Of a DNA stretch of 64,000 nt, positions 1 to 64,000 are shown one piece after another. This DNA is from an uncultured Bacteroidia bacterium (lineage in GTDB: Bacteria > Bacteroidota > Bacteroidia > Bacteroidales > UBA932): the NCBI GenBank assembly GCA_902784435.1, contig CACZUR010000020.1, positions 38,329-102,328 of the forward strand, given 5' to 3'. The notes under the pieces are model-generated. The model made no database searches, had not been told where the DNA came from, and saw only the letters and a program-made list of their open reading frames with translations. The position numbers and the translations under genes are program-made. How positions within the stretch are numbered: position 1 is the stretch's first letter; each line of letters starts with the position of its first letter.

Positions 1-1047
1 GTTGCGGAAACGTTCCACCACGTCGCCGGCAAACTGCAGGAGTTCTTCCTCGGGCAGGTTCAGGGTGGGCAGCAGTTCGTCGTACATCACTTTCTTCACA
101 AAAGCGCCGATTTCCGGATCTTCGCAGCATTCCTTCACGGTGTTCAGGCCGCTCAGGTAGCCCACGGGGCTGAGCACGGTGTGAGGACCGTTCAGAAGGG
201 TCACTTTTCTCTCGTGGTAAGGAGCCTCGGAAGGAACGAACAGCACATGCAGGCCGGCTTTGTCGGCCGGGAATTCGGCCGCCACTTCCTTCGGGGCCTC
301 GATCACCCACAGGTGGAAGATTTCGGCCTTGTCCAGCAGGTGGTCGTCGTAACCTGCCCTCTCGCACAGCTCGGCGGCGGTGTCACGCGGATAACCGGGG
401 ACGATGCGGTCTACCAGGGTGGAGTAGACACCGCAGGCGCCCTCGAACCAGGCACTGAAGTCCGGGCCCAGTTTCCACAGGTCGATGTACTGGCGGATGC
501 ACTCTTTCAGGTGCTTGCCGTTTTCGAAGATGAGCTCGCAGGGGAAGATGATCAGGCCCTTGGAGGCGTCTCCCTTGAAGTACTGCCAGCGGTGGTACAG
601 CAGCTGGGTGAGCTTGCCGGGATAGGAGCTGGCGGGCTTGTCGTCCAGCTTGCAGGCCGGGTCGAAGGCAATACCGGCTTCGGTGGTATTGGAAATCACA
701 AAGCGGATTTCCGGCTGCTCGGCCAGCTTGAGGTATGCCTCAAAGTCCTCGTACGGATTCAGGCCGCGGGAGATGACGTCAATCAGGTCCAGGCTGTTCA
801 CGGGCTGGCCGTTCTGCAGGCCCTGCAGGTTCAGGTGATACAGGCCGTCCTGTTCGTTCAGCCACGATACCATACCCTTTTCGATGGGCTGGACCACCAC
901 CACGGATCCGTTGAAATCGGTTTTCTGGTTGGTCTTCCAGATAATCCACTCGATGAATGCGCGGAGGAAGTTCCCTTCGCCAAACTGAATCACCTTCTCG
1001 GTGTACTGTTTTGCCTGCGGTGCAGACGTGCGGTTTAGTCTTTCCAT
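1..1047 (-). CDS. uxaB: Tagaturonate reductase (altronate oxidoreductase), 3' end cut by window edge
   Basis: NADH-dependent reduction of D-tagaturonate to D-altronate, the second step of galacturonate catabolism in the cytoplasm. Reading the minus strand from the ATG at 1045-1047 gives MERLNRTSAPQAKQYTEKVI followed by QFGEGNFLRAF, the characteristic N-terminal FGxGNFLRAF nucleotide-binding stretch of the mannitol dehydrogenase/UxaB family, and later VISNTTEAGI and KVTLLNGPHT, also typical of UxaB. The reading frame is open to base 1, so about 349 residues are present and the C-terminus is missing (full proteins are about 480 aa). It is the last visible gene of the leftward pectin operon, 11 bp after uxaA. 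Family assignment is confident from the motifs and from the uxaC-uxaA-uxaB order. Confidence 0.93.
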   Translation of the reverse strand, partial: MERLNRTSAPQAKQYTEKVIQFGEGNFLRAFIEWIIWKTNQKTDFNGSVVVVQPIEKGMVSWLNEQDGLYHLNLQGLQNGQPVNSLDLIDVISRGLNPYEDFEAYLKLAEQPEIRFVISNTTEAGIAFDPACKLDDKPASSYPGKLTQLLYHRWQYFKGDASKGLIIFPCELIFENGKHLKECIRQYIDLWKLGPDFSAWFEGACGVYSTLVDRIVPGYPRDTAAELCERAGYDDHLLDKAEIFHLWVIEAPKEVAAEFPADKAGLHVLFVPSEAPYHERKVTLLNGPHTVLSPVGYLSGLNTVKECCEDPEIGAFVKKVMYDELLPTLNLPEEELLQFAGDVVERFRN

Positions 1048-1058
1048 GTTATTGTTCT

Positions 1059-2636
1059 TTATAATGTTACTCCTTGTTTGAAAATGGCAATCTCGCGGAT
1101 GCCGTGCTTTTCGTTGTTCACGGGCTCTCCGCTGGCGACGGCCAGCACATAGTCGATGAAGCGGGGGGCCACATCGGCCATCATCTCGTCCTGCGCCAGC
1201 ACGCCGGCGTTGAAGTCAATCCAGGACGGCTTGGCCTCATAGAGCGGCGTATTGGTGGAGATTTTCATGGTGGGCACAAAGCTGCCGAACGGCGTGCCGC
1301 GGCCCGTAGTGAACAGCACAATCTGGCAGCCGCTGGCGCCCAGGGCCGTGGAGGCCACCAGGTCGTTGCCGGGGGCCGACAGCAGGTTCAATCCCTTGAC
1401 CGACAGGCGCTCGCCGTACTTCAGCACACCCCGGACGATGCTCTTGCCGCACTTCTGCGTGCAGCCCAGGCTCTTTTCCTCCAGTGTAGAGATGCCGCCC
1501 GCCTTGTTACCCGGCGACGGATTCTCGTACACCGGCATTCCCTGCTTCATGAAATATTCCTTGAAATCGTTGATCAGGGAGACGGTCTTGCCGAAGGTGG
1601 CTTCGTCCTGGCAACGGTTCATGAGGATGGTCTCCGCGCCGAACATCTCCGGCACCTCGGTAAGCACCGTAGTGCCGCCCTGGGCAACAATCCAGTCGGA
1701 GAATACGCCCAGCAGCGGATTCGCCGTAATGCCGCTCAGACCGTCGGAGCCGCCGCACTTCAGGCCTACGCGAAGCTCGCTCACGGGCACCTCCTCGCGC
1801 ACGTCCTGGGAAGCCACGGCATAGATTTCCTTCAGGCGCTCCACGCCATAGGCCACTTCATCATCCACCTTCTGGCATACGAACATCTTTACCCGGCGCT
1901 CGTCCACGGGGCCGCACAGCTCACGGAAAGCATCCAGCTGGTTGTTCTCACAGCCCAGGCTCACCACCAGCACGCCGCCGGCATTGGGGTGGTGCACCAT
2001 GTCCTTCAGGACCGTGCGGGTATTCTCATGGTCTCCGCCCAGCTGCGAACAGCCGTAATTGTGCGGGAACGTGACGATGGCATCCACGGAAGATGCCCGA
2101 TCAGGTCGGGCATGACGATCCCCGTCATGGCCGGCTTGACCGGCCATCTCTGCCTTGAAACGGTCTACGATCTGCTGGCAGATGCCGTTCACGCAACCCA
2201 CCGTGGGAATGACCCAGATCTGGTTGCGGACGCCCACCTGGCCGTCTGCCCGGCGGTATCCTTTAAAGGTCCTTACTTCCGGAGCAGACAAAACTTTTTC
2301 GCTCCCCTTGCGGGTAGAAAAAGTTTTAGTCTGCGAAGGGTCGTTATCGGCCTTTACGTAATCGAGAGGCTCATACTTGTATTCCAGCAGGCCTTCCAGG
2401 TTGGTCTTGATGCACTCGTGGTTCACCAGGGTGCCGGCAGCGGCGTCACGGGTGACGTGGCCGATGGGAAAACCGTATTTGATGACATTGTCGTTGGCCT
2501 TCAGGTCCTTCAGGACAATCTTGTGTCCGCGGGGAATGTCCATCGTGAGGGTCACGCCTTCCACCACCTCCCCTTTCCGGAGGTCCTCCAGCGCAACGGC
2601 CACATTGTCGGCCGGGTTGATTTTGATGTACTTCAT
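1059..2636 (-). CDS. uxaA: Altronate dehydratase with two in-frame palindromic insertions
   Basis: Dehydrates D-altronate to 2-keto-3-deoxy-D-gluconate in the cytoplasm. The 525-residue protein has the N-terminal SAF-like domain (about residues 1-95) and the large catalytic domain starting at FKGYRRADGQVGVRNQIWVI, with YGCSQLGGDHENT, CGGSDGLSGITANP and the C-terminal IDFNAGVLA motif of UxaA. Two segments look foreign to the family: about 17 residues just before FKGYRRADG, encoded by an imperfect inverted repeat (2284-2334), and about 20 residues (MAGQAGHDGD...) before VDAIVTFPHNYGCS, encoded by a double hairpin (2091-2149). Both keep the frame. The start lies 1 bp from the uxaC stop, suggesting coupled translation. 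Function is confident; whether the inserts alter activity is unknown. Confidence 0.95.
   Translation of the reverse strand: MKYIKINPADNVAVALEDLRKGEVVEGVTLTMDIPRGHKIVLKDLKANDNVIKYGFPIGHVTRDAAAGTLVNHECIKTNLEGLLEYKYEPLDYVKADNDPSQTKTFSTRKGSEKVLSAPEVRTFKGYRRADGQVGVRNQIWVIPTVGCVNGICQQIVDRFKAEMAGQAGHDGDRHARPDRASSVDAIVTFPHNYGCSQLGGDHENTRTVLKDMVHHPNAGGVLVVSLGCENNQLDAFRELCGPVDERRVKMFVCQKVDDEVAYGVERLKEIYAVASQDVREEVPVSELRVGLKCGGSDGLSGITANPLLGVFSDWIVAQGGTTVLTEVPEMFGAETILMNRCQDEATFGKTVSLINDFKEYFMKQGMPVYENPSPGNKAGGISTLEEKSLGCTQKCGKSIVRGVLKYGERLSVKGLNLLSAPGNDLVASTALGASGCQIVLFTTGRGTPFGSFVPTMKISTNTPLYEAKPSWIDFNAGVLAQDEMMADVAPRFIDYVLAVASGEPVNNEKHGIREIAIFKQGVTL
2091..2149. repeat. Double-hairpin element inside uxaA (MAGQAGHD type)
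   Basis: Two adjacent palindromes: ATGCCCGA (2093-2100), loop, TCGGGCAT (2106-2113); then ATGGCCGG (2127-2134), loop, CCGGCCAT (2140-2147). Translated on the minus strand it gives MAGQAGHDGDRHARPDRASS, absent from the usual UxaA fold as I know it. A second copy of the same layout lies in the GH105 gene at 15920-15971. Confidence 0.85.
2284..2334. repeat. Inverted repeat inside uxaA
   Basis: Left arm GCAGACAAAACTTTTTC (2284-2300), 16-nt loop, right arm GAAAAAGTTTTAGTCTGC (2317-2334); the arms are complementary except for one bulged base. It encodes the linker segment between the N-terminal and catalytic domains and keeps the frame. AT-rich arms contrast with the surrounding GC-rich gene. Confidence 0.8.
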
Positions 2637-2637
2637 A

Positions 2638-4053
2638 CTAGAAGTTAAAATAGTTCTTGGCGTTGTTGTAGGAGATATCCTCTACCATCTTGCCGATGGT
2701 TTCCAGCTCGGAGGCGGGCAGTTTGCCCTCTTCCACGTCCTTGCCCAGCACATCGCAGAGGATGCGGCGGAAGTACTCGTGGCGGGGATAGGAGATGAAG
2801 CTGCGGCTGTCCGTGAGCATGCCCACGAAGCGGGAGAACAGGCCCAGGACGCTGAGGGCATCCATCTGGCGGCGCATACCTACTTCCTGATCCAGGAACC
2901 ACCAGCCGCTGCCGAACTGCATCTTGCCGGGCACGGTGCCGTCGTTGAAGGTGTACAGCATGGTCATCATCACCTCGTTGTCCTTCGGATTCAGGCAGTA
3001 AAGGATGGTCTTGGTGAGGGCATCCTCGCTGGCCAGGCGGTCGAAGAACTTGTGGCCGGCGGCAGCGATTTCCTGGTCGTGGATGGCATCGAAACCGGTG
3101 TCGGGGCCCACCAGACCGAACATCTTGGAGTTGTTGTTGCGGATGGCGCCGATGTGGAACTGCTGCGTCCAGCCGGCCTCGGCGTCCATGACGGCCTGGT
3201 CGTGCAGGAAAGCGCTGCGGAATTTCTCCAGTTCCTTGGCGTTGGGGGCGATGCCCATGAGCACTTTCTTGAAGATGAGCTCAATCTCGATCTCCTTGTA
3301 GTCGGCGCTGTAGAAGTTCTCCAGACCATGGTCGGAGAGTTTGCAGCCGTTGGCGGCAAAGTAGTCGTGACGCTTTTTCAGGGCCTCGCAAAGGTCGGCA
3401 TAAGAGTCAATCTCCATGTCGGCGGCTTCGCCCAGCTGCTGGAGGTAGGCCTTGTAGGCCTTGGGGTCTTCGATGGCCATGGCCTTGTCCGGACGCCAGG
3501 CGGGAATCACCTTGGTGCCGAAGGGATGGGCGGCAATCTGCTTGTGATAGCGCAGGTCGTCGGCAGGGTCGTCGGTGGTGCACACGGTCTCTACGTTGAA
3601 GCGGCGGATGAGGGCCTGGCCGCGGAATTCGGGCGTGGCCAGCTTGGCGTTGCACTCCTCGAAGATTTCACGCGCGGTGGCGGGGCACAGGAGCTTGTCG
3701 ATGCCGAACACACGGCTCAGTTCCAGGTGCGTCCAGTGATACAGGGGGTTCCGCATGGTATAGGGCACCGTCTCGGCCCATTTCTGGAAGGTTTCCCAGG
3801 CGCTGTACTTGCCGCCGGTCAGGTAGTCCTCGGACACGCCGTTGGCCCGCATGGCACGCCACTTATAGTGGTCGCCGTAGTGGCCGTCCACCAGCCACAG
3901 CTGGGTAATATCGCGGAACTGGATGTTCTCTGCGATCTGCTGCGGCACCAGGTGGCAGTGATAGTCGATGATGGGCATCTTTTCCGCGTGCTCATGGTAC
4001 AGTTTCTTGGCGGTCTCCGTCTGGAGCATGAAATCGGGATGGATAAAGGTCAT
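2638..4053 (-). CDS. uxaC: Glucuronate/galacturonate isomerase
   Basis: Isomerises D-galacturonate to D-tagaturonate (and D-glucuronate to D-fructuronate), the entry step of the pathway. The 471-residue length is normal. Near the N-terminus it has MPIIDYHCHLVPQQIAEN, the metal-binding His-x-His of this amidohydrolase-like family, then WRAMRANG and TTDDPADDLRYH. The stop codon ends 1 bp before the uxaA start on the same strand, so the three uxa genes are probably translated together. It follows the surface lipoprotein gene by 73 bp containing a stable hairpin, which may set the ratio between the extracellular machinery and the catabolic enzymes. Confidence 0.97.
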   Translation of the reverse strand: MTFIHPDFMLQTETAKKLYHEHAEKMPIIDYHCHLVPQQIAENIQFRDITQLWLVDGHYGDHYKWRAMRANGVSEDYLTGGKYSAWETFQKWAETVPYTMRNPLYHWTHLELSRVFGIDKLLCPATAREIFEECNAKLATPEFRGQALIRRFNVETVCTTDDPADDLRYHKQIAAHPFGTKVIPAWRPDKAMAIEDPKAYKAYLQQLGEAADMEIDSYADLCEALKKRHDYFAANGCKLSDHGLENFYSADYKEIEIELIFKKVLMGIAPNAKELEKFRSAFLHDQAVMDAEAGWTQQFHIGAIRNNNSKMFGLVGPDTGFDAIHDQEIAAAGHKFFDRLASEDALTKTILYCLNPKDNEVMMTMLYTFNDGTVPGKMQFGSGWWFLDQEVGMRRQMDALSVLGLFSRFVGMLTDSRSFISYPRHEYFRRILCDVLGKDVEEGKLPASELETIGKMVEDISYNNAKNYFNF

Positions 4054-4087
4054 AGTGCTATTGTGTTTTAATTATTTGTCTGGAAGG

Positions 4088-4111
4088 GAGCCGGGGTGTC
4101 ACCCCCGGCTC
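4088..4111 (-). promoter_or_regulatory. Intercistronic hairpin between the PUL lipoprotein and uxaC
   Basis: GAGCCGGGG (4088-4096) pairs with CCCCGGCTC (4103-4111) over a 6-nt loop. On the minus-strand transcript it lies just after the lipoprotein stop and is not followed by a U-run, so it looks more like an attenuator or mRNA-processing hairpin than a classical terminator. Confidence 0.5.
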
Positions 4112-4126
4112 TCTTAATGGGGTTCA

Positions 4127-4980
4127 CTAGTTGTTGTAGTGAATCTTGTAGAAGCGCAGGCCATTCACCGGAGCGGTGATGATGACCTCGCCGGCCGGGA
4201 TGCTGTACTCCAGTTCGCCAGGGGTATTGGCGGAGTAGCCGCCGGGCAGAGCCTGGACGTCTTCGCCTACCGCCACCTGTACGGTGCGGTCCATAGCTTC
4301 ATCTTCAGGGTTCCCTGGTCGGGAGCCGTGAACTTGAAGTAACGGTCCATTTCGCCGGACTTGCCGCCGAACTGAATGAACGTGGTGTTGTACTTGCTCT
4401 TGCTGCCGGAGTGGAACAGCAGGCCTTCAACGGTGAGGTCGATATTGGTGATATCGGCATTCGCAGCACCCAGGGCACCCAGGGCCGTCTGCCAGTCGCT
4501 GGCAGAGAAGTCCCAGTCGTATTCCACCTTGGCGGCAGGGCCGGACATGTAGGTGAATTCGAACTTGTAGAAGCGCAGACCGTTCTGGGGTGCGGTAATG
4601 ATCACGTCACCCGCAGCCACGCTGTACTCCAGTTCGCCAGGGGTATTGGCGGAGTAGCCGCCGGGCAGAGCCTGGACGTCTTCGCCTACCGCCACCTGTA
4701 CGGTGCGGTCCATAGCTTCCATAGCTTCAGAGCTACCGGTGTTGGAAACCGTAATCTTCAGGGTTCCCTGTTCGGGAGCCGTGAACTTGAAGTAACGGTC
4801 CATTTCGCCGGATTTGCCACCGAGCTGGAAGAAGGTCGTGTTGTACTTGCTCTTGCTGCCGGAATGAATGGTGAAGCCATTCAAGGTAAGATCCCAGTTG
4901 GTGATATCTGCATTCACTGCACCGTAGCCGGCAAAGGCGGCCTGCCAGTCGGCATCGGAGAAGTCCCAGGTGAGGGTTAC
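4127..4980 (-). repeat. Tandem duplicated C-terminal module of the surface lipoprotein
   Basis: Long stretches around 4140-4350 and 4565-4800 are nearly identical, including the segment encoding ALPGGYSANTPGELEYS. They correspond to two successive copies of one beta-sandwich-like module. The copy nearest the stop lacks 33 bp plus one extra base relative to the other. Confidence 0.85.
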
Positions 4981-7419
4981 CTCCACCTGCTCTTCCCCGC
5001 CCTTAGGCTGGATGGCAAAGGCAGCACCGCCCAGTTCGGACTTCACGTAGTAAATGTCGTCCTCACGCGGGAAGGCCTGCACGGTGAAGTTGTACAGACC
5101 GGCCTTCAGGGCGGCGATGTCCTCGGCGGGCACCGTGAAGCTGAGCTCGGTCTGCGGATCCTGCTTGCGCTTGTTGAACACCACCTCATAATGGTCGGCA
5201 TTGTCGATGGCTTCCCAGGTAATGGTGACATCGGCGGCTTCGCCTTCCATCACGGTTACGGGCTCTACAACGGGCTTCGGGGTAGCCAGCACGCGGTTTC
5301 CGGCCAGTACATCCTGGCTCCAGGCCAGTTTCTTGATGGAAACGGCACCGGTGGAATACAGGTAGATGGTAGCTTCGCCGTTCACCTCGGGAACCACGAT
5401 CTTCTGCACCTCGGGGTTGGCACCGGATGCGACGGCACCGCCCTGGACGGCCAGGCCATTGTCATCGTAGAGGGCTACGACCACGCTGGCGCCCGTCTTG
5501 GCGGCATCGTCCAGGAGCATGTCCACGGAACCGGGAGCATCCACCTTGAAGGCAGCATAACCTTCGGAGGGAACGCCCTTGCGGGTGAGCACGGAGGCGG
5601 TAGTGAAGTTGATGCCACCGTCGGCATTCATCGGGGTGGTCTCGGTTCCCACGAGCATCAGTTCGTCACGCACGCGGCTGTTCTTCACGTCGCCGGCGAA
5701 GAGGCTGGCGTCCTGGAGATTCCACGTGTGGGCGGCCGTAATCACGTTCTGGGTGAGGTCTTCGGGTTTCTCCACATAGGGAATCCACCACTTGGAAGCG
5801 CCCACCTGACCTTCAATCAGATCCTGTGCAGCCAGCTGGAAGAAGTTGCCTTTGGAGTTGTAGCAGGGATCCACGTTCATGGTCTTGAAGCCGGCCTCGC
5901 CGGCAGAGATCTTCTTGAAGAAGTTCTCGCCCTGCGCGTAGCTGTAGTTACCGGAAGCGGTGAGGTCGGGCATCACGGTATTGGCATTGTCCTGAATCAG
6001 CTGGGCCTTGTCGGTGCCGTCGGTCTTGCCGCCGTCTTCGAACAGGAACAGGTTGTTCTTCAGGCTCATCTGATGCGGGACACGGACGGCGAAGACGCCG
6101 CGGTTGTTGCCATCGTCAATGGTGGCGATGTTCTTTACGGTGTTGTTCTCGAAGGTAATCTTCCCAATCTTGATGGCGTCGGAGGCGTCGATGCGGAACA
6201 GGGTACGGATACCATCGTACATGGTATTGTTGAGGAAGGCGACCTCATCGATTTCCGTGGTTTTGCGGATATCGAAGGCATCACCGCCGGAACCCGGGAT
6301 ACAATACATGTCGCAGGAGTCGAAGGTGAAGTTCTGAATCTTCACCACGGCGTCGTTGTTGCCATAGAAGAAGCCGGCCAGGAAGTTGGTGATTTCGCAG
6401 TTCACGAACTTGATGGTGCCCACCGTAGGAGTACCGCCGGTGTGCTCCACGATACGGGAACCGCCCACGCCGTCGAACTTGATGTTCTCGAAGTACAGGT
6501 TGGCGTTCTGCTCGGCCAGGTCGGCCGTCAGTTCCACCTTGCCCTGAACCACGGGCTTGCTGCCGTCCGGGCCCGCCTGACCCGACAGGCTCAGGCTGCC
6601 AACGGGCTTGGCCGTGCTCATGGAGTAGGGTTCATCGCTGTAGGCCAGCAGGTAGTCGCCACCGGCCACCACAGCGGCCTTCAGCTCTTCAGAGTTGGTC
6701 AGAAGCGTCTTGGTGCCGGTTTCGGCCTGGGTCCAGGTGTCCACGGTACCGCGGGAAGCGCTCATGTAAAAGAGGGTGATCTGGTACTCGGTAGAGGCTG
6801 CCAGTCCGTCGATGGTGGCGGATGCGGCATTGGCCTCGGCGCCGGACAGTTCCTTCTTCACGGAATTGCCGCCCTTTACGGGAACAGCCTTCAGCTCGGT
6901 CACTTCCGTATAATCGCTCACTTCCTTGCTCCAGGCGAGGGTAACGGAGGTGGCAGTACGGCCGGTGACTTCCACAAACAGGTTGTCCTTCACGGCGTAG
7001 GTCTTGAGTCCGCCTTCGCTGTCATAGATGGCTAAATTGGACTCGGTGCCTTCCACCTTGAAACCTTCGGCGTCCACTTTATAGGCGCTCACGGTGAACC
7101 AGTACTTCTGGTCGGCGGTGAGACGGGTGGTGAAGGGAACATCGGCGGGAGCCAGCTCCCAGCTGTTCTCTTCCTGGGTCCTCTCCGCATCCGTATACAC
7201 GGTGAGGAGGTATGCACCGGCGTCCTTGTTCACGTCCCAGGAGAAGGTGACGTTGTCGCCGGTAGCGGCATCTACCCTGGCAGCGAGATTCTGCGGCTCC
7301 AGGCAGCGGGAAAGGCTCAGTTCCGTAATCTCGCTGAACTCTTTCTTGGCGCAGCCGGCCAGCATGGCAAGGCCTGCCAGTGCAGCCAGAGAGACTTTCA
7401 AAATATTCTTGTAGTTCAT
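4127..7419 (-). CDS. Surface lipoprotein with DUF4957/DUF5123-like beta-helix, frameshifted near its C-terminus
   Basis: Probable outer-surface glycan-binding lipoprotein of the pectin locus. It starts MNYKNILKVSLAALAGLAML followed by AGCAKKE, a lipobox. Fibronectin-like repeats (about residues 40-245) precede a right-handed beta-helix-like stretch rich in N and F (FENIKFDGVGGSRI, FVNCEITNFLAGFFYGN, FLNNTMYDGIRTLFRID), the pattern of DUF4957/DUF5123 proteins beside Bacteroidota pectate lyases. Two tandem copies of a roughly 130-residue module (WDFSDADWQAAF..., WDFSASDWQTAL...) form the C-terminus. In the last module one G is missing near 4299-4302, and 33 bp present in the other copy are deleted. 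The in-frame product ends at 4267 with KLWTAPYRWR, while the correct frame continues to a stop at 4127-4129 (LRFYKIHYNN). This could be a real mutation or an assembly error. Confidence 0.8.
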
Positions 7420-7431
7420 AATGCGTCAGAT

Positions 7432-9282
7432 TTAAAGGCTCTCGTAACCGTAGTCGTTCTTGATATTACCCTGACTGTTGGTCATGGTAGTATTGAAGAT
7501 GGGCCAGAACATGTGCTGCTCGGGATCGTCGCCGTAAATACCGTCGATCAGCGCCTCATACAGGCCGGTGTCGGCACCCTTGCTGTCCACGATCTTGTTG
7601 AAGTATTCGGCCTTCTTCTCCCAGGCACCGGCGGGCTTCACGGCTTCTCCGGTGAATCCGTAGATCAGGAGTTTGTTGCCGTCCAGCTGCCAGTAAACGT
7701 CGCCGCCCAGCATATTCACCACCTTTCCGTTGGGATCGGTGAGGTTGTCACGCAGGTTGCGCATATCGGCCTTGGCCTGGTCCATCTTGGTTTTCAGGAG
7801 GTTCCAGCGGATGAGGTCGAACTTGCGGGTCATCTCGCCCACGAACTCGAAGGCGCGCTCGTCCACGATAGCATTGAACATGTCATCCTTGCTGCCGATG
7901 GCTTCCACGTAAGCTTCGGCCTGGTCTTCGTGGCCCTTGAAGGCACGTTCGCGCACGGGCAGCAGATACTGCTTGGCAGCGTTCAGGTCGCCCTGTTCGT
8001 TGGCGATTTCGGCAGCCATCAGGAGAATATCGGCATAACGCAGCACAACGGGCTTCACACCGTCGTCGTTACCGCCCTTGTAAGCGTCCTTGGTCATCCA
8101 ATCCCAGCGATACTTGCCGAAGTACCAGCGCTGGATACCCACCAGTTCGGGTTCGTCGTTGGCATTCCAGCGCCAGTTCACGCAGGAGATGTCGCGGCGG
8201 ACGTCGTTCGCGTCATACTTGAACCACAGGGTGGGAACAGGACCGGCATCACCGCCGCGGGTGACCGTGGCGCCACCGGCATAGGAGGAGCCTTCGGAAC
8301 GGACGGCGAACGTGTAGTTCCAGCGTCCGCGGCCGTCGGAGAACGGAATCACGAACAGAGGCTCATGACCGGGACCAGCCACCAGGTTGTCGCGGTTGCT
8401 CTGATTCTTCCACAGCTGTTCGAAGTCTTCCAGGGAAGCGCTGCCGGACTCGATGGCATCCTGCAGATGCTTGAGCGCCTTCGGATAAAGGACGTCCTTC
8501 TGGAGTTCGGGGTCGGTGGTCAGGCGGACCGATCCCAGGTCGCCGGTGCCCACCATTCCGTCGTCCGGACGCAGGGCATAACCGGAAGCCATGAGCGCGA
8601 TGCGGGCATACAGACCCTGGGCGAACATCTTGTTCACGCGGTCCGTACGGGAAGTAGCGGCGCTCTGGCCGGGATAAGGCAGGTAAGGGATGGCCTCGTC
8701 CAGGTCGGCAAGCAGCTGCTTGAAGATCTCGTCACGGCTGGCTTTGGCGGCATAGATGGTCGTGCTGGTAGTGGGCTCGAAGCGGGCGGGAACATCGCCC
8801 CAGGCCCTTACCAGGTCGTAGTAGATCATGGCACGCAGGGTGAGCACCTCGCCCAGCAGGTAAGCCATATCCTTGTTTTCAGCCACGTTGCCATAGGAAC
8901 GGATGCCTTCGATGCACAGGTTGGCACGCTCGATGGCTTCGTACATTTTGGCGAAGGGACCGTTATCCAGATTCAGCTGACCGTTGTTGGGCAGCAGGGT
9001 ATAACCGGCAATCTGGTATTTCTCGTCCGTAGGCTTATAGGTGTTGTACCACTCGATATCGCTGTTCAGGCCAATCCAGGGAAGGTAACGGCCGCGATAG
9101 TTGTTGGTTTCGCCGAAAGACTGGGAGATGGAGAAGATGGTGTTTTCCGTGAGGGAGTAGTTGGAATAGACGGTAGCCGCGTCAAAAGTGGACGGGGACT
9201 CGGAATCCAGGAACTTCTCGCAGGAAGAGGCCATCAGCAGTGTCGCAGTTACGCCGAGAATATAGAATAAAATCTTTTTCAT
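7432..9282 (-). CDS. SusD/RagB-family surface glycan-binding lipoprotein
   Basis: Lid-like lipoprotein that pairs with the SusC transporter and binds oligogalacturonides at the cell surface (partner and ligand inferred from context). The 616-residue protein begins MKKILFYILGVTATLLMASS followed by CEKFLDSESP, a lipobox plus the CEKFLD start typical of SusD. Family landmarks include the helical region with LGEVLTLRAMIYYDLVRAWG (RAxxYxxLvrxyG) and the C-terminal FEFVGEMTRKFDLIRWNLLK (the ERxxEfxgEgxRxxDLiRW motif). It lies 30 bp downstream of the SusC gene. Sequence of this pair is too generic to define the exact glycan. Confidence 0.95.
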   Translation of the reverse strand: MKKILFYILGVTATLLMASSCEKFLDSESPSTFDAATVYSNYSLTENTIFSISQSFGETNNYRGRYLPWIGLNSDIEWYNTYKPTDEKYQIAGYTLLPNNGQLNLDNGPFAKMYEAIERANLCIEGIRSYGNVAENKDMAYLLGEVLTLRAMIYYDLVRAWGDVPARFEPTTSTTIYAAKASRDEIFKQLLADLDEAIPYLPYPGQSAATSRTDRVNKMFAQGLYARIALMASGYALRPDDGMVGTGDLGSVRLTTDPELQKDVLYPKALKHLQDAIESGSASLEDFEQLWKNQSNRDNLVAGPGHEPLFVIPFSDGRGRWNYTFAVRSEGSSYAGGATVTRGGDAGPVPTLWFKYDANDVRRDISCVNWRWNANDEPELVGIQRWYFGKYRWDWMTKDAYKGGNDDGVKPVVLRYADILLMAAEIANEQGDLNAAKQYLLPVRERAFKGHEDQAEAYVEAIGSKDDMFNAIVDERAFEFVGEMTRKFDLIRWNLLKTKMDQAKADMRNLRDNLTDPNGKVVNMLGGDVYWQLDGNKLLIYGFTGEAVKPAGAWEKKAEYFNKIVDSKGADTGLYEALIDGIYGDDPEQHMFWPIFNTTMTNSQGNIKNDYGYESL

Positions 9283-9312
9283 AACAATCTTTATTATCTC
9301 AGTGTCCTACAA

Positions 9313-12300
9313 TTATTTAACAATACAAACGGCAACGCGGTTGGCCTCGGGACCCTTGGCGGAATCCTTATCGGAACCGGTTCCTGCAGAAGTAATACGG
9401 CTGGCGCTGATACCGGCGCTCTTAAGCAGGCTCACCACCTTGGCGGCACGCTCGGCGGAGAGTTCCTTGTTGCGCTCGGCCTTTCCGGTAGCGCTGTCGG
9501 CATAACCGGTGATGGTAATCTTGGCATCGGGATTGTCCTTCAGGATCTGGGCAATCTGACCCAGTTTGAAGGCCTCGTCCGGACGCAGTTCAGACTGGCC
9601 GATGAGGAAGAACAGGTTGTCCTCGTAAACACCCTTCAGGGTCTTGGCGGGAACTTCCACCTTCTTCTCCACCACCTTTTCGACCACCTTTTCCTTCACC
9701 ACTTCCTTGATGACCTCGCGGATTTCGGGGACGGAAGGAACGGGCGTGGAAACCTTGTTGGCGCTCTTCTTGCCGAAGGCCAGGTTGATACCGGCCACGA
9801 AGCCGATGCTCTTCGGATAAGCGGAGTAGTCTACACCGGGCGTAAGCGGGGTGGCACGGCGGGTATCCACTTCCGGATCATAGCCGGAGTACTTGGTGAG
9901 GCAGAACAGGTTGGTGCCGGTCACATAGAAGCGGACCTTGCTCAGATTCACCTTCTCCGTGAGTTTTTCGGGAAGGGTGTAGCCGATGGTCACGCTCTGC
10001 AGGCGCAGGAAGGAACCATCCTCCACGGCCCAGTCGCTGAAGATGGCGTTGCCGACGGCCGGGTTCCACATGGTCTTGCCGGCATTGGCAGCGCGCAGCT
10101 GGTCGGGGTCGGTGATGAGTTCGCCGGTGGTCCAGTCTACGTTGGTCCAGCGGTTGTCCACGTTCATCATGTTGATGAGGTTGCGGTTGTAGTACTTACG
10201 CGAGCTGGTGAATTCCACCTTGTTGGCGTTGTACACCTGGTTGCCGATCATGAAGTTGAAGTTGGCGCTGAAGTCGATGCCCTTGAAATAACCGGAGAGG
10301 TTGAAACCGCCGGTGAAATCGGGAGCGGCATTGCCGATGACCGTACGGTCGGCCACAGTCACCTTGCCGTCACCGTTCAGGTCCAGGTACTTGGGAGCGC
10401 CGGGGCGCAGGTAGTCACCGCCGATGATACTGGAATCGTCGGCCACTCCCTCGTTGAGCACCCACTTGGTGCCGTTCCAGGTGAAGTCGTCCACGGAATA
10501 CATGCCGTCGCTCTTGTAACCGAACATATTGCCCATCGGCTGGCCCACCTGGACAATGTAGTCGTCACCGATTTCGGTGGAAGCCCAGTAGGACTGTGCG
10601 CGGATGCTCTCCAGGCCGCCCAGGCTGGTGACACGGTTCTGGTTGTAGGCGATGTTGCCACCGATGTTCAGGGAGAAGTCCTTGTTGGAAACGATGGGGG
10701 CGTTCAGGGTGAGTTCCACACCGCGGTTGCGGGTAGAGCCGATGTTCTGATACTGGCTGTCGTAACCGGAACCGGGGATGGGGAAGTTGATGAGCAGGTT
10801 CTTGGTATCGTTCTGGTAGGCCTCGATACTACCGCTCAGGCGGCTCTGGAACAGGGAGAAGTCCAGGCCGATGTTGTGGGTGTAAGTGGTTTCCCACGTC
10901 AGGTCGGGGTTGTTCAGGATCTTGCCGGCGGTAAAGATGTTCTGCGACATGGAGATCCAGGAGCTGGTAGAAGAAGCGTATTCCTTGAGCAGCTGGCCCG
11001 AAGGGATGTTGTTGTTACCGGCGGTACCGAAGCTGTAACGGAGCTTGAGCTGGTCCAGCCAGCTGTGGGCGTTGTCCATCCAAGGTTCGTTGGAGATGGT
11101 CCAGGATGCGGCGGCGGAGGGGAAGAAGCCCCAGCGGTGACCGCGGGCGAACTTGGAGGAGCCGTCGGCGCGGAGCGTCACACCAAGGGAATACTTGTGC
11201 TTGTAGTCATAATTCACACGGCCGAAGAAGGACAGGAGTTTGTCGTCGGCGCTGATGTGGTTGTTGGAGGAAGCCGGAACACCGGAAGCCATGAAGTTCC
11301 AGGCCATGGTGGCATCGTAGAAGAGCGGGAAACCATCCACCATATCGGTGATGGTATTGCTCTTGGTGATGGTCATTTCCTCACCCAGGAGGGCCGTCAG
11401 GGAGTGGTCGTCGTTGTTCAGGAGCTTCTCGAAGTCGTAATTGAGGGTATTCGTATTACGATAACGGGTGCGGAAAGCCTCCTTGTGCTGGGTGGAAGGC
11501 GTATTCTTCACGGTAGAGTTGTTGGCCACATAGTAAGTGGTGAGGCCGTAGAAACGGTCGTCGCCCTGCCGATAGTCTTCCAGACCGCCTTCAATCTTGA
11601 GTTTCAGATTGTCGATGATGGTCCAGTTGAAGGCTGCGTTGGCATTCCAGGTAGAGCGGATGCGCTTGGAATCATTGTCTGCGACGGAGCGGAGCGGCGG
11701 AGCGTTGTCGCCATAGTCCTGCTCCAGGTCGGAGTCGGTGGTAATGGCGGCCACGGGGATGGGTGCATAGGCCACGGCGTGCTTGAGACGGCCGTTGCCG
11801 GCCGTGGAGCCCTGGTCGTTGATGCCGTTGGCACCGGAGCCGCGTACGTTGATCTTGGAATAACGGACGTTCACATCCACGCTGGTGGTGGTGGAAGTCT
11901 TGAAGTTGGCCTTGAAGCTCAGGTTGTCCCTGATGTAGTTGGAACCGGCCATGATGGCGTTGTCGCCCATGTGGGCGTAGCCCAGGGTCCAGTTGAAGTT
12001 TTCACCGCTGCCGGAGATGGAAGCATCGGCGCTCATGGAAGAGCCGGTATTGCCGAAGACAGCATCCACCCAGTTGTTGGTGGGAAGGCCCCTGTAAAGG
12101 TCGATGTCACTCCACGAGCCGAAGTAAGGGAGGTAGTTGTCCTTCACCTTGCCGCGGATGCTGGCCAGTTCGTACTGGAAACGCACGAAGTTGTCGGCAT
12201 CCATGGCCACGATGGCGTTTTTGTTGGCCATGGTCTTGAGACCGTAGTAGGCGTTGAATTTCACGCTCACTTTCTGGCCTTTCTCGGCGCTCTTGGTGGT

Positions 12301-12978
12301 CACGATCACAACGCCGTTGGCACCACGGGAACCGTAGATGGCGGTGGAGAAAGCGTCCTTGAGCACGTCGATGGAAGCGATTTCCGAAGAGGAGATGTCG
12401 TTGATGGATTCCACCGGGAAGCCGTCCACGATGTACAGCGGGCTGCTGTCCTGGGTAATGGAACCGCCACCACGGACGCGGATCTTGATGTCGGCGTCGG
12501 GGTCGCCTTCGGTGGTGACCACGGACACGCCGGCCATCTTACCGGAGAGAGCCTGCGACACGGAGGTAACAGGCTGCTCGGCCAGTTTGTCGGATCCCAC
12601 GGAGGAGACGGAGCCCAGCAGGTCGCGGCGCTTGACCGTCGCATAACCTACCACTACCACCTCGTCCAGGAAGGTCTGGTCGGCCTTCAGGACCACGTTG
12701 ATCTCCGTCTGACCGGCGATGGCGATGGTCTGTTCCGCCAGGCCGATGAAGGAGAAAACCAGGTTCGTCGCACCTTCGGGAACGGTGAGCACATAGTCAC
12801 CGTCAATACCGGTGATGGTTCCGACGGTGGTGCCTTCCACCAGGACGCCGGCTCCAATCAGCGGTTCGCCGGTCTCGTCGGTCACGATACCCTTAACGGT
12901 AGTCTGTGCCAACGCCGTAGCGGCGATCCCCAAGCAAAGTGCTAGCGAAAGAAGGAGTTTCTTTGCAAAACTTTTCAT
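9313..12978 (-). CDS. SusC-type TonB-dependent transporter fused to a C-terminal OmpA-like domain
   Basis: Outer-membrane oligosaccharide importer. The 1221-residue protein has a signal peptide (MKSFAKKLLLSLALCLGIAA), a carboxypeptidase-like domain (TTVKGIVTDETGEPLIGAGV), a TonB-box-like region (DEVVVVGYATVKRRDL), a plug domain (VTSVSQALSGKMAGVSVV, VRGGGSITQDSSPLYIVDG) and a beta-barrel ending around residue 1071 with SIGFVAGINLAFGKK. Normally such proteins stop there. Here about 150 residues follow: a charged linker (EIREVIKEVVKEKVVEKVVE) and an OmpA-like fold (about 1112-1221) with LFFLIGQSELRPDEAF, ITITGYADSATG and NKELSAERAAKVVSLL, resembling the peptidoglycan-associated domain of Bacteroidales OmpA proteins. 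The frame is open throughout. The fusion would tether the transporter to peptidoglycan, which is inference. Confidence 0.93.
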   Translation of the reverse strand: MKSFAKKLLLSLALCLGIAATALAQTTVKGIVTDETGEPLIGAGVLVEGTTVGTITGIDGDYVLTVPEGATNLVFSFIGLAEQTIAIAGQTEINVVLKADQTFLDEVVVVGYATVKRRDLLGSVSSVGSDKLAEQPVTSVSQALSGKMAGVSVVTTEGDPDADIKIRVRGGGSITQDSSPLYIVDGFPVESINDISSSEIASIDVLKDAFSTAIYGSRGANGVVIVTTKSAEKGQKVSVKFNAYYGLKTMANKNAIVAMDADNFVRFQYELASIRGKVKDNYLPYFGSWSDIDLYRGLPTNNWVDAVFGNTGSSMSADASISGSGENFNWTLGYAHMGDNAIMAGSNYIRDNLSFKANFKTSTTTSVDVNVRYSKINVRGSGANGINDQGSTAGNGRLKHAVAYAPIPVAAITTDSDLEQDYGDNAPPLRSVADNDSKRIRSTWNANAAFNWTIIDNLKLKIEGGLEDYRQGDDRFYGLTTYYVANNSTVKNTPSTQHKEAFRTRYRNTNTLNYDFEKLLNNDDHSLTALLGEEMTITKSNTITDMVDGFPLFYDATMAWNFMASGVPASSNNHISADDKLLSFFGRVNYDYKHKYSLGVTLRADGSSKFARGHRWGFFPSAAASWTISNEPWMDNAHSWLDQLKLRYSFGTAGNNNIPSGQLLKEYASSTSSWISMSQNIFTAGKILNNPDLTWETTYTHNIGLDFSLFQSRLSGSIEAYQNDTKNLLINFPIPGSGYDSQYQNIGSTRNRGVELTLNAPIVSNKDFSLNIGGNIAYNQNRVTSLGGLESIRAQSYWASTEIGDDYIVQVGQPMGNMFGYKSDGMYSVDDFTWNGTKWVLNEGVADDSSIIGGDYLRPGAPKYLDLNGDGKVTVADRTVIGNAAPDFTGGFNLSGYFKGIDFSANFNFMIGNQVYNANKVEFTSSRKYYNRNLINMMNVDNRWTNVDWTTGELITDPDQLRAANAGKTMWNPAVGNAIFSDWAVEDGSFLRLQSVTIGYTLPEKLTEKVNLSKVRFYVTGTNLFCLTKYSGYDPEVDTRRATPLTPGVDYSAYPKSIGFVAGINLAFGKKSANKVSTPVPSVPEIREVIKEVVKEKVVEKVVEKKVEVPAKTLKGVYEDNLFFLIGQSELRPDEAFKLGQIAQILKDNPDAKITITGYADSATGKAERNKELSAERAAKVVSLLKSAGISASRITSAGTGSDKDSAKGPEANRVAVCIVK

Positions 12979-13023
12979 TGGATTTGGATTTTGGTTAATA
13001 ATTTAGTTAGGTATTGTTGTCTG

Positions 13024-14964
13024 TTACAATTTCTTGTAGGTGGCCCCGGCATTGCCGCCGGCCACGATATCCTTCACCAGATAGTGCAGGTACATTTCCA
13101 GGTTGGTGTAGCGGCCCTTCGGGTCCAGGTTCTTGCCCTGGGCGTCGGCGGCGCTGCTCTTGTTCAGGCCGAACTGCTCTTCGAACCAGTTGGGCATCCC
13201 GTCACTGTCGGCATCCTTCAGGCGGTCGTCGTTGGCGTCGAAGGTGTATACCGGCCAGCCGTTCACCCAGGTTTCATCGGCCACGTCGGTCTGGGTGTCG
13301 ATGAGACCCTTGTAGGAACGCTCCACGCTCTTCCCTTCCTTGTTCTTGGGATTGGTGTTGCTGCCTTCGTACTTATAGGTGCCCTTCTTGGTTTCGTCGG
13401 CGATGCGCGCATCGATCCGGTCGCGGGAATAGCTGGCGCCCACATAGCTCAGGACCGGGTCGAAGCAGGCCGATGCCGAATGGACACTCTGGTAGCAGTC
13501 CATGGCGTAAGGGCTGTCGGCCTGGATGTCCGCCACCTTGGACGCATCGATATAAACACCTGTAGGAGAGGATGTCCCTGCCGTCCAGTTGTTGGAATTG
13601 ACCTCACTGCTGCCTTCCAGAATATTGCCGTCCAAGTAAAAATGGCCGGGCAGGATGGTGCCGCCGCAATTGCTGCAGGAAGTGGTGGGCTGCAGGAGCC
13701 AGCGATGGTTGGAAGGGGTGACGGGACCGGGTTTGTAGTAATTGTTGAAGAAGTTGTACTTGCGGTATTCGCTGCCGTTATTGGAGGAACTTTCGCCGCC
13801 GTAGCAGGTATTGCCTTCCCAGTTGTAAACCACGTTGTTGAAAATGGAAACGGGGCCCTTCTGGTGGGAGACAAAATCGTGGTCGATGCGCGGATTGCGG
13901 CTGTCGTGGTGGGCCAGCAGGTTGTGGTGGTAGGTGGCGTTGGTACCGCCCCAGATACCGCCATAACCATGAGGGCCTTTGTCGTGGACCGAGTTCCGGA
14001 GGCTTTCGGAAACGATGTTCCACTGGAAGGTGAAGTCTTTCATGCCGTAGAAAGAGGCACATTCATCTGTGCTCCAGCTCACCGAGCAGTGGTCGATGAT
14101 GATGTTCTGGAAGGAGTCGCCGTATTTGTCCATCACCTGCATGGCGTCGTCTTCCGTCTTGGCCTCGTCCCCCATCCGGCAGCGGATGAAACGGACAATC
14201 ACGTTGTTGGCGTGAATGCGGAAGGTGTAATTCTTGATGCAGATGCCGTCGCCGGGGGCCGTCTGGCCCGCGATGGTGAGGTCTCCGTTCTTGATCTGGA
14301 GCTGGCTCTTCAGGGCGATGGTGCCGGCCACGTCGAAGACGATGGTGCGGGCGCCGGTCTGGTTCACGGCCCAGCGGAGGGTCCCTTCCGTATTGGTATC
14401 TTCCAGGGAAGTCACGTGCAGCACCTTGCCGCCGCGGCCGCCGGTGGTGTACATGCCGCCGCCCTCGGCGCCGGGGAAGGCGCGGGCCTGCCCGTCCTCC
14501 TCTTCCACCTCGGGAATACCGAACTGGCTGTAGAATTTGCTCAGGTCGGGGTCGGTGCCTGTGCCGGGATTATCGGTAGTGCCTGCGGTCTTGGCCTCCA
14601 AGGTGGCCGCGCCGGAAGTGACACCATCGGCCACGGCCTTCACGGAGAAGGTATAGGTGGTGGCCTTTTCCAGGTTTTTCACCTCTACGTTGCGGTTGCT
14701 GGTATTGCCGCTGTCCACGCTCTGGGTGCCTTTGGAAATGGTCCATGTATAGCCTTTGGCGCCCTGCACGGCCGTCCACTGGAATGTGAGGGAGGTCTCG
14801 GTGGACTTGCGCAGCTCCAGACCGGTGGGGGCGCTCAAACTGGCGGGCGTGCCGCCGCCGTTACCGCCATTGCCGCCGGGGGTCTCGGGGTTTTCCTTGT
14901 TTCCACCGCAGGACAGGGCTGCGAGGACGATCCCCAGGTAAAAGAAAAAGCGTCTCGTTTTCAT
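13024..14964 (-). CDS. Pectate lyase, polysaccharide lyase family 1, with fibronectin type III domain
   Basis: Cleaves polygalacturonan by beta-elimination, probably at the cell surface. The 646-residue protein starts with a lipoprotein signal (FYLGIVLAALSCGGNKE) and a glycine-rich linker. A fibronectin type III domain (about 42-127) precedes the PL1 parallel beta-helix (about 160-540): AFPGAEGGGMYTTGGRGG, TIAGQTAPGDGICIKN, IIIDHCSVSWSTDE and NLLAHHDSRNPRID, the last containing the catalytic-site Arg region. A calcium-binding-like DADSDGMPNWFEEQFGLN follows near the C-terminus. Its start codon overlaps the GH105 stop (ATGA, 14961-14964). It lies immediately upstream of SusC in the operon. Confidence 0.93.
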   Translation of the reverse strand: MKTRRFFFYLGIVLAALSCGGNKENPETPGGNGGNGGGTPASLSAPTGLELRKSTETSLTFQWTAVQGAKGYTWTISKGTQSVDSGNTSNRNVEVKNLEKATTYTFSVKAVADGVTSGAATLEAKTAGTTDNPGTGTDPDLSKFYSQFGIPEVEEEDGQARAFPGAEGGGMYTTGGRGGKVLHVTSLEDTNTEGTLRWAVNQTGARTIVFDVAGTIALKSQLQIKNGDLTIAGQTAPGDGICIKNYTFRIHANNVIVRFIRCRMGDEAKTEDDAMQVMDKYGDSFQNIIIDHCSVSWSTDECASFYGMKDFTFQWNIVSESLRNSVHDKGPHGYGGIWGGTNATYHHNLLAHHDSRNPRIDHDFVSHQKGPVSIFNNVVYNWEGNTCYGGESSSNNGSEYRKYNFFNNYYKPGPVTPSNHRWLLQPTTSCSNCGGTILPGHFYLDGNILEGSSEVNSNNWTAGTSSPTGVYIDASKVADIQADSPYAMDCYQSVHSASACFDPVLSYVGASYSRDRIDARIADETKKGTYKYEGSNTNPKNKEGKSVERSYKGLIDTQTDVADETWVNGWPVYTFDANDDRLKDADSDGMPNWFEEQFGLNKSSAADAQGKNLDPKGRYTNLEMYLHYLVKDIVAGGNAGATYKKL

Positions 14965-16166
14965 AGCATTTCGTATTCCAAAGCCGCCCAGATGAGCGGG
15001 CCCATACCCTTGGGATCATTCGAGCGTATGGGTTCGTGAATGTAATAGTCGTAGTCTCCCCTGCGGTTGCCCTTGCCCCCCAGACCGGCCACTTCACAGC
15101 ACTGGTCCAGGTTCACCAGGCCGTCCTTGTCGGTGCGGACGAAGGTCTTCAGCAAGGATTCATAGGCATGGACGGCCCCTTCCTGGTTGCCCAGGATGCC
15201 CAGCCGGCAGCCCTTGAGCCAGGCGTACACGAACATGGCGCTGCAGGTGGCCTCCAGGTAATTGCCTTCTGCGTAGGGCCGGTCCAGCACTTGGAACCAC
15301 ATGCCCGTCTGCTGGTCGGCATACACCTGGATGGAATCGATGACGGTGCCCAGCAGCTGGATCAGGGCATCGGCGTATTCGCTCACGGGAAGGATTTCAA
15401 TCACGTCGGCGAGGGCCATCGCATACCAGCCCATGGCACGGCCCCAGGCGTGGTCGCTCTGGCCGGTCTCCGCGTTGCACCAGAACATGCTGCGGGAGGA
15501 GTCCCAGGCATGGCGCAGCAGGCCGGTTTCCGGGTCCAGGGTGTGTTCGTACACCAGCTGGAACTGCAGCACGATGTCGGCATAATTGCGGGCGCGCTCC
15601 AGGCTGTCCGTCACATAACGGCGGGTATATTCCGCATAGAAAGGCTGGCCCATGTACAGGCCGTCCAGCCACATCTGCTCCGGATACACGGCCTTGTGCC
15701 AGAAACCGCCTTCCGGGGTGCGGGGCTGGTCCAGCAGCTGGCTGTAAAGCGTATCCATGGCCGTTTTGTACTTCTCTTTTCCGGTGATGTCGTACAGTTG
15801 GAACAGCGTACGGCCGGGGCACACATGGTCCAGGGAGAAGTTGGATTTCTTGTACTTGTAAATGGTGCCGGTACTGTCGATGATGGCGTCATACCAGGCA
15901 TCCACGTAGCTCAGGACAGATTCCCGGTCAAGCCGGGAATGACGGGTGTCATGGCCGGCCTGACCGGCCATCTGCCAGACATCCAGCAGGGCCTTGAGTT
16001 CCAGGCCGGTGGTGTAGTTCCACTTGAGCTTGCCTTCCTGGCCGTCTATGTAGCTGGCCTCGGGGCAGCGGGCCATCTCGCTGCGCACCACCTGTAAAGA
16101 CAGCGGGGCCTTGGCCGTGCAGGCGGTCAAGGCTAACGCGCAAAGTATGAATAATTTCCGCATCAT
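14961..16166 (-). CDS. Unsaturated rhamnogalacturonyl/galacturonyl hydrolase, GH105, with in-frame insertion
   Basis: Removes the unsaturated uronic acid from lyase products. The 401-residue lipoprotein begins MMRKLFILCALALTACTAKA. (alpha/alpha)6-barrel motifs of GH105 are present: WNYTTGLELKALLDVWQ, PEQMWLDGLYMGQPFYAEY (contains the probable catalytic Asp), LRHAWDSS and SDHAWGRAMGWYAMALADVI. Between LLDVWQ and SYVDAWYDAI lies MAGQAGHDTRHSRLDRESV, encoded by a double hairpin (15920-15971) and alien to the family. It overlaps both neighbours as ATGA, so CE12-CE8, GH105 and PL1 are probably translationally coupled. Whether it prefers galacturonyl or rhamnogalacturonyl ends cannot be told from sequence. 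Confidence 0.93.
   Translation of the reverse strand: MMRKLFILCALALTACTAKAPLSLQVVRSEMARCPEASYIDGQEGKLKWNYTTGLELKALLDVWQMAGQAGHDTRHSRLDRESVLSYVDAWYDAIIDSTGTIYKYKKSNFSLDHVCPGRTLFQLYDITGKEKYKTAMDTLYSQLLDQPRTPEGGFWHKAVYPEQMWLDGLYMGQPFYAEYTRRYVTDSLERARNYADIVLQFQLVYEHTLDPETGLLRHAWDSSRSMFWCNAETGQSDHAWGRAMGWYAMALADVIEILPVSEYADALIQLLGTVIDSIQVYADQQTGMWFQVLDRPYAEGNYLEATCSAMFVYAWLKGCRLGILGNQEGAVHAYESLLKTFVRTDKDGLVNLDQCCEVAGLGGKGNRRGDYDYYIHEPIRSNDPKGMGPLIWAALEYEML
15920..15971. repeat. Double-hairpin element inside the GH105 gene (MAGQAGHD type)
   Basis: ATTCCCGG (15920-15927) pairs with CCGGGAAT (15933-15940), and ATGGCCGG (15951-15958) with CCGGCCAT (15964-15971). Layout and 5-nt loops match the uxaA copy at 2091-2149; the first stem differs but is still self-complementary. 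Encodes MAGQAGHDTRHSRLDRES on the minus strand. Confidence 0.85.
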
Positions 16167-17824
16167 TTATTGTTATAGGGATCCCAGACAATGCCATCCT
16201 GCTCTTGGAACATCACTTTCTGGAAAGTGTATTCCTTCAGGTCTTTTGCCTTAAGCTGGTGCGCCCACTTTACGCGGGGGCCCTGCGCTCCGGGACCGGT
16301 ATTGCCGTATTCGGCATAATAGGAATTCTTCTTGGTATCGGGCTTACCCTCCTTCTCCCAGTCGTGCCAGCCTTCGGGGAGGATGTGCTTTCCCAGTTCG
16401 CAGCCGATGAACACCGTCTTGGCATAGGCGCCCCAGGGGCGGCCCAGGTAGCACTTGTCGATTCCCTCGTCGGCCGTCAACTTGCAGTTCACAAAGACAT
16501 AGCCGTACTTCTGCCCCTGCAGGGTGCTGGCGGCCGTCACATAGCTGTTTTTCTTGCTGTGGATGGTACAGCCCTCGAAATAGGCGATGCTGGTGCCGAA
16601 GATAAAGTCCGTAGTACCCTCTATGTAGCAGTCTTTGAAATAGTTGCGCTTAATGCCCCCGAACTTGCCATAGCGGCCGTAAGTATAGAGGGTATCCTGG
16701 TTGCCGATAAAGCGGCAGCGGTTGAAAAAGAGGAAATCCCCGTCCGTGAACACGGCCACGGCCTGGCCGATCTCCTTGCCTTCGCCGGAAGTATTCTCGA
16801 AGGTGATGTCCTCGAAGGTGATGTAGCTGGCGTGGATGTAGATGGAAGCGCTGCCGGAAGTGCCCATGGGGAAATCCCGGCCGGGCCACATCTTCTTGGC
16901 ATACTTGTCAAAGGTAAAGATGGTTTCCGCTGCGCACTCCCCTTTGAAATGCACGCGGAACTTGGTGTGGGGGATGCTGATTCCCTCCTTGTAAACGCCT
17001 TTTCGCACCAGTACGTCGGTAATTTCCTGGTGGCTGTAGTCCGGAATGGCATTCACGGCCTCCTGTACGGTCATATAGTCCCCGTGGCCGTCGGCCGACA
17101 CCACAATATGATAATACTGCAGGTGCTGCGCGAGTTCCGGAAGCTGCTGCTTCACCAGGCCGCACACCATTTCCGTCACCTTGCGGGCGCCGGCGGGCAC
17201 CAGATGGGTGTTGTCGTCCTTGCCGGTGGAAATCATGAAATAGGCCTTGGAGGCCTCGTCGCCCAGACCCTCGATCCAGTCCAGGGTGGGGGTGGTCATA
17301 TCCAGCAGGGTAACGTTCTTTTCCGCCGCCACGGCCTTCATGGCTGCAGGATAGTCCGTGTGGCAATTGCGGTCCAGTTTCCCCTGCTTGAACCACCTTC
17401 TTGCGATGGGGGTAAGCAGCACGGGCGTACCGCCTTTTTCGCGTACCCCGTCAATGAACGTGCGCAGGTTGTCCTGATAGGCGCCCCAGGGGGCGGCATA
17501 GCGCGCGGGGTCGTCGGCCTTGGCATCGTTGTGACCGAACTGGATGAACACATAGTCGCCGGGCTTCACGGCCTGGTACACCTTGTCCCACAGTCCCAGG
17601 TCTATGAAACTCTTGGTGCTGCGCCCGTTCTGGGCATAATTGATCACCTGCACCTGGGCGGGATCCAGGAAATTCTGGAACATCATGCCCCAGCCCCTTT
17701 CGGCGCCGGCCTTGGGAAGGTCCTTTTCGGCCATGGTGCTGTCCCCCATCAGGTGGACGGTGGTAAAAGAGGACAGGCCCAACCACAGAAGAGCCGCGGC
17801 GGCCGCCACAACGAACTTTTTCAT
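16163..17824 (-). CDS. Two-domain pectin esterase: SGNH acetylesterase (CE12-like) plus pectin methylesterase (CE8)
   Basis: Removes acetyl and methyl esters so that lyases and polygalacturonase can act. The 553-residue protein has a signal peptide and then an SGNH domain (about 20-240): HLMGDSTMAEKD (block I, nucleophile Ser), NYAQNGRSTKSF, FIQFGHNDAK (block III) and DNTHLVPAGA (block V, Asp/His). The C-terminal CE8 domain (about 245-545) has GDYMTVQEAVNAIPDY, QAVAVFTDGDFLFFNRCRFI with GNQDTLYT, YIEGTTDFIFGTSIAYFEGC (catalytic Asp) and YLGRPWGAYAKTVFIGCELG. CE12-CE8 fusions are known from Bacteroidota pectin loci. It overlaps GH28 upstream and GH105 downstream by ATGA junctions. Confidence 0.94.
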   Translation of the reverse strand: MKKFVVAAAAALLWLGLSSFTTVHLMGDSTMAEKDLPKAGAERGWGMMFQNFLDPAQVQVINYAQNGRSTKSFIDLGLWDKVYQAVKPGDYVFIQFGHNDAKADDPARYAAPWGAYQDNLRTFIDGVREKGGTPVLLTPIARRWFKQGKLDRNCHTDYPAAMKAVAAEKNVTLLDMTTPTLDWIEGLGDEASKAYFMISTGKDDNTHLVPAGARKVTEMVCGLVKQQLPELAQHLQYYHIVVSADGHGDYMTVQEAVNAIPDYSHQEITDVLVRKGVYKEGISIPHTKFRVHFKGECAAETIFTFDKYAKKMWPGRDFPMGTSGSASIYIHASYITFEDITFENTSGEGKEIGQAVAVFTDGDFLFFNRCRFIGNQDTLYTYGRYGKFGGIKRNYFKDCYIEGTTDFIFGTSIAYFEGCTIHSKKNSYVTAASTLQGQKYGYVFVNCKLTADEGIDKCYLGRPWGAYAKTVFIGCELGKHILPEGWHDWEKEGKPDTKKNSYYAEYGNTGPGAQGPRVKWAHQLKAKDLKEYTFQKVMFQEQDGIVWDPYNNK

Positions 17825-19368
17825 AAGGTTTCTCCGTTAACGGTTACATGGTCGAACACCACCTCGCCGGCATTGTGCACCTCCACGCCCTTGCGGGCCG
17901 TAAATACGCTGTTGTGGAAGTCCAGGCCGGTTACCGGAAGCTCAGGCAGGCCATTGATGTAAATGGCCTGCTTGGCACCGGAACACACAATATGATCGAA
18001 ATGGATGTCTCTGAATTCAGGGGTGGTCTCGTCCACCGGCGGCAGGTTGACCGAAGACTCCTGGGCCGAAGATGCCCCCGCGGTCGCTGATAAGAAGGCC
18101 GATGCTCCCTTGGGGGCATCTTTGGCCCCTTTCTCCGGAGCTTTCTCCGTAGCGGAGACGCCGGCATAGTAGAGGTTGAAGGTGACGGCTTCGGCCACGA
18201 TGTCTTTCATATAGATGTCCTTGCACCAGATGTCCTTTACCAGGCCGCCGCGGCCGCGGGTGCTCTTGAAGCGCAGGCCCACGTCGGTGCCCAGGAACCG
18301 GCAGCCTTCCACCAGGATGTTCTCTACGCCGCCGCTCATCTCGGAGCCCACCACAAAGCCGCCGTGGCCGTGATACACCACGCAGTCTTTGATGATGAGG
18401 TTGCGGCATTTGCGGGCGTGCCGGCGGCCGTCAGCGTCTTTTCCGCTCTTGATGCAGATGGCGTCGTCGCCCACGTCGAAGCTGGCGCCCACCACGACGA
18501 CATTCTCACAAGCCTCGATGTCGATGCCGTCGCCGTTGGTGGAATAGTGCGGGTTGCGCACGACGACATCTCTGATAATCACGTTCTTGCACCATAACGG
18601 ATGCAGGTTCCATGCGGGCGAATCCTGGAAGGTGACCCCTTCCAGCAGTACGTTTTCGCACTCCCGGAGGGAGACCAGCACGGGACGCAGGAACGTCTTG
18701 ATTTCGGCCTCATCCAAGGCCGGGTCCGGGAAATTGAGCGAGCCGGCGGTCAGGCGGGCCTTCTTGTAGCCCTCGTCGGGGTACCAGACGCTGCCGTCAT
18801 CGGCCAGCACACCGCCTTTGGCCAGCTGTTTCCAGGTATCGTCCCCCACCTTGCGGCGCTTGAGCTCCCTCCAGGGATGACCCCCGCCGTCGATGGTGCC
18901 CTTGCCGGTGATGGCAATGTCAGTAGCGCCCTCGGCATGGATGGGAGAAAGGCAGCGGCGCACGTCCATTCCCTCGAAATTGGTGTCGATGATGGGGTAC
19001 AGGTCCTGGTCGGACGAGAATACGATGACGGCGTTGTCGCTCAGGTGCAGTTCCGTGTGGCTCTGCAGGGCAATAGGCCCGGTAAGCCAGATGCCGTCCG
19101 GCACCACAAGCTTTCCGCCGCCGTACTTCTGCAGGGCCTGGAATGCCTTTTCAAAAGCTTCCGTACAGAGGGTTACGCCGTCGCCCACCGCACCGAAATC
19201 CGACAGGGTTACGGTATAGGCGGGAATAGAGGGTTCCGCCACAACGGGCATGTCGAAGGGAAGATCCTTGTATAGGTTTTGCAAACGTTTGTCTTCCTCC
19301 TGGCAGGAAAACGCGAAGAATAGCGTTAACGCTATGAAAATCAGGCGATTGCGCAAAAGTATGTTCAT
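17821..19368 (-). CDS. Polygalacturonase-type glycoside hydrolase family 28, with in-frame palindromic insertion
   Basis: Hydrolyses galacturonan or oligogalacturonides. I place the start at 19366-19368 because it gives MNILLRNRLIFIALTLFFAF followed by SCQEE, a lipoprotein signal, and sits 21 nt from a TACCTTTG -7 box; an upstream in-frame ATG at 19422 would place the promoter inside the gene. Beta-helix motifs of GH28: SPAWNLHPLWCKNV, NPHYSTNGDGIDIEACENV (catalytic Asp), VGDDAICIKSGKD (catalytic Asp pair), GHGGFVVGSEMSGGV and LRFKSTRGRGG. About 40 residues after YYAGVSATEK (EKGAKDAPKGASAFLSATAG...) are low-complexity and encoded by a palindrome at 18063-18128. First gene of the leftward operon; its 5' coding region contains a LacI-type operator (19282-19291). 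Confidence 0.93.
   Translation of the reverse strand: MNILLRNRLIFIALTLFFAFSCQEEDKRLQNLYKDLPFDMPVVAEPSIPAYTVTLSDFGAVGDGVTLCTEAFEKAFQALQKYGGGKLVVPDGIWLTGPIALQSHTELHLSDNAVIVFSSDQDLYPIIDTNFEGMDVRRCLSPIHAEGATDIAITGKGTIDGGGHPWRELKRRKVGDDTWKQLAKGGVLADDGSVWYPDEGYKKARLTAGSLNFPDPALDEAEIKTFLRPVLVSLRECENVLLEGVTFQDSPAWNLHPLWCKNVIIRDVVVRNPHYSTNGDGIDIEACENVVVVGASFDVGDDAICIKSGKDADGRRHARKCRNLIIKDCVVYHGHGGFVVGSEMSGGVENILVEGCRFLGTDVGLRFKSTRGRGGLVKDIWCKDIYMKDIVAEAVTFNLYYAGVSATEKAPEKGAKDAPKGASAFLSATAGASSAQESSVNLPPVDETTPEFRDIHFDHIVCSGAKQAIYINGLPELPVTGLDFHNSVFTARKGVEVHNAGEVVFDHVTVNGETL
18063..18128. repeat. Conserved-loop palindromic element inside the GH28 gene
   Basis: Arms 18063-18079 (GGGCCGAAGATGCCCCC) and 18112-18128 (GGGGGCATCTTTGGCCC) are complementary except one pair. 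The 32-nt loop holds the core AAGAAGGCCGATGC shared with elements at 47599-47666, 55931-55994 and 63454-63516. Here the core is on the strand opposite to the gene, and the frame stays open. Confidence 0.88.
19282..19291. promoter_or_regulatory. LacI-type operator inside the GH28 5' coding region
   Basis: Perfect palindrome CAAACGTTTG, identical in core to the sites at 19410 and 19492. It lies about 80 bp inside the GH28 gene and could act as an auxiliary operator for looping. Confidence 0.65.
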
Positions 19369-19389
19369 TCGTTTCAGTGCTAGCAACAG

Positions 19390-19397
19390 CAAAGGTA
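19390..19397 (-). promoter_or_regulatory. -7 box of the pectin operon promoter
   Basis: TACCTTTG on the minus strand, matching the Bacteroidota -7 consensus TAnnTTTG, 21 nt before the GH28 start. The operator at 19410-19419 lies in the spacer upstream of it, a position suited to repression. Confidence 0.65.
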
Positions 19398-19409
19398 AGC
19401 AAAATAATC

Positions 19410-19419
19410 CAAACGTTTG
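19410..19419. promoter_or_regulatory. LacI-type operator over the pectin operon promoter
   Basis: Perfect palindrome CAAACGTTTG, 12 bp upstream of the operon -7 box. Same core as the operator at the lacI-like gene promoter. Confidence 0.75.
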
Positions 19420-19489
19420 CATTTTTTTCGAAAAACTTGCAGTTTTCCTTCATTTTTCAAGAAAACCTGCAAAGTTTTTTGGAGTTTTG

Positions 19490-19503
19490 TACAAACGTTT
19501 GTA
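19490..19503. promoter_or_regulatory. LacI-type operator overlapping the regulator's own promoter
   Basis: Perfect 14-bp palindrome TACAAACGTTTGTA whose right end overlaps the -7 box at 19502-19509, indicating autoregulation. Confidence 0.78.
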
Positions 19504-19509
19504 TATTTG
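19502..19509 (+). promoter_or_regulatory. -7 box of the lacI-kdgK-eda unit
   Basis: TATATTTG matches TAnnTTTG exactly. Only 7 nt separate it from the ATG at 19517, so the transcript is probably leaderless or nearly so. Confidence 0.65.
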
Positions 19510-19516
19510 CGTTGCT

Positions 19517-20551
19517 ATGGTCACCATCACCGACATCGCCCGCGCGCTGGGCATCACTCCTTCTACTGTATCGCGCGCCCTTGCGGGCAGCCCGCGCGTA
19601 AAGGAAAAAACCCGTATCGCCGTGGAACGCAAGGCCTTGGAAATGGGTTATGAACGCAATGTGGTGGCAGCCAATCTCCGGAAAGGGCAGTCCCATATCG
19701 TGGGCATCATCGTCCCGCGCATCCACCGCGAATTCTTCTCCAACATCATCGGCGGCGCAGAGAGCGTCCTCAACCAGGCCGGTTACAATGTCCTCATCTG
19801 CCAGACCATGGAAAGCAAGGATTCGGAAATCAAGGCCCTCAAGACCCTCCGGAACTACCGGGTGGCCGCCGTCCTCATTTCCCATGCCATCGGCAGCACG
19901 GACAGCCGGGACATCAAGGAAATCATCGGCAAGGACATCCCCATCATCCAGTTCGACCGCGTGTACCCGGACCTTCCCGGCGCCAAGGTGGTGGGTGCCA
20001 ACTGCGACGGCGCCTACTTTGCCACCAAGCACCTGATCCAGCAGGGGTACAAGCGCATCGGCACGCTGGCGGGCTATATGAGTTCACTGGCTTTCGTAGA
20101 GCGCCTGGCGGGTTACCGGCTGGCCCTGGAAAGCGCCGGACTCCCCTATGACAACTCGCTGGTCTTTTACGATACCCTGGTGCGGGACCAAGGCTACGAA
20201 GCCGCCAAGAAAGCCCTTGCATCAGGTTGTGACGCCCTTTTCAGCGCAGGGGCATTCTCGGCCCTGGGCGCCGTGGACTACCTGAAGGAGGCCGGCGTGC
20301 GCATTCCGGAAGATTTTGGCATCGTGTGCACCTCCAACGAAGGCTTCACGTCCCTCATGACCCCTTCCCTGAGCACCCTGGAGCAGCATCCCTTCGAGAT
20401 GGGCCAGGCCGCTGCCAAGGCTTTCCTGGAGAACCGCGCAGACACGCAGGTCATCCCCATGGAGCTCCATATCAGACAGTCTTCCCAAAGAATCCAACAG
20501 GAGGAATTCTCGTGCAATCATCTTTTAAACAATAACCAATGGCAAAAGTAG
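19517..20551 (+). CDS. LacI-family transcriptional regulator of the pectin locus
   Basis: Probable repressor responding to a galacturonate pathway intermediate (ligand not determinable). The chosen ATG gives MVTITDIARALGITPSTVSR, the exact N-terminal helix-turn-helix of LacI proteins, followed by ALAGSPRVKEKTR (hinge about residue 50) and a periplasmic-binding-like domain: VGIIVPRIHREFFSNIIGG, VLISHAIGS, IPIIQFDR, GTLAGYMSS and STLEQHPFEMGQAAAKAFL. Length 344 is normal. Any longer upstream reading would run through the operator and promoter, so it is rejected. It is divergent from the pectin operon, and operators lie at both promoters. The 3' end overlaps kdgK by 13 bp. Confidence 0.95.
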   Translation: MVTITDIARALGITPSTVSRALAGSPRVKEKTRIAVERKALEMGYERNVVAANLRKGQSHIVGIIVPRIHREFFSNIIGGAESVLNQAGYNVLICQTMESKDSEIKALKTLRNYRVAAVLISHAIGSTDSRDIKEIIGKDIPIIQFDRVYPDLPGAKVVGANCDGAYFATKHLIQQGYKRIGTLAGYMSSLAFVERLAGYRLALESAGLPYDNSLVFYDTLVRDQGYEAAKKALASGCDALFSAGAFSALGAVDYLKEAGVRIPEDFGIVCTSNEGFTSLMTPSLSTLEQHPFEMGQAAAKAFLENRADTQVIPMELHIRQSSQRIQQEEFSCNHLLNNNQWQK

Positions 20552-21576
20552 TAACCTTCGGCGAAGTCATGCTTCGCCTTTCCACCCCCGGCTATCTGCG
20601 TTTTTCGCAGGCCCGCCAGTTTGACGCCACCTTCGGCGGCGGTGAAGCCAATGTAGCCGTTTCCCTGGCCAACTATGGCATCGACGCCCATTTTGTCACC
20701 CGTCTTCCCAAGAACGACATTGCCGACATGTGCACCGCAGAGCTCAAAGGCTTCGGCGTGAACACGGACAGCATCGTGTACGGCGGAGACCGCGTGGGCA
20801 TCTATTACCTGGAAACCGGTGCCGTGGCCCGCGGATCCAAAGTGGTTTACGACCGTGCTCACAGCGCCATCTCGGAGATTCAGCCCGGCATGGTAGACTG
20901 GCATAAGGTATTGGAAGGCGCAGACTGGTTCCACTGGACCGGTATCACCCCCGCCCTGTCCCAGGGTGCGGCCGACGCCTGCCTGGAAGCCATCAAAGTG
21001 GCCAACGAGATGGGTGTGAAGGTCTCCTGTGACCTGAACTACCGCAAGAAACTGTGGAAATACGGCAAATCGGCCTCCGAGGTCATGCCCGCCCTGGTAG
21101 AAGGCTGCGACCTCATCCTGGGCAACGAGGAAGACGCCGAGAAAGAATTCGGCATCAAGCCCGAAGGCTTCGACGCAGAAAAGACCGGCGGCGAGATTGA
21201 CCAGAACATCTTCATCAGCGTGGGTCAGCAGCTCATGGCCCGCTTCCCCCGCTGCAAGAAAGTGGCCGTCACCCTCCGTGGCTCCATCAACGCCAACCAC
21301 AACACCTGGGGCGGCGTCCTGTACGACGGCAAAACCCTGTGGCAGAGCCGCCGCTACGACATCACCCACATCGTAGACCGCGTGGGCGGCGGAGACTCCT
21401 TCATGGGCGGCCTCCTGTACGGCCTGCTCACCTATCCCACGGACCAGGAAGCCATCGAATTCGCAGCGGCCGCTTCCTGCCTCAAGCACACCATCATCGG
21501 AGACTACAACCGTGTCACCGTGGCCGAAGTGGAAGGTCTCATGAAAGGCGGCGGCAGCGGCCGTGTTTCCCGTTAG
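20539..21576 (+). CDS. kdgK: 2-keto-3-deoxygluconate kinase (PfkB family)
   Basis: Phosphorylates KDG made by UxaA to KDPG. The 345-residue protein has the PfkB N-terminal signature FGEVMLRLSTPGYLRFSQAR and FGGGEANVAVSLANYG (substrate-binding Gly-Gly), and the C-terminal catalytic signature VDRVGGGDSFMGGLLYGLL (anion-hole G-x-G-D, catalytic Asp). It begins inside the lacI-like gene (13-bp overlap), so the two are co-transcribed and probably translationally coupled. Sugar specificity is inferred from similarity to KdgK-type kinases and from the neighbouring eda and uxa genes. Confidence 0.93.
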   Translation: MAKVVTFGEVMLRLSTPGYLRFSQARQFDATFGGGEANVAVSLANYGIDAHFVTRLPKNDIADMCTAELKGFGVNTDSIVYGGDRVGIYYLETGAVARGSKVVYDRAHSAISEIQPGMVDWHKVLEGADWFHWTGITPALSQGAADACLEAIKVANEMGVKVSCDLNYRKKLWKYGKSASEVMPALVEGCDLILGNEEDAEKEFGIKPEGFDAEKTGGEIDQNIFISVGQQLMARFPRCKKVAVTLRGSINANHNTWGGVLYDGKTLWQSRRYDITHIVDRVGGGDSFMGGLLYGLLTYPTDQEAIEFAAAASCLKHTIIGDYNRVTVAEVEGLMKGGGSGRVSR

Positions 21577-21596
21577 ATTGCATATATCGGAGCATT

Positions 21597-22259
21597 ATGG
21601 CAAAATTCAATAAAATAGATACCATCGGTATCATCCGTTCCACCGGTATCGTTCCGGTGTTCTACAACAAGGACGTAGAACTGACCAAAAAGGTGGTGAA
21701 AGCCTGCTATGACGGCGGCATCCGCGCCTTCGAATTCACCAACCGCGGCGACGGCGCCAACGAGGTATTCAAGGAAGTGATGGCTTTCGTACGGGCCGAA
21801 TGCCCGGAAATGGCCCTGGGCGCCGGCACCATCCTGGATGCCCCCACGGCCGCCCTGTACATCCAGATGGGCGCCGACTTCCTGGTAAGTCCCTGCTGCG
21901 TAGACGAGGTCATCACCCTGGCCAACCGCCGCGGCATCCCTTACAGCCCCGGCTGCGGAACCGTCACGGAGATTGTCCACGCCCAGGAGCGCGGCTGCGA
22001 CCTGGTCAAGGTGTTCCCCGCCGGCACTGTAGGCGGCCCCGCCTTCGTGAAGAATGTGCTGGCTCCCCTGCCCTGGGCCATGGTCATGTGCACCGGCGCG
22101 GTAGAGCCTACGGAGGAGAATCTGAAGGCCTGGGCCAAGAGCGGCGTCACCGCCGTGGGCATGGGCTCCAAACTCTTCCCCAAAGACGTCATCGCTGCAG
22201 GTGACTGGGCTGCCATTTCGGCCCTCTGCGCCCAGTGCCTGACATGGTTTAAAAAATAA
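21597..22259 (+). CDS. eda: 2-dehydro-3-deoxyphosphogluconate (KDPG) aldolase
   Basis: Splits KDPG to pyruvate and glyceraldehyde-3-phosphate, completing the galacturonate route. The ATG at 21597, 20 bp after the kdgK stop, gives MAKFNKIDTIGIIRSTGIVP; 220 residues match the family. Motifs: GGIRAFEFTNRGD, LGAGTILDAPTAALYIQMGA, DFLVSPCCVDEVI, PYSPGCGTVTEI, and CDLVKVFPAGTVGGPAFVKN where the Lys is the Schiff-base residue. Followed by a palindrome (22269-22280) and a strong bidirectional terminator. Confidence 0.96.
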   Translation: MAKFNKIDTIGIIRSTGIVPVFYNKDVELTKKVVKACYDGGIRAFEFTNRGDGANEVFKEVMAFVRAECPEMALGAGTILDAPTAALYIQMGADFLVSPCCVDEVITLANRRGIPYSPGCGTVTEIVHAQERGCDLVKVFPAGTVGGPAFVKNVLAPLPWAMVMCTGAVEPTEENLKAWAKSGVTAVGMGSKLFPKDVIAAGDWAAISALCAQCLTWFKK

Positions 22260-22268
22260 GCGTTTTTG

Positions 22269-22280
22269 TTAAGCGCTTAA
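22269..22280. promoter_or_regulatory. 12-bp palindrome after eda, possible regulator site
   Basis: TTAAGCGCTTAA is a perfect palindrome of the LacI/GalR operator style, but no promoter is visible beside it and its core differs from the three CAAACGTTTG sites. Function unknown. Confidence 0.3.
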
Positions 22281-22297
22281 TTATCAATACATTACAC

Positions 22298-22331
22298 AAA
22301 TTCCTCCCGGTCATTTTGCCGGGAGGAATTT
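22298..22331. terminator. Bidirectional terminator between eda and the convergent GH3 gene
   Basis: AAATTCCTCCCGG (22298-22310), 8-nt loop, CCGGGAGGAATTT (22319-22331): a perfect 13-bp stem flanked by A and T runs, placed between converging genes. Confidence 0.88.
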
Positions 22332-22370
22332 GCATAATATGCTCGTTATCAAGGATTTACCGAAAACACC

Positions 22371-24665
22371 CTATTCGGCCGGTGCCAGGACATTGTGCAC
22401 GGGCCAGTTCTGCGCCTTTTTGAGCGTAAACGGAACGGTGCAACGGATGTCGGCCACGGAGGCGCCGAAGTGCACGCCGTATTTGCCGGCGGCGGCTTCC
22501 CAGGCGCTGGCTGCCTCATTGAAGGAAGCCAGTTCGTAGGCGCTCACCTTCAGGGTCAGGGTCTGGCTTTCGCCGGGAGCGAGTTCGCGGGTCTTGCCGA
22601 AGGCCTTGAGCTCGCAGGCGGGTTTCTCCAGGCCGCCGGCGGGGGCGCTCACGTACAGTTCCACCACTTCCTTACCGGCCACCTTGCCGGTGTTGGTTAC
22701 GGTGACGGAAGCCTCGAAACCGTCGGCCACAGCCTTTACCACGGGTTTGGTGTAAGCGAAGCTGGTGTAGCTGAGGCCGAAGCCGAAGGGATAGGAAACC
22801 GCTACGTCGCGGGTGACGAAATGACGGTAGCCCACCCAGATGCCCTCTTCGTAGCGGGTGTAGTCCACATCCTTCTGCGGCTGGCGGGGACCCCAGGAGA
22901 AGCCGCGGGAAGACGAAGCATTATAATTATAAGGGAAGTTGGCGCTGGACGGATGGTCCATGAAATTCACGGGGAAGGTCATGGGCAGTTTGCCGGAGGG
23001 GTTCACCTTGCCGACGAGGACATCGGCCACGGCGTTGGCACCTTCCTGACCCGGGCTCCAGGGCAGGACGATGGCATCTACCAGATTCTTCCAGGAGTTG
23101 GTCTCGATGACGCCGCCCACGTTCAGGATCACCACCACTTTCTTGCCGGCGGCATGATAGCTGGCGCTCACGTTCTGCAGGAGTTCACGCTCCACGGCGG
23201 TGAGTTCGAAGTCGTCCATCATCTTGCGGTCTGCGCCTTCACCGGCATTGCGGCCCAGGACCACGACGGCCACGTCGTTGGCCTTGGCTTCGCTGGCAAT
23301 GGCATCGGCAGGGATGGCTACCTCGGCCAGCTTGCGGCTGAAGAACCAGGAGAAGCCGCTGTTGTTGAGACCGCGCTGGGCTTTGTCGTAGGCCTTGTAG
23401 GCGGTGTAGTAGTCCACCAGGCTCTGGTCCAGGGTGAAGCCGGCATTCTTCATACCGTCCACCATGTTCACCACATAGGCCTTGTTCACGTCGCCGGAAC
23501 CGGTGCCGCCGGCCACGAAGTCGATGGAGGAAATACCGTAGAGGGCCACTTTTTCGTTGCCTTTCAGCGGAAGGACCTTTTCATTGCGCAGCAGGACGAT
23601 GGACTCGCCGGCAGCCTTGCGGGCCACGGCGGCATGTGCCTTCAGGTCCGGTTTGTTGGAGAACTTGTAGCCTTTGAAGCGGGGGGTGCGGACGATGTAG
23701 GTGAGCATATTGCGCACGTTGCGGTCCAGTTCTTCCTGGCTGATGGTGCCGTCCTGGACGCCCGCGATGATGCGGTCAATCTCGTTCTGGTTGCCGGGCT
23801 CCATGAGGTCGTTGCCGGCCTTGGCGCTCTTGACAGTACCGGCCTTGTTGCCCCAGTCCGTCATCACGATGCCTTTGAAGCCCCATTCGTCGCGGAGAAC
23901 GGTGGTAAGCAGGCCTTCGCTCTGCTGGGTATAGTCACCGTTGAGTTTGTTATAGGAGCTCATCACCGTCCAGGGATCGGACTCCTTCACGGCAATCTCA
24001 AAATTCTTGAGGTAGATCTCGCGGAGAGCGCGCTGGGAGATGATGGCATTGTCCTCGTTGCGGTTGGTCTCCTGGTTGTTGGCGGCGTAGTGCTTGATGG
24101 ATGTGCCCACTCCGTTGCTCTGGATACCGCGCACATAGGCGGCGGCCATCTTGCCGGACAGGAGCGGATCTTCGGAGAAATACTCGAAGTTACGGCCGCA
24201 CAGCGGATTGCGGTGAATGTTCATACCGGGGGCCAGGAGTACGTCTACGCCGTATTCCAGCACCTCGTTGCCCATGGCCCGGGTTACGTCTTCTACCAGG
24301 GACAGGTCCCAGGAACTGGCCAGCAGCGTTCCCACCGGGAAACCGGTGCAGTAATAAGTGTTGGCATCTCCCTGGCGGGTGGGCTGGATACGCAGGCCTG
24401 CAGGACCATCGGCCAGGACCGTCATGGGAATGCCCAGCCGCTCGATGGGACGGGTATTTCCGGCTGCGCCGGGCACGTTGGCCGATACGCCGGAGGTGAC
24501 ACCGTTCACGATGGCGGCACGGGCGCCACCCACCAGCAGGGTGGCTTTCTCCTGCAGGGTCATGGACCTCAGGACTTCGTCGATGTTGTTTTCGTTGAGC
24601 CGGGGCTGGGCAAAAGCGGCGACGGCCATGCCCAGGGCAGCCAAGGTCAAAAGGACTTTTTTCAT
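22371..24665 (-). CDS. Glycoside hydrolase family 3 beta-glycosidase, secreted
   Basis: Exo-acting beta-glucosidase-type enzyme, 764 residues from the ATG at 24663-24665. That start gives a signal peptide MKKVLLTLAALGMAVAAFAQ and is preceded by a TACATTTG promoter box; the longer upstream reading is rejected. GH3 motifs: VLADGPAGLRIQPTR, GRNFEYFSEDPLLSGK, GVGTSIKHYAANNQETNR and GFKGIVMTDWGNK (nucleophile Asp). The (alpha/beta)6 sandwich has GTGSGDVN, and the C-terminal fibronectin-like domain has SYPFGFGLSYTSF. It is convergent with eda and divergent from a paralogous GH3. Substrate is not defined by the sequence. Confidence 0.94.
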   Translation of the reverse strand: MKKVLLTLAALGMAVAAFAQPRLNENNIDEVLRSMTLQEKATLLVGGARAAIVNGVTSGVSANVPGAAGNTRPIERLGIPMTVLADGPAGLRIQPTRQGDANTYYCTGFPVGTLLASSWDLSLVEDVTRAMGNEVLEYGVDVLLAPGMNIHRNPLCGRNFEYFSEDPLLSGKMAAAYVRGIQSNGVGTSIKHYAANNQETNRNEDNAIISQRALREIYLKNFEIAVKESDPWTVMSSYNKLNGDYTQQSEGLLTTVLRDEWGFKGIVMTDWGNKAGTVKSAKAGNDLMEPGNQNEIDRIIAGVQDGTISQEELDRNVRNMLTYIVRTPRFKGYKFSNKPDLKAHAAVARKAAGESIVLLRNEKVLPLKGNEKVALYGISSIDFVAGGTGSGDVNKAYVVNMVDGMKNAGFTLDQSLVDYYTAYKAYDKAQRGLNNSGFSWFFSRKLAEVAIPADAIASEAKANDVAVVVLGRNAGEGADRKMMDDFELTAVERELLQNVSASYHAAGKKVVVILNVGGVIETNSWKNLVDAIVLPWSPGQEGANAVADVLVGKVNPSGKLPMTFPVNFMDHPSSANFPYNYNASSSRGFSWGPRQPQKDVDYTRYEEGIWVGYRHFVTRDVAVSYPFGFGLSYTSFAYTKPVVKAVADGFEASVTVTNTGKVAGKEVVELYVSAPAGGLEKPACELKAFGKTRELAPGESQTLTLKVSAYELASFNEAASAWEAAAGKYGVHFGASVADIRCTVPFTLKKAQNWPVHNVLAPAE

Positions 24666-24695
24666 ATAAATGGTATTAGATGTGTTGCAGTTATG

Positions 24696-24703
24696 CAAAT
24701 GTA
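24696..24703 (-). promoter_or_regulatory. -7 box of the leftward GH3 gene
   Basis: TACATTTG on the minus strand, exact TAnnTTTG match, about 30 nt upstream of the start. Confidence 0.55.
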
Positions 24704-24788
24704 GTCTTTTTCCGGGGCCCGCGGTTTGTCTGTGCATTCAAATTATTGCACAAATGTTAAATGCCTGTAAAAACTGAACGTTTTTGCC

Positions 24789-24796
24789 TATCTTTG
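24789..24796 (+). promoter_or_regulatory. -7 box of the rightward GH3 gene
   Basis: TATCTTTG, exact TAnnTTTG match, 44 nt before the ATG at 24841. The divergent GH3 pair thus shares the 175-bp region 24666-24840. Confidence 0.55.
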
Positions 24797-24840
24797 CCTT
24801 GCTTGAGCAAAGAGCGAATTTGTTTAACCACATTATATTT

Positions 24841-27141
24841 ATGAAAAGATTACTCCTCATTCCCGCCGCCCTGCTGTCCCTTATCGCCTGCAACAACGCA
24901 GACCCGCAGCTGGGCAAGGCTTCCATCGACCAGGTGCTCAAGGCCATGACGCTGGAAGAAAAGGCCCACTTCGTGATCGGCATGGGCATGGCCGGCAGTG
25001 ACGGCAACTCCGCCGTCGTGGGCGCCACCCAGGACATTGTTCCGGGAGCCGCCGGCACCACCTACCCCATCCCCCGCCTGGGCATTCCCAGCATCGTCCT
25101 GGCCGACGGTCCTGCCGGGCTGCGCATCAACCCCACCCGTCCGGACGACCCCAACACCTACTACTGCACGCACTTCCCTATCGGCACCCTCCTTTCCAGC
25201 ACCTGGAACCAGGAACTGGTAGAGAGCGTGGGCACCGCCATGGGTGAGGAAGTACACGAATACGGGGCCGACGTCTACCTGGCCCCCGCCCTCAACATCC
25301 ACCGGCATCCGCTGAACGGCCGCAACTTCGAGTACTACTCCGAAGACCCCGTGGTGGCCGGTAAAACTGCCGCTGCCTACGTGAGGGGCGTCCAGAAGAA
25401 CGATGTGGGCACCTCCGTCAAGCACTTCGCCTACAACAACCAGGAGACCAACCGCACCGGCAACAACGCCGTCATCAGCCCCCGCGCCCAGCGTGAAATC
25501 TACCTCAAGGGCTTCGAAATCACCGTGAAAGAGGCCGATCCCTGGACCATCATGAGCTCCTACAACAAGATCAATGGCACCTATACTTCCCAGAGCAAAG
25601 ACCTCATCACCACCGTCCTCCGGGACGAATGGGGCTTCAAGGGCCTCGTGATGACCGACTGGTTCGGCGGCGACAACGGCGCAGAACAGATGGCCGCCGG
25701 CAACGACATGCTCCAGCCCGGCACCGCCCTGCAGTACGAACAGATTATGAACGCCATCCAGGACGGTTCCCTCACCGAGGCCCAGCTGGACATTTGCGTA
25801 AAACGCTGCCTGGAACTGGTGGCCCGCAGCCCCAAGGCCAAAGGCTATGCCTACAGCAACAAGCCGGACCTCAAGGCCCACGCCACGGTCACCCGCCAGA
25901 GTGCCCTGGAAGGCATGGTGCTCCTGGAGAACAAAGGCGTCCTGCCCCTGAAAGACGTGAAGAACGTGGCCGTTTTCGGCTGCACCTCCTATGACTTCAT
26001 CGCCGGCGGCACCGGTTCCGGCAATGTGAACCGCGCCTACACCGTGTCGCTGCTGGACGGACTCAAGAACGCCGGCTTCCAGGTGGATGAGAGCAAGAAA
26101 GACGCTGTCCTGAAGCACATCGCCGACGAAGAAGCCGCTTTCAAGGCCACCCTGGGCGACAATTCCCTGGCCGCCTTCTACCCGGTTCCTCGTCCGTCGG
26201 AACTGCAGCCCACCGCCGCCGAACTCACGGCTTCGGCCCGGGCCAATGACGTAGCCATCATCACCTTCGGCCGCAACAGCGGTGAATTCTTCGACCGCAC
26301 CAGCGCCGACTTCCACCTGAACGCCGGCGAAAGGAAACTGCTGGAGAGTGTGACCAAAGCCTTCCATGCCGCCGGCAAGAAAGTGGTGGTTGTCCTGAAC
26401 ATCGGCGGTGTCATCGAAACCGCTTCCTGGAAGAACATCCCGGATGCCGTACTGTTGGCCTGGCAGGCCGGCCAGGAGGGCGGCAACTCCGTCACCGATA
26501 TCCTGACCGGTGTGGAAAGCCCTTCCGGCAAACTGCCCATGACCTTCCCCGTGAACCTGATGGACGCCGCCTCGTCCCGGAACTTCCCCATCGACGCCAC
26601 CAACGAGGTGTACTTCATGAACCGCCGCGAGAACACCAACGAGAAAGATGTAGACGTAACCAAGTATGAAGAAGGCATTTACGTAGGCTACCGCTGGTTT
26701 GACAAACAGAACATGGCCGTATCTTATCCCTTCGGCTTCGGCCTCAGCTACACCAGCTTCGAATACAGCGAGCCCACCGTGGCCAACGACGGCAAAACCG
26801 TCACCGCCACCATCCGCGTAAAGAACACCGGTTCCGTGGCCGGCAAGGAAGCCGTCCAGCTGTATGTGAGCGCCCCTGCCGGCACCTTGGACAAGCCCGT
26901 GAAGGAACTCAAGGCCTATGGCAAGACGGCCAGACTGGCCCCCGGAGAAAGCCAGATGCTCACCTTGAGCTTCCCCACCTCCGAACTGGCGTCCTTCGAC
27001 GAGTCCAAGAGTGCCTGGGTAGTGGACGAAGGCACCTACACCTTCCTGTTCGGTGCCTCTTCCCGGGACATCCGCTGCACGGCGACGGCCCAGGCAGCTG
27101 CTTCCGAGCTTCCTGCCCACCGCGTACTGCTGATGCAATAA
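24841..27141 (+). CDS. Glycoside hydrolase family 3 beta-glycosidase, lipoprotein
   Basis: Paralogue of the divergent GH3 next door. The ATG at 24841 gives MKRLLLIPAALLSLIACNNA, a lipoprotein signal; 766 residues. Motifs: VLADGPAGLRINPTRPDDP, ALNIHRHPLNGRNFEYYSED, KHFAYNNQETNRTGN and GFKGLVMTDWFGGDNG (nucleophile Asp). Then GTGSGNVN, VLNIGGVIETASWKNI and the C-terminal SYPFGFGLSYTSFEYS with a fibronectin-like tail. The pair probably arose by duplication and inversion. The lipobox suggests surface or periplasmic anchoring, whereas its sister is soluble. It ends 6 bp before a convergent third GH3. Confidence 0.94.
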   Translation: MKRLLLIPAALLSLIACNNADPQLGKASIDQVLKAMTLEEKAHFVIGMGMAGSDGNSAVVGATQDIVPGAAGTTYPIPRLGIPSIVLADGPAGLRINPTRPDDPNTYYCTHFPIGTLLSSTWNQELVESVGTAMGEEVHEYGADVYLAPALNIHRHPLNGRNFEYYSEDPVVAGKTAAAYVRGVQKNDVGTSVKHFAYNNQETNRTGNNAVISPRAQREIYLKGFEITVKEADPWTIMSSYNKINGTYTSQSKDLITTVLRDEWGFKGLVMTDWFGGDNGAEQMAAGNDMLQPGTALQYEQIMNAIQDGSLTEAQLDICVKRCLELVARSPKAKGYAYSNKPDLKAHATVTRQSALEGMVLLENKGVLPLKDVKNVAVFGCTSYDFIAGGTGSGNVNRAYTVSLLDGLKNAGFQVDESKKDAVLKHIADEEAAFKATLGDNSLAAFYPVPRPSELQPTAAELTASARANDVAIITFGRNSGEFFDRTSADFHLNAGERKLLESVTKAFHAAGKKVVVVLNIGGVIETASWKNIPDAVLLAWQAGQEGGNSVTDILTGVESPSGKLPMTFPVNLMDAASSRNFPIDATNEVYFMNRRENTNEKDVDVTKYEEGIYVGYRWFDKQNMAVSYPFGFGLSYTSFEYSEPTVANDGKTVTATIRVKNTGSVAGKEAVQLYVSAPAGTLDKPVKELKAYGKTARLAPGESQMLTLSFPTSELASFDESKSAWVVDEGTYTFLFGASSRDIRCTATAQAAASELPAHRVLLMQ

Positions 27142-27147
27142 AAACGC

Positions 27148-29244
27148 CTAATAGCGATAAGCCAGGGTCTGCAGCTGGTCGGAGCTTCCACCATACAGCA
27201 GTTCCCACGCGCCCTTTGCGGGCACCATGTCCTGTGCCTGTTCCGACCAGGACAGGAAGGTCTCGGGGCCCAGCACAAATTCCACCACGGCGGTTTCTCC
27301 GGCCGGGATGTGCACGCGGCGGAATCCGCGGAGGCTCTTCAGCGGGCCTTCCGTATCGGCGGGACGGCGGACATATAACTGTACCACTTCATCCGCATCC
27401 ATGTTGCCAGTATTGGTGACAGGGATGCGGATCCGCTTACCCTTCACCTGCGCCTGTCCATAGGCAAAGCGGGTGTAACTGAGGCCGAAGCCGAAGGGGA
27501 ACAGCGGTTGGCCCGTAAAGTAACGGTAGGTACGGCCCTTCATGGCGTAGTCCTCGAAATCCGGCAACTGTTCGATACCCGTGTAGAAGGTGACGGGCAG
27601 TTTGCCGGACGGAGCTACGTCGCCGAAGAGGACATCGGCCAGGGCGGTGCCGCCTTCCTCGCCGGGATACCAGGCCTGCAGGATGGCGTCACAGCTTTCC
27701 GTCTCCGGAACCAGGCCCATAGCGCTGCCGGAGAAGTTCACCAGCACCACCTTCTTGCCGGCCAGATGCAAAGCCTGCAGGAGTTCCCGCTGCGGGGCGG
27801 GCAGCTGGATATCGGTGCGGTCTCCTCCGTCGAAACCCGGGAAAGGAACTTTCATCTCCTCGCCCTCGAAGCGGGGTGATATACCGCCGGCAAATACCAC
27901 GATATCAATGTCTTCCAGTTTTTTCAATACCTCTGCAGCAGGCTCTCCCGGAGCCACGATGCCGCAAGCTTCAAAGTATAGCAGGCCGGGGACGCGGGCT
28001 TTCAGGGCATCCAAGAGGGTGACGGTCTTTTCCGGAACCGGGTTGTAATTGCCCCACTGCATCTGGCGGTCGTCGGCGTTGGGGCCGATGAGGGCGATGC
28101 GGGCCCCTTCCTGCAGCGGCAGCACCTGATCCCGGTTCTGAAGCAGTACCAGGGACTCCCGGGCCATCTTGCGGGAGAGGGCCAGGTGTTCCGGGCCTTC
28201 CACTTCCCCGTCTTTCAGCGAGGCCCAGGGGGCCACGTTGCCGTCCAGTTCTCCCAGCCGGATGCGGGCAGAAAGCAGGCGGGTGAGGGAGCGGTCTACA
28301 TCGGCCTCGTCCAGCAGGCCCTTGGCGACAGCTTCGGGAATGGCGGGATAGGAATTGCCGCAGTTCAGGTCCGTTCCGGCGTGCAGGGCGGCAGCGGCGG
28401 CATGCGCCTTGTCCACGCTGTAGCCGTGGCAGTCCGGCGCATAGAAATCGCGGATGGCCCAGCAGTCGGAGACGATGAGGCCCTTATAGCCCCATTCGCC
28501 CCGCAGGATGGTATTGATCAGGTAATCGTTGGCGCCGCAGGGAACCCCGCGGAAGCGGTTATAGGCAATCATCACTTCCTCTACACCGGCCTTCACCACC
28601 AGGTCCTTGAACGCGGGCAGATAGGTTTCCCTCAGGTCCCGTTCGCTCACATGGGCGTCGAAACGGTGCCGGCTGCTCTCCGGACCCGAATGCACGGCAA
28701 AGTGCTTGGCACAGGCCTGCGTCTTTAGCACCGGGGCGTCGGAGGGTCCCTGCAGCCCGCGCACCACCGCCATGCCCAGCTCTCCGGTCAGGTAAGGGTC
28801 TTCCCCATAGGTTTCCATGCCGCGGCCCCAGCGGGGGTCCCGGAAAATGTTGATGTTGGGCGTCCAGAAAGTAAGTCCCTGATATTGACCCACATGACCC
28901 GCTTCCTGGGCCTGACGGTTCTTGATGCGGGCTTCGTCGCTCACGGCCGTAAACACTTGCTCCAGCAGGGGCACGTCAAAGGAGGCGGCCATGCCGATGG
29001 GCTGCGGAAAAACGGTGGCTTTCCCGTTGCGTCCCACCCCGTGCAGGGCTTCGTTCCACCAGTTATAGGCCGGAATGCCCAGGGCCTCTACCGGGGCCGA
29101 TGAAAAGGTCATCAGGGAAGCCTTTTCTTCCAGGGTCATCCGGGCAATCAGGTCCTTGGCCCGCTGCTCGGAGGCGGGGATGTGCTTACAGGCAGCGAGA
29201 GCCGTCAAACTCAGGCAGAGTACAATGAGGGAATGTTTTTTCAT
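27148..29244 (-). CDS. Glycoside hydrolase family 3, beta-xylosidase-like lipoprotein
   Basis: 698 residues with lipoprotein signal LIVLCLSLTALAACKHIP. It belongs to a different GH3 branch from the two upstream paralogues: YNWWNEALHGVGRNGKATVF, FWTPNINIFRDPRWGRGMET, CAKHFAVHSGPESSRH, and GYKGLIVSDCWAIRDF (nucleophile Asp) are the hallmarks of the beta-xylosidase/alpha-arabinofuranosidase-like subgroup. The C-terminus has YRYFTGQPLFPFGFGLSYT and a fibronectin-like domain. It starts 1 bp after the stop of the GH125 gene upstream on the same strand, so the two are co-transcribed. Exact substrate not inferable. Confidence 0.92.
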   Translation of the reverse strand: MKKHSLIVLCLSLTALAACKHIPASEQRAKDLIARMTLEEKASLMTFSSAPVEALGIPAYNWWNEALHGVGRNGKATVFPQPIGMAASFDVPLLEQVFTAVSDEARIKNRQAQEAGHVGQYQGLTFWTPNINIFRDPRWGRGMETYGEDPYLTGELGMAVVRGLQGPSDAPVLKTQACAKHFAVHSGPESSRHRFDAHVSERDLRETYLPAFKDLVVKAGVEEVMIAYNRFRGVPCGANDYLINTILRGEWGYKGLIVSDCWAIRDFYAPDCHGYSVDKAHAAAAALHAGTDLNCGNSYPAIPEAVAKGLLDEADVDRSLTRLLSARIRLGELDGNVAPWASLKDGEVEGPEHLALSRKMARESLVLLQNRDQVLPLQEGARIALIGPNADDRQMQWGNYNPVPEKTVTLLDALKARVPGLLYFEACGIVAPGEPAAEVLKKLEDIDIVVFAGGISPRFEGEEMKVPFPGFDGGDRTDIQLPAPQRELLQALHLAGKKVVLVNFSGSAMGLVPETESCDAILQAWYPGEEGGTALADVLFGDVAPSGKLPVTFYTGIEQLPDFEDYAMKGRTYRYFTGQPLFPFGFGLSYTRFAYGQAQVKGKRIRIPVTNTGNMDADEVVQLYVRRPADTEGPLKSLRGFRRVHIPAGETAVVEFVLGPETFLSWSEQAQDMVPAKGAWELLYGGSSDQLQTLAYRY

Positions 29245-29245
29245 A

Positions 29246-30640
29246 TCATAGATTGTTCAGCAGTTCCAGTTCTCCGTCCCCGATCAGTTTCAGGACCAGT
29301 TCCCCGAACAGGGTATTCTGCCAGGCAAACCAGGGGCGGGTGAAAACGGCGGGGTTATCCTTGTGGAAAGACTCGTGGATGAATCCGGTGCCGGCATCCG
29401 TATCCCGAAGCGTGCGCAGGCACCAGCGGATTTCTTCGTCATCGGAGGAGGTGAAAGCCCGCATCATGATGCTCATGGGCCAGATCATATCCGAGCCGAT
29501 GTGGGGGCCGCCGATTCCCTCGGCCGCCTTCCCCCGGAAGAAATAGGGGTTGTCCGGGCTCCAGACAAAGCGGCGCGTATTCCGGTAGATGGGATCATCG
29601 GCCGGGACGTCGCCCAGATAAGCCATGGCCAGGAGACTGGGCACATTGGCATCGTCCATCAGATAATAATTGCCGAAACCATCCACCTCGTAGGCATAGA
29701 CGGGCCCGTATTTCGGATGCTCATACACGGCATATTTCCTCAGCGCGGCCTCTACTTCGGCGGCCAGTTCCCGGCATTCGCGGGCCAGGCTGCGCTCCCG
29801 GTTCACGTTTTCCAGGATTTCCGCCGCCTTGCGCAAACTGCTCACGGCAAAGAAGTTGGACGGAACCAGGAATTCGAACTGCGTGGCGTCGTCCGAGGGG
29901 CGGAAGGCCGATGCGATAAGCCCCACCGGCCGCACGGGATGGCCGTAACCGCCGTTGCCCTTGGTATCCAGCTGACGGTCTGTCACCCGCAGGAAGCGAT
30001 AGGAGCCGGGGCCGTCTTTGCGCTGCTGTTCCCGGAACACCGAAAGGACCTTGCGCATGGCCGTGACCCAGGTTTTCCCGAACACGGAACTGTCGCCGGT
30101 GGTTTTCCAGTAATGGTGGGCCAGGCGGATGACATAGCAGGGCGAGTCTATCTCCCATTTGCGTTCGTGCAGGTTGGGGTTCATGTCCGTGCCGTCCGTC
30201 TGCCAGCCGCCGCCGGTAGGGCCGTCGTTGAAGGCGTTGGCATACGGGTCTATGCAGAGCAGGCCCAGCTGGCAGTTGACAACGCCGGCAATCATTTTGC
30301 GCAGATGTTCGTCCTGCGGCGCCAGCTGCACGTAAGGCCACACCTGGGCTCCGGAATCCCGCAGCCACATGGCGTGGATATCGCCGGTGTACACGAAGGT
30401 CCGGCCGTTTTCTTCGTCGAAGTGGACGGTGGTATCCAGGGTATTGGGGAAACAGTTCCCGAACATCCAGGCCAGGTACGGATCCGTCAGGAGTCCCTGT
30501 ACCCGGACGATGGTGGCCTCTACCGCCTCCGAAACGAAAAGCCGCTGCTCCGGGGCAGGGCGCTGCGAGGACAGATGCTGAGCCCCGGCGCAGGCCGACA
30601 GGCTCAGAACCAGCAGGCTGGTCAGAAAGGTCTTTCTCAT
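29246..30640 (-). CDS. GH125 exo-alpha-1,6-mannosidase
   Basis: Metal-independent exo-alpha-mannosidase family found in Bacteroidota and firmicutes. The ATG at 30638-30640 gives MRKTFLTSLLVLSLSACAGA, a lipoprotein signal; it overlaps the lpdA stop as ATGA. 464 residues. Motifs: NCFPNTLDTTVHF, TGDIHAMWLRDSGAQVWPYV, NAFNDGPTGGGWQTDGTDMN, WEIDSPCYVIRLAHHYWK, VGLIASAFRPSDDATQFEF, SDMIWPMSIMMRAFTS and FIHESFHKDN, all typical of GH125. Next to GH3 it may act on mannan side chains or N-glycan-like substrates, which is inference. Confidence 0.93.
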   Translation of the reverse strand: MRKTFLTSLLVLSLSACAGAQHLSSQRPAPEQRLFVSEAVEATIVRVQGLLTDPYLAWMFGNCFPNTLDTTVHFDEENGRTFVYTGDIHAMWLRDSGAQVWPYVQLAPQDEHLRKMIAGVVNCQLGLLCIDPYANAFNDGPTGGGWQTDGTDMNPNLHERKWEIDSPCYVIRLAHHYWKTTGDSSVFGKTWVTAMRKVLSVFREQQRKDGPGSYRFLRVTDRQLDTKGNGGYGHPVRPVGLIASAFRPSDDATQFEFLVPSNFFAVSSLRKAAEILENVNRERSLARECRELAAEVEAALRKYAVYEHPKYGPVYAYEVDGFGNYYLMDDANVPSLLAMAYLGDVPADDPIYRNTRRFVWSPDNPYFFRGKAAEGIGGPHIGSDMIWPMSIMMRAFTSSDDEEIRWCLRTLRDTDAGTGFIHESFHKDNPAVFTRPWFAWQNTLFGELVLKLIGDGELELLNNL

Positions 30641-32013
30641 AAGGTTTCCCGGAAGATTTCGCTGACGGTGGGGTGCGGGAACACCACTTCCTTCAGCTGC
30701 GCCGCCGTGAATCCCTTTTCGATGGCCATGCAGGCGCCGTAGATGATTTCCGAGCAGGGGTTGCCCAGCATGTGCACGCCCACCACCTTTCCGCTGGCTT
30801 TGTCCAGCAGTATTTTGCACAGGCCTTCCCCCCGCTCGTTCTCTGCCACGAAACGGCCGGAATAGGCCATGGGAAGCTTCTTTACTTCCACCTCCAGGCC
30901 CTTCCTGGCGGCTTCGGCCTCCGTAAGGCCCGCGCCCGCCACTTCCGGATTAGTATACACGACGCCGGGGATGGCATCGTAGCGCATGGTATCGGCCCGG
31001 CCCAGGATGGTGTTCACGGCCACTTCGCCCTCGCGGGAAGCGGTGTGGGCCAGCATGGAGAAGCCGGTGACGTCGCCGGCCGCATAGATGCCGGGAACGC
31101 TGGTGCGCATCTGCGGGTCTACCTGGATGCCATAGGGCCTTCCGGCGGGATTCAGGGCCAGTTTTACGCCCACATTTTCCAGGCCGATGCCGTCCAGCGA
31201 CGCCCTTCGGCCCACGGAAACCAGGATGCGTTCGCCGGTGGCGCGGCAGATATTGCCCTCCGGATCCTCATACACCACGTCGTTTCCTTCCACCGCCGTC
31301 ACCTTGCAGTTCAAGTGGAACTCCACGCCCTTTTTGGCGTACTGGGCCTGGAGCAGGGCGCTGATTTCGTCGTCCATGGGCCCCAGGATCTTGGGAAGCA
31401 TCTCGATCACCGTCACTTTTGTGCCGATGGAATGGAAAAAACTGGCGAATTCCATCCCGATGACCCCGCCGCCGATGACCACCAGGCTTTCCGGCTGCTG
31501 GTCCAGCGCCAGGATTTCGCGGTTGGTCACCACGGCGCCGCCCAGGCCTTCCCGGAGGCCCGGGATGGGCGGAACGGCTGCCTCGGAACCCGTGCAGATG
31601 AGCAGGTTACGGGCCTCGAAGGACTGCCCGTTGCAGCTGAGCTTCACGGCACCGGCCTCCCGGCCTTCGATGAAGGCCTGGCCGCTGATGACCTCTACCT
31701 GGGCGTTCCGCATCTGTACCTTGATGCCGCCCACCAGTTTTTTCACCACCTTCTGTTTGCGCTTGAAGATGGCGCCGAAGTCGATGGAAGCGCCCTCCAC
31801 GTTAACTCCGTAGCGGTCTGCGTGATGGGCGTAATCCAGTACCTTGGCACTATACAGGAGGGTTTTGGTGGGGATGCAGCCCTCGTTCAGGCATACCCCG
31901 CCCAGTTCCCGTTTTTCAAAGAGGACGACGGACAGACCGGCCGCACCGGCCTTGCCGGCTGCCACGTATCCGCCGGGGCCGCCGCCAATGATAGCAAGAT
32001 CATACATAGTCAA
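30637..32013 (-). CDS. lpdA: Dihydrolipoyl dehydrogenase
   Basis: FAD- and NAD-dependent disulfide oxidoreductase that reoxidises lipoyl groups of 2-oxoacid dehydrogenase or glycine cleavage complexes. The 458-residue length is normal. FAD-binding LAIIGGGPGGYVAAGKAGAA, redox-active ELGGVCLNEGCIPTKT, NAD-binding LVVIGGGVIGMEFASFF, second FAD motif VPGIYAAGDVTGFSML, and C-terminal dimerisation motif MLGNPCSEIIYGA with FPHPTVSEIF (His-Glu catalytic dyad nearby). Two ATGs two codons apart (MTMYD) are possible. Its coupling to a GH125 gene is unusual; no E1/E2 subunits lie nearby. Confidence 0.95.
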   Translation of the reverse strand: MTMYDLAIIGGGPGGYVAAGKAGAAGLSVVLFEKRELGGVCLNEGCIPTKTLLYSAKVLDYAHHADRYGVNVEGASIDFGAIFKRKQKVVKKLVGGIKVQMRNAQVEVISGQAFIEGREAGAVKLSCNGQSFEARNLLICTGSEAAVPPIPGLREGLGGAVVTNREILALDQQPESLVVIGGGVIGMEFASFFHSIGTKVTVIEMLPKILGPMDDEISALLQAQYAKKGVEFHLNCKVTAVEGNDVVYEDPEGNICRATGERILVSVGRRASLDGIGLENVGVKLALNPAGRPYGIQVDPQMRTSVPGIYAAGDVTGFSMLAHTASREGEVAVNTILGRADTMRYDAIPGVVYTNPEVAGAGLTEAEAARKGLEVEVKKLPMAYSGRFVAENERGEGLCKILLDKASGKVVGVHMLGNPCSEIIYGACMAIEKGFTAAQLKEVVFPHPTVSEIFRETL

Positions 32014-32042
32014 AGGTTTATGGTTTCAGAGGAAAGCTTCCC

Positions 32043-32828
32043 TTATTTGGCCGGACGTTTATAGCCGTCGTCCGTGCAGCGCTTGGACATGCGCTCGATG
32101 CGCGTGGCGGTGTCCGGGTGGGAAGAGAACAGGTTGGTGACCGGGCTGCTCTTGCCCTGGCCGCCGTCCAGTTTCTGCAGTTTTTCAAAGGCCATGACCA
32201 TGGCCCAGGGGTTCTTCTTGCCCTGTACCAGGAAATTGTAGCCGTAATCGTCGGCCTCGCTTTCCTGGTCCCGGGAATACTTGGCATTGACGATATACTC
32301 CCCAAGGGCGCCCAGCTGCGAGTCCGTGAGCACCGCCACCTTCTGCGAAGTGGAAGCCAGGCCCTGGAGGGCGGCCGAGGTGAGCATGCCCACCTGCATC
32401 TGCTTGCGGGTATGGTGCAGGGCTACGTGGCCAATCTCATGGCCGATCACCCCCAGCAGTTCCTGGTCTGTCATGGCGTCCATGATGCCGGTGTATACCC
32501 GCACGGAACCGTCGGCACAGGCGAAAGCATTCACTTCATCCTCCTTGTACACCTTGAAATTGAGCGGCTGGCCGTCTACGCTCTTGAAATTGGCCACCAG
32601 CTTGTTCAGGCGCTTGGTGTAGGCGTTGGTGGCGGGAAGCACCTGGCTTTCCGCGTCCATCTGGAGCACGTACTGGTGCACGTAATCCCGGACTTGGTCG
32701 TCCGTAAGGGAAAGGGCCTGGCCCAGATAGGCGCCGCCCTGTTGCAGACGCTGCGGGTCCAGTTTGGCAATAAGGCCGCAGGAAGACAGGGCGATGGCCG
32801 TGACAAGGAGGCAAAGGATGCGTTTCAT
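32043..32828 (-). CDS. M48-family metallopeptidase lipoprotein
   Basis: Zinc endopeptidase of the LoiP/YcaL/BepA type acting on envelope proteins in the periplasm. The ATG at 32826-32828 gives MKRILCLLVTAIALSSCGLI, a lipobox; it lies downstream of a TACCTTTG promoter box. The catalytic motif VIGHEIGHVALHH supplies HExxH, and SRDQESEADDYGYNFLV the third zinc ligand. 261 residues; ends with SSHPDTATRIERM, conserved in the family. Single catalytic domain without TPR repeats. Confidence 0.92.
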   Translation of the reverse strand: MKRILCLLVTAIALSSCGLIAKLDPQRLQQGGAYLGQALSLTDDQVRDYVHQYVLQMDAESQVLPATNAYTKRLNKLVANFKSVDGQPLNFKVYKEDEVNAFACADGSVRVYTGIMDAMTDQELLGVIGHEIGHVALHHTRKQMQVGMLTSAALQGLASTSQKVAVLTDSQLGALGEYIVNAKYSRDQESEADDYGYNFLVQGKKNPWAMVMAFEKLQKLDGGQGKSSPVTNLFSSHPDTATRIERMSKRCTDDGYKRPAK

Positions 32829-32846
32829 AGGTTTTGCGAATTTTGT

Positions 32847-32854
32847 CAAAGGTA
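32847..32854 (-). promoter_or_regulatory. -7 box of the M48 peptidase gene
   Basis: TACCTTTG on the minus strand with a TTG about 20 bp further upstream, as expected for a Bacteroidota promoter. Leader about 12-15 nt. Confidence 0.55.
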
Positions 32855-32942
32855 CGCATTTGCCTGCAAATTAACAATGTAAGTTTGATGAAACTATTTT
32901 GCAGGAAGTGCCGTATATATTAAGTATCGACATTAACGAGCA

Positions 32943-33992
32943 ATGAAACTTTCGCAATTCAATTTCGATCTCCCCGCAGACCGTATTGCCAAGGAACCTA
33001 CCCGCTGGCGCGACGAGGCCCGTCTGCTGGTCCTGCACAAGGACAGCGGAGAAATGGAGCACCGTCTTTTCAAGGACATCATCGACTATTTCGGCAAAGG
33101 CGACATCTTTGTCCTCAACGATACCAAAGTTTTCCCTGCCCGCCTGTATGGCAAGAAGGAAAAGACCGGGGCCGACATCATGGTCCTGCTCCTGAGGGAA
33201 CTCAACCGCGAGCAGCGGCTCTGGGACGTCATCGTAGACCCGGCCCGCAAGATCCGTATCGGCAACAAACTCTACTTCGGAGAGGATGAATCCCTGGTGG
33301 CGGAAGTCATTGACAACACCACTTCCCGCGGACGCACCCTGCGTTTCCTCTTCGACGGCCCGTACGAGGACTTCAAGGAAGCCCTGTTCTCCCTCGGAGA
33401 ACCTTACGTACCGGAATGGGTGAAGGAGAAGACCACCCCGGAAGACGTGGAGAACTACCAGACCATCTTCGCCGCGCACGAAGGCGCCGTGAGCGCCCCC
33501 GCCGCCGGCCTGCACTTCAGCCGGGAACTGTTCAACCGCATGATCCTCAAGGACATCGAGAAGACCTTCATCACCGTGCACATGGGCATCGGCCATTTCC
33601 GCACCGTAGACGTGGAAGACCTCTCCAAGCACCGGATGGACTCCGAGCGCCTGATTATCCCTGAAGAGGCTGCCCAGGCCATCAACAAGGCCAAACGCAG
33701 CGGCAAGAAGGTGGTGGCCATCGGCGCCACCGTCATGCGCGGCCTGGAAACCTATGTCACCACCACGCACGAGGTCAATCCTTTCGACGGCTGGACCAAC
33801 AAATTCATCTTCCCGCCGTACCAGTACGCCGTCCCGGATGCCATCGTCTCCAACTTCCACCTGCCCCAGAGCACCATGCTCATGAGCGTAGCCGCCTTCG
33901 GGGGCTACAAGGGCGTGATGGCCGCCTACGAAGAGGCCCTGAAAGAGGGTTACCGCTTCGGCCCGTACGGGGACGCCCTGCTCATCGTGTAG
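32943..33992 (+). CDS. queA: S-adenosylmethionine:tRNA ribosyltransferase-isomerase
   Basis: Transfers and rearranges the ribose of SAM onto 7-aminomethyl-7-deazaguanine in tRNA, giving epoxyqueuosine. The 349-residue protein starts MKLSQFNFDLPADRIAKEPT and contains DIFVLNDTKVFPARLYGKK, AAHEGAVSAPAAGLHFSREL, ITVHMGIGHFRTV and SNFHLPQSTMLMSVAAFGGY, all QueA signatures. A terminator hairpin follows at 34092-34127. Confidence 0.97.
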   Translation: MKLSQFNFDLPADRIAKEPTRWRDEARLLVLHKDSGEMEHRLFKDIIDYFGKGDIFVLNDTKVFPARLYGKKEKTGADIMVLLLRELNREQRLWDVIVDPARKIRIGNKLYFGEDESLVAEVIDNTTSRGRTLRFLFDGPYEDFKEALFSLGEPYVPEWVKEKTTPEDVENYQTIFAAHEGAVSAPAAGLHFSRELFNRMILKDIEKTFITVHMGIGHFRTVDVEDLSKHRMDSERLIIPEEAAQAINKAKRSGKKVVAIGATVMRGLETYVTTTHEVNPFDGWTNKFIFPPYQYAVPDAIVSNFHLPQSTMLMSVAAFGGYKGVMAAYEEALKEGYRFGPYGDALLIV

Positions 33993-34091
33993 GGTTTTCC
34001 GGGGTGCCCGGTTGCTCGCGTGGGGTTTTGCCAGGGTGCCCGGCTGCATGGGCGCGGCCAAAATCCTTTAAAACACATAAAAAATCATAAG

Positions 34092-34127
34092 AAACAACAC
34101 AAGTTATCAACAGCTTGTGTTGTTTCT
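34092..34127 (+). terminator. Terminator hairpin after queA
   Basis: GAAACAACACAAG (34092-34104) and CTTGTGTTGTTTC (34115-34127) form a perfect 13-bp stem followed by TCGTTTTC. Confidence 0.75.
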
Positions 34128-34162
34128 CGTTTTCGGGTCCTATCTTAGCGGGACGTTCCTCC

Positions 34163-34268
34163 CTGGAGGCGATTGCTCCTTGGTGACGGTTGCTTCTTGG
34201 TGACGGTTGCTCCTTGGTGACGGTTGCTTCCTGGTGGCAAGACGTTCCCCTTTGGTGGCGGTTGCTTC
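34163..34268. repeat. 17-bp tandem repeat upstream of dprA
   Basis: Units of TTGGTGACGGTTGCTTC at 34180, 34197 and 34214, with degenerate copies at 34163 and about 34250. They lie between a weak promoter box and the dprA start, so they would be in the mRNA leader. Confidence 0.85.
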
Positions 34269-34303
34269 GCTTCCGGTACGGAAAACTCTCAAATACTAAG
34301 CAT

Positions 34304-35704
34304 ATGACCTACTCAGACGAAAACGTGGCCCTCTGTGCCCTGAACAGAATCTTCGGCTACCATCCCCGCCTGGCACTGGACCTGTTGGAACAGGCCGGCA
34401 GCGCCGCAGCACTCTTCTCCGGCGATTCCGCCCGCCAACTCCGATCGGCGGGCACACAAACGCCCCTTTCCGTGTCCGGAACCACCGAAAAAGCTCGCCC
34501 GGGCACACAAACGCCCCTTTTTGTGTCCGGGCATCCGGAACTGATGGCCCGGTTGGTGCCGGCAGAGCTGGACTGGGCGGCCCAGGAGCTGGAACGCATC
34601 CAGGCCGGCGGGTTCCGGTTTATCGGCCTCACGGACGAGGACTATCCGTCGGCCCTGCGGGAATGCTCAGACCCGCCCCTGGGCATCTACCTGAACGGCA
34701 GCTCCTCCCCGGCCGAAATCTTCGGCCTGCGCCCCTGTATTGCCATTGTGGGCACGCGGGACCTGAGCCCCTACGGCAAGGAATGGTGCCGGAAACTGGT
34801 CCGGGCACTGGCGCAGGCACATACGCCTCCCTGCATCGTCAGCGGCCTGGCCTTCGGGGCCGATGGTATCGCCCACCGGGAAGCCCTCTCGTGCGGGCTC
34901 ACGACCCTCGGCGTGATGGCGACGGGGATTGACAAAGTGTACCCCTGGCAGCACACCGATCTGGCCATGGAGATGGTCCGGACGCCCGGATGCGGATTGA
35001 TAACCGACTATCCCACAGGCACTTCTCCGGTTGCGCTGAATTTCCTCCGACGCAATCGGATCATTGCCGGACTGGCGCAGGCCGTCATCGTAGTGGAGTC
35101 CAAATCCAAGGGCGGTTCCTTGATGACTGCCAAATATGCGGTGGACTACGGCCGAGACGTGTATGCCCTCCCCGGCCGCATCGACGACGTGCGCAGTGCC
35201 GGATGCAATTCACTGATAGCCAGTCAGATGGCGCAGCTCATAACGTCTCCGGAAGAGCTGGTGGCCCTGCTGGGCCTGGGCGCCCCCGCCCGTGGCGCCG
35301 GCGGCTCCTGGCTGACCCCGGCGGGGAACCGGACGGCGGGAGGAGGAACGGCGGGGAGCGGAACGGCCTCGGAGGGGGACGGCAGGGCCTCGGAGGGCAC
35401 GGCGGGGAACCGAATGGCGGGGAACCGGACGGCGGGAGGCGGAACGGCCTCGGAGGGGGACGGCAGGGCCTCACCCCGTGACCCTTTCCGACTGGCACTC
35501 GAAAGAGCTTTTGGGAATGGGTCGGCGGCGGTGGCCATCGGCCTGACGGTCCGGGAAAACCGCGGCATCATCCTCGAAGACCTCTGCGCCGTGCTCCATC
35601 TGCCCATCGTCACTGTCCTGGAGTGCGCCGGGCAGTTAGAGGCCGACGGCTTCATCACCACGGACCTCTTTCGCCGCTGCGCTGTGGCACCGGACTATGC
35701 GTAG
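34304..35704 (+). CDS. dprA: DNA-processing protein DprA with internal repeat expansions
   Basis: Loads RecA on incoming single-stranded DNA during transformation. The ATG at 34304 gives MTYSDENVALCALNRIFGYH. The Rossmann-like core is intact: YPSALRECSDPPLGIYLNG, AIVGTRDLSPYG, IVSGLAFGADGIAHREAL, GLITDYPTGTSPVALNFLRR with NRIIAGLAQAVIVVES, and GGSLMTAKYAVDYGRDVYAL with PGRIDD. The C-terminal winged-helix-like domain follows (NRGIILEDLCAVLHLP). At 466 residues it is about 100 longer than usual. One extra part is GTQTPLSVSG...GTQTPLFVSG (34449-34530) from a duplicated 31-bp palindrome. The other is a Gly/Thr/Ala/Ser-rich linker (about residues 340-391) from tandem repeats at 35322-35474. Both keep the frame and avoid the core. 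Confidence 0.93.
   Translation: MTYSDENVALCALNRIFGYHPRLALDLLEQAGSAAALFSGDSARQLRSAGTQTPLSVSGTTEKARPGTQTPLFVSGHPELMARLVPAELDWAAQELERIQAGGFRFIGLTDEDYPSALRECSDPPLGIYLNGSSSPAEIFGLRPCIAIVGTRDLSPYGKEWCRKLVRALAQAHTPPCIVSGLAFGADGIAHREALSCGLTTLGVMATGIDKVYPWQHTDLAMEMVRTPGCGLITDYPTGTSPVALNFLRRNRIIAGLAQAVIVVESKSKGGSLMTAKYAVDYGRDVYALPGRIDDVRSAGCNSLIASQMAQLITSPEELVALLGLGAPARGAGGSWLTPAGNRTAGGGTAGSGTASEGDGRASEGTAGNRMAGNRTAGGGTASEGDGRASPRDPFRLALERAFGNGSAAVAIGLTVRENRGIILEDLCAVLHLPIVTVLECAGQLEADGFITTDLFRRCAVAPDYA
34449..34530. repeat. Duplicated 31-bp hairpin inside dprA
   Basis: Copies at 34449-34479 and 34500-34530 (51 bp apart, 17 codons). Each has CGGGCACACAAA facing a TTTGTGTCCGG-like arm around GCGCCCC-type sequence. 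Translated as GTQTPLxVSG in both copies. Confidence 0.82.
35322..35474. repeat. GC-rich direct repeat inside dprA linker
   Basis: Two copies of a block beginning GGGGAACCGGACGGCGGGAG and ending GGGGGACGGCAGGGCCTC, with partial units between. Encodes GNRTAGGGTA...TASEGDGRAS twice. Confidence 0.85.
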
Positions 35705-35721
35705 GCGGAATCACCGGCTTT

Positions 35722-35825
35722 GGGCACCACTATTCGAAGACGGAACCACGGGGATGGGCAACGACTATGCGCAGAAGCCATCACGGGCTTGGGCAACGAC
35801 TGTGCGCAGAAGCCATCATGGGGAT
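35722..35825. repeat. 34-35-bp tandem repeat, three units
   Basis: Units begin GGGCAMCRACTATKCGMAGA at 35722, 35756 and 35791; the second and third are nearly identical, the first is diverged. Confidence 0.78.
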
Positions 35826-35882
35826 GGTCCAGGCGAGCGGGGAAGGTGGTCAGGAGGGTTGGGGAAGGTGGCTGCCCCAAAT

Positions 35883-35992
35883 GGGGAAGGTCTCATTTTT
35901 CAAGGGGGACCTTCCCCACCGAAATGCCATTTCAGCTATTTCTGTGGCCGATTCCATGGGGAAGGTCCCGGCCATAAAAAGAGACCTTCCCC
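35883..35992. repeat. 110-bp nested palindrome, REPIN-like, copy A
   Basis: Outer arms GGGGAAGGTCTC ... GAGACCTTCCCC and inner arms GGGACCTTCCCC ... GGGGAAGGTCCC, so four GGGGAAGGTC boxes alternate in orientation. It differs from copy B (37822-37931) at only nine positions by my alignment. The two copies bracket the RAYT-like gene in direct orientation. Confidence 0.9.
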
Positions 35993-36217
35993 AAACAGCC
36001 CCAGGACCTTCCCCAAATGTCCCAACCACCTTCCCCATTCCGCCCAGGACCTTCCCACACTTCCGGAACCCAACTTCCCGCCCGGAACTGCCCGGAACTG
36101 CCCGGAACCCAACTTCCCGCCCGTAAGCCCGTAACTACCCAAGCCCAACTTCCCGCTCCTATCTTTCCGCTCGCTCAACCGCTAATCATTTAACCCATCA
36201 TTAAACCATCACATACC

Positions 36218-37144
36218 ATGGACAGAATCGTTATCAGAACCTTACCCAACGGAATGCAGGCACGTGTCCAACCCTTTCACGTGAGCCTGGAAGGCCTGCA
36301 GAACAATATCCTTTGCCGGAATCACGAAGACTATGACGCAATGGTCAAATACATTGCCATTTGCGGAAGACGGAAAAATGTCATTATCGTGATTTATGCC
36401 GTAGTATCCAACCATAGCCACGAAGGAGTGCTGGCCAGGAATCAGATGGAAGCCGATGCCTTCGGAGAAGAACTGAAAAGGATGTACGCCATGTGGGTCC
36501 GGCGAAAATACGGAGAAGAAGCCCTGCTGCAGAAAGTGGATTCCAAGGCCATTCCCCTGGACAATGACCGGCACGTCAGGAATGCCCTGGCCTATATTCC
36601 CCGCAATGCCATCGACAACGGCAGTCCGGTCCAGGATTATAAGTGGTCCGGCTTCCGGGCCATGTTCGCCGAAAAATCGGCCAGGCCGGGGGGTCGTCGC
36701 GTATCCCTGCTCACCAAACGGGAACGGGAGGACATCCTGCACACCGGTGACAAGCTGAAAAATGTTCCCTGGCTGCTGGACGATGAAGGATGCCTGCTCC
36801 CCGAATCTTTCTGCGACACCGAGTACCTGGAGCAGGCGTTCAACCACGATTCGGCCTTCTGGCTCAGGGCCATCGGCTCCGTCAATCCCGCCGAAATGGA
36901 AGAAACGCTGGTGAACGCTCCCCGCGAACGGCTTCCGGACAGCGAATTCTACAAAGTGGTGGCCGATACCGCCGGCCGATGGTTCAACGAGGATATCGGC
37001 AGGCTCCCCAAAGAGAAGAAACTGAGGCTCATCCCCTACCTCTGGCGGACCCGGAGGACCACCGTCAATCAGTTGGCCAGGGTCCTGGGCATGGACAGGG
37101 ATGAAACCCGGGAGGCGGTCAGAGCGCCAGGGAAGGGCCGATGA
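36218..37144 (+). CDS. REP-associated tyrosine transposase-like protein (Y1_Tnp/HUH family)
   Basis: Single-strand DNA nuclease/transposase-like protein of the RAYT group. The 308-residue sequence follows the Y1 fold in order: FHVSLEGLQNNILCRNHEDY (about 20-39), VIYAVVSNHSHEGVL with His66-x-His68 in place of the usual NHVH metal site, AFGEELKRMYAMWVRRKYGE, then HVRNALAYIPRNAIDNGS where Tyr126 is the likely nucleophile, and YKWSGFRAMF, matching the YxWSSYxxY motif. A C-terminal extension (150-308) ends in a helix-turn-helix-like TTVNQLARVLGMDRDETREA. It stands alone between two 110-bp palindromes and several arrays, without IS terminal repeats, as RAYTs do in their REP neighbourhoods. Activity is unproven. 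The start follows a weak TATCTTTC box by 50 nt. Confidence 0.85.
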   Translation: MDRIVIRTLPNGMQARVQPFHVSLEGLQNNILCRNHEDYDAMVKYIAICGRRKNVIIVIYAVVSNHSHEGVLARNQMEADAFGEELKRMYAMWVRRKYGEEALLQKVDSKAIPLDNDRHVRNALAYIPRNAIDNGSPVQDYKWSGFRAMFAEKSARPGGRRVSLLTKREREDILHTGDKLKNVPWLLDDEGCLLPESFCDTEYLEQAFNHDSAFWLRAIGSVNPAEMEETLVNAPRERLPDSEFYKVVADTAGRWFNEDIGRLPKEKKLRLIPYLWRTRRTTVNQLARVLGMDRDETREAVRAPGKGR

Positions 37145-37147
37145 CGC

Positions 37148-37498
37148 CTATTCCCCCTTCGGCCTCCGGACACGATGCGGAATCTCTTCCGGAAGCACCA
37201 TCGACAGTTCCATGAAACCAGCGTACTCCCCGTCGTCATACCAAGGGCACTGGAAGATGAGCTTTTTGACGCCCTCCTTTTCGACGGTGTACACGTTGGT
37301 GCGGGGGTTTGCCAGCATGTCGGCCAGCAGGGTCCGCGCCGGTTCGGGATGGCAGTCCAGCACATTCTGGCCGATAATCTCCTCCCGCCCGGGCTTCAGG
37401 AAAGTCCGCCGCGATTTTTCGTTCATATCCAGGATGGTGCCGTCCTTGGCGCAGACGGTCACGGCCACATCGGCCCCTTCAAAGTAATCTCTTTTCAT
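37148..37498 (-). CDS. Small PAS-domain protein
   Basis: 116 residues forming one PAS domain: MKRDYFEGADVAVTVCAKDG, then TILDMNEKSRRTFLKPGREE with IIGQNVLDCHPEPAR (the N-terminal sensing helix and loop), and a C-terminal strand set KKLIFQCPWYDDGEYAGFME. There is no kinase or output domain. The start at 37496-37498 is fixed by a near-perfect promoter (TTTG, 20 bp, TAACTTTG) just upstream; a longer upstream frame would run through the 23-bp tandem array and is rejected. It is convergent with the RAYT-like gene, ending 3 bp away. Possibly a redox or small-ligand sensor; partner unknown. Confidence 0.85.
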   Translation of the reverse strand: MKRDYFEGADVAVTVCAKDGTILDMNEKSRRTFLKPGREEIIGQNVLDCHPEPARTLLADMLANPRTNVYTVEKEGVKKLIFQCPWYDDGEYAGFMELSMVLPEEIPHRVRRPKGE

Positions 37499-37516
37499 GG
37501 TTGACAATCTTTCCGG

Positions 37517-37548
37517 CAAAGTTAGCACCTGCCCCCGGATTTCGCAAA
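37517..37548 (-). promoter_or_regulatory. Promoter of the PAS gene
   Basis: On the minus strand TTTG (37545-37548), a 20-bp spacer and TAACTTTG (37517-37524), a very good Bacteroidota -33/-7 pair 19 nt from the start codon. Confidence 0.75.
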
Positions 37549-37559
37549 TGCAGGGCAGC

Positions 37560-37713
37560 GGAGGCGGGCCGAAACTGGCAGAGGAGGCGGGCCGAAACTG
37601 GCAGGGGCGACGGGCCGAAACCGGCAGAGGAGGCGGGCCGAAACTGGCAGCGGCGACGGGCCGAAACCGGCAGAGGAGGCAAGCTGAAACTGGCAGGGGC
37701 GACGGGCCGAAGG
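37560..37713. repeat. 23-bp tandem array, about 6.7 units
   Basis: Period 23 from 37560; units alternate between GGAGGCGGGCCGAAACTGGC and GGCGACGGGCCGAAACCGGC variants. It begins directly upstream of the PAS promoter. Confidence 0.9.
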
Positions 37714-37755
37714 AAGTGCGGGGAAAGCCGACGGAGGTCAGCATCAGGGTCCCTT

Positions 37756-37821
37756 GGGGAAGGTCACCGAGCGGAATGGGGAAGGTCACCGAGCGGAATG
37801 GGGAAGGTCACCGGGAGAAAT
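37756..37821. repeat. 22-bp tandem array, three units
   Basis: GGGGAAGGTCACCGAGCGGA starts at 37756, 37778 and 37800; the third unit is diverged. The array runs straight into palindrome copy B and shares its GGGGAAGGTC box. Confidence 0.88.
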
Positions 37822-37931
37822 GGGGAAGGTCTCTTTTTTCGAGGGGGACCTTCCCCGCCGAAATGCCATTCCAGCCATCTCTATGGCCGATTCCTTGGGG
37901 AAGGTCCCAGCCATAAAAAGAGACCTTCCCC
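37822..37931. repeat. 110-bp nested palindrome, REPIN-like, copy B
   Basis: Same structure as copy A (35883-35992): outer GGGGAAGGTCTCTTTTT / AAAAAGAGACCTTCCCC arms and inner GGGACCTTCCCC / GGGGAAGGTCCC arms around a loop with GCCAT/ATGGC. Confidence 0.9.
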
Positions 37932-38267
37932 AAACACCTTGACCACCTTCCCCAAACGTCCCAGGGCCGTTCCCAGACCGTCCCAGACCTTCCGACCCAC
38001 CTTCCCCAAACGTCCCAGGCCGTCCCAGACCTCCCGCCCCCCCCCGTCCCCCCGTCCCCCCGTCCCCCCGTCCGCAGACCTCCGGAGGACGTCCCAGACC
38101 TCCGGCCCCCGTCCCAAACTTCCCGACCACCGGCCCCCAATAGCCCAAAGAGTGTCCTCAACGCCCGTCACGATCCGCCACGAAACCCGGAGCCGTCCCC
38201 AAGAAGGGGTTTTCCGCACAAAGATTTGGAAAAGTCGCAGGGAACGGCGAAATTTGTGAAAGAAACC

Positions 38268-39131
38268 ATGCTTATCGACACCCATACCCATTTCTACGAC
38301 GAATGGTTGCTGCCGGACGCGGAAGCGGCTGTCCAGCGGGCGTTGGAGGCCGGTGTGGGAATGATGATCCAGGCCGATGTGGATTCCCACGAGCGCCCCG
38401 CCATGTGGGAGATTGGCGACCGGCACCCCGGTGTCATCTTTGAGATGCTGGGGCTGTATCCCGGTTCTGTGACGGCCGATAACTGGCGCGGAGAACTGGA
38501 CCAGGTCTTCGCCATCGCCGGAGCGGCCTCCCACGGTGCGCCAGCTGCCGGCAGTGACACGACACCCGGCAGTTATTTCGGCAGTACCCCGGCAGCCGGC
38601 GGCGACATCCGCACATCGCCCGTGGCCATCGGCGAAATCGGCCTGGACTATCACGAGGGCATCGCGTTCAAGGAGGAGCAGAAGGAAGTGCTGCGGCTGC
38701 AACTGGAGCTGGCGGCCCAAATGAACCTTCCCGTGAACATCCACCTCAGGGATGCCTGGGAGGACTTTTTCGCCATCCTCAAGGACTGCGCCCACCTGCA
38801 TCTGAGGGGCAACCTGCACTGCTTCACCGGCAGTTACGAGATTTACGAGCGGGCCAACCGTTACGGAGACTGGAGCGTGGGCATCGGCGGTGTGGTCACC
38901 TTCAAGAATGCATCCCTGGCCAAGACGTTGGAGAGGATTCCCCTGGAGAAGATCCTTCTGGAGACGGACGCTCCCTACCTGGCGCCGGTCCCCTACCGCG
39001 GCCGACGCAACGAGAGCGCCTACCTCCCCTACATAGCCCAAAAGGTGGCCGAAGTGAAAGGCCGCCCCCTTAAAGATATAGAAGAAACTACCACACGCAA
39101 TGCCCAAAGACTGTTTAACCTGCCGCGTTGA
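38268..39131 (+). CDS. tatD: TatD-family metal-dependent deoxyribonuclease with in-frame insertion
   Basis: Probable 3'-5' DNase or related hydrolase. The ATG at 38268 gives MLIDTHTHFYDEW with the metal-binding His-x-His, then EIGLDYHEG, NIHLRDAWEDFFAIL, LRGNLHCFTGSYE and ILLETDAPYLAP (metal-binding Asp), with final NAQRLFNLPR. 287 residues. Between LDQVFAIA and PVAIGEIGLDYH lies a 30-residue insert (GAASHGAPAAGS... AAGGDIRTS) encoded by a palindromic segment (38540-38600); related proteins have a short segment there. The gene follows the repeat-rich spacer. Confidence 0.92.
   Translation: MLIDTHTHFYDEWLLPDAEAAVQRALEAGVGMMIQADVDSHERPAMWEIGDRHPGVIFEMLGLYPGSVTADNWRGELDQVFAIAGAASHGAPAAGSDTTPGSYFGSTPAAGGDIRTSPVAIGEIGLDYHEGIAFKEEQKEVLRLQLELAAQMNLPVNIHLRDAWEDFFAILKDCAHLHLRGNLHCFTGSYEIYERANRYGDWSVGIGGVVTFKNASLAKTLERIPLEKILLETDAPYLAPVPYRGRRNESAYLPYIAQKVAEVKGRPLKDIEETTTRNAQRLFNLPR
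38540..38600. repeat. Inverted repeat inside tatD
   Basis: GCCAGCTGCCGG (38540-38551) and CCGGCAGCCGGC (38589-38600) are complementary at 11 of 12 positions; the interior holds further CGGCAGT copies. It encodes the family-atypical insert and preserves the frame. Confidence 0.72.
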
Positions 39132-39209
39132 CACGCAGACCAAAGCAATCCAAGGCGCAGCCCGAAGCATTCCGAAACACGATCCGAAGGAAGAAGCAAT
39201 CCGAAGCAT

Positions 39210-40241
39210 ATGAAAGCATCCATCCTCATCATTTACACCGGCGGCACCATCGGCATGAAAGAAGATCCTGCCGACGGCGCCCTGAAGCCCTTCGACTTCA
39301 GCCAGATCATGGCCGAAGTCCCGGAACTGAACAAGTTCGACGTCCGGATCGAAGTCCATACCTTCGACCCGCTCATAGACTCTTCCGACGTGGAGCCGTC
39401 GCTCTGGGTTTCCCTGGCCGAGATCATCCGCGACCGCTACGAGGAGTTTGACGGCTTTGTGATCCTCCACGGGACGGACACCATGGCCTACAGCGCCTCC
39501 ACGCTCAGCTTCATGCTGGAAGGCCTGACCAAGCCCGTGGTGTTCACGGGCAGCCAGCTGCCCATCGGCGTGCCCCGCACGGACGGGAAGGAAAACCTGA
39601 TATCGGCCGTGGAGATTGCCGCCGCCAAGGATGAAAAAGGACATGCCCGCGTGCCCGAGGTGGCCATCTGCTTCGACTCCCTGCTCCTCAGGGGCAACCG
39701 TTCCACCAAGTACAGCGCCGAGGCCTTCAACGCCTTCTCCTCGCCCAACTGCCCGCCGCTGGCCACTGCCGGCATCAACATCCACTACGACACGGACCTG
39801 ATCCGGAAACCCGTTTACTGGGACGCCCAACTAAGGGTGCAGACCCGCCTGGACACCCGTGTTTCCATCCTGAAGGTGCATCCGGGCATGACGCCGCAGG
39901 TGATGCGCTCGGTGGTCTGCGATCCCGGAACCCGCGCCGTCATCATCGAGACCTACGGGTCCGGCAACGCCCTTTCCAAGGAATGGTTCCTGGACATCAT
40001 CCGCGATGCCGATGCCCAGGGAAAGATTCTCCTGAACGTCACACAGTGCAAATCCGGCACCGTGAACATGAATCTGTATGCTACCGGAGCCACCCTGAAA
40101 AAGGCTGGAGTGCTCTCCGGGGCCGATATCACCACGGAAGCCGCCCTGGGCAAGCTGTTCTGCCTGATGGGCCGCAGCGACAACGACCAGTGGGTAAAAA
40201 CCATGTTGGAGAAGGACCTCTGCGGAGAAATAAGCAAATAA
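39210..40241 (+). CDS. ansA: Type I L-asparaginase
   Basis: Cytoplasmic hydrolysis of asparagine to aspartate and ammonia. 343 residues; MKASILIIYTGGTIGMKEDP carries the first catalytic Thr, and FVILHGTDTMAYSASTLSFM the second Thr-Asp pair. PVVFTGSQLPIGVPRTDGKE and the C-terminal TQCKSGTVNMNLYATG are standard. Lacks a signal peptide, agreeing with the cytoplasmic type. It lies downstream of tatD; the spacer has short GAAGCAATCCGAAGCA-like repeats. Confidence 0.95.
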   Translation: MKASILIIYTGGTIGMKEDPADGALKPFDFSQIMAEVPELNKFDVRIEVHTFDPLIDSSDVEPSLWVSLAEIIRDRYEEFDGFVILHGTDTMAYSASTLSFMLEGLTKPVVFTGSQLPIGVPRTDGKENLISAVEIAAAKDEKGHARVPEVAICFDSLLLRGNRSTKYSAEAFNAFSSPNCPPLATAGINIHYDTDLIRKPVYWDAQLRVQTRLDTRVSILKVHPGMTPQVMRSVVCDPGTRAVIIETYGSGNALSKEWFLDIIRDADAQGKILLNVTQCKSGTVNMNLYATGATLKKAGVLSGADITTEAALGKLFCLMGRSDNDQWVKTMLEKDLCGEISK

Positions 40242-40243
40242 TC

Positions 40244-40275
40244 TTTGGCGTTTTGAAATTTTATCGCTAACTTGC
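40244..40275 (+). promoter_or_regulatory. Promoter of the exbB-exbD operon
   Basis: TTTG (40244-40247), 20-bp spacer, TAACTTGC (40268-40275), close to the Bacteroidota consensus. Leader about 65 nt before the exbB ATG. Confidence 0.65.
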
Positions 40276-40345
40276 ACGACCAAATATAATTTAGGAAATT
40301 TTTTACTAACTAATTCAACTTATAACTAACAACACAAAAACGATT

Positions 40346-41112
40346 ATGAAAAAGTTTTTCATGTTTTTGGCAGTCGCCGGTCTTGTGACCTTCACTGCGA
40401 GGGCGCAGCTCCCGCCGCTCAGGAACAGGTCGAAGAAGCCGAAGAGGTAGTTGACCTGTTTGCCGGTTCCGGTGAAGAAGTTCCCCTCCACCAGGCCCTC
40501 AAGACCAAATTCATCGAGGGTGGCGCAGGCTTCATGTCCCTGATCATCATCTGCCTGATCATCGGTATGGCTCTCGCTATCGAGCGTATCCTTTACCTGG
40601 CCTTCTCCAAGACCAACACCACCAAGCTCCTCGAGAATGTGGAGGCTGCTCTTGAAAAAGGCGGTATCGAAGAAGCCAAGAAAGTATGCCGTGAAACCCG
40701 TGGCCCCGTGGCCAGCATCTTCTACCAGGGCCTGCTCCGCGCAGATCAGGGTATCGATGTCGTTGAAAAGACCATCGTCTCCTATGGCGGCGTTCAGATG
40801 AGCCTCATGGAGAACGGCCTCAGCTGGATCGGCCTGTTCATCTCCATCGCCCCGTCCCTCGGATTCCTTGGTACCGTTATCGGTATGATCCAGGCCTTCG
40901 ACGCCATCCAGGCTGCCGGTGATATTTCCCCGAACGTTGTGGCCGGCGGTATGAAGGTCGCCCTCATCACCACCGTGGGCGGTCTCATCGTCGCTATGAT
41001 TCTCCAGATCTTCTACAACTACATCATCGCCAAGATCGACTCCCTGTCCATCGATATGGAAGACTCTTCCATCCGCTTCGTGGACACCATGGTCAAATAC
41101 AACAAGAAGTAA
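40346..41112 (+). CDS. exbB: ExbB/TolQ/MotA-family proton channel with an apparent frameshift after the signal peptide
   Basis: Inner-membrane proton channel that energises TonB-dependent transporters such as the SusC protein here. The ATG at 40346 opens a signal peptide MKKFFMFLAVAGLVTFTARA ending AQ, but that frame stops within 35 codons. One frame over, from about 40408, APAAQEQVEEAEEVVDLFAG continues into KFIEGGAGFMSLIIICLIIG and the ExbB core: three membrane spans, GPVASIFYQGLLRADQGID, LSWIGLFISIAPSLGFLGTV and GGMKVALITTVGGLIVAMIL. The two parts fit one ancestral protein if one base was lost near 40395-40412. If real, translation would have to restart, for example at the ATG at 40534, giving 192 residues without the N-terminus. 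An assembly error is equally possible. Confidence 0.82.
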
Positions 41113-41136
41113 TCAACCCCTTTAATTCCAGATATA

Positions 41137-41586
41137 ATGGAAAACCAGAAATACGCTAAAATTATCAAGATTGTTCTTTGGGTCCTGATGATCCTGAGCA
41201 TCTGCGTGCTGGTCTGGGGTTCAATCAAAGGATTCGAGGCCAATGACGGCGCCGCAACGAACCTGCTCCTCTATTGGGCATACATCGTGCTGGGCATCGC
41301 ACTTGCTTCCGTGATTTGCGTGGGTCTGTATGTAACGGCCACCACCAATCCCAAGGGTCTCGTCAAGATCGGTATCGCAGTCGTAGCCGCTGCCGTCCTG
41401 TTCGGCATCTGCTACCTGCTGGCCTCCGGTGCTCCGGCCGTCGGTTATTCCGGCGCCAAGCTCCCCACGGCTACCGAACTAAAGATGACCGATACCATCC
41501 TCAACCTCGCATACCTGGTTGGTGGCGCAGCTATCCTGTCCATCATCGTGGCCGAGGTTTTCATGACCATCCGCAACAAAAAGTAA
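41137..41586 (+). CDS. Small four-helix membrane protein of the exb operon
   Basis: 149 residues with about four hydrophobic segments (residues 8-28, 42-65, 76-96, 122-142) and a charged tail. The order exbB - small membrane protein - exbD - exbD is common in Bacteroidota. I do not recognise a named domain. It is probably an accessory of the energy-transducing complex, judged only by position: it lies 24 bp after exbB and 8 bp before the next gene. Confidence 0.8.
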   Translation: MENQKYAKIIKIVLWVLMILSICVLVWGSIKGFEANDGAATNLLLYWAYIVLGIALASVICVGLYVTATTNPKGLVKIGIAVVAAAVLFGICYLLASGAPAVGYSGAKLPTATELKMTDTILNLAYLVGGAAILSIIVAEVFMTIRNKK

Positions 41587-41594
41587 AGTAAACC

Positions 41595-42161
41595 ATGGCA
41601 AGAAGAACTTTTAATGCAATCGGTTCTACGGCTGATATCGCCTTCCTGCTGCTGTGCTACTTCCTGATGACCACCACCATGGGAGACCAGTCCGGCCTTC
41701 AGCGCCGTCTGCCCCCCATCCCGGATGCTCAGCAGGCACAGGACCAGAAGGTGAACCGCCGTAACATCATCATCGTCAGAATCAACTCTGCCGATAAGCT
41801 GTTTGCCGGTAGCGAAGCCATGGACATCACCTACTTGAAAGAAAAAATCAAAGAGTTCCTGACCAACCCCACCAACGACCCCAACCTTCCCGAAAAGGAA
41901 GCCAAGGAAATCGAAGGCAAAACCTACATGGTTTCCAAGGGCGTTATCTCCCTGCAGAACGACCGTGGTACATCCTACCAGGCCTACATCGCAGTGCAGA
42001 ACGAACTGGTTAAGGCTGTGAACGAACTCCGCGACGAATTCTCCAGAGCCAACTTCGGCAAGAAGTTCTCCCGTCTGACGGAAGAAGAGCAAGACATTGT
42101 TAAGAAGGCCGTTCCTCAGAACATCTCCGAGGCCGAGCCTAAGGATACCGGTAAAAAATAA
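41595..42161 (+). CDS. exbD: ExbD/TolR-family protein, first copy
   Basis: 188 residues: short cytoplasmic start, one membrane span with the characteristic Asp (TADIAFLLLCYFLMTTTMGD) and a periplasmic domain. The span follows ExbD proteins, whose membrane Asp carries protons with ExbB. The periplasmic part is longer than usual and charged (LPEKEAKEIEGKT). It is 8 bp downstream of the small membrane protein and 14 bp upstream of a second ExbD. Two different ExbD subunits per operon are common in this phylum. Confidence 0.9.
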   Translation: MARRTFNAIGSTADIAFLLLCYFLMTTTMGDQSGLQRRLPPIPDAQQAQDQKVNRRNIIIVRINSADKLFAGSEAMDITYLKEKIKEFLTNPTNDPNLPEKEAKEIEGKTYMVSKGVISLQNDRGTSYQAYIAVQNELVKAVNELRDEFSRANFGKKFSRLTEEEQDIVKKAVPQNISEAEPKDTGKK

Positions 42162-42175
42162 TAGGAGGAAAGAAT

Positions 42176-42649
42176 ATGTCAAAATTTGGAAGTTCCAGCA
42201 ATAAGAAGGAAGTCCCGCAGGCATCGTCCAACTCCCTTTCCGATATCGTGTTCATGCTCCTGTTCTTCTTCATGGTAACCACCCAGATGAGAGAAACCGA
42301 GCAGAAGGTCAAAGTGACCATGCCCGTCGCATCCGAGGTGGCCAAGCTGGAGAGAAAAGACCTGAGCGCCAATATCAACATCGGTAGCCCCACCCTGCAG
42401 TATCAGGCCCAGTACGGTACCGACGCCCGTATCCAGCTCAACGACTCTTTCAAGACAGTAGCGGACATCCGTGACTTCATCGCCGCAGAACGCGACGCCA
42501 TGTCCGAGGCAGAGCGGTCCCTCATGACCGTGAACCTCCGCGTAGACCAAGATGTACGTATGGGTATTGTTTCCGACGTGAAACAGGAGCTGCGCCGCTG
42601 CTCCGCCCTCAAGATTATGTACGCAGCCCGTAAACCGGCCAAGGACTAA
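42176..42649 (+). CDS. exbD: ExbD/TolR-family protein, second copy
   Basis: 157 residues: N-terminal SSSNKKEVPQASSNSLSDIV followed by FMLLFFFMVTTQMRETEQKV, the membrane helix with the proton-carrying Asp, then the periplasmic TolR-like domain ending with DVRMGIVSDVKQELRRCSAL, a conserved C-terminal helix. Last gene of the exb operon; a strong terminator follows at 42678-42713. Confidence 0.92.
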   Translation: MSKFGSSSNKKEVPQASSNSLSDIVFMLLFFFMVTTQMRETEQKVKVTMPVASEVAKLERKDLSANINIGSPTLQYQAQYGTDARIQLNDSFKTVADIRDFIAAERDAMSEAERSLMTVNLRVDQDVRMGIVSDVKQELRRCSALKIMYAARKPAKD

Positions 42650-42677
42650 TCCTACATCAAAGTTTATCATTTCAAGG

Positions 42678-42713
42678 AAAACGGCTCCAGAGCATCGTCT
42701 GGGGCCGTTTTTG
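42678..42713 (+). terminator. Rho-independent terminator of the exb operon
   Basis: AAACGGCTCCAGA-type left arm pairs with TCTGGGGCCGTTT, followed by a T-rich tail (TTTTTGTGTTTT), 29 bp after the last exbD stop. Confidence 0.88.
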
Positions 42714-42731
42714 TGTTTTATCCATTTCGAA

Positions 42732-42772
42732 TGTCAAGCGTAACGGGCTCATCCTCAGCCACCTTACTTGAC
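42732..42772. repeat. Interrupted inverted repeat upstream of the 176-aa gene
   Basis: TGTCAAG ... GTAA ... GGCT facing AGCC ... TTAC ... TTGACA; a long stem with small internal loops. No T-run follows. May be another palindromic element or an RNA structure. Confidence 0.5.
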
Positions 42773-42816
42773 ACTAAAAAGCTATTGCATTATTTCGTCT
42801 TTCGCAGGGCCACCTC

Positions 42817-42824
42817 TACCTTTG
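42817..42824 (+). promoter_or_regulatory. -7 box of the 176-aa gene
   Basis: TACCTTTG, exact TAnnTTTG match, 23 nt before the ATG. Confidence 0.55.
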
Positions 42825-42847
42825 TGGGTTTATTAAACTATTAAAAT

Positions 42848-43378
42848 ATGAGAAAAATCGACCCTATTCTGAGAACCCGAAAACTTCAACGGGTAGCATT
42901 GCATCGCGAAATGGCCGGCCTGGCCTACTTCCTCACCGAACTGTACCGGATCGAGGACAGACAGTACAAGGAGAACGAGCGCGCCAGGCAACTGGACAAA
43001 CTCATCCAGAACCTGCTCGGCGGTCCGGAGGGCCTGGGATGGCTCCAGGCCGTACAAAACAAAACCATGGACGGCATCCTGGACCGGCTGCGGGAAGACA
43101 TGCCGGACATCCGGAGAGAAGAACTGCTCATTTTCAGCTATTCGGCAGCCGGATTCAACAACACGCTCTCCTATCACCTGGCCGGTCTTAGCTGCGAAAA
43201 CGCAGTAAGCACCATAAGAACCCGCCTTCGCGACCGGATTATCCTCCTGAAAACACCCCACAAGGCCGAGTATTTGGCACTCCTGCCGGAAAAGGGTTGC
43301 CGAATTGGGGAAGAAATGCTATATTTGCACGATTTGAATCAACGCAAATATGGAAACAGTGAAAAGGACCAAAATTAA
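42848..43378 (+). CDS. Conserved-looking hypothetical protein with a helix-turn-helix-like segment
   Basis: 176 residues, mostly helical, no signal peptide or membrane span. The N-terminal half is rich in R/K/E ([20 protein letters not shown]). The stretch [20 protein letters not shown] followed by [20 protein letters not shown] resembles the LuxR-like segment at the end of several Bacteroidota regulators (an LxxxGFxxxxIxxxL...S.vY..ksRLk pattern). It is followed by LLPEKG, also reminiscent of those proteins. I cannot assign a function. Its 3' end overlaps the asnS start by 29 bp, and the asnS promoter lies inside it. Confidence 0.7.
43297..43327 (+). promoter_or_regulatory. Promoter of asnS within the upstream coding region
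   Basis: TTG (43297-43299), 20-bp spacer, TATATTTG (43320-43327), 22 nt before the asnS ATG. Confidence 0.6.
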
Positions 43379-44753
43379 GGCTCTCCTTTCCTCGGAGCCG
43401 GGCAAAGAAGTACTGGCCAAAGGCTGGGTACGCACCAAGAGGGGAAACAAGCAAGTAAAGTTCATTGCCCTCAACGACGGTTCCACCATCAACAATATCC
43501 AAATCGTAGCCAATACGGAGCTCTTTGACGAAGAGCTCATCAAACGCATTACTACAGGCGCCTCGCTGGCCGTAAAAGGCCAGCTTGTCGCCTCCCAGGG
43601 CAGCGGCCAGGCCGTGGAAATCCAGGCCAGCGAAATAGAAGTGCTGGGAGAATGCGACCCCATGCGTTTCCCGCTCCAGAAAAAGGACACCACCCTGGAA
43701 TACCTGCGCAGCGTAGCCCACATGCGCCTCAGGACCAACACCTTCGGTGCCGTGCTCCGCATCCGCAATGCCATGGCTTTCGCCATCCACAAGTTCTTCA
43801 ACGAGAAAGGCTTCGTATACCTGCACACCCCGCTCATCACGGAATCCGACGCAGAGGGCGCCGGCGATATGTTCCAGGTAACCACCTTGGATCTCAAGAA
43901 CATCCCGCTGGACAAAAAGGGCAACGTAGACTTCTCCAGGGACTTCTTCGGCAAGAAGACTTCCCTTACCGTATCGGGCCAGCTGGAAGGGGAACTGGGC
44001 GCCACCGCCGTGGGCGAAATCTACACCTTCGGCCCCACCTTCCGCGCAGAGAATTCCAACACGCCCCGCCACCTGGCAGAATTCTGGATGATTGAACCGG
44101 AAATGGCCTTCTACGACATCAACGACGATATGGCCCTGGCAGAGGAATTCGTAAAATACCTGGTGCAGTATGCCCTGGACCATTGCATGGACGACCTGAA
44201 GTTCCTGAACGACAAATACGACAACGGGCTCATCGAGCGCATGCAGGGCGTCCTGGGCATCCCGTTCCAGAAAGTCACCTACACAGAAGCCGTGGATATC
44301 CTGGAAAAGGCCATCGCCGACGGCGTCCAATTCGAGTACCCGGTGCACTGGGGCACGGATTTCCAGAGCGAACACGAGCGTTACCTGGTAGAAAAACACT
44401 TCCAGAAGCCCGTCATCCTCATCGACTTCCCCAAGGACATCAAGGCCTTCTACATGAAGCAGAACGAAGATGGCCGTACAGTCCGCGGAATGGACGTGCT
44501 CTTCCCCAAGATCGGAGAAATCATCGGCGGCAGCGAACGGGAAGCCTCCCTGGAAAAACTGGAACAGCGCATCGACGAACTGGGCATGTCCCGCAAGAAC
44601 CTGGAATGGTACATCGACACCCGCCGCTATGGCAGTGTGCCGCACAGCGGCTTCGGCCTGGGCTTCGAGCGCCTGCTCCTGTTTGTCACCGGCATGGCCA
44701 ACATCCGGGATGTCATCCCCTTCCCCCGTACTCCCAAAAACGCCGAATTTTAA
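43350..44753 (+). CDS. asnS: Asparaginyl-tRNA synthetase
   Basis: Class IIb aminoacyl-tRNA synthetase, 467 residues. The N-terminal OB-fold anticodon-binding domain ([20 protein letters not shown]) is followed by the catalytic domain with motif 2 [20 protein letters not shown] and motif 3 [36 protein letters not shown] and [12 protein letters not shown] are characteristic of AsnRS. Followed 12 bp later by udk. Confidence 0.97.
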
Positions 44754-44765
44754 CCTAAGATCCAT

Positions 44766-45395
44766 ATGCTCGTAATCGGTATCGCCGGCGGGTCCGGCTC
44801 AGGAAAAACCACCGTGGTAAAAGCCATCGTCAACCAGCTGCAAGGCCGGGTGGTGGTCATCCCCCAGGACTCCTATTATAAAGACTCCAGCCACGTACCC
44901 GTGGAGGAGCGGAAAAACATCAACTTCGACCACCCGGACGCCATTGACTGGAAACTCATGTGTCAGCAAATCCGGGAGCTTAAAAGCGGAAAAACCATCG
45001 AGCAGCCCGTGTACTCCTACATTACCTGCTCCCGCTCCACGACGGAAACCGTGACGGTGGAACCGGCCGATGTCATCATCGTGGAAGGCATCCTCATCTT
45101 CACCTGCAAGGAACTGCGGGACCAGATGAACATCAAGATCTTCGTGGATGCGGACGACGACGACCGCCTGATGCGCATCATCGTGCGGGACATCGCAGAA
45201 CGCGGCCGCACCATCGAAACCGCCATCGAGCATTACTGCGACACCGTGAAGCCCATGCACCTGCAGTTTATCGAGCCTTCCAAGCGCTATGCCGATGTCA
45301 TCGTGCCCCAGGGCGGGCACAACAAAGTGGCCATCGACATCATTACCAACACCGTGGAAAAAGCGCTTCACCAGAAGAAAGCCAAACGCAAGTAA
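44766..45395 (+). CDS. udk: Uridine kinase
   Basis: Phosphorylates uridine and cytidine with ATP or GTP in pyrimidine salvage. 209 residues; Walker A GIAGGSGSGKTTVVKAI, VVIPQDSYYKDSS, INFDHPDAIDWKLM and VIIVEGILIFTCKELRDQMN are typical, as is RLMRIIVRDIAERGRTIE. The stop and the next start overlap as TAATG. Confidence 0.96.
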   Translation: MLVIGIAGGSGSGKTTVVKAIVNQLQGRVVVIPQDSYYKDSSHVPVEERKNINFDHPDAIDWKLMCQQIRELKSGKTIEQPVYSYITCSRSTTETVTVEPADVIIVEGILIFTCKELRDQMNIKIFVDADDDDRLMRIIVRDIAERGRTIETAIEHYCDTVKPMHLQFIEPSKRYADVIVPQGGHNKVAIDIITNTVEKALHQKKAKRK

Positions 45396-46102
45396 TGAGG
45401 CTTACACCGGACCAGAAAGCAGGCATTTACATCACCGTGAGTATCCATCTCGCGGTGATTATCGTTTTGCTGGCGGTCCGGATCGGCTATGAAATCAAGC
45501 GGGAGAACAGTTTTGTGCTGGACTTCACGCAGCAGGAGGAAATGGAGCGCCGGCAGGAGGAACTGCGCCTGCACGAAAGCGTGGAAGAGCAGCTGGAGCG
45601 GATGCTGGCAGCTGCCGCCGAGGGGACGCCCGTACGCAATGTGGCCGTGGACCGCAGCACCCTCAAAGACGACCGCGGCACCAATGCCGACGAGCTTTAC
45701 AAGGAAGCGGAGCGCCTGGCCCAGGAACTGAGGGAAGGCCAGCAGGCCGATGACCCCGAGGACTTTGTGGCCACCCCGCAGCAACAGGACCGGCCCAAGG
45801 AAGAGAAAACCCGGCCCTACAGCGGCCCGTCGGTGCTTTCCTGGAGCCTGGACGGCCGGAAGGCCAGCCATCTGCCCATCCCGGCCTACCGCTGCTACGG
45901 CGCCGGGGAAATCACCGTCCTCATCACGGTAAACAACCGGGGCGACGTCATCAACGCCAAAGTGGACGAAGGACGTTCGTCCCAGGACAACTGCCTCCGG
46001 ACTTTTGCCGTCCGGGCCGCCCGCCTGTCCATATTCTCCAGCTCCCCCACCGCCCCCGTCAGTCAGATGGGCAGCATCACTTATGCGTTCATCGCCCAGT
46101 AA
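45395..46102 (+). CDS. TonB-like envelope-spanning protein
   Basis: 235 residues: one N-terminal membrane helix (IYITVSIHLAVIIVLLAVRI), a long charged, coiled-coil-prone periplasmic segment (QQEEMERRQEELRLHESVEE), a Pro/Gln-rich linker and a small C-terminal domain (about 165-235) with YRCYGAGEITVLITVNNRGD and NCLRTFAVRAARLSIF. That last part resembles the TonB C-terminal fold seen in Bacteroidota TonB-family proteins. Probably an energy transducer, but a structural envelope role is possible. It overlaps udk by one base. Confidence 0.72.
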   Translation: MRLTPDQKAGIYITVSIHLAVIIVLLAVRIGYEIKRENSFVLDFTQQEEMERRQEELRLHESVEEQLERMLAAAAEGTPVRNVAVDRSTLKDDRGTNADELYKEAERLAQELREGQQADDPEDFVATPQQQDRPKEEKTRPYSGPSVLSWSLDGRKASHLPIPAYRCYGAGEITVLITVNNRGDVINAKVDEGRSSQDNCLRTFAVRAARLSIFSSSPTAPVSQMGSITYAFIAQ

Positions 46103-46132
46103 CCGCACGATTCTTGCAAAAAGACCCTGCGT

Positions 46133-46981
46133 ATGAAAAAATGGATTCTGACGATATGCGCCCTCTTCGCAGGCATCGGCCTGCTGGCCCAGGGCAATGT
46201 GACCACGCGGAAGTACCGCCTGGCCGATTTCACCGATAAAATCACCCAAGTCGTCCTTACCGGCAACGAAGTCCTTTCCAGCGCCCTCCGGCAGGAGGTG
46301 GTGAGCGGCTGGACGGCATCGGCCTTTGAATTCTGCACCCTGGAGCAGTTCGAGAAGCTCAAGACTTCGGACAATTTTTACTTCCTCATCGCGGCCGAAA
46401 CGCGTTTCAAGGATGAGGACAACCCCGGCATCACGTTTCTCACGCTGGTCAAGGGCGGTCCGGAAGCCACGGAAGGTATCGGCGCCATGCACGAAGTCAT
46501 CTCCCTCCCGCTGCAGGCCGCGATGGGCGGCGACGGCCGGGAACTCACCTATCTGGGCAGTCTGGTCAGCGCCGTCCAGACGTTCACCCTGGCAGCCATG
46601 GAATCGGAAAAAGTAGCCTATTCGCGCGACGCCTGGTTCCGGCAGAACTACGAAAAGTGGGGTAAGATGAAGCAGATTTACATGGCCCGCGAAGACATCG
46701 TGGAAAGCATGCAGGAGCAGGAAATCGAGAAGTTCCTGGACCCGGACTGGCATGTCTGCTCAGCGGAAGAGTCGGACCGCCAGTATCTGGACGGGGCCTA
46801 CCATGTGCTCACCAGCTATGTAGTGGCCCCCGTCATCCCCAGCAAGGGCTCCTATTGCTACAAAATGCTCTTCGAGGCCGATACGCACGCGCTTTTCTAC
46901 ATTTCCCGCCACAAGATTACGGAGAAAAAGGGCGTGGGCTTCCTGCCCGAAGACCTGAAATACCTGGCCCGGAAGCGATGA
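46133..46981 (+). CDS. Exported protein of unknown function
   Basis: 282 residues with signal peptide MKKWILTICALFAGIGLLAQ. The mature part has mixed strands and helices and no domain I recognise. Notable stretches: FYFLIAAETRFKDEDNPGIT, EVISLPLQAAMGGDGREL and YLDGAYHVLTSYVVAPVIPS. It looks like a family of conserved Bacteroidota envelope proteins. It overlaps the M16 peptidase start as ATGA, so a coupled function in envelope protein turnover is conceivable. Confidence 0.75.
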   Translation: MKKWILTICALFAGIGLLAQGNVTTRKYRLADFTDKITQVVLTGNEVLSSALRQEVVSGWTASAFEFCTLEQFEKLKTSDNFYFLIAAETRFKDEDNPGITFLTLVKGGPEATEGIGAMHEVISLPLQAAMGGDGRELTYLGSLVSAVQTFTLAAMESEKVAYSRDAWFRQNYEKWGKMKQIYMAREDIVESMQEQEIEKFLDPDWHVCSAEESDRQYLDGAYHVLTSYVVAPVIPSKGSYCYKMLFEADTHALFYISRHKITEKKGVGFLPEDLKYLARKR

Positions 46982-48234
46982 GAAGCGGCGTATTCCCCAG
47001 CGGCCTCCGCTATGCCCTGAAACGCAGCGGCCGGGCGGTGGCGTTCTGTTCCCTGACCATCGGCGCAGGTACGCGCGACGAAGCCGGCTACCCTGCCGGC
47101 ATTGCGCATTTCGTGGAGCACACGCTGTTCCGCGGCACGGCCCGCAAGAGCGCGGCAGTCATCGGCAGTTACCTGGACAAACTGGGCGGAGAGCTCAACG
47201 CATACACCACCAAGGAAGAGATTGTCCTGCACGCCACCGTGCTCAAGGAGGACCTTCCCAAGGCCGTAAAACTGCTCTTCGAACTGGCCACGGAGGCCAC
47301 TTTTCCGGAAAACGAGATCGAGACGGAGCGCGGCGTGGTCCTGGACGAAATCATTTCTTACAAGGACAACCCCGCCGAGGACGTGTATGACCGCTTCGAG
47401 AGCCTGCTTTTCGACGGCTCGCCCCTGGCAACGCCCATCTTGGGCACCACGGCCAGCGTCAAACGGATTTCCCCGGAAATGCTCCGCCGCTTTGTGGCCG
47501 AAAAGTTCGTCCCCGGGAACATGGTCCTTTCCATCGTGGCCGATGTAGACGAGGCCCTGCTGGAAAAACGAGTACGGAAATGGGCCGATGCCCTCGAGGC
47601 AGCAGGGCATGTCCCCTTCGTCGCAAATAAGAAGGCCGATGCTCCTCAGGGGACATGCCCTGCTGCTGAGACTTCGGTGCCTGTTTTCAATAAGGTGGTG
47701 GACAAGCGGCACCACGAGGCGAATGCCGTCATCGGGTGCCGGGCGCCGTCGCTGTATGAAATGCCGGAGCGGCTGGTGTGCGCCATGCTGGCCAACATCC
47801 TGGGCGGTCCGGCGTCCAATTCCCTGCTGAACAAAGAGCTGCGGGAGAAGCGGGGCTGGGTGTACGGTATCGAGTGTTCCTATACGCAGTATGCCGACAC
47901 AGGTATTCTGGCCATCACTTTCGGCTGTGACAAGACCAACCTGGAGCAGTGTTTGGGGGCTATCGGCAAGATTCTCCAGCGCTTGAAGGAAACGCCGCTT
48001 TCGGGCAGCCAGTTCAAGGCCTATCGGAAGCAGCTCCTGGGGCAGCTGGCCATCAGTTCAGAGGCCGGGGAGGCGCAGTGCCTGTCCATGGGGAAGAGCA
48101 TGCTCTCCTGGGGCCGCATCATGACCCCCGACGAAACCCGCGCCGCCATTGCCGCCATCACCCCCGCCGACCTGCAGGCCATGGCCGCCCGCCTCTTTGC
48201 GCCGGACAGTCTTTCCTCGCTGGTGTATCTTTGA
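46978..48234 (+). CDS. M16-family zinc peptidase with in-frame palindromic insertion
   Basis: Insulinase-like peptidase, 418 residues from the ATG at 46978, which overlaps the upstream stop as ATGA. The active site is GIAHFVEHTLFRGTARKSAA (HxxEH zinc ligands with distal Glu in ETERGVVLDEI). The family's FVPGNMVLSIVADVDEALLE precedes the inactive-like second half with KELREKRGWVYGIECSYTQY. Between WADALEAA and VPVFNKVVDKRHHEA lies GHVPFVANKKADAPQGTCPA, encoded by a palindrome (47599-47666) and unexpected for the family, where a short linker joins the halves. No signal peptide, so probably cytoplasmic. Confidence 0.92.
   Translation: MRSGVFPSGLRYALKRSGRAVAFCSLTIGAGTRDEAGYPAGIAHFVEHTLFRGTARKSAAVIGSYLDKLGGELNAYTTKEEIVLHATVLKEDLPKAVKLLFELATEATFPENEIETERGVVLDEIISYKDNPAEDVYDRFESLLFDGSPLATPILGTTASVKRISPEMLRRFVAEKFVPGNMVLSIVADVDEALLEKRVRKWADALEAAGHVPFVANKKADAPQGTCPAAETSVPVFNKVVDKRHHEANAVIGCRAPSLYEMPERLVCAMLANILGGPASNSLLNKELREKRGWVYGIECSYTQYADTGILAITFGCDKTNLEQCLGAIGKILQRLKETPLSGSQFKAYRKQLLGQLAISSEAGEAQCLSMGKSMLSWGRIMTPDETRAAIAAITPADLQAMAARLFAPDSLSSLVYL
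47599..47666. repeat. Conserved-loop palindromic element inside the M16 peptidase gene
   Basis: Perfect 18-bp arms GCAGCAGGGCATGTCCCC (47599-47616) and its complement (47649-47666) around a 32-nt loop with core AAGAAGGCCGATGC. Loop is nearly identical to that in metG (55947-55978). In frame as HVPFVANKKADAPQGT. Confidence 0.92.
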
Positions 48235-48258
48235 TGCGCCCTCAGAGAATCATCCCCG

Positions 48259-48348
48259 TGCGCCCAATGTCCCAAAAACCGGGACATTAGGCGCAAAAAA
48301 GCCCCAAAATGCTCCTATCGTCCCAATATTTGGGACATTAGGCGCACT
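48259..48348. repeat. Two related hairpins between the M16 and recQ genes
   Basis: First: GCGCCCAATGTCCC facing GGGACATTAGGCGC (48260-48294). Second: GTCCCAATATTTGGGAC followed by ATTAGGCGCAC (48321-48348). Both share GGGACATTAGGCGCA. They may terminate the convergent genes, but T-runs are weak. Confidence 0.65.
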
Positions 48349-48414
48349 GTGCAGATTAGGACATCACGCCGCGCGTTTCGGGAGGGGGCAACGTAGGGGA
48401 AACTCGGTTGCAAA

Positions 48415-50613
48415 CTAGTTTGCAACCTCGCAGAGGAATTTGAGCCGGACCAGGCGGATTTCCATCTCTTCGTAGTCCGGTTCCAGGGCCTGGAGGGCTT
48501 CCTGGAGGGAGTCTGAGGTGGCTTCTTCCCGGAACCAGTCGTAGATTTCCTCCACCACTTCCGTGTCCAGCTCCTGGTTGATGTAATAATTGAGGTTCAC
48601 ACGCGTACCCGTGGACACGATGGCCTCTATTTCCGTCAGGAGTTCTCCCATATCCATGCTCACGGCCGACGCAATGTCTTCCAGGGGCAGCTTGCGGTCT
48701 ATGGACTGGATGATGTATACCTTGTTGCCGGAACGGGGAGCGACAGACTTGACCACGAAGTCATCCGGGCGCTCTATCTCGTTCTCTTCCACGTATTTGG
48801 CGATGAGTTCCACGAAGGGCTGGCCGAATTTCCGGGCTTTGCCCTCCCCTACGCCCTGGCACTTTTCCGAGAGTTCCTTCAGGGTGAGGGGATACACGAT
48901 GGTCATATCTTCCAGGGCGGGATCTGCGAAGACCACCCAGGGCTGGAGCCGGAGCTTGCGCGCCACGTCTTTCCGAAGGTCCTTGAGCATGGCCAGCAGC
49001 ACGGGGTCTCCCCCACCGCCGCCGCGTACGGCCGCACCGTTGTCGTCCTCCTCGTCGTCGTCCCCCTCAGAGAAGGTGCGGTCTTCTACCAGCATGACCT
49101 CATGGGGGTTCAGGAAGAACTCCAGGCCCTCGTCCGTGGCCGATATAAGTCCGTAGTTTTCAATGTCTTTATCCAGATAGTGCAGGATGAGGCCCTGATG
49201 GATAACGGCAGCCCAGAAGCGCGCGTCGTGGTCCTTGCCGGCGCCGAACAGCGGGTGTCTGTCGTGGTGGTAGGACTTGACCATGGCGTTGGACACCCCG
49301 GACAGGATGGCGGCCAGATGCTCCAGTTTGAAGTGCTCTTTCAGGGATTCGATGAGTTCCAGGACCAGACAAAGTTCCTCCTGACCGTCGAAGCGGGCTT
49401 TCGGGTGCAGGCAGTTGTCGCACGCGCCGCAATTATCGGCCAGATAATCCTCGCCGAAGTAATTGAGGAGGAGTTTGCGGCGGCATTGGCTGGATTCTGC
49501 ATAGGCCACGGTTTCCCGCAGCAGCTGCTTGCCGATTTCCTGTTCCGACACCGGTTTCCCCTGCATGAACTTCTCCAGTTTCTGGATGTCCTTGTAGCTG
49601 TAATAGGTGATGCACTGACCTTCCTGGCCGTCACGGCCGGCCCGGCCGGTTTCCTGATAATAGCCTTCGATGCTCTTGGGGATGTCGTAGTGGATGACAA
49701 AGCGGACATCCGGCTTATCGATACCCATGCCGAAGGCGATGGTGGCCACAATCACATCGATTTCTTCCATCAGGAACTTGTCCTGGTTGTCGGCCCGGGT
49801 TTTGGCGTCCAGGCCCGCGTGGTACGGAAGGGCCTTGATGCCGTTGATGCACAGCATCTGGGCCATTTCCTCCACCTTCTTGCGGCTGAGGCAATAGATG
49901 ATGCCGGATTTGCCGGCGTTCTGGCGAATGAAACGGATGATGTCTTTTTCGGGCTCTACTTTATCCCGCACCTCGTAATACAGATTGGGGCGGTTGAAAG
50001 AGGACTTGAATACCTTGGCGTCCTGGATACGGAGGTTCTTGAGGATGTCGCTCTGGACCTTGGGCGTGGCGGTGGCCGTGAGGGCAATCACCGGCGCCGG
50101 TTGGATCTGGTCTATGATGGAACGGATTTTCCGGTATTCCGGCCGGAAGTCGTGGCCCCATTCGGAGATACAATGGGCCTCGTCCACGGCATAGAAAGAG
50201 ATTTTGATGGACTTCAGCAGGGAAATGTTTTCTTCCTTGGTGAGCGACTCCGGCGCCACGTATAGCAGTTTGGTCACGCCCCGCAGCAGGTCCTCCTGGA
50301 CATCGGCAATCTGGGTGCGGCTCAGGGAGGAGTTCAGGAAATGGGCGATGCCGTCGTCTCCGGATTCGAAACCGCGGATGGCATCCACCTGGTTTTTCAT
50401 GAGGGCGATGAGCGGAGAGATGACGATGGCGGTGCCTTCCATCAGGAGGGCGGGCAGCTGATAACACAGGGATTTTCCCCCGCCGGTGGGCATGAGGACA
50501 AAGGCGTTGTTCCCTTCGACCAGGGACTGGATGATACGCTCCTGGTCTCCTTTGAAGGCGTCGTAGCCGAAGAAGGTCTTCAGCTTGGCGTGTAATGTGG
50601 AGGCATCAACCAT
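48415..50613 (-). CDS. recQ: ATP-dependent DNA helicase RecQ
   Basis: 3'-5' helicase for recombination and fork repair, 732 residues. Walker A FVLMPTGGGKSLCYQLPALL, motif II FYAVDEAHCISEWGHDFRPE and motif VI YYQETGRAGRDGQEGQCITY lie in the helicase core (1-350). A zinc-binding CQRRKLLLNYFGEDY...CGACDNC (about 380-405) is followed by the RQC winged helix and an HRDC domain (about 550-625, DLRKDVARKLRLQPWVVFAD). A further about 100 residues of acidic C-terminal tail (LETEEDxxxE style) follow. Converges with the M16 gene. Confidence 0.96.
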   Translation of the reverse strand: MVDASTLHAKLKTFFGYDAFKGDQERIIQSLVEGNNAFVLMPTGGGKSLCYQLPALLMEGTAIVISPLIALMKNQVDAIRGFESGDDGIAHFLNSSLSRTQIADVQEDLLRGVTKLLYVAPESLTKEENISLLKSIKISFYAVDEAHCISEWGHDFRPEYRKIRSIIDQIQPAPVIALTATATPKVQSDILKNLRIQDAKVFKSSFNRPNLYYEVRDKVEPEKDIIRFIRQNAGKSGIIYCLSRKKVEEMAQMLCINGIKALPYHAGLDAKTRADNQDKFLMEEIDVIVATIAFGMGIDKPDVRFVIHYDIPKSIEGYYQETGRAGRDGQEGQCITYYSYKDIQKLEKFMQGKPVSEQEIGKQLLRETVAYAESSQCRRKLLLNYFGEDYLADNCGACDNCLHPKARFDGQEELCLVLELIESLKEHFKLEHLAAILSGVSNAMVKSYHHDRHPLFGAGKDHDARFWAAVIHQGLILHYLDKDIENYGLISATDEGLEFFLNPHEVMLVEDRTFSEGDDDEEDDNGAAVRGGGGGDPVLLAMLKDLRKDVARKLRLQPWVVFADPALEDMTIVYPLTLKELSEKCQGVGEGKARKFGQPFVELIAKYVEENEIERPDDFVVKSVAPRSGNKVYIIQSIDRKLPLEDIASAVSMDMGELLTEIEAIVSTGTRVNLNYYINQELDTEVVEEIYDWFREEATSDSLQEALQALEPDYEEMEIRLVRLKFLCEVAN

Positions 50614-50737
50614 AACGAATAGTTTTGTGTCAGCCCCAATTTACGCATTTTCATTCTATTTTCCAAACAAAAATGCAGTTCGTAATACAAAAAAAGCAGA
50701 TCGTCTTGATTTATTATGATTTCCCCCAAATTTTTAC

Positions 50738-50745
50738 TAATTTTG
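50738..50745 (+). promoter_or_regulatory. -7 box of the FKBP gene
   Basis: TAATTTTG matches TAnnTTTG, 41 nt before the ATG. The surrounding 150 bp are AT-rich. Confidence 0.55.
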
Positions 50746-50786
50746 CAAGATAGAACCAAAGTGAAAACTTTAAATTTTTTAAGAAT

Positions 50787-51533
50787 ATGAAACTTGTAAA
50801 ACTCTTCGCCATCGCTACCGCCACCGTGCTGGTGATGGCTTGCGGCACTCCCAAGGTGGAGGGCTCCAAAGAAGTGAAAGCCCTGCTCCCCTCCAATGGC
50901 CAGGTAGACACCGTATCTTATCTGCTGGGCGTAAACTTCGGCCTGGTAATGACCCAGAACGGTTTCGGCGACCTGAACATGGCCAAGATCCAGAAGGGCA
51001 TGAAAGACGCCCTCAACGCCAAGGAAGGCCAACCCATGGACTCCGTGTTCGTGAAGCAGTTCAAGATTGATCCTTCCGACATGAACCGCATCATCAACGA
51101 GTTCCTCCAGAAGCGCATGGCCTACGAAGGCGCCCTGAACAAAGAGAAAGGCGACGCTTTCCGCAAGGACTTCTATGTAAAGAACAGCGCCGACTCCACC
51201 GCTTCCGGTATCGTTTACCTGATTCAGGATTCCGGTTCTGAGAAGCGCGCCATGAGCGACCGCGACACCGTGAAAGTGAACTACCGCGGCACCCTCATCG
51301 ACGGCACCGAGTTCGACAAGAACGAAGGCATCGAGTTCCCCCTGAACCGCGTGATCAAGGGCTGGACCGAAGGTATGAAGCTGGTGGGCGAAGGTGGCAA
51401 GATCACCCTCGTAGTTCCCGCCAACCTGGCCTACGGCGAGCGCGGACCCCGCGAGATCGGCACCAACTCCACCCTCGTCTTCGACGTGGACCTGCTGGAA
51501 GTGAAGCCCTACGTAGAGCCTGAGACCAAGTAA
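50787..51533 (+). CDS. FKBP-type peptidyl-prolyl isomerase lipoprotein
   Basis: Periplasmic or outer-membrane chaperone. 248 residues: lipobox IATATVLVMACGTPK, an N-terminal dimerisation region with VSYLLGVNFGLVMTQNG (FKBP_N type, about 40-130), then the isomerase domain (about 155-245): DTVKVNYRGTLIDGTEFDKN, FPLNRVIKGWTEGMKLVGEG, LAYGERGPREIGTNSTLVFD. This is the FkpA/Mip architecture. It is 3 bp upstream of the DUF3127 gene. Confidence 0.95.
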   Translation: MKLVKLFAIATATVLVMACGTPKVEGSKEVKALLPSNGQVDTVSYLLGVNFGLVMTQNGFGDLNMAKIQKGMKDALNAKEGQPMDSVFVKQFKIDPSDMNRIINEFLQKRMAYEGALNKEKGDAFRKDFYVKNSADSTASGIVYLIQDSGSEKRAMSDRDTVKVNYRGTLIDGTEFDKNEGIEFPLNRVIKGWTEGMKLVGEGGKITLVVPANLAYGERGPREIGTNSTLVFDVDLLEVKPYVEPETK

Positions 51534-51536
51534 GGT

Positions 51537-51947
51537 ATGGCACTCGAACTGGAAGGAACCCTTCGCCAGAAACTGGCCGTGCAGTCCGGCACGTCGGCCC
51601 GCGGCACGTGGGCCAAGCAGGAGTTCATCCTGGAATTTCCGGACGGCAACTTTACCGCACAGGCCTGTTTCACGGCCTGGGGACAGGATAAGGTGCAGGA
51701 ACTGGACAAGTACCAGGTTGGGGACAAAATCAAAGTGTCCTTCAACCTCAAGAGCCGCGAATACAACGGCCGATGGTACAATGATCTCCAGGTCTGGCGC
51801 ATTTCTCCCGCCGGTGCGGCCGAAGCGCCCAAACCGGCTCCCCGGCAGGAATTCGCACCTGCGCCCGCGCCGGCACAGGACATTCCGGCGCCCACGCTGG
51901 ACGATATGCCCGCCGATTCACCGGATCCGGACGATCTTCCGTTCTAG
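51537..51947 (+). CDS. DUF3127 protein with SSB-like acidic tail
   Basis: 136 residues. The first 90 form the DUF3127 OB-fold-like domain (FILEFPDGNFTAQACFTAWG, KIKVSFNLKSREYNGRWYND). A Pro/Ala-rich linker follows and the chain ends SPDPDDLPF. That acidic D-D-x-P-F tip mimics the C-terminal protein-interaction tail of single-stranded DNA-binding protein, which binds RecQ, DnaG and others. With recQ and dnaG nearby, a role in DNA metabolism is plausible but inferred. A terminator follows. Confidence 0.85.
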   Translation: MALELEGTLRQKLAVQSGTSARGTWAKQEFILEFPDGNFTAQACFTAWGQDKVQELDKYQVGDKIKVSFNLKSREYNGRWYNDLQVWRISPAGAAEAPKPAPRQEFAPAPAPAQDIPAPTLDDMPADSPDPDDLPF

Positions 51948-51953
51948 AGAAAC

Positions 51954-51984
51954 AAAAACCTTCGGTAAATGCCGAAGGTTTTTT
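51954..51984 (+). terminator. Terminator after the DUF3127 gene
   Basis: AAAAACCTTCGG (51954-51965) and CCGAAGGTTTTT (51972-51983) form a 12-bp stem with a 6-nt loop and a T-run that abuts the next -7 box. Confidence 0.88.
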
Positions 51985-51985
51985 G

Positions 51986-51993
51986 TATCTTTG
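51986..51993 (+). promoter_or_regulatory. -7 box of the 100-aa gene and dnaG
   Basis: TATCTTTG, exact consensus, 6 nt before the ATG at 52000: a probable leaderless transcript start. Confidence 0.65.
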
Positions 51994-51999
51994 CATCCT

Positions 52000-52302
52000 A
52001 TGTTAAGTTTTGGATACAACAACCGCTGGATCCGGCTGGTCAAAGACCTGCTGTTCGTGGCGCTCAGTGTATGGATCATTACCCGTGCCAGCGTATGGGC
52101 CATATTGCTGGGTTGTCTGGGCCTGTTCTGGTACGGGCGGGATGCCTATTACCAGGCCAAGGTCCTGTGGCAGGAGAAACATTTCCGCCCGGCACAGCCC
52201 CAGCCCAAGGACGGCCCCACCGTTTCCACGCCCACCGATGACGGAAAAATCACCGTCACGGACCTGAGCGACGCCAAAGAGGTAGATTATACTAAGGAAT
52301 AG
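52000..52302 (+). CDS. Small membrane-associated hypothetical protein upstream of dnaG
   Basis: 100 residues. The N-terminal half has two short hydrophobic stretches (DLLFVALSVWIITRASVWAI with LLGCLGLFWYGRD), the C-terminal half is Pro/Asp-rich and polar. I place the start at ATG 52000 because the -7 box is directly upstream; a reading beginning earlier would run through a terminator. No recognised domain. It lies 3 bp before dnaG and is probably co-transcribed. Confidence 0.7.
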   Translation: MLSFGYNNRWIRLVKDLLFVALSVWIITRASVWAILLGCLGLFWYGRDAYYQAKVLWQEKHFRPAQPQPKDGPTVSTPTDDGKITVTDLSDAKEVDYTKE

Positions 52303-52305
52303 ACC

Positions 52306-54264
52306 ATGATTCCGAAAGAGACCGTAGACCTGATACTGGACACCGCCCGCATCGAAGAGGTGATCGGGGATTTCGTGACGCTCAAGCGCCGCGGCTCCAG
52401 CTATGTAGCCTGCTGTCCCTTCCACAACGAGAAAACCCCCTCTTTCCATGTAACGCCCTCCCGGGGCATCTACAAGTGCTTCGGCTGCGGAAAAGCCGGC
52501 AGCGCCGTGGGCTTCGTGATGGAATACGAGCACATGACCTACCCGGAGGCGCTGCGCTACCTGGCCAGGAAATACAACATCGACGTCCAGGAAGAGGAAG
52601 AGACGGCAGAGCAGATTGCCGCCCGCCAGCGCACGGAAAGTCTCATGGCCGTGAGCGAATTCGCCCGCAAATTCTTCTGCGACCAGCTGCAGGAGCCCGA
52701 AGGCCATGCCGTAGGATACCGGTACTACCGCAACCGGCACATTGAAGACGCCACCATCGGCCAGTGGAGCCTGGGATGGGCGCCCTCCGGCCGCAGCACC
52801 CTGGTGGATGCCGCCCGCGCCGCCGGTTACAAAGAAGAATACCTGGTAGACGCCGGACTGGCCATCCGCCAGGACAACGGTACGCTGGTAGACAAGTTCC
52901 GCGAGCGCGTGATGTTCCCCATCCACTCGGTGAGCGGACGCGTCATCGCCTTCAGCGGCCGCACCCTCAAGGCCGATAATCCCGCCAAATATGTGAATTC
53001 CCCGGAAACGGAGATTTACATCAAGAGCCGCAACCTCCTGGGCATTTACTTCGCCAAAAGCGAAATGGCCAAGCAGGACCGCTGCATCCTGGTGGAAGGC
53101 AATGTAGACGTGGTGATGATGCACCAGATGGGCGTCACCAATGTGGTGGCCTCCTGCGGCACCGCCCTCACGGAAGAGCAGATCCGCCTGATCAAACGCT
53201 TCACGGAGAACGTCACCATCATGTACGACGGGGACTCCGCAGGACTGCATGCCGCCATCCGCGCCATCGGCCTCATCCTCAAGGAAGGGATGAACGCCCG
53301 CGTAGTTTTCCTCCCGGACGGGGACGACCCCGACTCCTTCGCCCAAAAACACACCCTGGAGGAAATCCGGGAATTCATCGCAGAGCATGAGCAGGACGGC
53401 ATTGCCTTCAAGACAGACCTGCTGCTGAAAGAGGCCGGCGAAGACCCTGTCCGGAAGGCCGGCATGATCAATGAGATTGCCGATACGGTGGCCGATATCC
53501 CGGACCCCATCAAACGCCAGGTCTATGTGGACACCGTGGCGCGCCGTTTCGACATCGATGCCGACATCATCCAGGAGCGCGTACGCAAAACCCGCGAAAA
53601 AAACCGGGCCGATGCTTCCAAGCGGAAAGAAAATGTTCCCGCACAGGACCGCAAGGCCGACACCCCCCAGCCTTCCGTGGAGACCCCCGCCCCGCGCCGG
53701 GTGCTGGAAGAGGAACGCATCCTGGAGCCGTCGGAGCGGGAACTGCTGGGCTTTATCCTGCGCTTCGGCCGCCATGTCCTGCAATTCGAGTCGGACTCAG
53801 AGTTTTATGACGAGCAGATGCCGCAGACGGTGGCGGAGTTCATCGACGCAGCCCTGGCGGCCGACGACTGCCACTTTGCCAACGCCGCCTACGAAGCCAC
53901 CTACCAGGCCTATTTCGGCTGGTACGACCAGGGGCTGGAACAGGATGCCATCGTCCGGAACCTCCTGAATGGCGAAGACCGCAGCATTGCCGGCGTGACG
54001 GCAGACCTGTCCACCGAGAAATACGAGCTCACCGTGCACAACTTCTCGGACGCCCTCACCACCACGGATTCCTGGCTGGTCACCTATGTGCCCCGCGCCA
54101 TCCTGGCCTACCACGACAAACGCATCACGGCCCAGCAGACGGCCATTTACCGGAAACTGCAGGCCGGGACATCGGCCAAGGACACCCTGGAACTGATGGG
54201 CAGCCTGAATGCCCTGAACGAAATCAAAAAGAATATCAATATCAAATTAGGGAGACTGAAATGA
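52306..54264 (+). CDS. dnaG: DNA primase
   Basis: Makes RNA primers for replication. 652 residues: N-terminal zinc-binding domain [20 protein letters not shown] with [12 protein letters not shown], the catalytic core with [20 protein letters not shown] and the TOPRIM motif [20 protein letters not shown], then a basic, Pro-rich linker (about 420-455) and a helical C-terminal helicase-binding domain. Its stop overlaps the metG start by 4 bp. Confidence 0.97.
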
Positions 54265-56540
54265 GTTATAAGAGAACCCTCGTGACCTGCGCGCTGCCTT
54301 ACGCCAACGGTCCTGTCCATATCGGCCATCTGGCCGGCGCCTACATTCCCGGAGACATTTACGTGCGTTACCTGCGCATGCGGGGAGAAGACGTGGTCTT
54401 TGTATGCGGCTCCGACGAGCACGGCGTGCCCATTACCATCAAGGCGCGCAATGAGGGCGTTTCCCCCCAGGATATCGTAGACCGCTACCACAAGGTGATG
54501 AAGGACGCTTTCACGGGCCTGGGCATCAACTTCGACATCTATTCCCGGACTTCGTCGGCCATCCACGAGAAGAATGCCGCCGCGTTCTTCCGGAAACTCT
54601 ACGACCAGGAGGATTTCATTACCCAGGAAAGCGAGCAGCTGTACGACGAGGAAGCCAAGATGTTCCTCACGGACCGCCTGATAGAAGGTACCTGCCCCAA
54701 GTGCGGAAATCCGCACGCCTACGGGGACCAGTGCGAAAAGTGTGGCAGCACACTGTCGCCGGAAGAACTGCTGGACCCCAAGTCCAAGCTGTCCGGTTCT
54801 ACGCCCGTGAAGAAGAAAACCAAGCACTGGTACCTGCCGCTGGACAAGTACGAACCCTGGCTGCGGGACTGGATCCTGGAGCAGCACAAGGAGTGGAAGA
54901 CCAATGTGTACGGCCAGTGCAAGAGCTGGCTGGACGGCGGCCTGCAGCCCCGCGCCGTCACCCGCGACCTGGACTGGGGTGTGCCCGTTCCGGTAGAGGG
55001 CGCCGAGGGCAAGGTGCTGTACGTGTGGTTCGACGCTCCCATCGGCTATATTTCCAACACCCAGGAGCTGCTGCCGCAGAGCTGGGAGAAATGGTGGAAA
55101 GACCCCGAGACCCGGCTGGTGCATTTCATCGGCAAGGACAACATCGTGTTCCACTGCATCGTGTTCCCGTCCATGCTCAAGGCCGACGGAGAATACATCC
55201 TGCCGGACAATGTGCCCTCCAACGAATTCCTGAACCTGGAAGGCGACAAGATTTCCACCTCCCGCGGCTGGGCCGTGTGGGTGAATGAATACGAGCGGGA
55301 CTTCCCCGGCTGCGAGGACGTGCTGCGCTATGTGCTTACGGCCAACGCCCCGGAAACCAAGGACAACGACTTCACCTGGAAAGACTTCCAGAGCCGCAAC
55401 AACGCGGAACTGCTGGCGGTTTTCGGCAATTTCGTCAACCGCGCCGTCGTGCTCACGCACAAGTATTTCGGCGGCCGCGTGCCGGCCAACCTGAAACCGG
55501 AGTCCATCGACCGGGAAACCCTGGAGGCCATCCGCCCCTGCCGCCAGGCCCTGGAAAAGTACATCGAGACCTACCACTTCCGCGAGGCCCTGAAGGAAGC
55601 CATGAACATGGCGCGTATCGGCAACAAGTACATCTCCGACATGGAGCCCTGGAAGGTGGCCAAGGCCGACATGGACCGCACCGCCAGCATCCTGTACACC
55701 TGCCTGCAGATCTGTGCAGACCTGGCCATCGCCTTCGAACCTTTCACCCCGTTCAGCGCCCAGAAGCTGCGCAACATCCTGCGTGTAGGCGTAAACGCCG
55801 GCTGGGACCACCGCGCCGGCGAAGGCACTCCCACCGTGAATTTCTTCCGTCCCGACGAAGGCCTGGCCGTGCATACGCGCCCGTATGCCCCCGGGAATGC
55901 CCTGGAAGGCAATGCCCCCGGGAACGCCCTGGAAGGCAATGCCCCCTTCGTCGCAAATGAGAAGGCCGATGCTCCTCAGGGGGCATCCCCTTCCGGCGCT
56001 TCGGCCATCGTGCTGGATTGGGAGATGCTGGGCGCGGCCGAGCTGCTGCCTGCAGGGCATGAACTGGGCGAGGCCGTGCTGCTGTTCCGCAAGATAGAGG
56101 ACGCCGAGGTCGATGCCCAGATTGCCCGTCTGGAGGCCATCAAGAAGGCCCGTCAGGAGGCCGAAGCCGCCCGCGCCGCCGCAGAGGCCCGTGGCAAAGT
56201 GGAGCCGCAGAAGCCGGAGGTCACCTTCGACCAGTTCGGTGCCATGGACATCCGCACCGCCACCGTGCTGGCCGCAGAGCGCGTTCCCAAAACCGACAAA
56301 CTGCTCAAACTCACCATCGACACAGGCATTGACCAGCGTACCATCGTGTCCGGCATCGCAGAGTACTATAGCCCGGAAGACATGGTGGGCAAACAGATCT
56401 GCATCCTGGCCAACCTGGCCCCGCGCGTAATCCGCGGCATCGAATCCAAAGGCATGATTCTCATGGCCAAGCAGGGCGATGGCTCCATGCGCTTTGTCAC
56501 GCCCCAGGAAGCCGTCGTGAACGGTGCCCAAATCGGCTAA
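54261..56540 (+). CDS. metG: Methionyl-tRNA synthetase with in-frame palindromic and tandem insertion
   Basis: Class I synthetase, 759 residues. HIGH motif in [19 protein letters not shown], zinc knuckle [23 protein letters not shown] equivalent in [20 protein letters not shown], anticodon-binding helices, and a C-terminal dimerising tRNA-binding domain (about 650-759; [20 protein letters not shown]). Between [15 protein letters not shown] and [18 protein letters not shown] lie about 45 residues: two copies of PGNALEGNA from a 27-bp tandem repeat, then [20 protein letters not shown] from a conserved-loop palindrome. This lies in the linker before the helical end of the anticodon domain, so the catalytic core is spared. 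Confidence 0.96.
55887..55940. repeat. 27-bp tandem repeat inside metG
   Basis: Units starting GCCCCCGGGAAYGCCCTGGA at 55887 and 55914, identical but for one base; nine codons each (PGNALEGNA). It runs into the palindromic element that follows. Confidence 0.88.
55931..55994. repeat. Conserved-loop palindromic element inside metG
   Basis: Arms GGAAGGCAATGCCCCC (55931-55946) and GGGGGCATCCCCTTCC (55979-55994), complementary with two mismatches, around a 32-nt loop that matches the M16 copy at 31 of 32 bases by eye. In-frame and the same orientation as the gene. Confidence 0.92.
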
Positions 56541-56554
56541 CAGCACTAGCGAGC

Positions 56555-56711
56555 GCACCCTGTAACGCACTTTTGGGCGTTTTCCGCGTAATACGTTGCA
56601 TGGGCAAGCACCCTGTAACGCACTTTTAGGCGTTTTCCGCGTAATACGTTGCATGGGCAAGCACCCTATAACGCACTTTTGGCCGTTTTCCGCGTAATAC
56701 GTTGCATGAGG
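56555..56711. repeat. 53-bp tandem repeat, three units, downstream of metG
   Basis: Units begin GCACCCTGTAACGCACTTTT at 56555, 56608 and 56661, nearly identical. Each contains GCGTTTTCCGCGTAATACGT and can fold partly on itself (TGTAACG/CGTTGCA). Lies between the converging metG and SPFH genes and may help termination. Confidence 0.92.
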
Positions 56712-56780
56712 CTGCACACAGCATGCACAACACACAGCACACGGCACACAGCGTACCACTAACAATCCCTGGAGGAGCGC

Positions 56781-57629
56781 TTATTTGTTAAGATTGATGA
56801 ACGGCAGGGCGTTGGAGCCGTTGTAGGTGGGCAGTTTGCCATCCCACTTTTCAATGGCGTACTGCTGGACCAGCAGGGCATTCAGGGAAGCGGCCACCAC
56901 GCGGTTGTAATAGGCCTCACCGTCGCCGGTAATCTTCTGGGCTTCGGCCTCACCTTTGGCTTTGGCAATGGCTATCTTGGCTTCGGCCTCGGCCTCTTTC
57001 ACTTTGTTTTCGGCCTTCAGGGCGTTCTGAACGGCTTCATTCTTGGCGTTGATGGCAGCGGTAAGGGATGCCGGCGGGTCTATTTTGGTGGTGAATTCCC
57101 GGACAATGAATCCTTCCCGGTTCATGGACTCGTCCAGGCGGGCGCGGACTTCGTTCTCAAATTTGGCACGATTGGCCATGAGTTCGTCCGAGGTGTAATT
57201 GTTGGCGCAGGTACGGTAGGCTTCGAAGATACAGGTGTTGATATAACCCATTTCCAGTTCCCGTACCGGCTTGCGGTACTTCACGAAGATGTCTACGGCC
57301 TTGTTTTCGTCTATCTGGTAAGCCAGGGTGGGCGTCATGGAGAAGATGGCGGCATCCTTGGGATTCACGGTAAACGGTTCGTAGGTAACACGCTGGATAT
57401 AAGTAGGATACTCGAAGATGCTTTCCGTGATGGGATTGTACCATACCCATCCGCGGCAGGTGCCTTCCACGCCGCCTTTCAGCTCGGCGTTGGAGCTCCA
57501 TTTCTTGAATTTGATACCCACTGAGGCAGAGTCGATGGTGGTGCAGCAGGAGGCCATCACGAAAATGGTGAGGGCGGTAACGATGAGGGCAATCCAGGAG
57601 GTTTTTGCCAGAGCGCTAGTCTTTTTCAT
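56781..57629 (-). CDS. SPFH/Band 7 (prohibitin-like) lipoprotein
   Basis: 282 residues from the ATG at 57627-57629, which gives MKKTSALAKTSWIALIVTAL followed by TIFVMASCCTT, a lipobox-like signal or membrane anchor. The SPFH domain (about 30-200) has VGIKFKKWSSNAELKGGVEG, IDENKAVDIFVKYRKPVREL and NREGFIVREFTTKIDPPASL, followed by the helical, Ala/Glu/Lys-rich coiled-coil ENKVKEAEAEAKIAIAKAKG of prohibitins. Prohibitin-like scaffolds organise membrane protein quality control. It converges with metG. Confidence 0.9.
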   Translation of the reverse strand: MKKTSALAKTSWIALIVTALTIFVMASCCTTIDSASVGIKFKKWSSNAELKGGVEGTCRGWVWYNPITESIFEYPTYIQRVTYEPFTVNPKDAAIFSMTPTLAYQIDENKAVDIFVKYRKPVRELEMGYINTCIFEAYRTCANNYTSDELMANRAKFENEVRARLDESMNREGFIVREFTTKIDPPASLTAAINAKNEAVQNALKAENKVKEAEAEAKIAIAKAKGEAEAQKITGDGEAYYNRVVAASLNALLVQQYAIEKWDGKLPTYNGSNALPFINLNK

Positions 57630-57782
57630 ACAAATCAAAATTTTGATAAAGTTACGTAAATATTTTTTGATTTCAAGCAGATAAGACAGAACGTCTTGCG
57701 TCAATGCCTGGCGCAAGCTCCACCTCGGAGATGGGACAGGGATAGAGATGGGACGGGGACGGGACGGAACGGCACCTGGGCG

Positions 57783-58646
57783 CTATTCCATGGCAACCCA
57801 GCGGATGGAAGGGTCCCGGCGCCACCAGGTGAGCTGGCGCTTGGCGTAGTGGCGGGTGTTGGCCTGGATGCGGAGGATGGTGCGTTCCAGGTCAAAGGTG
57901 CCGTCGAAGTAGTCGAAGAATTCCCGGTAGCCGACCGTCTGCAGGGCCGGGAGGTCCCGGTACGGGAGCATGGAGCGGGCCTCGGCCTCCAGACCATCCT
58001 CCACCATTTGGAGGACACGGGCGTTGATGCGCTCGTATAGCTGCTCGCGGGGCCGTTCCAGGCCGATCTTCACGATCTCGAAATCGCGTTCCTTGAAGCT
58101 GCGGGTTTTGAACGACGAGAAAGGCTGGCCGGTGTACAGGCTCACTTCCAGGGCGCGGATCACACGCTGGCCATTGGACAGGTCCAGTTCCTCATAGGAC
58201 TGCGGATCCAGTTCCTTCAGCTGCTGGGCCAGGACCTCCACGCCCTCGTCCCGAAGGCATTCCATCAGGTGCTGACGCAGTTGCATGGGCACTTCCGGAA
58301 AGTCGTCCAGGCCGTAGCAGAAGGCGTCGATGTACATCATGGAGCCGCCGCACATCACCAGGGTCTCATGCCCCTCGGCGAACAAGCGGTTCACCAGTTC
58401 CAGGGCCTCCAGTTCATAGATGCCTGCTGTATAGTTCCGGGTAATGGGTATGCTGCGGATGAAATAATGCCTTACCGTCTCCAGTTGCCGGGCCGATGGC
58501 GCAGCCGTTCCGATGGATAGTTCCTGATAGATTTGCCTGGAATCACAGGAGATGACAGGAGAGCCCACCTCCAGGGCACGCCGGATGGCATAATCGCTTT
58601 TGCCGACGGCCGTGGGCCCCAATATGATTTCCAGGCGCCGGCTCAC
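57783..58646 (-). CDS. miaA: tRNA dimethylallyltransferase
   Basis: Adds the dimethylallyl group to A37 of UNN-decoding tRNAs. 287 residues: P-loop LEIILGPTAVGKSDYAIRRA, ISCDSRQIYQELSIGTAAPS, LVMCGGSMMYIDAFCYGLDD, NGQRVIRALEV and LQTVGYREFFDYFDG are signatures. Its start overlaps the preceding gene's stop as ATGA, so the two form an operon. The spacer after it (57630-57782) has GGGACGGGG-type short repeats. Confidence 0.96.
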   Translation of the reverse strand: MSRRLEIILGPTAVGKSDYAIRRALEVGSPVISCDSRQIYQELSIGTAAPSARQLETVRHYFIRSIPITRNYTAGIYELEALELVNRLFAEGHETLVMCGGSMMYIDAFCYGLDDFPEVPMQLRQHLMECLRDEGVEVLAQQLKELDPQSYEELDLSNGQRVIRALEVSLYTGQPFSSFKTRSFKERDFEIVKIGLERPREQLYERINARVLQMVEDGLEAEARSMLPYRDLPALQTVGYREFFDYFDGTFDLERTILRIQANTRHYAKRQLTWWRRDPSIRWVAME

Positions 58647-59191
58647 TCGCTTTCGTCAAAGATTTCCTTGCCGTCTTCGTCGTCCTCTTCTTCCTCTTCC
58701 TCGTCGTCGAAACCGTCGTCGTCCAGATCCTCGTCATCCTCTTCCCCGGGAAGGTGACGCTGCGTATCCGGCAGGTCCTCGAAAGCCACATAGCCATTCT
58801 CGAACTCGATGGGGTTGGGACCCTTGCTGTCCGAGAGGACCGGGAAATCCGGCAGAACCCTGGCGCCGGAAGCATCCTCTTCCACAGAGAGGTTCACGCT
58901 CTTGCGGTTGGTGACATCGTAGAAATACACGAAGCTGGCCACGCCGGCCTTGACGGCCTTTTCCAGGGAGGTCTGGTCTACGGTTCCCCACCCCAGGTCG
59001 AACAGGCCGTAGCGACCCACCAGGCCGCCGGAAGCATCCAGGCCCTTGAACATGATGAGCTGATCCTGGGGAAATTCCAGGTCTGAGCGAAGTTGCTTAT
59101 GAAGGGTGTACAGCGTGGTGGCACCGTTCACTTTATAAACTCTGTAGAATCCCTTGATACCCGTCAGGGTCACTTTCACTTGAAACACCAT
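58643..59191 (-). CDS. pRiA4b ORF-3-like protein with acidic tail
   Basis: 182 residues. The start at 59189-59191 is preferred because the -7 box TATCTTTG lies 20 nt upstream; an earlier ATG would place that box inside the gene. The body follows the pRiA4b/PF07929-like pattern: VFQVKVTLTGIKGFYRVYKV, TTLYTLHKQLRSDL and FVYFYDVTNRKSVNLSVEED. The last 40 residues are almost all Asp/Glu. Family assignment is moderate. Function unknown; it is coupled to miaA. Confidence 0.78.
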   Translation of the reverse strand: MVFQVKVTLTGIKGFYRVYKVNGATTLYTLHKQLRSDLEFPQDQLIMFKGLDASGGLVGRYGLFDLGWGTVDQTSLEKAVKAGVASFVYFYDVTNRKSVNLSVEEDASGARVLPDFPVLSDSKGPNPIEFENGYVAFEDLPDTQRHLPGEEDDEDLDDDGFDDEEEEEEDDEDGKEIFDESE

Positions 59192-59211
59192 AGGTTCTGT
59201 TTTTGGTAATT

Positions 59212-59219
59212 CAAAGATA
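59212..59219 (-). promoter_or_regulatory. -7 box of the pRiA4b-like/miaA operon
   Basis: TATCTTTG on the minus strand, 20 nt upstream of the chosen ATG. Confidence 0.6.
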
Positions 59220-59242
59220 CTGCTTTTTTTCATAAAAAACAC

Positions 59243-59250
59243 TAAATTTG
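59243..59250 (+). promoter_or_regulatory. -7 box of the IMPACT-family gene
   Basis: TAAATTTG, exact consensus, 6 nt before the GTG at 59257, implying a leaderless GTG start. Confidence 0.6.
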
Positions 59251-59256
59251 TGCATT

Positions 59257-59856
59257 GTGGAACCTTTTGATGCATACAGCTCCATCGCAGTGCAGTCCCA
59301 GGGCCTTTTCAAGGACAACGGGTCGCGCTTTATCGCCCTGGCATACCCCGTGGAAACGGAGCAGGAAGTGAAGGAGATCGTATCGGCCTTAAGGAAAGAA
59401 TACCACGACGCCCGGCACCACTGCTACGCCTACCGACTGGGCTACAAAGGGGATGTTTTCCGCTCCAGCGACGACGGCGAACCTTCCGGCAGCGCCGGCC
59501 GCCCCATCCTGGGACAGATAGACTCCCTGGGGCTGAGCGATGTCCTGGTGGTGGTCGTCCGCTACTTCGGCGGCATCAAGCTGGGCATCCCGGGGCTCAT
59601 CCGCGCCTACAAGACCTCCACGGCCGATGCCCTGGCCAACGCGTCCGTCATCACCAAGATTGCCGGCGTAAACTTCCGCGTAAGCTTCGACTACCTGGCC
59701 ATGAACGACGTCATGAAAGTGCTCAAGGAAATGGATTTGCCACCCCGCGGCCAGGACTACGGAGAGCGCTGCAGCCTGCAGGTGCGGGTGCGGCTGTCGG
59801 CCGTGGACCTTTTTAAAGAGAAACTCAAAAGCACTGCCGAATTGGAAGAAATATAG
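59257..59856 (+). CDS. IMPACT/YigZ-family protein
   Basis: 199 residues from a GTG start. The conserved core KEYHDARHHCYAYRLGYKGD, RSSDDGEPSGSAGRPILGQI and VVVRYFGGIKLGIPGLIRAY is diagnostic of the IMPACT/UPF0029 family, with a C-terminal ferredoxin-like domain. In bacteria these proteins are linked to translation and ribosome stress, but the biochemical role is unsettled. The start is chosen because the -7 box sits 6 nt upstream. Confidence 0.92.
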   Translation: MEPFDAYSSIAVQSQGLFKDNGSRFIALAYPVETEQEVKEIVSALRKEYHDARHHCYAYRLGYKGDVFRSSDDGEPSGSAGRPILGQIDSLGLSDVLVVVVRYFGGIKLGIPGLIRAYKTSTADALANASVITKIAGVNFRVSFDYLAMNDVMKVLKEMDLPPRGQDYGERCSLQVRVRLSAVDLFKEKLKSTAELEEI

Positions 59857-59876
59857 GAATTCTCAATAATAATCCT

Positions 59877-59884
59877 TAACTTTC
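59877..59884 (+). promoter_or_regulatory. Possible -7 box of serC-serA
   Basis: TAACTTTC, one mismatch to TAnnTTTG, 38 nt before the serC ATG. Confidence 0.4.
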
Positions 59885-59922
59885 GGAACTATTAATAGAA
59901 TATATTTTAACCACAACACACT

Positions 59923-60999
59923 ATGTCCAAAAAAGTTCATGTATTCAACGCCGGCCCTTGCCTGCTGCCGCAGGAGGCCATTGACAAAACCATCGAGGCC
60001 CTGAAGGATTTCGCCGGCACCGGCATTTCCCTCATTTCCATCTCCCACCGCACCAAGGAGTGGGATGCCGTCATGGATGAAACCCGCGCCCTTTGGAAAG
60101 AACTCCTGCACATTCCGGACACCCATGAGGTGGTATTCCTGGGCGGCGGTGCCTCGCTGCAGTTCCTCTATGTGGCCATGAACTACCTGGAAAAGAAAGC
60201 CGCCTATCTGGACACCGGCGTATGGGCCCACAAGGCCCTGAAGGAAGCCCAGGGCATCGGCGAGGCCTACGCCATCGCCTGCTCCAAGGACCAGAACTAC
60301 ACCTATATCCCCAAGGGATTCGACATCCCCGCAGACCTGGACTACCTGCACATCACCACCAACAACACCATCTACGGCACGGAAATCCACGAAGACATGG
60401 ACTGCCCCTGCCCCCTGATTGCCGATATGTCCTCGGACATCATGTCCCGCCCGGTGGACGTGAGCAAATATGACCTCATCTACGGCGGCGCCCAGAAGAA
60501 CGTGGGCCCGGCCGGCGTCATCTTCGCCATTATCCGCAAAGACTCCCTGGGCCGCGTAAGCCGCTATATCCCCACCATGCTGGACTACCGCACCCACATC
60601 GACAAACTGTCCATGTTCAACACCCCGCCCGTGTTCGCCATCTATGTGATGAACCAGACCCTGAAGTGGCTCAAGGGCATCGGCGGCGTGGAAGCCATGT
60701 ACGAAATCAACAAGGAGAAGGCCGGCCTGCTGTACGACGAAATCGACCGCAACAGCCTGTTCGTGGGCACCGCCCGGAAGGAAGACCGCTCCCTGATGAA
60801 CGTGTGCTTCGTGATGGCCCCCGGCAAGGAAGACCTCCAGGAGGAATTCTTCGCCTTTGCCAAAGAACGCGGCATGGTGGGCATCAAGGGCCACCGCAGC
60901 GTAGGCGGATTCCGCGCCTCCTTGTACAACGCCTGCACCGTCGAGGATGTCCAGGCCCTGGTAGCATGCATGCAGGAATTTGAAAATCTGAAGAAATAA
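59923..60999 (+). CDS. serC: Phosphoserine aminotransferase
   Basis: PLP-dependent transamination of 3-phosphohydroxypyruvate in serine biosynthesis (also pyridoxal-phosphate synthesis). 358 residues: [80 protein letters not shown], and [20 protein letters not shown], where the Lys binds PLP. The stop overlaps the serA-like start by one base (TAATG). Confidence 0.97.
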
Positions 61000-61919
61000 T
61001 GAAAGTCTTACTCGCAACCCAGAAGCCCTTCGCAGCCAAGGCCGTAGAAGGCATTTGCTCCATTCTCACGGAAGCCGGTCACCAGGTGGACAAGCTGGAA
61101 AACTACGCCAGCCAGGAAGCGCTCCTCTCTTCCGTGGCCGATGCCGACGCCCTCATCGTGCGCTCGGACAAAGTGACGGCCGATGTCATCGCCGCCGCCC
61201 CCAAACTGAAAATCGTGGTACGTGCCGGCGCAGGATACGATAACGTGGACCTGGCGGCAGCATCGGCCCGCGGCATCGTGGTCATGAACACCCCCGGCCA
61301 GAACTCCAACGCCGTGGCGGAACTGGCCCTGGGCCTGATGATTTTCATGGCCCGTACGCACTTCACCCCGGCCACCGGCTCCGAGCTCCAGGGCAAGCGC
61401 CTGGGCGTTCAGGCCTATGGCAATGTGGGCCGGCTGGTGGGCCAGAAGGCCAAGGCGCTGGGCATGGAAGTCTGCGCCCTGGATCCCTTCCTCTCGGACC
61501 AGCAGATCCTGGACGGCGGCGCCCAGCCCGTCCACTCCGTGGAAGAGCTCTATGCCGCGTCGGACTACCTGTCCATCCACATTCCCGCCCTGCCTTCCAC
61601 CATCAAGAGCATCGGCTATGACCTGATTACCAAGATGCCCAAGGGTGCCACGCTCATCAACACCGCCCGCAAGGAAGTCATCGACGAGGAAGGCCTGCTG
61701 AAAGCCCTGGAAGAGCGTCCGGACCTGAAATACGTCACCGACGTCATGCCCGACAACTACGACCAGCTCAGCAAGAAGTTCGGCACGCGCGTGTTTGCCA
61801 CGCCCAAGAAGATGGGCGCCCAGACGGCCGAAGCCAACGTGAACGCCGGCCTGGCCGCCGCCCGCCAGATCGTGGACTTCTTCGCCACCGGAAACCGCAA
61901 GTTCCAAGTCAACAAATAA
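60999..61919 (+). CDS. serA: D-3-phosphoglycerate dehydrogenase, short form
   Basis: First step of serine synthesis. 306 residues, without the C-terminal ACT domains of longer SerA proteins. Catalytic signatures: KIVVRAGAGYDNVDLAAASA, GIVVMNTPGQNSNAVAELAL, LGVQAYGNVGRLVGQKAKAL (NAD-binding, variant of the usual glycine motif), MPKGATLINTARKEVIDEEG and FATPKKMGAQTAEANVNAGL. The role is supported by overlap with serC, followed by a DUF1015 gene, the familiar Bacteroidota serine cluster. Confidence 0.93.
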   Translation: MKVLLATQKPFAAKAVEGICSILTEAGHQVDKLENYASQEALLSSVADADALIVRSDKVTADVIAAAPKLKIVVRAGAGYDNVDLAAASARGIVVMNTPGQNSNAVAELALGLMIFMARTHFTPATGSELQGKRLGVQAYGNVGRLVGQKAKALGMEVCALDPFLSDQQILDGGAQPVHSVEELYAASDYLSIHIPALPSTIKSIGYDLITKMPKGATLINTARKEVIDEEGLLKALEERPDLKYVTDVMPDNYDQLSKKFGTRVFATPKKMGAQTAEANVNAGLAAARQIVDFFATGNRKFQVNK

Positions 61920-61928
61920 TTCCCCACT

Positions 61929-63173
61929 ATGGTAAGAGTGAAACCCTTTGCGGCCATCCGGCCGCCCAAGAACCTGGTGACCGAAGTAGCGGCACCCCCG
62001 TACGATGTCCTCAACAGCGAGGAAGCCCTGGCCATGGCCGGTGAAAAGAGCCTCCTGCACATCACCAAACCGGAGATTGACTTCCAGCCCATCGCCGGCG
62101 AGCACGAGCAGCGCACCTACGACAAGGCCGTGGAGAATTTCAAGGCCTGGAAGGAACGCGGCTGGCTGGTACGTGACGACAAAGAGAAGTACTACGTGTA
62201 TGCCCAGACCATGGGCAGCCGCACCCAGTACGGCATCGTACTGTGCGCCCACACGGATGACTACCAGAACGGCATCATCAAGAAACACGAGCTCACCCTC
62301 AAGAAGAAGGAAGACGACCGCATGGTGCACGTGCGCATCCAGAACGCCAACATCGAGCCCGTCTTCTTCGCCTTCAAGGACAACGACGAGCTCAACGCCA
62401 TCATCGCCAAGGCCGCAGCCGGCGAGCCGGAGTACAAGTTCGTGGACGAGAACAACTTCACGCACACGTTCTGGGTCATCGACGACGACGCCGTCATTGC
62501 CCGCATCACGGACATCTTCACCCACGACATCGACGCTTTCTATGTGGCCGACGGTCACCACCGCACCGCCGCCGCCGCCCGCGTGGGCGCAGAGAAAAAG
62601 GCCAACAACCCCCACCACACCGGCAACGAGGAGTACAACTACTTCATGGCCGTGTGCTTTCCCGAGAGCCATCTTCGGATCATCGACTACAACCGCGTGG
62701 TGAAAGACCTGAACGGCCTGAGTACCCAGGAGTTCTTCAAGGCCCTGGAAGAGGACTTCGTGGTAGAAAGCAAGGGGAACGCGGAAGTATACCATCCCTG
62801 CGGCCTGCACAACTTCTCCATGTACATAGAGGGCGTATGGTACAGCCTCACCGCCAAGCCCGGCCGCTACAACGACGCAGACCCTATCGGCGTACTGGAT
62901 GTCACCATCCTGTCCAACCTGGTGCTGGACAAGATCCTGGGCATCAAGGACCTGCGCACGGACAAGCGCATCGACTTTGTGGGCGGTATCCGCGGCCTGG
63001 AGGAACTGTCCCGCCGCGTAGACTCCGGCGAGATGAAAGTGGCCTTCGCCCTGTACCCGGTGTCCATGGACCAGCTCATGAGCATTGCCGACACCGGCAA
63101 CATCATGCCTCCCAAGACCACCTGGTTCGAGCCCAAGCTGCGCAGCGGCCTGGCCATCCACAGCCTGGACTAG
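61929..63173 (+). CDS. DUF1015 family protein
   Basis: 414 residues beginning MVRVKPFAAIRPPKNLVTEV and AAPPYDVLNSEEALAMA, the defining N-terminus of DUF1015. Later FYVADGHHRTAAAARVGAEK and EYNYFMAVCFPESHLRIIDY are conserved. Commonly found beside serC and serA; sometimes described as a serine-related enzyme, but biochemistry is not established in sources I can cite. Nine bp after the serA-like stop. A bidirectional hairpin at 63209-63245 separates it from the convergent methyltransferase. Confidence 0.93.
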   Translation: MVRVKPFAAIRPPKNLVTEVAAPPYDVLNSEEALAMAGEKSLLHITKPEIDFQPIAGEHEQRTYDKAVENFKAWKERGWLVRDDKEKYYVYAQTMGSRTQYGIVLCAHTDDYQNGIIKKHELTLKKKEDDRMVHVRIQNANIEPVFFAFKDNDELNAIIAKAAAGEPEYKFVDENNFTHTFWVIDDDAVIARITDIFTHDIDAFYVADGHHRTAAAARVGAEKKANNPHHTGNEEYNYFMAVCFPESHLRIIDYNRVVKDLNGLSTQEFFKALEEDFVVESKGNAEVYHPCGLHNFSMYIEGVWYSLTAKPGRYNDADPIGVLDVTILSNLVLDKILGIKDLRTDKRIDFVGGIRGLEELSRRVDSGEMKVAFALYPVSMDQLMSIADTGNIMPPKTTWFEPKLRSGLAIHSLD

Positions 63174-63208
63174 CGTGGGGACAACAATCTGATTACCAGT
63201 ATTTTATG

Positions 63209-63245
63209 CAATTATCCCCGGGTTGTTTTGCTTGGGGATAATTAC
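63209..63245. terminator. Hairpin between the convergent DUF1015 and methyltransferase genes
   Basis: AATTATCCCC (63210-63219) faces GGGGATAATT (63234-63243). Stem of 10 bp with AT-rich base but no long T-run on either side. Confidence 0.6.
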
Positions 63246-63268
63246 ATAACACACTCATATTCAACAAC

Positions 63269-63877
63269 TTACCTCCACGCGTTAAAGTGCCACAGCACCA
63301 CGCCGATGCTCACCGAAACGTTCAGGGAGTGTTTGGTGCCTTTCTGGGGAATCTCCAGGGCAAAATCGCAGGCGTCTACCACTTCCTGCTGCACGCCGGC
63401 CACTTCGTTTCCGAAGACCAGCGCGTATTTCGTGGCCACAGGCCTGCCGCCCTCCGGAAGGGAGGCCTCCAGCGGACAAGAAGAAGGCCGATGCCCGCCG
63501 GAGGCCTCTCTTCCGGCGGCGCAGAATGCGTCCAGCTTCACGGAGTGGACGGTCTGCTCCACGGCAATGACGGTGTAGCCGCCGGCCCGAAGTTCGCGAA
63601 CCAGGGCAACCACATCGTCCACGTGCTGGAAGGGAACGGATTCCTCTGCTCCCAGGGCCACCTTGTGCAGCTCCGGGGAGGGGGGCACGGGGCAGATGCC
63701 GCCCAGGTATACTTTGTCTACCCCGAAGGCGTCGGCGGTGCGGAAAGCGCTGCCCACATTGTGGGCGCTGCGGATGTTGTCCAGCACCAGCACCAGGCCG
63801 CTCAGGGGCCTTTCCTGCCGATACTGTTCCGGGGTGAGCCTGCCCAGCTCGATGTTGAGTAGTTTTCTGTCTTTCAC
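63269..63877 (-). CDS. TrmH/SpoU-type RNA 2'-O-methyltransferase with in-frame palindromic insertion
   Basis: SAM-dependent ribose methylation of tRNA or rRNA, knotted SPOUT fold. 202 residues from a GTG at 63875-63877, which follows the -7 box TACCTTTG by 4 nt. Motifs: LVLVLDNIRSAHNVGSAFRT (motif 1), YALVFGNEVAGVQQEVVDAC (motif 2) and LEIPQKGTKHSLNVSVSIGV (motif 3). Between HSVKLDAF and YALVFGNEV lies a 27-residue stretch (CAAGREASGGHRPSSCPLEA...) encoded by a palindrome (63454-63516). Related proteins have a short turn there. It does not cut motifs 1-3. Target RNA unknown. Confidence 0.92.
   Translation of the reverse strand: MKDRKLLNIELGRLTPEQYRQERPLSGLVLVLDNIRSAHNVGSAFRTADAFGVDKVYLGGICPVPPSPELHKVALGAEESVPFQHVDDVVALVRELRAGGYTVIAVEQTVHSVKLDAFCAAGREASGGHRPSSCPLEASLPEGGRPVATKYALVFGNEVAGVQQEVVDACDFALEIPQKGTKHSLNVSVSIGVVLWHFNAWR
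63454..63516. repeat. Conserved-loop palindromic element inside the trmH-like gene
   Basis: CCGGAAGGGAGGCCTCC (63454-63470) pairs with GGAGGCCTCTCTTCCGG (63500-63516) bar one position. The loop contains the core AAGAAGGCCGATGC but is 29 nt, not 32. Core lies on the strand opposite to the gene. Confidence 0.85.
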
Positions 63878-63881
63878 AATG

Positions 63882-63889
63882 CAAAGGTA
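63882..63889 (-). promoter_or_regulatory. -7 box of the trmH-like gene
   Basis: TACCTTTG on the minus strand, 4 nt before the GTG start, suggesting a leaderless transcript. The remaining 111 bp to the window end show no gene. Confidence 0.6.
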
Positions 63890-64000
63890 AGAGATTTTGC
63901 GTATATATTCTTATGGATTTTCCAAATGGTTTGGAAAGAAGTTGGCTTATAGGGCATCACTTCGATTCAACGATGTAGACTGTGGATATATATTGCGCTC

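Follow-up and report, generated by a model that had tools for sequence, protein, structure and literature searches.

The window, a 64,000-nucleotide stretch of a contig from an uncultured member of the Bacteroidales, contains four short palindromic elements, each within a predicted protein-coding gene. The copy at 47599-47666 (all elements are given on the forward strand, with the loops left by maximal stems) lies in a gene of the M16 peptidase family (46855-48234, forward strand; PF00675 and PF05193), carries the loop core in the sense of the gene, and has perfect 19-bp arms around a 30-nt loop. The copy at 18063-18128 has its core opposite to its host gene, which belongs to glycoside hydrolase family 28 (GH28; 17821-19422, reverse strand; PF00295), and consists of 17-bp arms with one mismatch and a 32-nt loop. 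In metG (methionine--tRNA ligase by family searches; 54261-56540, forward strand), the copy at 55931-55994 has the core in gene sense, 17-bp arms and a 30-nt loop, and an exact 16-nt direct duplicate of its 5' arm is found just upstream (55904-55919, forward strand). The fourth copy, at 63454-63516, has 22-nt arms with mismatches and a 19-nt loop, and its core runs opposite to a gene for a SpoU-family methyltransferase (63269-63877, reverse strand; PF00588), which is referred to below as trmH, a name that falls below the NCBIfam cut-off. An earlier note, made from the sequence alone, had described these four elements, and all of them are present. They are also the only strong matches in the window to an unfiltered covariance model of the family (74.5, 69.0, 62.3 and 40.3 bits); the next-best match is the reverse strand of one of the four (19.4 bits), and nothing else exceeds 20 bits. 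Of the 57 sequences with at least seven pairs, 56 were used for the model, including the GH28 and M16 copies and not the metG and trmH copies, and one background-like match at the polA locus was left out. Single-stranded DNA folds of the four elements with a few flanking bases gave z values from -2.4 to -6.6 against shuffles on both strands, and no Rfam family reached its gathering score anywhere in the window (0 matches). A second, intergenic palindromic repeat family with several copies, TGGGGAAGGTC...GACCTTCCCCA, was also seen (35882-36038 and 37821-37955 in the window, and 1712-1837 of locus L052); the L052 copy has perfect 45-bp arms.

The anatomy of the element was derived from an alignment of 146 copies, each kept if at least 8 of 12 pairs form. 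The fraction of copies that pair is 0.86-0.98 at pairs 1-8 and 0.70-0.88 at pairs 9-17, and drops to about 0.3 at pairs 25-26; this fall-off suggests an element length of about 66-70 bp. Within a 32-nt inner region, columns 7 and 8 pair with columns 26 and 25 in 94% and 97% of the copies, and these two G-C pairs delimit an apical loop of 16 nt, T[AG]AAAAGAAGGCCGAT, which in the M16 copy lies at 47625-47640 of the forward strand (columns 9-24 in the common register). The earlier note had given three of the window elements a 32-nt loop; with maximal stems this is so for one of the four (GH28), and the 32-nt inner region found in each belongs to the common register, in which the arms pair at a constant distance from the core and the trmH copy is one base off. 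Likewise, the loop core that had been described as common to all four occurs in three, the metG core, GAGAAGGCCGATGC, being different by one base. As had been proposed, the loop is more conserved than the stem, and the hairpin is maintained despite stem change: mean entropy is 0.59 bits in the loop core, 1.48 bits at arm positions 1-12 and 1.64 bits at positions 13-20. The motif GGCCGATG is 96-100% conserved per column, third codon positions included, a value to be read with the fact that the core partly defines how copies were found.

The stems vary from copy to copy, as had been noted, but they are not without order, since a weak consensus exists (CGGAAGGAGATGCCCCT / AGGGGCATCTCCCTCCG are the commonest arm bases in the 146 copies) and the arms strongly covary. 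In 56 copies kept for at least seven pairs, all 12 pairs show two-sided changes, and 89.0% of the cells pair as compared with 61.4% after shuffling, with a covariation score of 0.787 (0.251 in shuffles and 0.18-0.26 with a slid register); two of the five covariation measures were not above shuffles (both-sides-changed pairs, 12 vs 11.1; pair types, 34 vs 31.6). In copies that passed a threshold of 9 of 12 pairs, agreement is 0.902 between the two arms within one copy and 0.471 between arms of different copies of one genome (0.435 with columns shuffled). Wobble mismatches are biased to one strand, 50 vs 6 of 96, and 46 vs 12 of 81 in a second set drawn mostly from other species. In the 146 copies this lean is 67 vs 5 at pairs 1-9 and is gone at pairs 13-16 (35 vs 35); because it is confined to the inner pairs, it is only a hint of a single-stranded form. 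Structure of the host mRNA was considered as the selected form and rejected, since the lean points the same way whether the copy runs with the gene or against it (11 and 6 copies, the second group being small).

Further copies are numerous in the source genome, which is represented by 2.23 Mb in 42 contigs at 82.6% completeness. A 14-mer core with at most one mismatch occurs 56 times, whereas the reversed control occurs once. Among the 54 distinct core matches with enough flank, 28 pair in the fixed register at 8 or more of 12 arm pairs (24 of them at 11-12), and the remaining 26 have at most 7 of 12; thus, about half of the core matches in this genome are background. The loci examined include 34 copies from the source genome by one selection rule and 31 by a stricter one. 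Two or partial tandem copies within one gene were seen at several loci (L004/L005, L010, L011, L021, L014 and L037), which suggests local duplication. Outside the source genome, a scan of 84,980 genomes, which may leave out records close to the source, for a 19-mer of the loop found 48 stretches, 32 of them in four Bacteroidales MAGs (G371, G093, G233 and G286, three of which are from a reticulum or labelled as rumen type) and 16 scattered elsewhere. Where the flank is sufficient, all 30 in-genus loop matches have at least 6 of 12 pairs and 26 have at least 8, whereas none of the 15 off-genus matches has more than 5. The covariance model matches at least 34 of 400 genus genomes, with at least 8 matches in at least 12 (the source included in both counts), and these are lower bounds, since scoring was limited to 14 candidates per genome and the filters were strict; the family is therefore not limited to one species. 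In six related genomes with 25-33 14-mer matches each, no core hairpin was found in 30 loci taken from the 177 matches (best score, 8), so that the bare 14-mer count overstates the spread and was replaced by the covariance model. No published description of the element was recognised among the top-ranked literature results, most subscription papers being outside their scope.

Judged from the sequence, the element is a palindrome inserted in frame inside protein-coding genes, as the earlier note had held for both orientations. A spanning open frame was found for 34 of 35 checked copies; L019 lies just upstream of the apparent start of a topoisomerase gene, and thus 33 of 35 are intragenic and two are outside genes, a share that speaks for no avoidance of genes rather than for enrichment. 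Nearly always one frame is used per orientation. All 20 gene-sense copies with at least 8 pairs read K-K-A-D-A, and 9 of 10 such copies against the gene read G-A-S-A-F (the gene strand of L043 is uncertain). The consensus has two stop-free frames in gene sense and two in reverse, so stop codons do not impose the use of one frame. A different frame (H-R-P) is read in the trmH copy, as it is in the trmH copies of G330 and G412. Host families supported by searches are GH28, M16, metG, SpoU-family methyltransferase, murE, cysS, fmt and dihydropteroate synthase; the miaA host (IPP transferase) matches just below the NCBIfam cut-off, and the isoleucyl-tRNA ligase and UvrA hosts, which are pieces clipped by locus ends, are below the equivalog cut-off. 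Further hosts, read from their peptides, are presumably polA, dnaX, rsmF, kdtA and rfbD. In a DHH-type gene of G412 (L240), an in-frame run of about 10 KETE repeats lies beside an element copy.

All 19 tested sites have at least one orthologue among the relatives examined, and comparison with orthologues lacking the insert indicates that the element is a true insertion. The distance between conserved anchors in trmH is 12 nt in 7 of 10 relatives and 87 nt in the source genome, and in miaA it is 24-27 nt in 8 of 20 relatives and again 87 nt in the source. Because the gaps in these empty relatives are far shorter, the arms and the loop are all extra sequence. The length between anchors varies naturally among relatives, in agreement with the earlier suggestion that the sites are linkers or loops; in the predicted structure of the trmH protein, insert residues about 120-147 are drawn as a loop with pLDDT below 50, in a model whose mean of 59.4 is too weak to rely on. 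Apparent half-copies were noted by eye in fmt of G379, a2m of G371, rsmF of G244 and GH28 of G330. In other species, these sites are occupied in one of three ways: by this core between different stems, by a related loop type GTCGCTTCGCGACCCTGTCCGGGCAAATGCTCC, or by a palindrome GTCAT...ATCTC. The related loop type was seen between similar arms at L132 (G195), L163 (G286), L199 and L180 (G044) and L146 (G019); the GTCAT...ATCTC palindrome, whose stem varies with its partner, occupies the ileS, miaA, metG and cysS linkers of relatives (examples are L139, L159, L164, L084 and L247). Same-site pairs have the same orientation in 119 cases and the opposite one in 36. In fmt, G371 and G093 carry copies that do not differ in the 32-nt inner region and whose stems are altered on both sides, while at another site shared by these two genomes (L313/L317) the stems are 0.96 alike, which counters any universal stem turnover.

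The main result, which the earlier note did not foresee, is that stem identity tracks the genomic site, while loop identity tracks the genome. The main comparison was made on 82 copies that had been reached only via gene sites or the covariance model and that passed two thresholds, 9 of 12 pairs and 13 of 25 core matches. Copies retrieved by loop patterns were excluded, as was locus L336, which had been counted as a genome of its own but probably belongs to G286. Apical-loop identity is 0.830 for pairs within one genome (n = 285), 0.746 for same-site pairs from different species (n = 48), and likewise 0.746 for pairs that share neither. Stem identity is 0.574 at the same site, 0.456 within the same genome and 0.422 for neither. 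With genome labels shuffled, none of 1000 runs reached the loop value and 3 reached the stem value; with sites shuffled within genomes, 579 of 1000 runs reached the loop value and none the stem value. The identity pairs are not independent, and the shuffles preserve copies but not phylogeny. A nine-genome subset agrees; in it, 17 of 1000 shuffles reach the small within-genome stem excess. The full set of 136 copies, which passed the same two thresholds, gives the same result with a search bias, as copies found through loop patterns inflate the within-genome loop likeness in some genomes.

Several explanations were weighed against these observations. That the elements are chance inverted repeats in linkers rich in alanine, aspartate, lysine and proline might be suggested by the half of the source-genome core matches without a hairpin and by the relatives with 25-33 background matches each; it is refuted by the slid-register and shuffle controls and by the presence of at least six pairs in all of the in-genus and none of the off-genus matches, and its probability is practically nil. 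Another explanation is that the stems are templated by the target, namely, that insertion brings in the loop and that one arm arises as a fresh reverse complement of the native flank, by snap-back. Such a process predicts stems that follow the site and loops that follow the genome. It was raised by the clearest filled and empty pair, ileS of G195 against G304 and G199, which involves the related loop type GTCGCTTCGCGACCCTGTCCGGGCAAATGCTCC: the G195 sequence equals that of G304 plus a 38-nt loop and the reverse complement of the preceding 19 nt. However, this pair can be read as a gain or as a loss, and both arms are extra at trmH and miaA. Furthermore, when 40 filled copies were compared with empty orthologues, neither arm stood out as the native one (mean z of 0.48 and 0.54 for the two arms, with z exceeding 2 in just 3 and 4 of the 40 copies). 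Snap-back stems are thus weakened and appear improbable. Copying of arms from elsewhere was also examined, with 31 copies searched against 255,631 bases (overlaps kept; about a tenth of the genome). Six arms have exact matches of at least 14 nt elsewhere, the longest for shuffled arms being 13; judged by context, these are three neighbouring duplicates, one match within a related half-copy, one overlapping locus, and one unexplained 14-mer (L046). This source was rejected.

A chromosomal recognition site, where a DNA- or RNA-binding factor reads the loop in the hairpin and selection maintains the foldback while tuning the loop per species, would account for loops that are alike within genomes and not by site, for base-level conservation of GGCCGATG that extends to third codon positions, and for a hairpin maintained while the arms change. 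Nevertheless, no such factor is known, there are only tens of copies per genome, the copies occur in both gene orientations, and relatives carry half-copies (by eye); we regard this explanation as unlikely, if somewhat less so than snap-back. Less plausible than either is that a Y1 (RAYT-like) transposase moves the element, in the manner of a REP, as single-stranded DNA. Y1_Tnp matches were found in 19 of 19 genomes searched, and the wobble lean at pairs 1-9 (67 vs 5), present in both gene orientations, is what a strand-specific single-stranded form would give. However, Y1 genes are equally present in element-poor genomes, the core hairpin occurs in none of 16 Y1 neighbourhoods from six genomes (other palindromes lie within 500 nt in 14 of the 16), the lean is lost at pairs 13-16, and no conserved stem-foot tag was seen by eye. 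Several Y1 transposase matches per genome were noted (L382-L397), one of which, in G412, is flanked by two identical 18-bp palindromes. Reverse transcription was likewise set aside as a route, since 8 of 10 element-rich draft genomes gave no RVT_1 match.

The reading that we favour, with a probability of roughly 0.55, is that of an in-frame palindromic element resembling the Rickettsia palindromic elements (RPE), mostly inherited at permissive sites, with arms that stay complementary and a loop that is kept uniform. Palindromic elements of about 66-70 bp would have entered genes in frame at positions where extra residues are tolerated; recent transposition was not observed, and past mobility is suggested by the scattered sites. 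At many sites, several species seem to share a copy by inheritance, and deletion seems to have removed some copies. Each copy would form a hairpin of about 17-bp arms, a partly paired collar and the 16-nt apical loop, and template switching while the foldback is replicated may rewrite one arm from the sequence of its partner, whether or not the foldback is also under selection; template switching could also flip the spacer. The likeness of loops within a genome may be maintained because copies exchange loops or because a trans-acting factor reads them. Selection at the peptide level alone is disfavoured for the loop, because third codon positions are near-invariant. Against the favoured reading, the copies at the same site could be independent insertions, and the uniformity of loops could result from recent amplification within each genome. 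A related alternative, to which we give a lower though appreciable chance, is that conversion or movement involves the loop by itself, as a cassette of about 16-30 nt swapped among resident hairpins throughout the genome, while the arms descend with the site.

The nearest precedent is the RPE, as the earlier note had supposed; the support is for an element of that kind and comes from published descriptions. In the accounts cited, RPE are palindromic insertions translated in frame within genes for conserved proteins (PMC2229807; PMC10969869), and the present element, set beside them by description only, shares the in-frame palindrome within coding genes. RPE are about 105-150 bp with a conserved peptide per family, whereas the Bacteroidales element is about 68 bp and has separate loop and stem histories. 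REP sequences, including the GTAG and CGTC palindromes, are described as short multicopy hairpins, some of which lie within genes (PMC3733652); according to that description they are mostly intergenic, 20-40 bp long, carry an end tag and often stand beside a RAYT gene. In contrast, only 2 of 35 copies of the Bacteroidales element are outside genes and no Y1 neighbourhood contains it (0 of 16), and no GTAG or CGTC tag was seen at the stem foot (by eye, uncounted). By location and neighbourhood, the element is not a RAYT-linked REP. As for the arms, template switching is reported to homogenise arms and invert spacers in coding inverted repeats of yeast (PMC8604942), and maintenance of stems by template switching has been described (PMC8794818). 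The ten yeast inversions listed have spacers of 2-5 bp, whereas the spacer of the Bacteroidales element is a conserved sequence repeated through the genome.

These elements extend in-frame palindromic insertion, best known from Rickettsia, to a large group of the Bacteroidales, and the affected genes cover translation, cell-wall synthesis and DNA repair. The opposed histories of stem and loop within an element of about 68 bases make it a testable case for arm correction by template switching, for loop exchange or for selection, and the congeners offer, as a natural series, sites that are filled, inverted, half-deleted or empty. If the loop is itself the moving unit, concerted evolution would here act on a very small unit, with DNA foldbacks as its landing places.
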